Shown here piece by piece: positions 1 through 34,204 of a DNA stretch of 34,204 nt; position 1 is the stretch's first letter, and the number at the start of each line of letters is the position of its first letter. Location: assembly GCA_947475845.1 (NCBI GenBank), contig CANJMO010000025.1:1-34204 (forward strand), in the 5' to 3' direction. The translations under genes and the position numbers were made by a program. Source of the DNA: Caulobacteraceae bacterium (GTDB lineage Bacteria; Pseudomonadota; Alphaproteobacteria; Caulobacterales; Caulobacteraceae). The notes under the pieces are model-generated. The model saw only the letters and a list, made by a program, of their open reading frames with translations, made no database searches and was not told the DNA's origin.

Positions 1-66
1 GACCCGCCGGCGACCGCGCTGCGCAGCCTGGGGGCTCCGCGCGGACGCCTCTTGCCACCCACCTAA
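1..66 (+). pseudogene. Possible 3' end of a truncated high-GC gene
   Basis: The first 21 codons in frame 1 are rich in G or C at third positions (CCG, GCG, ACC, GCG, CTG, CGC) and end in TAA at 64-66. After this stop the sequence turns AT-richer. This looks like the tail of a plus-strand gene that begins left of the window. The stretch is too short to assign to a family, and it could be chance. Confidence 0.2.
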
Positions 67-136
67 ACCCAGGCTCAGATCAACCCAGGACTCTCGTTAT
101 GACTGGATGATAAATTGGGGGTCACGTCACCGGCGA

Positions 137-457
137 CTACCCAACTGTGATGAAAACGGCAGAGCCGTCAGCCGCAAAGTGGATGACAACGTAGAAGCCA
201 TCGCGCGGTGTGAGCGACATGCTCCCGGCATAGATCCGGACCCACGGGGCTTCTGTTTTGCGGCCGATTCCATCTGAAGCCCCCACATCAAAGGTCTCGC
301 CAAAAGCGCCTAACGCCTTGCAAAGAGCAGGCTCAATCGACCTGATAGCGTCGGGAATGGCGTGACGGATGAGGTGCCCACGCTTCTGCATGCCGGGCGT
401 GTTTCTCGGATCGTATTGCGGCTGAAGAGCGCAAATCTCTTTCATATCATCGATCAT
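137..457 (-). pseudogene. Truncated McrB N-terminal-like (DUF3578) domain protein
   Basis: 106 residues from ATG 457; the longer frame to 493 would need a TTG start. The order of motifs matches the MrcB_N/DUF3578 domain as I know it: an N-terminal helix with LQPQYDPRNTP, then MQKRG, a GIGRKTEAPWVRI segment, and the strand pair GFYVVIHF and AVFITVG. In McrB-type proteins this domain binds DNA and precedes a GTPase or another effector domain. Here the frame stops (TAG 137-139) right after the last strand of this stretch, and no continuation is visible in the 136 bases beyond. The gene is therefore probably a 3'-truncated remnant of a defence-type gene, although a stand-alone short protein is possible. 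GC content is clearly lower than in the rest of the window, which suggests horizontal acquisition. Confidence 0.6.
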
Positions 458-493
458 CCCAACGCGCCTTGTTAAGCTATCGCCTACCGGCAA

Positions 494-770
494 TCCGTTT
501 ATTTATTGTCTTAGGCTAATTATTAGAACTTCAGCCAAAACCTACTTATTTTGTTATATTAATTTTTTTATATCCTGATCCAGATTTTTCAGGATTTTCT
601 AGATCCAAGGCTCTTGGTTCAAGGTCAGATATTGGTTTTTATACTGCACTTCCGCTCTGAGCCTTCCAAAGCGCGTCCTTAAGTACGAAATCCTAGTCTT
701 GGACACATCGCCATCATGCTGGACCAAAAGGCGCGTCCATAGGCCGTGATGGATTACCTTGTCTGGCACC
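494..770. other. AT-rich non-coding stretch with a small hairpin
   Basis: No credible gene is seen on either strand. The stretch around 500-600 is strongly AT-rich (TTATTTATTG, then TTATATTAATTTTTTTATA), unlike everything else in the window. A hairpin with 7-bp arms lies at 572-578 and 589-595 (ATCCTGA/TCAGGAT) and is followed by TTT. It could be a weak plus-strand terminator, but no intact plus-strand gene lies upstream of it. The promoter of the minus-strand gene at 137-457 probably lies in 494-560. I see nothing more specific. Confidence 0.5.
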
Positions 771-1073
771 CTACGCCCGCTGCTGTTTATAGGCAGCGTA
801 GGCGTTGTTGATCTCCCGCGATTTCCGTTCAGCGATCTGCTGAAACTCGTCCCCGAGCCCGGAAACCTTGTCGGGGTGGTACTTGCTGATGAGTGCTCTG
901 TAGGCGCTAGTTACATCCTTATCTGAAGCATTCTGATCCACGCCCAGAACCTCGTACCAAGAACGGCTTTTCGTATTGCGCGCTTTGGCCTGCGCATTTT
1001 CAGACTGCGCTTTGTCCGCACGCTCCTTTTCCGCCTGTTCCCGGCTGGCTTTCTCCGCTTCGGCGCGCGCTCG
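771..1073 (-). pseudogene. C-terminal J-domain (DnaJ-like) protein, 5'-truncated
   Basis: The C-terminal ~63 residues form a complete J-domain: SWYEVLGV, then AYRALISKYHPDKV with the diagnostic HPD in the loop, and a last helix with INNAYAAY. J-domains stimulate Hsp70/DnaK ATPase activity. In front lies an Ala/Glu/Lys/Arg-rich charged helix, probably a coiled coil. The open frame runs on to 1259, but beyond about 1070 it is only the antisense of a GH130 gene on the plus strand. The native N-terminus is therefore lost at the junction. C-terminal J-domains occur in DjlA-like and membrane-anchored co-chaperones, but the missing part prevents assignment. A GTG near 1096 could still start a chimeric product. 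Confidence 0.65.
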
Positions 1074-1361
1074 GTCTGGCTGCTGCTGACCCACGGTGTC
1101 GGCGCCATGCGCAAATACTCGATCGGCGCGGTGCTGCTGGACAAGGACAACCCGCGCAAGGTGTTGGGCCGGACCACCCAGCCGATCGTGTCTCCGTCCG
1201 ACGAAGACCGCGAGGGCTATGTCCCCAATGTGGTCTACACCTGCGGGGCCCTGGCCCACGGCCGCCGCCTGTTCATGCCTTACGGCGTGGCCGACAGCTC
1301 GGTCGCCTTCGCCTTCATCGAACTGGACGAGCTGCTGTCGATGATGGACTTCAGAATTTAG
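1074..1361 (+). pseudogene. GH130 family glycosidase/phosphorylase, 3' remnant
   Basis: Reading upstream of the ATG at 1107, the same frame gives WLLLTHGVGAMRKYSIG, then AVLLDKDNP, VLGRTTQPI, EGYVPNVVYTCGALAHG and the ending ELDEL. This is the C-terminal blade of GH130 enzymes, which phosphorolyse or hydrolyse beta-mannosides. The family usually runs over 300 residues. Here only about 95 remain, and the match breaks at about 1070, where the opposite strand becomes the J-domain gene. It is most likely a dead fragment created by the event that brought in, or deleted up to, the sequence on the left. ATG 1107 could start an 84-residue peptide, but that would lack the catalytic core. Confidence 0.75.
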
Positions 1362-1483
1362 GCGGACGCCGGAATTTAAGAGACTCGGGCGGCCGCCCTG
1401 CTATTAAGTTCCGATAACCGAGGCTTACGCGTCTAAGCATCCGCTTAGTTGACGGCGGTCCGTTACGCGCGGGGAGAAGACGA

Positions 1484-2365
1484 ATGAAGGATTCCAGGAA
1501 GCTGGGACGGTTGATGCTCGGCGGCGGGCTGGGCGCCATCGCCCTGGCTATGGCCACCGGCACCATGGCCCAGTTGTTGGTGGAAACCGGCTCCCAGGCG
1601 GGACGCGGCCGCAAGGTCAATCTGTACAACGGTCCGGACGCGACGCTGCAGGTCAACACCTCGGACGGCAACTCGGGCGCCGCCCCTCCCGGCTCGGCCG
1701 CTCCGAACAAGGATCCGAAGGACTTGTCGGGCCACTGGCTGAACTACGGCCACCGCACCCTGTTCGGGCCCATGGCCGGCCTGCCGCCGCCGCTGCGCCC
1801 CAAATATATGGCGATGCTGGAAAAGCGCATCCGCAACAAGAACAGCGGCATCCCCGAGGGCGACGCCTCGACCCAGTGCTTCCCGCACGGCACCCCCCGT
1901 GCGTTCGACTCGCCCTACCCCGTCGAGATCATCCAGACCCCGGCCGCCCATGGCCAGCCGGCGCAGATCACCATCCTGATGGAGACCCTGCACAACATCC
2001 GCAGGCTCTATCTGACCGATAAGCACACCGCGGCCCTGGGCGAGAGCTTCATGGGCGAGTCCATCGCCCACTGGGAAGGCGACGACCTGGTGGTCCACAC
2101 CACCAAGCTGAACGCCCGCACCTTCATCGACGACGAGGGCTCGACCCACTCCGACAAGGAAGAGGTCATCGAGCACATCCACAAGAGCGGCGACGGCAAG
2201 ACGCTGGAAGTGCTGTCCACCGTGATCGATCCGGTGACGCTCTATCACCCCTACACCTTCCGCGTGGCCCTGCACTGGCGTCCGGACATCCGCACCCAGG
2301 AGTACGTCTGCGAAGAGAACAACCGTAACAAGGTCGACGAAAACGGCATCACCAGCGCCAAGTAG
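1484..2365 (+). CDS. Secreted protein of unknown function
   Basis: 293 residues starting at ATG 1484, with GGGGAGA a few bases upstream as ribosome binding site. The N-terminus has basic residues (MKDSRKLGR) followed by a hydrophobic core and ATGTMA-Q, a typical Sec signal peptide cleaved near residue 29. A low-complexity linker with Pro/Ala (about 65-80) precedes a conserved-looking body with KDLSGHW, QCFPHGTPR, PVEIIQTP, ETLHNIRRLY, GESIAHWEGDDLVVHTT and TFRVALHWRP. Such proteins are common as unnamed exported proteins in Caulobacterales and sphingomonads, but I know of no assigned function. One mature-region Cys lies in QCFPHG and another in EYVCEE, so a disulfide is possible. The gene stands alone and converges on the cyclophilin gene. 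Confidence 0.8.
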   Translation: MKDSRKLGRLMLGGGLGAIALAMATGTMAQLLVETGSQAGRGRKVNLYNGPDATLQVNTSDGNSGAAPPGSAAPNKDPKDLSGHWLNYGHRTLFGPMAGLPPPLRPKYMAMLEKRIRNKNSGIPEGDASTQCFPHGTPRAFDSPYPVEIIQTPAAHGQPAQITILMETLHNIRRLYLTDKHTAALGESFMGESIAHWEGDDLVVHTTKLNARTFIDDEGSTHSDKEEVIEHIHKSGDGKTLEVLSTVIDPVTLYHPYTFRVALHWRPDIRTQEYVCEENNRNKVDENGITSAK

Positions 2366-2427
2366 TCGAGACCAAGCCTGACGCGCCCGGTTGGACACAC
2401 CATGTCCGGCCGGGCGTTTCTGTTTTT

Positions 2428-2491
2428 CGCGCTACCGCTTCGCTGCTTGAGCGCATTCTCTTTGCGCTACCGCTTCGTGCTTGAGCGCGTG
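2428..2491. repeat. Two tandem copies of an intergenic repeat (GCGCTACCGCTTCG..CTTGAGCGC)
   Basis: Two near-identical units of about 32-36 bases lie head to tail: GCGCTACCGCTTCGCTGCTTGAGCGC, then CATTCTCTTT, then GCGCTACCGCTTCGTGCTTGAGCGC. The unit is bounded by GCGCT and its complement AGCGC, so each copy can fold as a hairpin. They fill the gap between two converging gene ends. A related pair sits at 9680-9746 in the same kind of position, so this is probably a dispersed genomic repeat that may act as a bidirectional terminator. Confidence 0.7.
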
Positions 2492-3103
2492 CTAGGCCCT
2501 GCGCGCCGTCGTGATCTTGACCGGGGTCTTGAGCATCTCGCCGCGCATGGCCCCGACGCCGGCGGTCGGCGAAAGCGGGGCGGCGAAGATCGCGCGCACC
2601 ACATCCATGCCCTCGATCACCTGACCGAAGGCGGCGAAGCCGTTCTTGTCGCCCTCCGCCGCGGGATCGGCGTCGAAGCCCGGTTGCTCGCCGATCACCA
2701 CGAAGAAATCGCAGGTGGCGGAGCCGGGCGCGCGGCGGGCCATGGAGAGGGTCCCGTCCTTGTGCGTCAGGCCGGTCTTCAGCGTGCTTTCATGGGCGAT
2801 CGGTTTGAGCACCTTGCGCGGGTTGCCGCGCAGACCGCCCTCGACCAGCCCGTGATCGGGCGCGTTGGGCACGCGCGAGACCCGATAGAAGTCCGAGCCG
2901 TCGAGCAGTTTCATGTCCACGTAGCGCAGGAAGTTGTGTACTGTGATCGGGGCTTTGGCCTGTTCCAACTGCAAGGTGATCGCGCCCTTGGGCGTCTTCA
3001 GCACCACCTTGACCTGTTCGGCCTGGGCCGACGCCTTGCCGGCCACGACGGCCATCGCCAGGCCGCCGGCCAGGGTCGCGCGTCGTGAGAGCCGATGTGC
3101 CAT
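2492..3103 (-). CDS. Tat-exported cyclophilin-type peptidyl-prolyl isomerase
   Basis: 203 residues. I place the start at ATG 3103 rather than the longer frame to 3160, because it puts a twin-arginine signal peptide at the N-terminus (MAHRLSRRATLAGG, hydrophobic stretch, ASAQA). The mature part follows the cyclophilin order: LKTPKGAITLQL, APITVHNFLRYVD, FYRVSR, the GGLRGNPRK loop in place of the usual QGGD region, GTLSMAR, DFFVVIGEQP and FAAFGQVIEGMDVV. These enzymes catalyse cis-trans isomerisation of prolyl bonds and help fold periplasmic proteins. The FFVVIGEQP segment replaces the more usual SQFFI of highly active cyclophilins, so activity may be reduced. It is divergent from the RND genes with a 119-base shared promoter region. 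Confidence 0.9.
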   Translation of the reverse strand: MAHRLSRRATLAGGLAMAVVAGKASAQAEQVKVVLKTPKGAITLQLEQAKAPITVHNFLRYVDMKLLDGSDFYRVSRVPNAPDHGLVEGGLRGNPRKVLKPIAHESTLKTGLTHKDGTLSMARRAPGSATCDFFVVIGEQPGFDADPAAEGDKNGFAAFGQVIEGMDVVRAIFAAPLSPTAGVGAMRGEMLKTPVKITTARRA

Positions 3104-3222
3104 GGGCGCAAGCTTAGCACCGGCCCCGGCGCCCGCAAATGGGGCCCCGGCGGGGGTCATGGTGACACCTCAACGCCGTTCCGGTTTGATTTTCCGGCCC
3201 CTCGCCCGCATTGTCGGGTGCC
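3104..3222. promoter_or_regulatory. Divergent promoter region between the cyclophilin and RND genes
   Basis: These 119 bases separate two divergent start codons and must hold both promoters. No consensus sigma-70 box or clear operator palindrome stands out. No regulator gene (TetR-type or two-component) lies beside the pump genes. Confidence 0.3.
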
Positions 3223-6200
3223 GTGAGCATATCCAGTCCCTTCATCAAGCGCCCCGTGGCGACCTCGCTGATCGCGGCAGCGTTCCTGGTGGTGGGCATC
3301 ATCTGCTTCTTCCAGTTGCCGGTGTCTGCCCTGCCGCAGGTCGATTTCCCGACCATCCAGGTCAGCGCGAATCTGCCCGGCGCCAGCCCCGAGACCATGG
3401 CTTCCAACGTGGCCACGCCGCTGGAGCGGCAGCTGTCGCTGATCCCCGGCGTGACCCAGTTGAGCTCGACTTCGTCGCTCGGGTCGAGCCAGGTGATCCT
3501 GCAGTTCGAGCTCAGCCGCAACATCGACGCCGCCGCCCAGGACGTGCAGGCCGCCGTCAGCGCCGCCAGCGGTCAGCTGCCGACCAACCTTCCGGCGCCG
3601 CCGAACATCCGCAAGGTCAATCCGGCCGATCAGTCGGTGTTCGTGTTCACCATGCGCTCGGACACCCTGCCCCTGCCGGTCATCAACGACTACGCCGACA
3701 ACATCGTCGCCCAACGGCTGTCGCGCATCGACGGTGTGGGGCTGGTCAATATCTTCGGCTCACGTAAGCCGGCGATCCGCATCCAAATCGATCCGCGACG
3801 CGCCGCCGCGCGAGGCCTGCAGCTTGAGCAGATCCGAACGTCGATCGCCGCCAACACCGTCAACGCACCCAAGGGTCAGTTGACCGGGACCGACCGCAAT
3901 CTGACCATCTACGCCAACGACCAGGTGCTGGACGTCGATACCTGGAACAACCTCATCGTCGGCTACAGCAAGGGCGCGCCGATCCGCGTGCGCGACATCG
4001 GCCAGGCGGTCGGGGACGTCGAGAACCGCGTGCAGGGCATGTGGCTGTGGGAAGGGGCGGGCAACACCGAACTGAACCTGAAGACCGGTCCGGCCGTCGT
4101 CGTGGGCGTGACCAAGGCGCCGGGCGCCAACGTGATCCGCACGGTGGAGGCGATCAAGGCTGCGATGCCGGGGATCCGCGCGAACATCCCCTCGACCATC
4201 GATCTGGAAGTCGCGGCCGACCGCACCCGGACCATCCGCGCCTCGGTCCACGACGTCGAGATTACCCTGCTGATCACCATCGCCCTGGTGGTCTCGGTGA
4301 TCTTCCTGTTCCTGCGCAATGTTCGCGCGACCCTGATCCCGAGCGCGGTGATCCCGTTGAGCTTGCTGGCGACGACCGCGGTGATGCTGCCGGCGGGTTT
4401 CAGCCTGGACAACCTGTCCTTGATGGCGATGACCATCGCCGTCGGCTTCGTCGTGGACGACGCCATCGTCATGGTCGAGGCGATCTGGCGGCGGATCGAG
4501 CACGGCGAGAAGCCGTTCCAGGCGGCGCTGAACGGATCGGCGGAAATCGGCGCCACCATCCTGACCATGGGCATCGCCCTGATCGCGGTGTTCACCCCCC
4601 TGATGTTCATGGGCGGCGTGGTCGGCAAGCTGATGCGCGAGTTCGCCCTGACCCTGGCGGCCGCTGTGTTCCTGTCGGTGACCCTGTCGCTGACCTTTAC
4701 CCCGATGCTGTGCGCCAAGTTCCTGAAGCCGCCCGAGCCGCCGAAGAACCCGATCATGAAGGGGCTGGAGACCGGCTTCCACGACCTCGAGAAGAGCTAT
4801 GCCCGGGGGCTGGATGTTGTCATGCGGCACAAGCTGCTGACCATGGCCGTGTTCTTCGCCACCATGATCCTGTCGGTGGTGCTCTATGCCACGGCCAAGA
4901 CCGGCTTCTTCCCACAGCAGGACACCGGCTACATGGGGGGCACGGTCAACACCGCCCAGAACTCCAGCTTCACGCAGCTGCGCGAGAAGGCCATGGCGGT
5001 GTCGGAGATCATGGCCAAGGACCCCGATATCGAGGAACTGCACACCACGATCAACGGCAACAACTCGGCGTCGGCCAATCTCAACTTCGGCCTGCGCACC
5101 CGCGAAGCCGGTCGCCGGTCCACGCCCGACGAGGTCATCGCCCGCCTGCGGCCCAAGGTGGCTCAGGTGGTCGGGACCCAGACCTTCATGCAGGCGGCCC
5201 AGGACATCGTCATCGGCAGAGGCGGGCGGGCGCAATATCAGTACACCCTATCGGACGCCGACCTCGACGAACTGAACGAATGGGCCCCGCGCCTGCTGGA
5301 TGCGCTGCAGAAGCTGCCGCAGCTGAAGGACGTGTCCTCCGACCAGCAGTCGGGCGCCGAGTCCGCCACCCTGACCATCGACCGCGATGCGGCGGGGCGG
5401 TTCGGCCTGTCGCCCGCCGACATCGACGCGGCGATCTACAATCAGGTCGGCCAGCGCCAGGTGGCGCAGTACTTCACCCAGCTCAATTCCTACCGCGTGA
5501 TCCTGGAGGGTCCGCTGGCGATGCAGGCCACCGCGGATGTGTTCGACCATATCTTCATCAATTCGCCGCGCACCGGAAAGCCGGTGCCCCTGTCTCTGCT
5601 GGTCAAGGTCGATACCTCCAAGACCCGCCAGGTGACCATCAGCCACCAGGGCCAGCTGCCGGCGGCGACCCTGTCGTTCAACCTGACCCCCGGCGTCGCG
5701 CTCGGCGACGCCACCAAGGCGATCGAACAAGCCAAGGCCGAGCTCGGCGCGCCGGAGAGCCTGGTCGGCGCTTTCCAGGGCACGGCCCAGGCGTTCCAGG
5801 AGAGCCTGTCGACCATGCCGGTGCTGATCCTGGCGGCGCTGCTGTCGGTCTACATCATCCTGGGCGTGCTCTATGAGAGCTACATCCACCCGCTGACGAT
5901 CCTCTCGACCCTGCCCTCGGCCGGGGTCGGGGCTCTGCTGGCCCTGCGCCTGTCGGGCCAGGACCTGAACGTGATCGGCATCATCGCCATCATCCTGCTG
6001 ATCGGCATCGTCAAGAAGAACGGGATCATGATCGTCGACGTGGCGCTCAAGCTCGAACGCGAGCAGGGGCTCAGTCCGGAAGAGGCGGTGGTGCAGGCCT
6101 CGCATCAGCGGCTTCGACCGATCCTGATGACCACCGCCTGCGCCTTCCTCGGGGGGGTGCCGATGATCCTCAGCCAGGGCACCGGCTCGGAATTCCGCCA

Positions 6201-6393
6201 TCCGCTCGGCTGGGCCATCGTCGGCGGCCTGATCGTGTCCCAGGCCCTGACCCTGTTCTCGACACCGGTGATCTATGTCTATCTCGACCGCCTGCGCCGC
6301 CGCTTCGGCGCCGCAGGCGTGCATCCGCATCCGGCCGGCCAGCGCTCGCCAGCGCCCGCCGCTGCCAAGGAATTGACCATCGGCGACGGCTAG
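3223..6393 (+). CDS. RND efflux pump inner-membrane permease, copy 1 (MdtB/MdtC-like)
   Basis: 1056 residues from GTG 3223. This start aligns exactly with that of copy 2 (MSISSPFIKRPVATSL); an in-frame TTG at 3211 adds only four residues and is less likely. The protein has the full HAE1/RND plan: TM1 at the N-terminus, a periplasmic porter domain, TM2-6 (about 340-500), a second periplasmic domain and TM8-12. The proton-relay acid pair is present (D412 and D413 in GFVVDDAIVMVEA), as is the TM10 lysine (K931/K932 in IGIVKKNGIMIVD). It should export drugs or other amphiphiles as a trimer driven by proton flow. No membrane-fusion adaptor or outer-membrane channel is adjacent, so these must be supplied from elsewhere. 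The pairing with copy 2 recalls the MdtB-MdtC heterotrimer. Confidence 0.93.
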   Translation: MSISSPFIKRPVATSLIAAAFLVVGIICFFQLPVSALPQVDFPTIQVSANLPGASPETMASNVATPLERQLSLIPGVTQLSSTSSLGSSQVILQFELSRNIDAAAQDVQAAVSAASGQLPTNLPAPPNIRKVNPADQSVFVFTMRSDTLPLPVINDYADNIVAQRLSRIDGVGLVNIFGSRKPAIRIQIDPRRAAARGLQLEQIRTSIAANTVNAPKGQLTGTDRNLTIYANDQVLDVDTWNNLIVGYSKGAPIRVRDIGQAVGDVENRVQGMWLWEGAGNTELNLKTGPAVVVGVTKAPGANVIRTVEAIKAAMPGIRANIPSTIDLEVAADRTRTIRASVHDVEITLLITIALVVSVIFLFLRNVRATLIPSAVIPLSLLATTAVMLPAGFSLDNLSLMAMTIAVGFVVDDAIVMVEAIWRRIEHGEKPFQAALNGSAEIGATILTMGIALIAVFTPLMFMGGVVGKLMREFALTLAAAVFLSVTLSLTFTPMLCAKFLKPPEPPKNPIMKGLETGFHDLEKSYARGLDVVMRHKLLTMAVFFATMILSVVLYATAKTGFFPQQDTGYMGGTVNTAQNSSFTQLREKAMAVSEIMAKDPDIEELHTTINGNNSASANLNFGLRTREAGRRSTPDEVIARLRPKVAQVVGTQTFMQAAQDIVIGRGGRAQYQYTLSDADLDELNEWAPRLLDALQKLPQLKDVSSDQQSGAESATLTIDRDAAGRFGLSPADIDAAIYNQVGQRQVAQYFTQLNSYRVILEGPLAMQATADVFDHIFINSPRTGKPVPLSLLVKVDTSKTRQVTISHQGQLPAATLSFNLTPGVALGDATKAIEQAKAELGAPESLVGAFQGTAQAFQESLSTMPVLILAALLSVYIILGVLYESYIHPLTILSTLPSAGVGALLALRLSGQDLNVIGIIAIILLIGIVKKNGIMIVDVALKLEREQGLSPEEAVVQASHQRLRPILMTTACAFLGGVPMILSQGTGSEFRHPLGWAIVGGLIVSQALTLFSTPVIYVYLDRLRRRFGAAGVHPHPAGQRSPAPAAAKELTIGDG

Positions 6394-6509
6394 AGACCGG
6401 CGCTATTTGATTTTACCGCTCCCCTGCCCCATCATGGATCGGTCATCCCCGTGTAAGGCGGCTCCCCCCGAGAGGACGCCCGCGCGGATGAGGGGAAACG
6501 TCTGGCGAC

Positions 6510-9500
6510 GTGAGCATATCCAGCCCGTTCATCAAGCGCCCCGTGGCGACCTCGCTGATCGCCGCCGCGTTCCTGGTCGTCGGCATCATCTGCTACTTCC
6601 AGCTGCCAGTGTCGGCCCTGCCGCAGGTGGACTTCCCGACCATCCAGGTCCAAGCCAACCTGCCCGGCGCCAGCCCGGAGACCATGGCCTCCAATGTGGC
6701 CACGCCGCTGGAGCGGCAGCTCTCCTTGATCCCCGGCGTGACCCAGCTGACGTCCTCGTCGTCGCTCGGTCAGACCCAGGTGGTCCTGCAGTTCGAACTC
6801 AGCCGCAATATCGACGCCGCCGCCCAGGACGCCCAGGCCGCGATCAGCGCCGCCGGCGGCCAGTTGCCGACCAACCTTCCCGCGCCGCCGAGCATCCGCA
6901 AGGTCAATCCCGCCGACGGCCAGATCATGGTGCTGACCATGCGCTCGGACTCGGCGCCGATCTCGGTGGTCAGCGACTATGCCGACAGCATCGTCGCCCC
7001 GCGCCTGTCACGCATCGACGGGGTCGGGCTGATCAATCAATTCTCACCGCGCAAACCCGCGTTCCGCATCCAGATCGACCCGCGCAAGCTGGCCTCGCTG
7101 GGGCTGCAGCTGGAGGCCGTGCGCGCGGCCATCGCCGCCAATACCGTCAATGCGCCCAAGGGCCAGTTGACCGGGACCGACCGTAACCTGACCATCTACG
7201 CCAACGATCAGGCGCTGGAGCTGGAGACCTGGAGCAACCTGATCGTCGGCTACAGGAACGGGGCGCCGATCCGGGTGAAGGACGTCGGCCGAGCGATCCA
7301 GGCGACCGAGAACCGCTTCAACAACGGCGAGAACTATCTGGGACCGGCCAACAAGAACACCGACCTGAGATCCGGCCCCGGGGTCTCGCTGGCGGTGCTC
7401 AAGCAGCCGGGCGCCAACGTCATGCGCACGGTGGAGGCGGTCAAGGCCGAGCTGCCGGGCATCCGCTCCAACATCCCGTCCAGCATCATCCTGAATGTGC
7501 TGGAGGATAAGACCCAGACCATTACCGCCTCGGTGCGCGACGTGAAGATCACCCTGCTGGTGACCATCGCCCTGGTGGTGGCGGTGATCTTCCTGTTCCT
7601 GAGAAATGTGCGGGCGACGATCATCCCCAGCGCAGTGATCCCCCTGTCCTTGCTGGCGACCACGGCGGTGATGCTGCCGGCGGGATTCAGCCTCGACAAC
7701 CTGTCGTTGATGGCCCTGACCATCGCGGTGGGCTTCGTGGTCGACGACGCCATCGTCATGGTCGAGGCGATCTGGCGGCGGATCGAACACGGCGAGAAGC
7801 CGTTCCAGGCGGCGCTGAACGGGGCCGGCGAGATCGGCTTCACCATCCTGACCATGGGCATAGCCCTGATAGCGGTGTTCACGCCGTTGATGTTCATGGG
7901 CGGCGTTGTCGGGCGGCTGATGCGCGAGTTCGCCCTGACCCTGGCGGCGGCGGTGGTGCTGTCGGTGTGCCTGTCGCTGACCTTCACCCCGATGCTGTGC
8001 GCCAAGTTCCTGAAAACGCCTCAGCCGGCCAAGAACCCGATCATGAAGGGGTTGGAGACCGGCTTCCACAACCTCGAGAAGAGCTACGCGCGCGGCCTCG
8101 ATGTGGTGATGCGCCACAAGCTGGCGACCATCGCGGTCTTCATCGGCACCGCCGTCCTGGCCGTCGTGCTCTACGCCACCGCCAAGACCGGCTTCTTCCC
8201 GCAGCAGGACACCGGCTTCATCCAGGTGACGATGATCACCAACCAGGACTCCGGCTACACCCGCACCGACGCCAAGGCGCGCGAGGTGGCCAAGATCATC
8301 GCCGAGGACCCCGACGTCGAGGAAGCCGGCTATGTGATCGGCGGCAACCTCAGCCAGTCCAACCTGCTCCTCACGCTGCGGCCCAAGGACGACGGGCGCA
8401 AGGCGTCGTCGGAGCAGATCATCGCCCGCCTGCGGCCCCGGGTGGCGCGGGTGATCGGCGTGCAGACGATCATGTCGTCGCAGCAGGACATCGTGATTGG
8501 GCGCGGCGGACGGGCGCAGTACCAGTATGTGCTGGCCGACGCCGACCTGGACGAGCTGAACGCCTGGGCCCCGCGCCTGCTGGCGGCGCTGGAGAAGCTG
8601 CCGCAGATCAAGGACATCAACTCGGACCAGCAGTCCAACGCCTCGTCGGCGACCCTGACCATCGACCGCGATGCGGCCGGGCGGTTCGGCATATCACCGG
8701 CAGATATCGACGCGGCGATCTACAATCAGGTCGGCCAGCGGCAGGTGGCGCAGTACTTCACCCAGCTCAACAACTACCGGGTGATCCTGGAAGGGCCGCC
8801 GGACCTGCAGGGCTCGCCGGAACTGTTCAACTCGATCTTCCTGAACTCGCCGCGCACGGGCAAACCGGTGCCGCTGTCGATGCTGATCAAGGTCGACATG
8901 TCCAAGACCCGGCAGGTTTCGATCAGCCACCAGGGCCAGCTGCCGGCCGCGACCCTGTCGTTCAACCTGTCGCCCGGGGTTTCGCTGGGCGAAGCGACGC
9001 GGGTGATCGAACAGGCCAAGCAGGATCTGGGCGCGCCGGAAAGCCTGGTGGGTTCGTTCCAGGGCACGGCGCAGGCGTTCCAGGAGAGCCTGTCGACCAT
9101 GCCGGTGATGATCCTGGCGGCGGTGCTGTCGGTCTACATCATCCTGGGCGTGCTCTATGAAAGCTACATCCACCCCTTGACCATCCTGTCGACCCTACCC
9201 TCGGCCGGGGTCGGCGCCTTGTTGGCCCTGAAGCTGGGCGGCCAGGACCTCAATGTCATCGGCATCATCGCCATCATCCTGCTGATCGGGATCGTCAAGA
9301 AGAACGGGATCATGATCGTGGACGTGGCGCTCAAGCTCGAACGCGAGCAGGGGCTCAGTCCGGAGGAGGCGGTGGTGCAGGCCTGCAACCAGCGCCTGCG
9401 GCCGATCCTGATGACCACGGCCTGCGCCATGCTGGGCGGGGTGCCGATGATCCTGGGGCACGGGACCGGCTCGGAATTCCGCCAGCCGCTGGGCTGGGCC

Positions 9501-9674
9501 ATCGTCGGCGGCCTGATCGTGTCGCAGGTGCTGACCCTGTTCTCGACCCCGGTGATCTATGTCTATCTCGACCGGCTGCGCCGCCGGTTCGGCGAGACGG
9601 AAAGTGCGCCGGCGCCCAGAGCCGGTCAGGCCACGGCGCCGGCGGCGGCAAACGAACTCACTCTCGGCGAGTAG
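6510..9674 (+). CDS. RND efflux pump inner-membrane permease, copy 2 (MdtB/MdtC-like)
   Basis: 1054 residues from GTG 6510. It is a close paralog of the gene upstream, with long identical stretches in the membrane core and N-terminus. It keeps the D412/D413 relay pair and the K930/K931 lysine. The two copies differ mainly in periplasmic parts: the segment after ENRF (NNGENYLGPANKNTD here, VQGMWLWEGAGNTE in copy 1) and the region after QQDTGF, where this copy has IQVTMITNQDSGYTRTD. Those parts line the drug path and adaptor contacts, so the copies probably divide substrates or form a heterotrimer. The 116-base gap contains an AGGGGAA element about 15 bases before the GTG, a poor distance for a ribosome binding site. 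Co-transcription with copy 1 is likely. Confidence 0.93.
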   Translation: MSISSPFIKRPVATSLIAAAFLVVGIICYFQLPVSALPQVDFPTIQVQANLPGASPETMASNVATPLERQLSLIPGVTQLTSSSSLGQTQVVLQFELSRNIDAAAQDAQAAISAAGGQLPTNLPAPPSIRKVNPADGQIMVLTMRSDSAPISVVSDYADSIVAPRLSRIDGVGLINQFSPRKPAFRIQIDPRKLASLGLQLEAVRAAIAANTVNAPKGQLTGTDRNLTIYANDQALELETWSNLIVGYRNGAPIRVKDVGRAIQATENRFNNGENYLGPANKNTDLRSGPGVSLAVLKQPGANVMRTVEAVKAELPGIRSNIPSSIILNVLEDKTQTITASVRDVKITLLVTIALVVAVIFLFLRNVRATIIPSAVIPLSLLATTAVMLPAGFSLDNLSLMALTIAVGFVVDDAIVMVEAIWRRIEHGEKPFQAALNGAGEIGFTILTMGIALIAVFTPLMFMGGVVGRLMREFALTLAAAVVLSVCLSLTFTPMLCAKFLKTPQPAKNPIMKGLETGFHNLEKSYARGLDVVMRHKLATIAVFIGTAVLAVVLYATAKTGFFPQQDTGFIQVTMITNQDSGYTRTDAKAREVAKIIAEDPDVEEAGYVIGGNLSQSNLLLTLRPKDDGRKASSEQIIARLRPRVARVIGVQTIMSSQQDIVIGRGGRAQYQYVLADADLDELNAWAPRLLAALEKLPQIKDINSDQQSNASSATLTIDRDAAGRFGISPADIDAAIYNQVGQRQVAQYFTQLNNYRVILEGPPDLQGSPELFNSIFLNSPRTGKPVPLSMLIKVDMSKTRQVSISHQGQLPAATLSFNLSPGVSLGEATRVIEQAKQDLGAPESLVGSFQGTAQAFQESLSTMPVMILAAVLSVYIILGVLYESYIHPLTILSTLPSAGVGALLALKLGGQDLNVIGIIAIILLIGIVKKNGIMIVDVALKLEREQGLSPEEAVVQACNQRLRPILMTTACAMLGGVPMILGHGTGSEFRQPLGWAIVGGLIVSQVLTLFSTPVIYVYLDRLRRRFGETESAPAPRAGQATAPAAANELTLGE

Positions 9675-9679
9675 ATGCT

Positions 9680-9746
9680 GTGCTAGCGCGCTTCGCGCGG
9701 CTTAATGGCTGCCTTGTGCGCTAACGCGCTTCGCGCTACTTGAGCG
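9680..9746. repeat. Second pair of the intergenic repeat, likely bidirectional terminator
   Basis: It lies between the converging ends of the RND copy 2 and diiron-protein genes. It contains GTGCTAGCGCGCTTCGCGCGGCTTAA followed by GTGCGCTAACGCGCTTCGCGCTACTTGAGCGC. Each unit folds through GCGCG...CGCGC around a TTC/GAA loop. The units share the GCTA-CGC-TTCG core and the CTTGAGCGC end with the repeat at 2428-2491. Confidence 0.65.
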
Positions 9747-10673
9747 CTACTCGGCCGCCATGTGCAGGGCGCTGGGGCTCCACAGGTGCGCGCGGTAGGC
9801 GTCGAAGCAGCGCGCGCCGCAGATAAGGCGCATCAGGGCGCCTTCGGCCAGCATCGGCGCGCGGGACGGATCCTCGGCCACCAGGGGACGCAGAACATTG
9901 GCGATCCAGTCCTCGGCATGTTTGATGTCGAGCATGGCGTGCAGCTCGAAATACTTGCGCACCACCGGCGGATAGCCGAGGCGCTTGAGGCCCTTGGCCA
10001 CCTGGGCGACGCGACCGGGAGCGGTCAGCTCGACCACGCCCAGCGCCCCCACCGCGTGCCAGGCATAGCGCCGGGTGGTGGAGAAGGCGGTCAGGGTGTT
10101 GGCCAGGGCCAGGGATTCCCAGCGCGTACCGTCGATGGTCGGGGTCAGCCGCAGTTCGGCCACCGCGCGGTCGAGCATCGGGCCATGCATGCCGCCGGCG
10201 TTGCCGCGGCCCATCTCGTCCCAGTAGTTGCGGGCCAGTTCGAGCTTGGCCTCGGCGGGCAGCTTGACCTGGGCCATGGCCACCAGATCGTCGAACCCGG
10301 CCTCGCCGGCGGCTTCCTGGGTCAGGAACCAGTTCATCTCGTCGGGACCGGCGTGGCGCGCCAGCCAGGCGAACAGGGGATCGTGCTGGCCGGGGCCAGT
10401 GGCGGCCAGGGTCTCGAACCAGGCGGCGAAACCGTCGACGTCGCGCGGCGCGGCCTGGGCGCGCAGGGTCACCTCGGCGCGGAGGGTCTCGATCCAGGCG
10501 CCTTCGAGCCAGCGCATGCGGGCTTCCTCGCGCAGGTCGTCCTGCCAGCGGGCGGTGGGGGATTGGGGCTCCAGGCGCTTGTGGTTCCACTGGGCAAGCT
10601 GGCGATGCAGGCCCTCGGGATCACAAATCTCGCCTGCGGAAAACGACTGCCGAGCGGTGTTTTCGACGGGCAT
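9747..10673 (-). CDS. Heme-oxygenase-like diiron oxidase family protein (iron-containing redox enzyme)
   Basis: 308 residues from ATG 10673. The helical body carries the spaced ligands of heme-oxygenase-like diiron oxidases (HDO; SznF/BesC/UndA type). E120 and E124 lie in FLTQEAAGEAGFDDL, E153 is followed ten residues later by H163 (YWDEMGRGNAGGMHG), and H245, D249 and H252 lie in FELHAMLDIKHAEDW. The E-x9-H and H-x3-D-x2-H spacing fits the known diiron site, so iron binding is a good prediction. Known members activate oxygen to cleave, desaturate or N-hydroxylate small molecules. The substrate here is unknown, and no biosynthetic genes are adjacent. It is divergent from the 130-residue protein at 10798, which may be only a shared promoter arrangement. 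Confidence 0.8.
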   Translation of the reverse strand: MPVENTARQSFSAGEICDPEGLHRQLAQWNHKRLEPQSPTARWQDDLREEARMRWLEGAWIETLRAEVTLRAQAAPRDVDGFAAWFETLAATGPGQHDPLFAWLARHAGPDEMNWFLTQEAAGEAGFDDLVAMAQVKLPAEAKLELARNYWDEMGRGNAGGMHGPMLDRAVAELRLTPTIDGTRWESLALANTLTAFSTTRRYAWHAVGALGVVELTAPGRVAQVAKGLKRLGYPPVVRKYFELHAMLDIKHAEDWIANVLRPLVAEDPSRAPMLAEGALMRLICGARCFDAYRAHLWSPSALHMAAE

Positions 10674-10797
10674 GAATGCGAACCTTTTCTACGACTTGGG
10701 CGCATATAACGTCGTCCAGCCGATTCAGTTCTGGCGAGTCTCCGACAGAGCGAACGGTTCTTTGCGCCCGGCGTTCAAGACCGCGAGAGGAGTCCTC
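10674..10797. promoter_or_regulatory. Divergent promoter region of the diiron protein and coiled-coil protein genes
   Basis: 124 bases between two divergent starts. The plus strand has an AT-rich CATATAAC at about 10702-10709, the best -10-like element seen. The downstream gene has AGAGGAG at about 10785-10792 as a ribosome binding site. No operator palindrome is evident. Confidence 0.3.
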
Positions 10798-11190
10798 ATG
10801 GCCGCGCGCCTGAAGGTTTTCACCTGGTCCGACGGATTGCGCCGCTACACGGTGGCGGCCTCTTCGCGCGCCAAGGCGCTGGAGGCGTGGGGTTTTCACC
10901 GCGACCTGTTCAAGACCGGCGACGCCCAGCAGGTCGAGGGCGGCGACGACTATGACGAAGCCGTCGCCAACCCCGGCGTGTCGGTGGAGCGCGGGCTGGC
11001 AGTCGACGTCGGCAAGATCAAGCTGAAGAGGCCGGAAAAGGCGCCGCCCAAGCCGAAAGGGCCGAGCAAGGCCGACCGCGAGCGGGTGGCGCGGCTGCAG
11101 GCGGAACTGGACGACCTCGACGCCGAACAGGCCAAAGCCCAGGTCGCCTTCGACAAACGCCGCGCCGCCCGCGCCAAGCTGAACCGCTAG
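10798..11190 (+). CDS. Small hypothetical protein with basic linker and C-terminal coiled coil
   Basis: 130 residues. The ATG at 10798 follows a good ribosome binding site (AGAGGAG); the frame continues upstream but that part is antisense to the diiron-protein gene. Residues 1-45 look like a small folded domain (KVFTWSDGLRRYTVAASSRAKALEAWG, split here by meaning into a strand pair and a helix). A Lys/Pro-rich linker (RPEKAPPKPKGPSK) follows, and then a helix of alternating charged residues (about 90-130) likely to form a coiled coil. I do not recognise a named family, but this layout is seen in unnamed Caulobacterales proteins. Its stop codon overlaps that of the convergent TonB receptor gene by a few bases. 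Confidence 0.7.
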   Translation: MAARLKVFTWSDGLRRYTVAASSRAKALEAWGFHRDLFKTGDAQQVEGGDDYDEAVANPGVSVERGLAVDVGKIKLKRPEKAPPKPKGPSKADRERVARLQAELDDLDAEQAKAQVAFDKRRAARAKLNR

Positions 11191-13424
11191 AGCGCCATCT
11201 TCAGGTCGGCGATCACCGTCCGGCGCGGAAACGGGTGGAAGAGGACGTAGGCGCGGTCATTCAGGTTATCGACGCCGATCCCCGCCGTCAGATGGCGATT
11301 GATCCGATAACGGACGTGGATATCGGCCACCAGATAGGCCCCGAAGCCCTGATAGGCAGCGGCGTTGTGGTCGCTGTTGTCGATGGTGGCGAAGGCGCGG
11401 TCGCTGTAGCGGGCGGCGAGGCTGACATCCAGGCGCGGGGTGGCCGCGTAGCTGAGCACCATGCCGCCGCGCAGGCGTGGCAGCTGCGGCATGGCCTTGC
11501 CGACCGCCGCCGGCACGGCCGGGTCGCGGTCGATGCGGGCGTCCAAATAGGTGACCCAGCCGGACAGCTCCAGACCACGGATCAGCAGGTCGCGGCGGTC
11601 GGCGACGAACTCGAGCCCGGTGGCGTGGGTGGCGTCGACGTTCTGCACGAAGCCGGCAGGCACGCCGCCGAGAAGCGCGGTCTGCGACAGCAGGGTGTCG
11701 GTCATCCGCTCGTCGAACAGGGACAGGCGCGCGCTGCCCGTGGGCCAGTCGCGCTGAAGCGACAGTTCGCTGGAAAGGGCCCGTTCGGGCTTCAGATTGG
11801 GGTTTGGGGTGGCCAGCAGGGTCCCGACGGTGATCGCCTGGTAGAGCTCGGTTACGGTTGGAAAGCGGTAGGCGAGGCCGGCCGAGGCCTTGACCGTCCA
11901 GCCTGTTCCGCTACCTGACCAGCCGGCAGCGGCGCGCAGGGACGGCTGGCGGACATTGAGGGCGGGGGCGGCGGAAAGGTTGAGGCCGTCATAGGCCCGC
12001 CACTGCTCCCAGCGGCCGCCAAGGGTGGCGGTCCAGCGCGGGGCCGGGGTCCAGATGTCCTGCAGCCACAGGGCCTGGGTCTGGGTTTTGCCGGCGCTGC
12101 GAGCGAGGACCGCGCCGTCGCTTCCCTGGGTCCAATCGGTCAGGGCGTAGCGGGGGTTGGACAGGGTGAAGGCGTCCTCGTGGGCGCCGAACGTGAAGGT
12201 GTGAGACGGCAGGCCACGCCAGGTCCCCTTGGAGTCCAGGGTGCGCCAGCCTGTGCCGTCGAGCCGGGTGTCGGATCCGGCGCCGGAGGTGAAGGCGGCC
12301 GGGAGGGCGGCGGAGGGCGCGCGCTGACGGCTGGTCAGGTAGCGGAACAGGCTGCCCGACAGTTCGAAGTCAAAGGCGCCGCCCGTGCGCGAGACCAGGG
12401 AAAGGCCTTGCGCCAGTTGGGTCTCGTCCAGACGGTAGACCCCGCCGGAGAAGGCGCTGGCGGCGACGGTGTAGGCCCGCCCGCCGATGTTGACGGCGCC
12501 GGAATAGGCGGGGGTTCCATCCGCCGTGCGTAGATATGTGGAGGATGTGGCCCTGTCGCTGTTGAGGAACAGGCCGAAGCTGTAGGCGGCGGTCAGGGCG
12601 GGGGTGAGGTCCCAGGTCAGGCGGCCGGAAGCGTTGTCCTGGACCTGATGCTCGATGCCGGTCGAGCCCAGGACGACGATCGGCTGGCCGGTGCGGTTGG
12701 CGTCGGCATAGGCGCCGGTGACGGGGATGCCGGACGCGCTGGACGCGGTCGGGACCAGCGCGGTGGCGTAGGCCAGGGGCTGGCCCGAGGCGTCGAGGTG
12801 GTTGTAGCTGAGCCGCGCCGCGACGGGGCCCCAACGGTCGCCGATGTTGGCGGCGAAGCGGCCGACGCCGAGCTGCTGGTCGTCGGCGTACTTGCGGAAG
12901 GGTTGGACCGCGCCCTGGACCTCGGCGCTTGCCTCAGGGCCGCGCGGCATGCGGGTGGTGAAACTGATCACGCTGCCTATGGAGTTGCCGGCGTAGGCGG
13001 CGGCGAAGGGGCCGTAGAGGACGTCGACGCGGGCGATGGCGTCGGGGGAGACCAGGCCCCACTTGGGCGAGGCGGAGGTGTTGTTGTTGCCGATCAGAGA
13101 CGAGATCAGCATGCCGTCGACATAGATCAGGCTGCGGGCCGAGGCGCCGACGCCGGAGGTGCGGGTAGTCACCGGGCTCTGGGTGTCGCCGATGTGGCGC
13201 TGGCGGATCAGGACGTTGGGCAGATAGCGCAGGGCGTCTTCCGGGGTCACCAGATTGACGGTGCGGGCGATGGCGTCGGCGGTGATGCTTGCGGTCGTGG
13301 TCGGCAGGGCGGTCAGGTCGATGCCAGACGGCTGGGCGGTGACCGTGACGGACGAGAGTGGCTCGGCGGCGTGGACCGAAGAGCAGGCGAGCGCGCAGGC
13401 GCCGGCCAAGAGCACGAACTTCAT
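11187..13424 (-). CDS. TonB-dependent outer-membrane receptor
   Basis: 745 residues from ATG 13424, with a Sec signal peptide (MKFVLLAGACALACSSVHAA). A TonB-box-like segment (SSVTVTAQ) follows at about residue 24. The plug domain spans about 40-155: EDALRYLPNVLIRQR, RTSGVGASARSLIYVDG, ARVDVLYGPFAAAYAGNSIGSVI. The rest is a 22-strand barrel ending in a typical aromatic strand (VLFHPFPRRTVIADLKMAL). Such receptors import siderophores, metals, vitamins or glycans with energy from TonB-ExbBD. The ligand cannot be told from sequence alone, and no cobalamin riboswitch or sigma/anti-sigma pair is nearby. It probably shares an operon with the exported protein and short frame just upstream. Confidence 0.92.
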   Translation of the reverse strand: MKFVLLAGACALACSSVHAAEPLSSVTVTAQPSGIDLTALPTTTASITADAIARTVNLVTPEDALRYLPNVLIRQRHIGDTQSPVTTRTSGVGASARSLIYVDGMLISSLIGNNNTSASPKWGLVSPDAIARVDVLYGPFAAAYAGNSIGSVISFTTRMPRGPEASAEVQGAVQPFRKYADDQQLGVGRFAANIGDRWGPVAARLSYNHLDASGQPLAYATALVPTASSASGIPVTGAYADANRTGQPIVVLGSTGIEHQVQDNASGRLTWDLTPALTAAYSFGLFLNSDRATSSTYLRTADGTPAYSGAVNIGGRAYTVAASAFSGGVYRLDETQLAQGLSLVSRTGGAFDFELSGSLFRYLTSRQRAPSAALPAAFTSGAGSDTRLDGTGWRTLDSKGTWRGLPSHTFTFGAHEDAFTLSNPRYALTDWTQGSDGAVLARSAGKTQTQALWLQDIWTPAPRWTATLGGRWEQWRAYDGLNLSAAPALNVRQPSLRAAAGWSGSGTGWTVKASAGLAYRFPTVTELYQAITVGTLLATPNPNLKPERALSSELSLQRDWPTGSARLSLFDERMTDTLLSQTALLGGVPAGFVQNVDATHATGLEFVADRRDLLIRGLELSGWVTYLDARIDRDPAVPAAVGKAMPQLPRLRGGMVLSYAATPRLDVSLAARYSDRAFATIDNSDHNAAAYQGFGAYLVADIHVRYRINRHLTAGIGVDNLNDRAYVLFHPFPRRTVIADLKMAL

Positions 13425-13487
13425 GAGATTTGCGATCCGATAGCGTCAAGACAGCCCGTGCGCCAGGCGCGCGGGAGCGAGGGACGA

Positions 13488-13649
13488 TCAGATCAGGGTT
13501 GGCGGGCCCAGGGCGTAGGGCGGCGAGGCGGCGAGGCCGCGTCCGGGCAGCTGGTCGGGCGCTGCCGCGAGCGGGGCGGATACGGGACAGGCCTCGCCCT
13601 GGATCAGGGCGACCGCGAACAGGGTCGGGGCGGGCGGCGTCAGGGTCAT
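13488..13649 (-). CDS. Possible 53-residue peptide in the TonB receptor operon
   Basis: An open frame from ATG 13649 to TGA 13488, 53 codons. It begins MTLTPPAPTLFAVALIQGEA, has one Cys, and ends LGPPTLI. Third codon positions are almost all G or C, as in neighbouring genes. It fits neatly between the exported-protein gene (34 bases upstream) and the TonB receptor gene (63 bases downstream). A short hydrophobic stretch (LFAVALI) could be a weak membrane segment. Alternative frames are also open here, so it may be non-coding spacer. I know of no family for it. Confidence 0.35.
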   Translation of the reverse strand: MTLTPPAPTLFAVALIQGEACPVSAPLAAAPDQLPGRGLAASPPYALGPPTLI

Positions 13650-13683
13650 GGGGACGGCTCATATATCAGCGCGGCAGGACCAT

Positions 13684-14193
13684 CTAGCCGTAGCTGAGAT
13701 CGACCGTCGTGCCGTTGGCGAACTGTTTGGTCAGCTTGACCGAGACCGTGCGGCGGCCGTCGCCGGCGACGAACAGCGCGTTGCCGTTGGCGTCCTGGGC
13801 CGCGGTCCTGACCGGCAGCTTCGCCTGGGCGGCGGCCTGACGGTAGAATTCGAGCATGACGCCGACCGGCGCGGCGGCGGCGTATTCAGCCGAACCGGCG
13901 GTGGCCCGGGCGTCGTCCATGGCCGCGCTGAGCACCAGGCCATCGGGGAAGATCGGGGCATAGGCGGGCAGATTCAGCGGGGCGGCCATGCCCAGGGTGG
14001 TGGCCTTGCGGGCCGCCACCTCCCGCCAGGCGGCCTTGGCCAAGACCGCGTGATTGGCCTGCGCCTGGGCCGAGGCCTTGGACTTGCTGCCGTCGAACAG
14101 GTCGGCCCATTGGTTCTCGGCGCTGACGGCGGCCGCCACGCCGGCAGCGACAACGCCGACGGCCAGGGCCAGGGCGATGCGGGTGTGTTTCAT
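13684..14193 (-). CDS. Exported protein of unknown function, first gene of the TonB receptor operon
   Basis: 169 residues from ATG 14193. This start is chosen because GGAGGAAAG (14201-14209, on the minus strand) is a perfect ribosome binding site seven bases before it, and because a signal peptide follows at once (MKHTRIALALAVGVVAAGVAAAVSAE). The mature part is Ala-rich and helical up to about 70. It then has PAYAPIFPDGLV, a helix with GVMLEFYRQAAAQAKL, and ends in a strand with GTTVDLSYG. The 'FY' helix after a mid-length domain recalls periplasmic proteins that pair with transport or envelope systems, but no family is assigned. Its position ahead of the receptor suggests a periplasmic partner or ligand handler; this is inference. 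Confidence 0.7.
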   Translation of the reverse strand: MKHTRIALALAVGVVAAGVAAAVSAENQWADLFDGSKSKASAQAQANHAVLAKAAWREVAARKATTLGMAAPLNLPAYAPIFPDGLVLSAAMDDARATAGSAEYAAAAPVGVMLEFYRQAAAQAKLPVRTAAQDANGNALFVAGDGRRTVSVKLTKQFANGTTVDLSYG

Positions 14194-14501
14194 GGTTAGT
14201 CTTTCCTCCATAGGGGTCATGGCCGCTGGAGGCGGGGGCGCACGCGCCGGGGCCCGCGACGAGGTCGGGTCCGGCGTCTGGTTGGGGCAGGAGCGTCCCG
14301 GCCGGGCGGCCTTCAGGGGACGATCAGGACGGAGCGTCGTTGGGCGGTTTCATAGCCAGAACCTTGATGGGCGCCGGGGCGCCCGAAAAGAGCGTGGGTA
14401 TGAGGACATCCGCCATGGACGCCCCAGAGCGGTTGTCCGCTCATAAGAAATTTTGGCGTGGGAGATGGCGGATTCAAGGCAAAATTTACTTGAGGCATCA
14501 A
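14194..14501. other. Non-coding spacer upstream of the TonB receptor operon
   Basis: 308 bases without a convincing gene. It holds the promoter of the operon starting at 14193 and the end of the eda transcript. A perfect inverted repeat lies at 14369-14375 and 14378-14384 (GGGCGCC/GGCGCCC), a possible operator or hairpin. On the minus strand a 30-codon frame runs from ATG 14416 to TGA 14324 (MADVLIPTLFSGAP...) but has mixed codon use. The part next to eda (14430-14501) is AT-richer. I looked for a cobalamin or other riboswitch core and did not see one. Confidence 0.4.
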
Positions 14502-15128
14502 CTATTTTTTGAGGGCGGCCGCCGCCTTGGCCAGGGCCTCGATCGCCGCCCAGTCGCCGGCCTCTATCGCCTTGGCCGGCGCCACCCACGAGCCGCCGAC
14601 GCAGAGGACATTGGGCAGAGCCAGGAAGTCGGCCGCGTTGGCGGCGTCGATGCCGCCGGTCGGGCAGAAGGCGGCGTCGGCGAAGGGACCGGCGAGAGCC
14701 TTGAGCGCGCCGACGCCGCCGGCGGGGACGGCGGGGAAGAACTTGAAGGCGCGGCCACCGGCCTCCATCGCCTTCATCACCTCCGAGGCGGTGGCGACGC
14801 CGGGCAGGATCGGGATCGGGCCTTCCTCGAGCATGAAGTCGGCCAGGCCGGGCGAGAAGGCGAAGCGGGCGCCCGCCTTGGCCGAGCGCTTGAGGTCCTT
14901 GGCGCTGACCACGGTGCCGGCGGCGACGATGGCCTCGGGGACTTCGGCGGAAATGCAGCGCATGGCCTCCAACGCCGCGGCGGTGCGCAGGGTCACCTCC
15001 AGCACCTTCAGCCCACCGGCGACCAGGGCGCGGGCCAGGGGCGCCGCGTCCTCGACCCGATGGATCGTCAGTACAGGGACGACCGGCGAAAGCGCCAGAT
15101 AACTTCTCAGGTCCATGGTCTCGCTCAT
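14502..15128 (-). CDS. eda: KDPG aldolase
   Basis: 208 residues, the normal length. 2-dehydro-3-deoxy-6-phosphogluconate aldolase cleaves KDPG to pyruvate and glyceraldehyde 3-phosphate, the last step of the Entner-Doudoroff pathway, in the cytosol. The class I TIM-barrel signatures are all present: E44 in LEVTLRT (general acid/base), R48, the Schiff-base lysine K129 in FKFFPA, the CPTGGI phosphate loop (155-160) and GGSW (178-181). The start overlaps the end of edd by four bases (ATGA), a sign of translational coupling in a pgl-edd-eda operon. Confidence 0.95.
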
Positions 15129-16942
15129 CGGAAGAACACCCCGGCTCCAGATTCCGCCGGACCGGCCGCGCGGCGCATGTGGGAAAACAGTTCGCGGCCG
15201 TAGCCGTGGCCGCTGGCCTTGGGATCGATGGCCGGTTGGCGTGCCGCCAGCTCGGAGGCGTCGACCTTGGCTTCGAGCACGCCGGCCTCGGCGTCGAGGC
15301 GGATGACATCGCCGGTGCGCAGTTTGGCCAACAGGCCGCCGTCGGCGGCTTCGGGGGACAGGTGGATGGCGGCGGGGGTCTTGCCCGAGGCGCCGGACAT
15401 GCGGCCGTCGGTCACCAGAGCGACATGGCGGCCGCGATCCTGCAGCACGCCCAGCGCCGGGCTGAGGGAATGCAGTTCCGGCATGCCGTTGGCCTGAGGC
15501 CCCTGGAAGCGGACAACGGCGACGAAATCCCTGTCGAGCTGGCCAGCCTTGAAGGCGGCGAGGAAGTCGTCCTGGTCGTCGAACACGATGGCCGGGGCCT
15601 CGACGAGGCGGTGCTGCGGTTTGACCGCCGAGGACTTGATCATGGCCCGGCCGAGGTTGCCGGTGAGCAGGCGCAGGCCGCCCTCTTTGTCGAACGGATC
15701 GGAGACCGGACGTAGCATGTCGCGGTCGAGGCTCTCGGTGACGCCCGGCTTCCAGACCAGCTTTCCGCCGTCGAGGAAGGGCTCGTCCTGGTATCGGCGC
15801 AGGCCGGGACCGGCGACGGTGAGGACGTCCTCGTGCAGCAGGCCTGCGTCCAGCAGTTCACGTGTCAGGAAACTCAGGCCGCCCGCCGCCTGGAACTGGT
15901 TCACGTCGCCCGAGCCGTTGGGATAGACCCGCGCCAGCAGGGGCACCACGCGGGACAGGTCGTCGAAGTCTGTCCAGTCGATGCTGATCCCCGCCGCTCG
16001 CGCCATGGCGACGATGTGCAGGGTGTGGTTGGTGGAGCCACCGGTGGCCATCAGTCCGACCACGCCGTTGACGATGGCCTTCTCGTCGATCACCCGGCCC
16101 AGCGGCGCGTAGTCGTTCGAGCCGTCGCGCAGGGCGATGACGCGCTGGGCGGCGGCCTTGGTCAGGGCTTCGCGCAACGGCGTGCCCGGGTTGACGAAGG
16201 CAGCCCCAGGTAAATGCACGCCCATCAGCTCCATCAGCATCTGGTTGGAGTTGGCGGTGCCGTAGAAGGTGCAGGTGCCGGGCCCGTGGTAGGCGCCCAT
16301 CTCGGCCTTGAGCAGGTCGTCGCGCGAAGCCTTGCCCTCGGCGTAGAGGCCGCGCACGCGGGCTTTATCGGCGTTGGATATGCCCGATGGCATCGGCCCG
16401 GCGGGGGCGAACACGATGGGCAGGTGGCCGAACTGCAGGGCGCCGATCATCAGTCCAGGGACGATCTTGTCGCAAACCCCCAGGCACAGGGCGCCGTCGA
16501 AGGCGTCGTGGCTGAGGGCCACCGCCGTCGCCATGGCGATCACCTCGCGGCTGAACAGAGACAGCTCCATGCCCGGGCGGCCCTGGGTGACGCCGTCGCA
16601 CATGGCCGGGACCCCACCGGCGACCTGGGCTGTGGCGCCGACCGCGCGCGCCGCCTGGCGGATCAGTTCGGGATAGGTCTCCAGCGGCTGATGGGCCGAG
16701 AGCATGTCGTTGTAGGCGGTGACGACGCCGAGGTTGGGCGCCTGGGCCAGGGCGCGGCCCTTGTCCTCGGTCGGCGAGCCGGCGAAGGCGTGGGCCCAGT
16801 TGGCGCAGGAGAGCTTGCCGCGCCCCGGGCCGGAGGCGCGAGCGGCCTCTATGCGGTCCAGGTAGGCGGTCCGCTCCACCCGGCTGCGCAGGGCGATGCG
16901 GGCGGTGACGGACGCCAGGACGGGATGCAGGGGGACGGACAT
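15125..16942 (-). CDS. edd: 6-phosphogluconate dehydratase
   Basis: 605 residues, close to the E. coli enzyme. It dehydrates 6-phosphogluconate to KDPG and needs an iron-sulfur cluster. The family cysteines are seen at C115 ([11 protein letters not shown]), C157 (LGVCDK) and C224 ([13 protein letters not shown]). Further family segments are [49 protein letters not shown] and the C-terminal [17 protein letters not shown]. Together these separate Edd from the related dihydroxyacid dehydratase IlvD. The gene lies ten bases after pgl and overlaps eda. Confidence 0.95.
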
Positions 16943-16952
16943 GACTGCGCTC

Positions 16953-17642
16953 CTAGGCCGTCCATAATATGCGAACGGATGGGGCCGACTGTAGGATCCC
17001 GCGCAGCGGAAGCGTCATGGGATCGCCGCCTTCTTCCGCCTGCTCAAGCACGCGCCGCTTCTTCGAGCCGGAGGCCAGAATGATCACCAGGCGGGACGAG
17101 GCCAGGCGCGGGAGGCTGAGGCTTAGGCGCGGCTGCTCGGGCGGCGCGCCCTCGCCCTGGGCGATAGCGAGGCAGGGCGGCGAGGTGCGGGCCATGCCCT
17201 TAGCCAGATCGGGGCTGCCGGGGAACAGGGAGGCGATGTGGCCGTCCTCGCCCATGCCAAGCATCACCACCTCGAACGGTCCCCAGCCGGAGAGAGCGGC
17301 GGCAGCGTCGGCGGCGGCCTGCTGCGGCGTGGCGGCGGCGCCGCGCAGGCCGGTGAAGCGGGCGCGGGCGGCCCGGCACTGCAGCAGGCGCTCGCGGACC
17401 AGGCGCTCGTTGCTATCGGGCGAATCCGTATCGACGAAGCGTTCGTCGCTGAGGGTTACGTCGATCTTGGCCCAGTCCAGCGGAGCCCCAGACAGCATGT
17501 CGTAAGCCTCGCCCGGCGAGCGGCCGCCGGTGACCACAAGAGACGCCTCGCCCTTGAGCCGCAGGCGATAGGTCAGGCGATCGTGGATCGCGCTGGCGGC
17601 GGCGGCGGCCTGGGAGCGGGCGTCGGGGAAGATCTCGATCAT
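16953..17642 (-). CDS. pgl: 6-phosphogluconolactonase (DevB/SOL type)
   Basis: 229 residues. The enzyme hydrolyses 6-phospho-D-glucono-1,5-lactone to 6-phosphogluconate, directly feeding Edd. Family segments in order: [16 protein letters not shown] (sugar-phosphate loop), [51 protein letters not shown] and [21 protein letters not shown]. This is the typical NagB-like fold of DevB. The gene starts the cluster; zwf, which often precedes it, is absent, and the upstream neighbour is a hydrolase gene on the same strand 61 bases away. The ribosome binding site is weak. Confidence 0.93.
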
Positions 17643-17703
17643 CGGCCGATGTTAGCACCGCCGCGAAGACATGGCGCCAGCCTTCGGGTCAAACAGGCGC
17701 GAT

Positions 17704-18621
17704 CTAGACGACCGGCGCCGCGCCGTGCGCCTGGAACCAGTTGAGCATGTTGCTCCACGCTTCCTTGGCGTCGACGGCATTGTAGGTCGGGCGGTAGTCG
17801 GCGTTGAAGCCGTGCTGGGCGTCCGGATAGACGATGATGCGGGTCTCGCTGTCGCCCGCCGCCTTCAGGGCGTCACGCATGGCGGCGATCGCCGGTGGCA
17901 GGATGCCGGTGTCCTTGGCGGCGTAGAATCCGATCACCCGGCCCTTGACCTTATCCGCCCCGGCGATCGGCGAGTTGGGGGTGTCGAGCGGGCCGTACCA
18001 GGCTGCGGCGGCGCGCACCGCCGGATTGGCCTCGGTATAGAGCCAGGTCTGGCGTCCACCCCAGCAGAAGCCGGTCACCGACAGGCGCTTGGCGTCGGCC
18101 TTCTCGAAGGCGGCGAAGCGCACGGCGGCGTCGAGGTCGCCCTTGACCTGGGCGTCGCTGGTCTGGGTGACCATGCCCTCGGGCCCGACCAGGGTGGGAA
18201 TGTCGCTGATCTTGGAGGCGTCGCCGAGGCGCGCGTAGAGGTCCGGCGCGATGGCGTAGTAGCCGGCCTTGGCCAGGCGGCGGCAGAGATCCTGGATATG
18301 TTCGTGGACGCCGAAGATCTCGTGGATCACCAGCACCACCGGCGGGCCGACGCTGATGCCCTTCCTGGCCTTGGGCCGGGCGCGATAGGCCGGCATCATG
18401 CCGTCGGGGGTGCGCACCTGGACCTCGTCGGCGTCCAGGCCTTCGGCGCTGGTGGAGATCACGGTCTGGGCAGTGACCGGCTGGGCGGCCAGGGCGAAAC
18501 CGGCGCCGAGGCTGGTCATGGCGAAGCCGCGACGACTGAAGGTCGTGTTCGGGGTCAGGCTGGCGGTCTGGGAAGCGGCCAGGGCCCCCGGGGTCGCGGC
18601 GTTCGGTTGATGATCGTCCAT
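17704..18621 (-). CDS. Tat-exported dienelactone hydrolase family protein
   Basis: 305 residues from ATG 18621, preceded by GGGAGA. The same frame stays open up to 19485, but that part is antisense to the phosphatase gene. A 28-residue N-terminal extension leads to a twin-arginine motif (FSRRGFAM, about 28-35) and a hydrophobic stretch ending VTAQT, so the enzyme is likely exported folded. The alpha/beta-hydrolase core has the dienelactone hydrolase triad: C186 in GFCWGGR, D237 in AAKDTG and H270 in DAQHGF. E101 in VIHEIFG matches the glutamate that activates the cysteine. Typical members hydrolyse dienelactones in chlorocatechol breakdown, but paralogs act on other esters. No catabolic genes are adjacent, so the substrate is open. 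Confidence 0.9.
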   Translation of the reverse strand: MDDHQPNAATPGALAASQTASLTPNTTFSRRGFAMTSLGAGFALAAQPVTAQTVISTSAEGLDADEVQVRTPDGMMPAYRARPKARKGISVGPPVVLVIHEIFGVHEHIQDLCRRLAKAGYYAIAPDLYARLGDASKISDIPTLVGPEGMVTQTSDAQVKGDLDAAVRFAAFEKADAKRLSVTGFCWGGRQTWLYTEANPAVRAAAAWYGPLDTPNSPIAGADKVKGRVIGFYAAKDTGILPPAIAAMRDALKAAGDSETRIIVYPDAQHGFNADYRPTYNAVDAKEAWSNMLNWFQAHGAAPVV

Positions 18622-18789
18622 GGCGGTCTCCCGTGACTGATACCGGGCGGACTTAGAGCATTCCCGCCCGCGATTGTCAGCCGGAGGCGTGCTGGCCAAT
18701 GCCCCGGCGAACCGATAGATATGGGGCTGGGTTTTCAGTCCCGACCCAGCCTGTCGGCCACTGCGGCCACCGTCTTTTTGGAAGCGTCC

Positions 18790-19599
18790 ATGCCCCCCGG
18801 CGCGCGATCGATTTTCCAGCGTCTTCTGGGCGCCAAGAACCCGGCGCCGGCGGCGTCCGCCCCGTCCGGCGCGACCCTGTATGTGGTCGGCGATGTGCAC
18901 GGTCGCCTGGACCTGCTGCACCCCCTGCTGCGCAAGATCGCCTTCGACGCCGCCCGTTTCGAGGACGGCGGCGAGCGCGAGCTGATCTTCCTGGGCGACT
19001 ACGTCGATCGCGGGCCGGACTCGCGCGGGGTGATCAACCTGATTCTGTCGACCATGGCGGAGCGGGAATTCTGGACGGTGACGCCGTTGAAGGGCAATCA
19101 CGAGGCGGCGCTGCTGGGTTTCATGGACGACCCGACCTCCTGGCCCGGCTGGTCGCAGTTCGGCGCGCGCGAGACCCTGTCGTCCTATGGCGTCGATCCG
19201 CCGGACTGGGCCGCCGGCGAAGAGGATTGGACCCGCGCCAGCCGTGAGCTGAACGCCGCGGTGCCCCTCGAACACAAAAGCTTCCTGCACGGGCTGGAGC
19301 TGGCGACCGAGCGCGGCGACTATCTGTTCGCCCACGCCGGGGTGCGTCCCAACGTGCCCCTGGATATGCAGACCGAGCAGGACCTGCTGTGGATTCGCGA
19401 CGATTTCCTGAGGAGCGAACGGCGGCTGGACAAGGTGATCGTGCACGGACACACCCCGGCCGAGGAAGCCTATCTGGGCGAACACCGGATCGGACTCGAC
19501 ACCGGGGCCTATGCCACCAACGTGCTGACCGCGGTCAAGCTGAAGGGGACGGACCGCACCCTGATTCAGGTGCGCGGACCCGAGGACGACAAGCCCTAG
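18790..19599 (+). CDS. Serine/threonine-type metallophosphatase
   Basis: 269 residues with ATG 18790 as preferred start; an upstream ATG at 18721 would add 23 residues that do not look like part of the fold. The metallophosphoesterase motifs are in order: GDVHGR (34-39), GDYVDRG (69-75), GNHE (102-105), a histidine in YLFAHAGVRP and VHGHTP near 217. This is the bacterial PPP/PrpA or diadenosine tetraphosphatase-like class with a two-metal centre, acting on phosphoproteins or nucleotides. A Pro/Ala linker precedes the catalytic domain. Its stop codon directly abuts the stop of the convergent membrane-protein gene. Confidence 0.88.
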   Translation: MPPGARSIFQRLLGAKNPAPAASAPSGATLYVVGDVHGRLDLLHPLLRKIAFDAARFEDGGERELIFLGDYVDRGPDSRGVINLILSTMAEREFWTVTPLKGNHEAALLGFMDDPTSWPGWSQFGARETLSSYGVDPPDWAAGEEDWTRASRELNAAVPLEHKSFLHGLELATERGDYLFAHAGVRPNVPLDMQTEQDLLWIRDDFLRSERRLDKVIVHGHTPAEEAYLGEHRIGLDTGAYATNVLTAVKLKGTDRTLIQVRGPEDDKP

Positions 19600-20091
19600 C
19601 TACTGCACCGTGAAGCCGATCCAGCGGCCGAGCACCACCACCGCGATCCAGAACAGCAACGACAGGGCGCCAGCGACCCGCGCCGCGACAGGCGTGATGG
19701 CGTCGTTGTCCCAGCGTTCGACGTCGCGATAGGTGAGGAAATGGAACAGCAGCATGTTGGCCCCGGCAAGCAGCAGCATCACCATCTTGGCGCAGAACTC
19801 CCAATTGGCCAGGTAATGGGTGGCGCGCGAGGTGAACAGCAGGCCGCCGGTGATCAGGGCCATGACGAAGGCGCCCCAGGTGACCGGCAGGACGTCGTTG
19901 CTGAGCCGGCTGACCGAACGGTTGCGCGAGGCGACCCCCAGCAGGCGCAGGTCGACGATGGCCACGGTGCCGACCACGATCACCAGGAAGAAGACGTGGA
20001 TCGACTCGATGGTGGGGAAAGCCCAGGTCGAGCCGGATATGAACTGGCCGACCACCGAGGCCTCGACCCATTGGCAAAAGGCGAGAAGCAT
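19600..20091 (-). CDS. Four-helix membrane protein, DUF6644-like, copy B
   Basis: 163 residues from ATG 20091, which has GAGGGCG at a suitable distance upstream; longer frames would overlap the upstream gene. Four hydrophobic helices are predicted at about 20-50, 65-90, 100-120 and 135-160. The first carries a histidine in PTIESIHVFFL, followed by the loop VAIVDLRLLGVASRNRSVSRL. A second conserved site is WEFCAKMVMLLLAGANMLLFH. It is clearly a paralog of the gene just upstream (QSVHILAI, VIMVDLRLLGL). The layout resembles a family I recall as DUF6644; function is unknown. The in-membrane histidine could bind heme or a quinone, which is speculation. Confidence 0.75.
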   Translation of the reverse strand: MLLAFCQWVEASVVGQFISGSTWAFPTIESIHVFFLVIVVGTVAIVDLRLLGVASRNRSVSRLSNDVLPVTWGAFVMALITGGLLFTSRATHYLANWEFCAKMVMLLLAGANMLLFHFLTYRDVERWDNDAITPVAARVAGALSLLFWIAVVVLGRWIGFTVQ

Positions 20092-20105
20092 CCGATTCAC
20101 CGCCC

Positions 20106-20609
20106 TCACCCGTGCTCGACGTAGGCGATCCAGCGACCGCAGCCGACGATCGCGCTCCACACCACGAGCGAGGCGATGGCGGTGGCCACCGCCGCGCGGC
20201 GGCGACCGGGCGACAGGTCCCAGAATTCCATGTTGCGGCGGACCATCTCCTGGAACACGGCGGTCAGGACGATGGCCACGATCAGCAGCGCCATCTTGGC
20301 CTGGAACACCCCGTTAAGCAGGTCGCGGCGCGGCTCGGCGGTGATCAGGATGAGCCCCGAGATCAGCAGCACCACCAGCGACCACCAGACCCAGGGGATG
20401 AAGCGGCGGGTCAGGCCGGAGATCGACTGGCTGTGGCCCATCAGGCCGAGCAGTCGCAGATCGACCATGATCACCGAGGACATGACGATGGCGATGGCCA
20501 GGATGTGCACCGACTGCACCGCCGGAATGATCCAGGCCACGGTCTGGAAGGTCATGCTGATCGGCGTCATCGACAGCCAATCACTGAATTTCCCGATTTC
20601 GGCCAGCAT
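20106..20609 (-). CDS. Four-helix membrane protein, DUF6644-like, copy A
   Basis: 167 residues from ATG 20609 with a strong AGGAGG ribosome binding site. Same plan as the next gene: an N-terminal amphipathic part (FSDWLSMTPIS), helix 1 with PAVQSVHILAIAI, the loop VIMVDLRLLGLMGHSQSISGL, then WVWWSLVVLLISGLILI, NGVFQAKMALLIVAI and a final helix ending GRWIAYV. The shared residues between the copies (S-x-H, DLRLLG, S-x-S-x-L, AKM, GRWI) mark the family core. The two genes are 14 bases apart and surely co-transcribed, so a heterodimer in the inner membrane is plausible. Confidence 0.78.
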   Translation of the reverse strand: MLAEIGKFSDWLSMTPISMTFQTVAWIIPAVQSVHILAIAIVMSSVIMVDLRLLGLMGHSQSISGLTRRFIPWVWWSLVVLLISGLILITAEPRRDLLNGVFQAKMALLIVAIVLTAVFQEMVRRNMEFWDLSPGRRRAAVATAIASLVVWSAIVGCGRWIAYVEHG

Positions 20610-20730
20610 ACCCGCCTCCTACGCCAACTTGACGTGTCATCAATAGATACGTCCGAGCGCGACGCACCCCTCACGGCGGCAACGCCTTACGGTATTGGGG
20701 TTTGGGGATTATTTCGGGCCGAAGCGCTCC

Positions 20731-21987
20731 TCAGTCGAGGCTATCGGCCTTGCGCAGGTCCGGGAACAGCACGGCCCACAGGCCGGTGACGCCGAGGGAG
20801 GCGAGGCCGCCAAACAGGGTGGCGCCGACCGCGCCCATCAGGCGGGCGATGACGCCGCTCTCGAATTCGCCCAGTTCGTTGCTGGCGCCGATGAACAGGT
20901 AGGAGACCGCTCCGACACGGCCACGCATCTCGTTGGGCGTGGCGATCTGCACCAGGCTCTGACGCACGAACACCGAGATCATGTCGCTGGCGCCTAGCAG
21001 GGCGAGGACGGCGGCGCTGAGCCACAGCGAGCGCGACAGGGCGAAGACGACGGTGCACAGGCCGAAGGCGGCGACGCCCAGCAGCATCTTGACCCCAGCG
21101 TGGCGCTTGATCGGCCGGGCGGTCAGGATCATGGCCACGATCACCCCGCCGATGGCGGGCGAGGCGCGCAGGATGCCGAAACCCTGCGAGCCGACCTGGA
21201 GGATGTCGCGGGCGAACACCGGCAGCAGGGCCGTGGCCCCGCCAAGCAGGACCGCGAACAGATCGAGCGAGATGGCCCCGAGGACGATCTTGTTGGTCCA
21301 CAGATAGTTCAGACCTTCCTTGATCTGGGTCATGCGCGAGGCGCCCTGGGCGCCGACCTGGGGCGGCGAGGCGAAGCCAGACAGTACGATCAATGAGGCG
21401 ACGAACATGCCCGCCGCCACGCCGAAGGCGACCGTGGCCGAGGCCGCCACCAGCAGGCCGCCGATGGCCGGGCCGACCACCGAGGCCAACTGCCAGGACA
21501 GGGAGTTCATGGCGATGGCGCGCGGCAGCAGGGGCCGCGGCACCAGGGTCGGACCGAGGGCGGCGGAAGCCGGGGAATAGAAGGCCCGGGCCGTGCCGAA
21601 CACGGCGCCCAGGGCGTAGATCGGCCACAGAGCGGTAACCTCGAAATGGGCGAGGACGGCGAAGGCCACGGCGGAGACGAACTCCACCACCAGGCAGACG
21701 ATCATGATGATGCGGCGGTCGACCCGGTCGGCGGTTTCGCCGGCCAGCAAGGCGAAGGCGAACATCGGCAGGAACTGGGCGAGGCCGAGCATGCCGACGG
21801 CGAAGGCGCCTTGCGCGATGGTGCCGGTGAGGCGGGCCACGGCATAGACGTGCCAGCCAAGCGCGATGGATTCGATCTGGGTCGCCAGATTGGCCACCAG
21901 CCGACTGGACCACATCATGACGAACGCCCGCTCGCGCAACAGGGCGCGCAGGGTCGTGGCGTCAATGGGCGGCGATTCGGCCGTCAT
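20731..21987 (-). CDS. MFS transporter, EntS/MFS_3-like exporter
   Basis: 418 residues from ATG 21987. Twelve hydrophobic helices are predicted. The start has the typical MFS_3 features (FVMMWSSRLVANLATQIESIALGWHVY), followed by GETADRVDRRIIMIVCLVVE as the cytoplasmic loop 2-3 signature, and a central loop around GASRMTQIKEGLNYLWTNK. This subfamily includes the enterobactin exporter EntS and several drug exporters, so export of a small molecule driven by protons is likely. The substrate cannot be read from the sequence. It points the same way as the four-helix pair but is separated by about 120 bases. Confidence 0.88.
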   Translation of the reverse strand: MTAESPPIDATTLRALLRERAFVMMWSSRLVANLATQIESIALGWHVYAVARLTGTIAQGAFAVGMLGLAQFLPMFAFALLAGETADRVDRRIIMIVCLVVEFVSAVAFAVLAHFEVTALWPIYALGAVFGTARAFYSPASAALGPTLVPRPLLPRAIAMNSLSWQLASVVGPAIGGLLVAASATVAFGVAAGMFVASLIVLSGFASPPQVGAQGASRMTQIKEGLNYLWTNKIVLGAISLDLFAVLLGGATALLPVFARDILQVGSQGFGILRASPAIGGVIVAMILTARPIKRHAGVKMLLGVAAFGLCTVVFALSRSLWLSAAVLALLGASDMISVFVRQSLVQIATPNEMRGRVGAVSYLFIGASNELGEFESGVIARLMGAVGATLFGGLASLGVTGLWAVLFPDLRKADSLD

Positions 21988-22088
21988 CCGGCCGTTTCCG
22001 GGCGGGAATTCAGGCTTTTAGCGATGGATTTCGAGCAGTTCGGCATGGCCGGGGGCAGTTTGGCCGCTGAATCCTCGCCCCGCAAGGC

Positions 22089-22790
22089 TCAGGCCGCCGC
22101 TCCAGCGGCGCCCTTGGCGGGTTCCACCAGACGTTCGGCGGTGACCGCGCGGATAGCGGCGTGCAGCTTGCTGAGTTCGATCGGCTTGGCCACATGCAGG
22201 TCCATGCCGACGCCGAGGTATTCCTTGACCTGATGAGTCATGGCGTTGGCCGACAGGGCGATGATCGGGATGCGGCGTCCGCCGTCCATCTGGGCCTCGG
22301 CCGCACGGATCGCCTGGGTGGCGGCGACGCCGTCCATAACCGGCATCTGGATATCCATCAGGATCAGGTCGAAATCGCCGTCGGCCCAGGCGTCCACCGC
22401 CTGACGGCCGTCGGCGACCATGGTCATGTCGACGCCGAAGGTCTGCATGATCGTGCGCAGGACCAACTGGTTGGTGGCGTTGTCCTCGGCGGCCAGGACA
22501 CGCAGGGGCCGCTCGCCGCCGGGCTCGCCCGCCGCAGCGGCGATGGCGTTGGCGACGCGCGGCCGGGGCATGGACGCGACGGCCTGAGCCCGCGGCAGGG
22601 GCGCGATCAGGTGGAAGGCGGAGCCCTCGCCCTCCTGGCTCTCGACCCAGATGCGTCCGCCCATCAGGCCGGCCAACTCGCGGCAGATCGCGAGGCCGAG
22701 GCCGGTGCCGCCGAAGCGGCGGGTGGTGGAGCTGTCGACCTGGGTGAACTTCTGGAACAGCAGCGGAGCCTTCTCCGCCGGGATGCCGAT
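22089..22790 (-). pseudogene. Hybrid histidine kinase, 5'-truncated (end of ATPase domain plus receiver)
   Basis: The frame can be followed from the TGA at 22089 upstream to about 22790. It reads IPAEKAPLLFQKFTQVDSS, TRRFGGTGLGLAICRELAGLMGG (F and G2 boxes of the HATPase domain), GSAFHLIAPL, and then a complete receiver domain: RVLAAEDNATNQLVL, LILMDIQMPVMDG with the phosphoacceptor Asp, IIALSANAM and the switch lysine in HVAKPIEL. The HisKA domain, the N and G1 boxes and all sensor parts are missing: at about 22790 the sequence changes to a plus-strand gene. It cannot be a working kinase. An internal ATG at 22676 could still make a receiver protein. Confidence 0.85.
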
Positions 22791-23025
22791 GGGCGCGGCG
22801 ATGATGCTGCAGGCGCTGGGCCTTAGCTTCCACGCAGCCTATTTCAACGCCGACAAGGCCGAGATCGACCAATACACCCTGTATTTCTACGTCATGGGTA
22901 AGAACATCTCGAGCGCGGCCATGCTGCTGGTGCTGATCATCGGCACCTTGTTCACCTGGCGCGCCCGCAACCGCGCCCTGGGCGGTAAGGCCGACCCGGC
23001 CATAGGCGAACAGGCTCCCGCCTAG
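22783..23025 (+). pseudogene. C-terminal fragment of an unidentified membrane protein
   Basis: The frame ending in TAG 23023-23025 has good coding character back to about 22790: LQALGLSFHAAYF, then ADKAEIDQYTLYFYVMGKN, a hydrophobic helix SAAMLLVLIIGTLFTW and a basic, charged tail (RARNRALGGKADP). This is the typical end of a polytopic membrane protein, with one transmembrane helix followed by a cytoplasmic tail. Upstream the frame runs into the antisense of the kinase gene. The formal ATG at 22783 is inside the junction. I do not recognise the family. Confidence 0.6.
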
Positions 23026-23036
23026 GGGCCTGAGCT

Positions 23037-23600
23037 CTAGGCGAAAAGCTCCGGCCGGCGGCTGCGCAGCGCCAGTATCATCGCCAGCGTCTTCAGGTCG
23101 CGGATTTCGCCAGAGTCGGCCAACCGCGCCAGGTCCGCCAACGGCAGTTCCAGCACTTCGATCTGCTCGTTCTCCCCCTCAGCCCCTCCCCCCGCTTCGA
23201 TCCGGTCGGCGGCGGCGTAGGGCGCCAGATAAAGGCTGATCGCCTCGCTGGAGGCGCCCGGCGCGGCGTAGCAGCGGCCGAGCGCCTCAAGCTGCATCAC
23301 CCTCAAGCCCAGCTCTTCCATGGCTTCGCGGCGGGCGGCGACGTCGGGGGTCTCGCCCTTGTCGATGATGCCGGCGCAGGCTTCCAGGATGGTCGGGTCC
23401 TCGCCGTTGAACATCGGCCCCGGCCGCGGCAGGCGGCAGACCAGGGCGACGCGGCGGGCGGGATCATAGGGCAGGACGCAGGACGCCTGGCCGTGATCCT
23501 CCATCTGCCGCCGGGTGACGACGCCGTTGGCCAGACGGACGGTCAGCAGGAGGAAGCGGCCCCAGCCTTCGTAAACCGTCTTCTGTTCCACAAGCTGCAT
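23037..23600 (-). CDS. Nudix hydrolase, ADP-ribose/GDP-mannose pyrophosphatase-like
   Basis: 187 residues from ATG 23600 (MQLVEQKTVYEGWGRFL); longer frames add an unrelated N-terminus. The Nudix box is complete: G-IIDKG-E-TPDVAAR-REAMEEL-G-L, which binds the metal and the diphosphate. Upstream segments (ASCVLPYDPARRVALVCRLPRPGP) and YAAPGASSEAISLYLA downstream resemble the NudF/NudK group, which hydrolyses ADP-ribose or GDP-mannose. The end of the gene is 11 bases from the end of the convergent membrane fragment. Confidence 0.88.
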   Translation of the reverse strand: MQLVEQKTVYEGWGRFLLLTVRLANGVVTRRQMEDHGQASCVLPYDPARRVALVCRLPRPGPMFNGEDPTILEACAGIIDKGETPDVAARREAMEELGLRVMQLEALGRCYAAPGASSEAISLYLAPYAAADRIEAGGGAEGENEQIEVLELPLADLARLADSGEIRDLKTLAMILALRSRRPELFA

Positions 23601-23800
23601 GCCGGCCTCCGCGAACCTCTCCCGTGGGATTAGGCGCCCTGGCCGGATGCGTCCATAGCCGATCCTGTGCGTTGAGTGGTTTCGCAACCGGAGACACCCA
23701 TGCCCGCCGCTCTGCATTGCCCACAGGACCCGCTGGCCCTAGCGTGGCCCCGCAGCGGTCGCCGAACGGGCGGCGGCGCCTCGGACACCCATTCCCCCGC

Positions 23801-25315
23801 ATGGTGAAGGCCCGCGCTACCCCCCTGTTCGAGCCCGGCAAGACCTGCTGGCGCGTGGAGACCGCTGACCGAGTCGCGATGCTGGTCGACTCCAAGACCT
23901 ATTTCACCGCCGCCCTGACGGCCATGCGCCGGGCCAAGCGCTCGATCCTGCTGCTGGGCTGGGGCTTCGATCCCCGCACGCGCCTGAAACCCGACGCTTC
24001 GGGCGAGGAACATGGGCCTGACGAGATCGGCAATCTGCTGATCAAGCTGTCCAAGCAGAGGCCGGACCTGGATATCCACGTCCTGATCTGGAAATCGGCC
24101 CTGCCGGTCAGCGCCTCGCAGAACTTCTTCCCACACAAGGCGCGCAAGTGGTTCACCGGCACGCGGATCAATTTCCAGCTCGACGCCTCAGTGCCGTTCG
24201 GCGCCTGCCACCACCAGAAGGTGCTGGTGATCGACGACGCGGTGGCCTTCTGCGGCGGCGGCGATTTCGGCGTCGACCGCTGGGATTCGCAATCGCACCT
24301 GGACGAGGACAAGCGGCGGACCATGCCCGGCGGCGTGCAGCACGCGCCGCGCCACGAAGTGATGATGATGGTCGACGGCGCGGCGGCCCAGGCCTTGGGT
24401 GAACTGGCGCGCGAGCGCTGGCGCACGTCGCAGGAATGCCGCGACCTGCCGCCGCCGGCGGCGGCGCTGGTGGAGGGCGCCGACCCCTGGCCGCCCTATA
24501 TCCAGCCTCACTTCGAGACGGTGCGCATCGCCATCGCCCGCACCGAGCCGGACTGGCGCGAGCGCAAGGAAATCCGCGAGACCGAGGCCCTGCACCTCAG
24601 GGCCATCGAAGGCGCCAAGAAGACCATCTATCTGGAGAACCAGTACTTCACCTCGGTGATCATCGGTGAGGCCCTGGCCAAACGGTTGGCTGAGCCGGAC
24701 GGGCCGGAGGTGGTGCTGATCTCGACCCTGCACAGCCCCAGCTATTTCGACCGCTGGACCATGGACCGCACTCGTTGGAGGCTGGTGGAGCGCCTGCGCC
24801 GGGCCGACGTGCACGGCTGCTTCCGCTCCTATTGTCCGCATACGTCCGAAGGCCATCCGATCATCGTCCACTCCAAGGTGACGATCATTGACGACCACCT
24901 GCTGCGGGCGGGATCGACCAATATCAACCACCGCTCCGCCGGGTTCGATACCGAGTGCGACCTGGCGCTGGAAGCCGACAACGCGGCCTCCCGCGCGGCC
25001 GTGACCGCCTTTCGCACGCATCTGATCCACCACTATCTCGGGGTGCCGATGGCCCAGGTGCAGGCGGCGATCGACGCGGCCGGCGGCCTGCTCGGTCCGG
25101 CCATCGACGCGATCAACACCGGCCGCCTGGTGGTGCTGCCCAAGGCCAAGATGGGCCCGCTGGCGGCGGTGGTCGCCGCCTATCACTTGGGCGACCCGGT
25201 GCGACCGTCGGACTCGTTCTTTCCGCTGAAGCGCCACCGGCGGCTGGCGGCCTACGAGCACGCCCTGGACCGCGCGGCGGCGGCCGGATCAGGTAAAGCT
25301 GAAATCGACCACTAG
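23801..25315 (+). CDS. Phospholipase D / cardiolipin synthase family enzyme
   Basis: 504 residues from ATG 23801; the frame is open to 23624 but the extra 59 residues look non-coding. Two HKD catalytic motifs are present: H138-x-K140-x4-D145 (HHQKVLVIDD) with GGGDFGVDRWD after it, and H357-x-K359-x4-D364 (HSKVTIIDD) with AGSTNINHRSAG after it. Each half gives one half of the PLD active site, which forms a phosphohistidine intermediate. The enzyme probably acts on phospholipids as phospholipase D or phosphatidyltransferase. There is no N-terminal membrane anchor of the Cls type, so it is likely soluble or peripheral. The gene runs 27 bases into the convergent EEP-family gene. Confidence 0.92.
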   Translation: MVKARATPLFEPGKTCWRVETADRVAMLVDSKTYFTAALTAMRRAKRSILLLGWGFDPRTRLKPDASGEEHGPDEIGNLLIKLSKQRPDLDIHVLIWKSALPVSASQNFFPHKARKWFTGTRINFQLDASVPFGACHHQKVLVIDDAVAFCGGGDFGVDRWDSQSHLDEDKRRTMPGGVQHAPRHEVMMMVDGAAAQALGELARERWRTSQECRDLPPPAAALVEGADPWPPYIQPHFETVRIAIARTEPDWRERKEIRETEALHLRAIEGAKKTIYLENQYFTSVIIGEALAKRLAEPDGPEVVLISTLHSPSYFDRWTMDRTRWRLVERLRRADVHGCFRSYCPHTSEGHPIIVHSKVTIIDDHLLRAGSTNINHRSAGFDTECDLALEADNAASRAAVTAFRTHLIHHYLGVPMAQVQAAIDAAGGLLGPAIDAINTGRLVVLPKAKMGPLAAVVAAYHLGDPVRPSDSFFPLKRHRRLAAYEHALDRAAAAGSGKAEIDH

Positions 25316-26020
25316 GGGCAGGTGGTCGGAGGCGACCCGGGCCAGGGGCGCGGCGTAGGCCTCGATATGGTCGATCGCTATGCCGCCCGAGACGAACACA
25401 TGGTCGATGGCGAGCATGGGGAAGCGCGACGGGAAGGTCGGGCTGGCTCGCGCGCCCTTGCACAGCGCCCGCGAGTCCTTCAGGCAGCGCGCCAGGGTGC
25501 GATAGGTCGAAGCGTAGGGGGTGGCGTTGAAGTCGCCCAGCATGATCAGGGGATCGCGACGGTCGCGGTGGCCGATCCAGTCGGGGCCCGCCAGGGCCTT
25601 GGCCTGAGCCCGCTGCTCGTGCGGCAATAAGCCGAGGTGGGTGTTGATCACCTGAAGGCTGCGGCCGCCGATCTCGATTTCAAGCCAAAGCGCGCCCCTG
25701 GGCTCAAGACCTCGGATCGAAGGGGAATTGGGCAGGGGGCCGGCGCGGATCACCTTGAGCGGGCAAGGGGTCAGAATGGCGTCGCCGTAGCGTTCCTCCT
25801 CGACTTTCATGGCGGCGTGGAAGTGAAAGGCCATGCCCAGGCGGTTGGCGATGGCGTGAGCCTGATCGACCGCGCCAGTGCGCAGGCGGCCGACGTCGAG
25901 TTCCTGCAGGGCGACGATATCCGGACGGCACTGGGCGATCACCGCCGCGATGCGGCCCACGTCCAGCTGGCCGTCGACGCCGACGCAGCGATGGACATTG
26001 TAGGTCATGATGCGGGGCAT
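25289..26020 (-). CDS. Endonuclease/exonuclease/phosphatase (EEP) family hydrolase
   Basis: 243 residues from ATG 26020. EEP-fold motifs in order: MTYNVHR (metal-site asparagine), DIVALQELD (catalytic Glu), INTHLGLLPHEQRAQA, LGDFNATP and SDHLPLVVDF (catalytic His). Members include Mg-dependent nucleases, sphingomyelinase-like enzymes and inositol phosphatases. The tight convergent pairing with a PLD-family gene suggests a role in lipid head-group turnover, but this is inference. No signal peptide is seen. Confidence 0.88.
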   Translation of the reverse strand: MPRIMTYNVHRCVGVDGQLDVGRIAAVIAQCRPDIVALQELDVGRLRTGAVDQAHAIANRLGMAFHFHAAMKVEEERYGDAILTPCPLKVIRAGPLPNSPSIRGLEPRGALWLEIEIGGRSLQVINTHLGLLPHEQRAQAKALAGPDWIGHRDRRDPLIMLGDFNATPYASTYRTLARCLKDSRALCKGARASPTFPSRFPMLAIDHVFVSGGIAIDHIEAYAAPLARVASDHLPLVVDFSFT

Positions 26021-26137
26021 GCTCTGGTCCTACGCCTACTGCAGCCAAGACAAAAGCCGTCGCGAGGTCCGTCCGTTCCCAGATCGGCGCCGCTGGGCCA
26101 TGATGACGGCAACGACAATACGGCCGGGGAGGCCTGG

Positions 26138-27169
26138 ATGACGCCCATCGACAGGGATCGCAGGCGGCTGCTGGCGGGCGCGGGCGGTCTGATCGGCTCG
26201 GCCGCCCTGCCCGGTTTCGCATCCGCCCAGGCCAAGTGGACGGGGCGGCAGTTCCACAACCAGCCGGAAGACAGCCATCTGCATCCGTTCCTGACCGACC
26301 TGTGGGCCGAGGTGGCGCAGCGCAGCGGCGGGCGGCTGCTGGTTTCGGTGCACGCGCAGAACGGCCAGATCCCCGGCTCGGACCCGGCCGCGCTGGACAT
26401 GCTGCAGAAGGGCGGGCTGGAGTTCTTCGCCCTGATGGGCGGCATCCTCAGCAAGGCCGTGCCCGCCGCCGACATCCAGGGCCTGCCCTATGCTTTTCGC
26501 ACCCACGCCCAGGTGCATGCCGCCAACGACGGCGCGCTGGGCGCCTATCTGGGGCGCGAGTGCGCGGCCAAGGGCATCCACCGCTTCCAGTTCGGGCTGA
26601 TGGAGAACGGCTTCCGTCAGATCGGCATGATCGATCGGCCTATCCGCACCGTCGACGATCTGGCCGGCAAGCGCATCCGCGTGCCCGATGGGGAGCTGTT
26701 CCGCGACACCTTCGCCACCCTGGGCGCCGTGCCGGTCACGGTGAACATCAACGGTCTGTACGACGCGTTGAAGACGGCGAAGGTCGACGGCCAGGAGAAC
26801 CCCCTGGTGGTGACCGAGTTCAACCGCCTGTACGAGGTCAGCCACAACCAGTCGATGACCAACCACATGTGGTCCGGCTTCAACCTGATCGCCAACCCCG
26901 GCTTCTGGAACGCTCTGCCCGCCGACGTGCAACGGATCGTCGATGCGGCGGTGAAGCGGCATGTGGCGCGCCAACGTGCGTTCACCGATCAGCTCAACCG
27001 GCGCTTGGAAACCACCCTGGCGGGACGTGGACAGGAGTTCAACGCCGCCGACCCCAAGAGTTTTCGCGAGCGGCTGGGGCCGGATTTCTACCGGCGCTGG
27101 AATGCGCAGTTGGGCGCCGTAAGTTGGGATTTGCTGGAGCGGCAGGTGGGTCGACTGGGTCCGATCTGA
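26138..27169 (+). CDS. TRAP-type solute-binding protein (DctP family), orphan
   Basis: 343 residues from ATG 26138 with GGGGAGG upstream. A twin-arginine-type signal (DRDRRRLLAGAGGLIG...FASAQA) leads to the mature DctP fold: HPFLTDLWAEVAQRSGGRLLVSVHAQNGQI, LPYAFRTHAQVHA, NGFRQIGMIDRPIRTVDDLAGKRIRVP (with the arginine that normally binds the ligand carboxylate) and AKVDGQENPLVVTEF. TRAP systems import carboxylates with sodium. No DctQ or DctM membrane subunit is adjacent, so it either works with a distant system or has become a sensor protein for the kinase gene that follows 58 bases later; the latter is speculative. Confidence 0.9.
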   Translation: MTPIDRDRRRLLAGAGGLIGSAALPGFASAQAKWTGRQFHNQPEDSHLHPFLTDLWAEVAQRSGGRLLVSVHAQNGQIPGSDPAALDMLQKGGLEFFALMGGILSKAVPAADIQGLPYAFRTHAQVHAANDGALGAYLGRECAAKGIHRFQFGLMENGFRQIGMIDRPIRTVDDLAGKRIRVPDGELFRDTFATLGAVPVTVNINGLYDALKTAKVDGQENPLVVTEFNRLYEVSHNQSMTNHMWSGFNLIANPGFWNALPADVQRIVDAAVKRHVARQRAFTDQLNRRLETTLAGRGQEFNAADPKSFRERLGPDFYRRWNAQLGAVSWDLLERQVGRLGPI

Positions 27170-27227
27170 GACGCCGTTCAATCGAGCTTTACCTTTTACT
27201 GTTGAGTGTGGGGCTGGGGGACCACCT

Positions 27228-29211
27228 ATGCCCGCAAATGCTGCCGTAGAAGCCGAAGAGGCCATGCTCTCCGCCGAGCTGATGGGCCTGGCCGGACTAA
27301 CCACCTGGCGGCTCGACCGCCATGGGGTTACCGCGTCTTCGCGGCTGCGCGAACTGCTGGGCGTCACCGGCGACGCGGTGATGGACCGGGAGTCTTTCCG
27401 CGCCTTCCTGCATCCCGACGACTACGCCGCCGTGCGCGCCTGCAACGAACGTCTGCTGACCGAGGGCGGCACCGCCCAGGTCGATCTGCGCATCCGCGAC
27501 GCGATGGCTGGCGCAAGGTGCGCACGACGCTGCTGGCCAAGCGGGGGGCGGACGGCAATGGGCGATCTATGGCCTCGGCCAGGACCTGACTGAACTGGCC
27601 GACGCCCGTGACGCGGCGCTGCACGCCGAGCAGCAGGTGCGCGGGCTGATGGAAGAATCGCGGGTGTCCGCCCGCCGCCTGAAACTGGCGCTGGGCCTGG
27701 CCCAGGCCGGGGTGTTCGAGATCGACCACGAGGCCAAGACGTTCTGGTGTTCGCCGGAGTTCGTGCTGCTGGTCGGCCGGCGGATGACCTACGCCGAGGC
27801 CGCGGTGATGCCGTGGACCTTCATCCACCACGAGGACGCCGCCACGGTGCAGGCGGTGGTCGACACCTGGAAGACGGGAACCCTGCTCAACCGGACCCTG
27901 GATCTGCGGGTGATCCGTCCGGACGGCTCGATCCGCTGGGTGCGCTCCTATTGCGAACTGCGCCGGGGGGCCGGCGGCAAGCTGAAGCACAGCGTCGGCC
28001 TGCTGCTGGATATCGACGAGCGCAAGCGGCAGATGCTGGCCCTGGCCGAGGCCGAGCGGGTGGCCCAGGCGGCGACCGAGACCAAGTCACGGTTCCTGGC
28101 CTCGATGAGCCACGAGATCCGCACGCCGATGAACGGCGTGCTGGGGGTGATGCATCTGCTGCGCGCCGAGCCGCTGTCGGACAGCGGGCGCAAGCTGCTG
28201 GACGAAGCCCTGCAGTGCGGCCACATGCTTTCGGAGCTGATCAACGACATCCTCGACCTGTCGAAGATCGAAGCCGACCAGATGCAGCTGGCGCCCGAGC
28301 CGACCGATCCGGCGGCGACCCTGCGCGGGGTCGCCAACATGCTGCGCGCCCAGGCCGACGCCAAGGGCCTCAGCCTGACGGTGGAGGCGGACCCGCAGAT
28401 CGGCTGGTCGATGGTCGATCCGATCCGGCTGCGCCAGGCGCTGTTCAACCTGATGGGCAATGCGGTGAAGTTCACGCCCGGCGGCGGGGTCCGCGTAGGC
28501 CTGAGCGCCCATGGCCAAGGCGATGCGCGGGTGTTGCGCTACGAGATCGAGGACACCGGCGTCGGCATAGCGGCGGAAGCCCAGGCGCGCCTGTTCGAAC
28601 GCTTCCAGCAGGCCGACGATTCCACCACCCGCCAGTTCGGCGGCACAGGCCTGGGCCTGGCCATTACCCGCCACCTGGTGCGCCTGATGGGCGGAGACAT
28701 CGGCTTCACCAGCGTCGAAGGGCTCGGTTCCACTTTCTGGTTCGAGATCGCCGCCCCGCCCGCCGACGCCCCCAGCGCGCAACAGCCGGACGACGCCCCG
28801 GGCCTGGACGGCCTGCGCGTTCTGGTGGTCGAGGACAACAGCACCAACCGGCTGATCGCCCGCAAAATCCTGGAAACGGTGGGCGCCGTGGTCGACACCG
28901 CCGAGGACGGCGCCAGCGGCGTGGAGGCGGCCCGCACCCTGGCCCCCGACCTGATCCTGATGGACGTGCAGATGCCCGGCATGGACGGGCTGGAGGCAAC
29001 CCGCCTGATCCGCGCACTGCCGGGCCCGGCGGCGCGCGTGCCGATCATCGCCCTGACCGCCAATGTGCTGGAACACCAGCGCCAGGCCTATCTGGCGTGC
29101 GGCATGGACGGGGTGGTGGGCAAGCCGATCGCGCCGGCGCAGCTGCTGATGGAAATCCTGCAGCTGGCCAAGGCCGCGCCGGCCGCCAGCGCCCTGTCGC
29201 GCGCGGTCTGA
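27228..29211 (+). pseudogene. PAS-PAS hybrid histidine kinase with two single-base deletions
   Basis: Three reading frames join into one kinase of about 661 residues. Frame 1 (ATG 27228) gives a PAS domain up to VDLRIRDA. Adding one base after 27503 continues as DGWRKVRTTLLAKRGADG, and adding one more after 27556 continues as QWAIYGLGQDLTELADARDAAL into the frame that ends at 29211. After that come a second PAS domain, HisKA (SMSHEIRTPMNG with the phospho-His), the HATPase boxes (NAVKFTPGG, DTGVGI, GGTGLGL) and a receiver domain (VVEDNSTNRL, LILMDVQMPGMDG). The two losses are 53 bases apart, which suggests either sequencing error or a recent pseudogene. An internal ATG at 27637 could still give a 524-residue kinase with one PAS domain. 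Confidence 0.85.
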
Positions 29212-29348
29212 CGCCAGGTCGGGGCGGCGACGGCCCTGCTCATTTGATTAACTGCTAAGCTTGGGTGACAGGTTCTGTTCAGGTTGCATGACCGAAACAG
29301 GGCCACGCTTGTCTTGACCTATGTTTTGACGCCTAGCCGGAGCCCTCG

Positions 29349-29753
29349 ATGCCGCCTGCCGACGACCCCATGACCATGGCTGCCGAGGCCGCGCCTCACC
29401 ATGTGCTGGTGGTGGAGGACGAGGCCCTGGTGCGGCTGCTGGTGGTGCAGGTGCTGGAAGAGGCTGGCTATGTGGTGCGCGAAGCCGCCGAGGCGGGCAG
29501 CGCCCTAGCGCTGGTGGGATCCGGCGTCCGGATCGACCTGATGGTCACCGACGTCGGCCTGCCCGGCGTCAACGGCCGCGTCCTGGCCGATCAGGCGCGG
29601 GCGATCCGCCCGGACCTGAGGGTGCTGTTCATGACCGGCTATGCCGACAGCGAGGTGCTGGAAGCGGTGATGCCGGACGGCTTCGGCCTGATCACCAAGC
29701 CGTTCGACCTGGACGACTTGGCGGCGACGGTCGCGGGGCTGATTGAGGGCTAG
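29349..29753 (+). CDS. Single-domain response regulator (CheY/receiver type)
   Basis: 134 residues from ATG 29349 (GGAG seven bases upstream). Only a receiver domain: VLVVEDEA (acidic pocket D24), phosphoacceptor D68 in [11 protein letters not shown]96 in FMTGYAD and K117 in ITKPFD. There is no output domain, so it must act by binding a partner or passing phosphate on. It follows the hybrid kinase gene in the same direction by 137 bases and is likely its partner. Its stop overlaps the stop of recR on the other strand. Confidence 0.92.
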
Positions 29754-30352
29754 GCCGGCCGCCGGGCGCGCAGGGCCGTGGCGATGGTGCCGTCGTCGAG
29801 CCAGTCGAGCTCGCCGCCGACCGGGACGCCGCGGGCGAGGCTGGTCACCTGGACGCCGAGGCCGGCGAGGTGTTCGGAAAGGTAGTGGGCGGTGGTCTGA
29901 CCGTCGACGGTGGCGGGCAGGGCCAGGATCACTTCGCGCACCCGGCCGTCGCCGGCGCGAGCCAGAAGCTCATTGATGCGCAGGGCCTCGGGGCCGACGC
30001 CGTCGAGCGCCGAGAGCAGGCCGCCGAGCACATGGTAGCGGCCGCGGAAGGCGCCGCCGCGCTCCAGCGCCCACAGGCCGCCGACTTCCTCGACCACGCA
30101 CAGCAAGGCGGGGTCGCGGCTGTGGTCGGCGCAGATCGAGCAGGGTTCGGAGGTGTCGAGCGCGCCGCAGGACGAGCAGGCCTTCACCTTGGCTCCGGCG
30201 TCGGCCATGGCCTGGGTCAGGGGGGTGAGGAGCTGGTCCTTGCGCTTGAGCAGGGCCAGGGCGGCGCGGCGCGCGGAGCGGGGCCCGAGGCCCGGCAGCT
30301 TGCCGAGCAGGGCTATGAGTCGTTCGATCTCTGGGCCAGCCGAAGCGGCCAC
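29750..30352 (-). CDS. recR: Recombination protein RecR
   Basis: 200 residues. It works with RecF and RecO to load RecA on gapped DNA. The helix-hairpin-helix ([13 protein letters not shown]) and the four-cysteine zinc finger (C59, C62, C71, C74) are followed by the Toprim domain ([15 protein letters not shown]). The start is GTG 30352; a TAG lies directly in front in the same frame, so this is the first possible start. It has no clear ribosome binding site and sits immediately against a hairpin at 30354-30372. ybaB is the upstream neighbour, as in most bacteria, but dnaX is not. Confidence 0.95.
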
Positions 30353-30353
30353 C

Positions 30354-30432
30354 TAAAACCCGCCGGGTTTTAAGATTCTTTGTTTGGCGCATGACGGGCG
30401 CCAAAACCGGCTTCCACTTTTGGCTGTCATGC
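30354..30432. repeat. Two hairpins in the ybaB-recR spacer
   Basis: Hairpin 1 is a perfect 8-bp stem with a 3-base loop: TAAAACCC (30354-30361) and GGGTTTTA (30365-30372), directly before the recR start. Hairpin 2 is longer: GCATGAC (30389-30395) pairs with GTCATGC (30426-30432), and GCCAAAA (30400-30406) with TTTTGGC (30418-30424). It begins three bases after the ybaB stop. The AAACCGGCTTCCACTTTTGGC part resembles a repeat I know from alphaproteobacterial intergenic regions. Either hairpin could weaken or end transcription or hide the recR start. Confidence 0.7.
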
Positions 30433-30435
30433 TTT

Positions 30436-30759
30436 TCAGAACTTCATGCCGCCGGGCAGCAGCCCAGCCATGGGCCCGGCGACGTCCTGCATCATCTGGG
30501 CGGAGGCGGCGTCGAGCTTGCGCTTGGCATCCGCATGGGCGGCCACGATCAGGTCGGCGACCAGTTCGCCGTCGCCCGGCTGCATCAGGCTGTCGTCGAT
30601 GACGACGCCGCGCAGCTCATGGCCGCCGCTGATGGTCACCTTGACCAAGCCATTGCCGGCGACGCCCTCGATCACGGTCTGGGTCAGGCGGACCTGGGCG
30701 TCCTGCAGCTTGGACTGCATCGCCTGGGCCTGCTTCATCAGATTGCCGAGGTCTTTCAT
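30436..30759 (-). CDS. YbaB/EbfC family nucleoid-associated protein
   Basis: 107 residues, the usual length. It begins with the helix MKDLGNLMKQAQAMQSKLQ, then the conserved V-x-G-x-AGNGLVKVTISGG sheet and ELVADLIVAAHADAKRKLD helix, and ends in a Gly/Pro/Met-rich tail (PMAGLLPGGMKF). YbaB proteins bind DNA as dimers and are usually encoded between dnaX and recR. Here the upstream neighbour is a ferredoxin gene, ten bases away. Confidence 0.93.
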   Translation of the reverse strand: MKDLGNLMKQAQAMQSKLQDAQVRLTQTVIEGVAGNGLVKVTISGGHELRGVVIDDSLMQPGDGELVADLIVAAHADAKRKLDAASAQMMQDVAGPMAGLLPGGMKF

Positions 30760-30769
30760 CGGACGGTCC

Positions 30770-31114
<345 letters not shown>

Positions 31115-32335
31115 TTAGACGCCGACCTCTTTCATGGAAACCGCCGGATCGGCAAGCTTTTCGCGCGACACCGGGCGGCGCGCGCCGATCAGAAGGCGGC
31201 CGCCCATGAATTCGGCAGGGGAATTGACCGCCTCGACCGCCTGGATCAGGTCGCCCTGCATCTGAAACACGGCGAACCTGGCGCTGGAGGGATCACCGCG
31301 CACGATCAGGCCATCGACGTCGAACGGCAGGCCGGCGATCTGCAGCTTGAGGTCGTACTGGTCGGACCAGAACCAGGGCGTCTCGGGCGCCGGGGGCTTG
31401 TGGCCGGTGATGTCGGCAGCGGCCTGCTTGGCCTGTTCCAGGGCGCTGGGCACGCTTTCCAGGCGGATGGTGCGGCCGTAAAGCGGCAGGGGCCGGCGGG
31501 TCATGTCGCCGATGGCGTAGATGTCAGGGTCTTCGGTGCGGGCCTGCTCATTGACGATGACCCCGTCCTGGCAGGGCAAGCCCGCCGCTTGGGCCAACTC
31601 CTGATTGGGCAGGGCGCCGACGCCGATCAGGACGCTGTCGCAGGGCAGGCGCTCGCCGTGGTCGAGAATGACGGCGCAGCAGCGGCCGTCCTGCCCGTCG
31701 ATGGCGGTGACCGAGCCGCCGAGCACGAAGCGCACGCCGCGCTCGCCATGGTAGCGGTGGAAGAAGCCGGACAGGGCCTCGCCCGCCACCCGGGCCAGCA
31801 GGCGCGGCTCGCGTTCGATGACGGTGACTTCGGCCCCCAGGGCTCGGGCCGAGGCGGCGACTTCGAGCCCGACATAGCCGCCCCCGACGATGATCAGGCG
31901 GCGGCCGGGGACCAGCTCGGACTTGATGCCCTCGGCGTCGCCGGCCGTGCGCAGGTAGTGGACGCCCTGCAGCTCGACGCCCGGCGCCGGAAGCGGGCGG
32001 GCGCGGGCGCCCATGGCCAGGATCAGCTTGCCGTAGGGGATGGCGGCGCCGTCGTTCAGGCGCACCTGCCGGGCGGCGCGATCGATGGACTGGACGGAGG
32101 CGGACAGGCGCACCGCGACCGACTGCTCCTCGTAGAAGCTGGCTGGGCGCAGTTGCAGATCGTCCTCGGTCGCCTCGCCCTTGAGCCAGGCCTTGGACAG
32201 GGGCGGCCGCTGATAGGGCAGGTGGGGCTCGTCACCGATCAGAGTGATCGAGCCCTCATGGCCGTACTGGCGCAGGAAGGCCGCCGCCGATCCCCCGGCG
32301 TGGCCCGCTCCGACGATGACGACGCGGGTCGCCAC
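31115..32335 (-). CDS. FAD-dependent ferredoxin reductase (NAD(P)H)
   Basis: 406 residues. It has two dinucleotide-binding folds: VVIVGAGHAGGSAAAFLR for FAD at the N-terminus and LIIVGGGYVGLEVAASARALGAEVTVIE for NAD(P)H in the middle. A second FAD motif lies at DIYAIGDM. This is the putidaredoxin/rubredoxin reductase class. It should reduce the ferredoxin encoded next to it. The start lies four bases after the end of sdhB, so it is probably translated from the same mRNA. Confidence 0.93.
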   Translation of the reverse strand: MATRVVIVGAGHAGGSAAAFLRQYGHEGSITLIGDEPHLPYQRPPLSKAWLKGEATEDDLQLRPASFYEEQSVAVRLSASVQSIDRAARQVRLNDGAAIPYGKLILAMGARARPLPAPGVELQGVHYLRTAGDAEGIKSELVPGRRLIIVGGGYVGLEVAASARALGAEVTVIEREPRLLARVAGEALSGFFHRYHGERGVRFVLGGSVTAIDGQDGRCCAVILDHGERLPCDSVLIGVGALPNQELAQAAGLPCQDGVIVNEQARTEDPDIYAIGDMTRRPLPLYGRTIRLESVPSALEQAKQAAADITGHKPPAPETPWFWSDQYDLKLQIAGLPFDVDGLIVRGDPSSARFAVFQMQGDLIQAVEAVNSPAEFMGGRLLIGARRPVSREKLADPAVSMKEVGV

Positions 32336-32339
32336 CGGC

Positions 32340-33122
32340 CTAGACGACCCGTTCGACCATCATCTTCTTGATCTCGGCGATGGCCTTGGCCGGGTTCAGG
32401 CCCTTGGGACAGACCTGGGCGCAGTTCATGATGGTGTGGCAGCGGTAGAGCTTGAACGGGTCTTCGAGGTCGTCCAGGCGGGTGCCGGTGTCCTCGTCGC
32501 GGCTGTCGATCAGCCAGCGGTAGGCGTGCAGCAGGGCCGCCGGGCCGAGGTACTTCTCCCCATTCCACCAGTAGCTGGGGCAGGAGGTCGAGCAGCAGGC
32601 GCACAGGATGCACTCGTAGAGGCCGTCGAGCTTCACGCGGTCCTCCGGCGACTGCAGCCACTCGGACTGCGGCGTCGGGGTGGTGGTGTGCAGCCACGGC
32701 TCGATCGAGGCGTACTGGGCGTAGAAGATCGACAGGTCGGGGACCAGGTCGCGGATCACCGGCATATGCGGCAAAGGCGAGATCTGCAGGTCCTTGCCCG
32801 GCACCTCGGCCCAGCCATGGGTGCAGGCCAGGGTGTTACGGCCGCCGATGTTCATGGCGCAGGAGCCGCACACGCCTTCGCGGCACGAGCGGCGGAAGGC
32901 CAGGGTCGGGTCCATGGTGTTCTTGATGTGGATGATGGCGTCCAGCACCATCGGTCCGCAGGCGCCGACGTCGACGTCGTAGGTGTCCCAGCGCGGGTTG
33001 GCCCCGGTTTCCGGATCGTATCGGTAGATCTTGAAGGTCTTGACCTTCTTGGCTCCGGCGGGCGCGGAGAAGTGCTTGCCCTTGCCGATGCGGCTGTTCT
33101 TGGGAAGTGCGAGTTCGACCAT
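32340..33122 (-). CDS. sdhB: Succinate dehydrogenase iron-sulfur subunit
   Basis: 260 residues. All three clusters have their cysteines: [2Fe-2S] at C80, C85, C88 and C100 ([15 protein letters not shown]); [4Fe-4S] at C171, C174, C177 and C238 (CILCACC, VCPKG); and [3Fe-4S] at C181, C228 and C234. The subunit passes electrons from the flavoprotein to ubiquinone in the inner membrane. It directly follows sdhA (one base apart). sdhC and sdhD, the membrane anchors, are expected upstream of sdhA outside the window. Confidence 0.97.
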
Positions 33123-33123
33123 C

Positions 33124-34204
33124 TCAGTACACCCGCGCCTTGGGCTTAATATATTCGATTTCGTCGGTCATGGTGTAGGTGTGCACCGGCCGGTCATCGA
33201 GCTTCACCGCGCCGGTCTGGTCGTCGTACCAGGCCAGGGTGTGCTTCATCCATTTGACGTCGTCGCGGTCGGGGAAGTCCTCGCGGGCGTGGGCGCCGCG
33301 GCTTTCCTCGCGGTTGAGGCCGCCGTTGACGGTCACCGCCGCCTGGCCGACCAGGTTGTCGAGCTCCAGGGTTTCCATCAGGTCCGAATTCCACACCAGG
33401 GTGCGGTCGGTGACGGCGATGTCGCTCATCTTGCCGTGGATCGCCTGCATCTTGTCGACGCCGCTCTTGAGCGTCTCGCCGGTGCGGAACACGGCGGCGT
33501 CGTCCTGCATCGCCTTCTGCATCTCGAGGCGCAGGGCGGCGGTGGAGGTGTTGCCGGACGCGTTCCTGAACTTGTCGAAGCGAGCCAGATGGCCGTCGGT
33601 CATCACCGGCTTGAAGTCGGGCTGGCTGGCGCCGGCCTTGATGATCTCGGCGCAGCGCAGGCCGGCGGAGCGGCCGAACACCACCAGATCGGTCAGGGAG
33701 TTGGAGCCGAGGCGGTTGGCCCCGTGCACCGAAACGCAGGCCGCCTCGCCCACCGCCATCAAGCCGGGCACCACCTTGTCGGGGTTGTCGCCGTCGCGGG
33801 TGACCACCTCGGAGTTAAAGTTCGTGGGGATGCCGCCCATGTTGTAGTGCACCGTCGGCAGGACCGGGATCGGCTCCTTGGTCACGTCGACGTTGGCGAA
33901 GATGCGGGCCGAGTCGGAGATACCCGGCAGCCGCTCGTGGATGATCTTCGGATCCAGGTGATCCAGGTGTAGGAAGATGTGGTCCTTGTTCGGGCCGACA
34001 CCGCGGCCTTCGCGGATCTCGATGGTCATCGAGCGGGAGACCACGTCGCGCGAGGCGAGGTCCTTGGCCGAGGGGGCGTAGCGCTCCATGAAGCGTTCGC
34101 CCGCCGAGTTGGTCAGGTAGCCGCCCTCGCCGCGCACCCCTTCGGTGATCAGCACCCCGGCGCCGTAGATGCCGGTCGGGTGGAACTGGACGAACTCCAT
34201 GTCC
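33124..34204 (-). CDS. sdhA: Succinate dehydrogenase flavoprotein subunit (partial)
   Basis: The C-terminal ~360 residues; the gene continues past the right edge of the window. Recognisable parts are [10 protein letters not shown] and [11 protein letters not shown] (substrate and FAD region), the capping domain, [14 protein letters not shown] (catalytic His), [18 protein letters not shown] (FAD loop) and the ending with [16 protein letters not shown] and [17 protein letters not shown], typical of SdhA. It oxidises succinate to fumarate in the TCA cycle and gives electrons to SdhB. Confidence 0.97.

Follow-up and report, generated by a model that had tools for sequence, protein, structure and literature searches.

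In the 34,204-nt window analysed here, the entire contig C25 of a Caulobacteraceae assembly (GCA_947475845.1; 2.65 Mb in 101 contigs, 98.67% complete), a minus-strand hybrid histidine kinase and a plus-strand membrane protein are both beheaded at positions 22789–22792. This raises the question of whether unrelated pieces of DNA were brought together at this point, whether the DNA between two neighbouring genes was removed, or whether the join exists only in the assembly. The features of the locus are collected in Table 1.

Table 1. Features at and around the breakpoint (window coordinates)
Feature	Position	Strand	Description and basis
Metallophosphatase gene (+) and two DUF6644 genes (−)	18721..20609		Left flank, common to G001 contig C205; Pfam, synteny
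MFS transporter	20731..21987	−	Left neighbour, on the kinase side in G001 and G002 too; Pfam, synteny
Hybrid kinase, C-terminal part	22092..22790	−	End of the ATPase domain and whole receiver; Pfam, compared with the intact G002 orthologue
Deletion breakpoint (probable)	22790..22791		1–2 bp (TG) common to both sides; ungapped comparison with G001 and G002, blastn ends
Small membrane protein, C-terminal ~half	22789..23025	+	tblastn with the full-length G001 protein, residues 84–154
NUDIX hydrolase	23037..23717	−	Right neighbour, adjoins the membrane protein in G001 too; Pfam, synteny
PLD-family protein (+) and endonuclease/exonuclease/phosphatase-like gene (−)	23789..26020		Right flank, common to G001 contig C245; Pfam (PLD), by eye, synteny

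A single breakpoint cuts two divergent genes

The breakpoint was located by comparison with G001 and G002, two relatives of the same genus. Nucleotide similarity to the G001 kinase gene extends through 22790 and that to the G002 kinase gene through 22791, while similarity to the G001 membrane-protein gene starts at 22790 (blastn ends and ungapped comparison). The original prediction, which had both genes truncated at the 5′ end at a single point near 22790, was right to within 2 bases. The bases common to both sides are read from relatives ~80–85% alike in DNA.

On the minus strand, the break falls in the middle of the ATPase domain, as predicted. Specifically, everything before IGIPAEK is lost, the Pfam match to HATPase_c begins only at profile position 47 of 111, and the HisKA phospho-acceptor domain is not found by Pfam in the window fragment, while the Response_reg domain is complete (profile positions 1–111 of 111). 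The orthologue in G002 is intact, with CHASE8, HAMP, HisKA (residues 258–322), HATPase_c and Response_reg all above Pfam cut-offs. The remnant cannot work as a kinase, because it has no phospho-acceptor domain. The plus-strand frame that ends at 23025 corresponds to residues 84–154 of a 162-aa protein of G001 and is the tail of a membrane protein, again in agreement with the prediction.

The two sides are neighbours in relatives

In G001, the kinase (minus), a small gene (plus), the membrane protein (plus) and the NUDIX gene (minus) are adjacent. The G001 kinase spans two abutting contig ends: the part of the kinase that starts at residue 106 lies on contig C205, together with the metallophosphatase gene, both DUF6644 genes and the MFS transporter, and contig C245 starts inside the kinase (first 109 residues, minus) and continues with a 110-aa gene (plus), the 162-aa membrane protein (plus) and the NUDIX gene (minus). 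The two ends have no exact overlap of at least 10 bases; by eye, their 13 terminal bases agree but for one, and together the contigs leave no part of the kinase uncovered. Up to the breakpoint, each flank of the window is colinear with G001 apart from other length differences of gene size. In relatives the order of the two flanks is the same, and additional DNA separates them.

The arrangement is not confined to G001. Kinase (minus), small gene (plus) and membrane protein (plus) stand in this order in all seven regions fetched (G001, G003, G006, G009, G012, G013 and G023), G009 having a second membrane-protein-like copy. A contig search with the kinase remnant as query, from which the best 80 loci were kept, returned mainly paralogues from many phyla; three of these 80 hold the small gene or the membrane protein, and in all three (L076–L078, from Caulobacteraceae, Phenylobacterium and Alphaproteobacteria MAGs) the whole trio is present. 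The kinase forms an open frame of 656–719 codons in G002, G003, G006, G009, G012, G013 and G023; one stop was flagged in each of the matches from G006 and G009, and in G006 it is the stop codon that ends the gene. The NUDIX gene was seen beside the trio only in G001, with NUDIX matches elsewhere in G006, G007, G009 and G012.

Because relatives keep the two sides adjacent, with order and orientation unchanged, one internal deletion explains both truncations. The missing length is ~2.2 kb, made up of 1251 bp from the kinase start to the break (measured in G002) and 951 bp from the kinase start to the membrane-protein break (measured in G001). The prediction had spoken of a junction and had proposed a search for full-length homologues and their order in relatives. 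The comparison shows the ancestral state, and in this sense the refuting case named in the prediction, a relative in which the genes are intact and arranged alike, does exist; the cut of two genes at one point holds, and the notion of unrelated pieces brought together does not. A join of two distant loci, by translocation, at the end of an inversion or through a mobile element, would account for two genes cut 5′ at a single point, but it is contradicted by the synteny, and we reject it as very improbable.

Other length differences in the window

Several further gene-sized differences separate the window from its relatives; each may be a loss or a gain. Relative to G001, the window is without ~0.8 kb between the metallophosphatase gene and a DUF6644 gene (19591–19607) and without ~1.0–1.1 kb between the MFS transporter and the kinase end (22023–22142). 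The latter interval is longer still in G002, by ~1.6 kb relative to the window, and holds there a methyltransferase-like and an SMP-30-like gene (by eye). Between the NUDIX and PLD genes (23600–23824), ~2 kb of G001 are missing, comprising an aldose epimerase (Pfam) and an enolase-superfamily-like gene (by eye); the aldose epimerase had no match in the window's own genome in a search run without a positive control. Between the response regulator and recR (29750–29770), whose ends now overlap, ~0.84 kb are missing, a segment that in G001 holds an alpha/beta-hydrolase-like ORF (by eye). Conversely, the window's DctP gene is missing from G001. Far to the left, at 927–1361, a match to glycoside hydrolase family 130 covers the profile only from position 227 of 320, and an adjoining stretch is low in GC (0.53); this gene is apparently without its beginning and is possibly what the original prediction counted as its first junction.

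The missing DNA is not found elsewhere in the assembly

The statement that neither gene has its beginning anywhere in the window was borne out, as neither part was found there with the first 109 kinase residues and the full membrane protein of G001 as queries. In the whole assembly, the small gene had no match, and the membrane protein had only its C-terminal fragment and one match of E 0.05 on contig C65. The first 416 residues of the G002 kinase gave 17 matches, the best at 51–52% identity; 15 of the 17 start no earlier than residue 214, and the remaining two lie on C76 (26% identity, residues 117–399) and C30 (residues 157–247). The missing DNA was therefore not found elsewhere in an assembly that is 98.67% complete, an absence that is strong but not absolute. 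A short stretch, G000:C29:30138–30269 (L182), is 52% identical to kinase residues 355–398 in an 87-codon frame near a contig end, and is possibly another kinase remnant.

Single-sequence searches of the 40 genomes listed, the window's own among them, recovered the small gene in 16 (none in the window's genome). They recovered the membrane protein in 7, one match being the window's own fragment (6 of 39 relatives). Searches of this kind give lower bounds, the membrane protein of G012 having been missed there and found later. The G001 small protein has no Pfam match and the G006 small protein has a sub-threshold match to Prp19, while the G001 membrane protein has only a sub-threshold match to HupE_UreJ (E 0.0049). 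The small protein of ~100 aa, encoded divergently from the hybrid kinase (L045 632–961 and relatives), is conserved, with 24 invariant columns in an alignment of 9 sequences (alignment A1).

The kinase remnant shows no decay

We compared the kinase remnant with its intact orthologues. It has no internal stop, and its amino-acid identity is 82.1% to G001 and 82.9% to G002, the G001–G002 pair being 82.8% identical. Its dN/dS is 0.22 against G001 and 0.26 against G002, compared with 0.22 for the G001–G002 pair. Decay, taken as a marker of age, was thus not seen in the kinase remnant. The membrane-protein remnant has a dN/dS of 0.83 with G001, and four pairs of G001 with other intact copies give 0.82–1.31 at high divergence; it cannot be used for dating, because it is too short and evolves too fast.

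Since the kinase remnant evolves as slowly as the intact orthologues, the deletion would be young relative to the species split, or be carried by only part of the population, or be an artefact at the level of chimeric reads. The absence of relaxation, with a dN/dS as if the gene were intact, counts against a deletion, for an assembly or read artefact would look alike. We therefore considered that the living genome is intact and that the join stems from a chimeric read or an assembly error. The fragmentation of the assembly into 101 contigs is in keeping with this, and the small gene and both 5′ parts could simply be missing from the assembly. However, only 1–2 bp are common at the join, and there is no k-mer-long repeat between the G001 flanks. 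Moreover, a random chimera would rarely join two sites in the right order and orientation ~2.2 kb apart (by our estimate, ~2.5 kb of ~5.3 Mb positions), and a deletion that arose independently is present at this site in G002, though its assembly is fragmented too. We consider an artefact unlikely; a true deletion is favoured by the absence of a repeat and by the two sides lying in the correct order and orientation. Collapse of a repeat by the assembler was examined as a separate candidate and is unlikely: in addition to the shortness of the shared bases, the longest exact run common to the two 121-bp flanks of G001, which stand in for those of the window, is 8 bp and is out of register.

A further reading is that the truncation was selected, the receiver domain being of use on its own when expressed downstream of the NUDIX gene. 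The completeness of the receiver domain, the low dN/dS and the in-frame TTG at 22676 and ATG at 22664 fit such a reading. So does the lack of a terminator-like site in 22000–23900, which says little: neither promoters nor terminator-like sites were found in this interval, and shuffled sequences average only 0.2 and 0.5, respectively, hence the result is uninformative. But the low dN/dS mostly reflects the time before the deletion, and expression of the receiver is putative only. A stand-alone receiver produced by read-through from NUDIX is possible but unsupported, and we regard selection for it as extremely improbable.

A different deletion at the locus in G002 and the Ku genes

G002 differs at the same point by another and larger change, and its kinase is complete. 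In L062 (G002:C32, 5194–5590), similarity to the G001 kinase upstream region starts only at 5413, and before this position lie a phosphatase-like gene fragment (by eye) and recR. Missing from the G002 locus is everything between the small gene and the response regulator, both included. Three genes (small gene, membrane protein and NUDIX) were tested against the whole of G002, and none is present there. The G002 deletion is independent of that proposed for the window.

A Ku gene is present in the window's genome (G000:C16:29622–30899; L164, L165 and L178). It resembles other Ku proteins up to about residue 223, and the rest of the frame encodes a tail resembling relatives' glycosyltransferases (by eye); for this frame Pfam reports Ku alone. 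In G002 (G002:C80:39390–39671; L177), the match is confined to Ku residues 1–94 and lies within a 517-codon frame that has similar genes next to it. Downstream of Ku, both genomes have a queH-like gene (by eye). Two of the three genus members carry two different Ku truncations.

A more far-reaching reading is a small-genome lineage that loses genes by frequent near-blunt deletions, which altered end joining might drive. The reading draws on two genus mates in which separate events would have taken the same segment on the kinase side, and whose Ku is cut short at different residues beside the same kind of glycosyltransferase-like genes. We regard it as improbable.

DISCUSSION

The locus is probably the product of one ~2.2-kb deletion with 1–2 bp of microhomology, in which two divergent transcription units lost their facing 5′ portions. 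Such a colinear deletion would hit the kinase and the membrane protein together. On the kinase side it would have taken the upstream region, the periplasmic CHASE8 sensor, HAMP, HisKA and the first part of HATPase_c; between the genes, the whole of the conserved small gene; and on the other side, the front half of the membrane protein. The ends would then have been joined with almost no homology. What is left of the kinase would be at most an orphan receiver domain, should transcription read on from NUDIX. We infer that the deletion is present in the living genome, and an end-joining route is the one that the breakpoint suggests. An odd junction is thus resolved as plain gene loss, and the window offers a clean deletion breakpoint in a compact genome. 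In addition, the comparison brings out a trio conserved in this bacterial family, a hybrid kinase, a ~100-aa protein and a small membrane protein, of which the two small ones fall below Pfam cut-offs in the copies tested.

Illegitimate end joining with microhomology proceeds through Ku/LigD or through alternative end joining. The present breakpoint resembles its products in having 1–2 bp common to both sides, and a Ku gene is present in the same genome. In contrast to the Ku/LigD pathway, the Ku found here seems to be without its C-terminal part and is fused to another protein, and because this gene is shortened and fused, Ku-mediated joining is uncertain as the route. Among hybrid histidine kinases of the CHASE8 type, the copy in the window is reduced to the receiver and the end of HATPase_c, whereas the G002 orthologue has all domains.

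With respect to gene loss, the locus is an ordinary, recent, gene-cutting deletion, an instance of known bacterial gene loss and no new system. It is like the deletions and young pseudogenes treated in The Extinction Dynamics of Bacterial Pseudogenes (PMC2916853) in that the disruption is recent and the remnants are undecayed; it differs in that two divergent genes are struck at once and a third is lost altogether.
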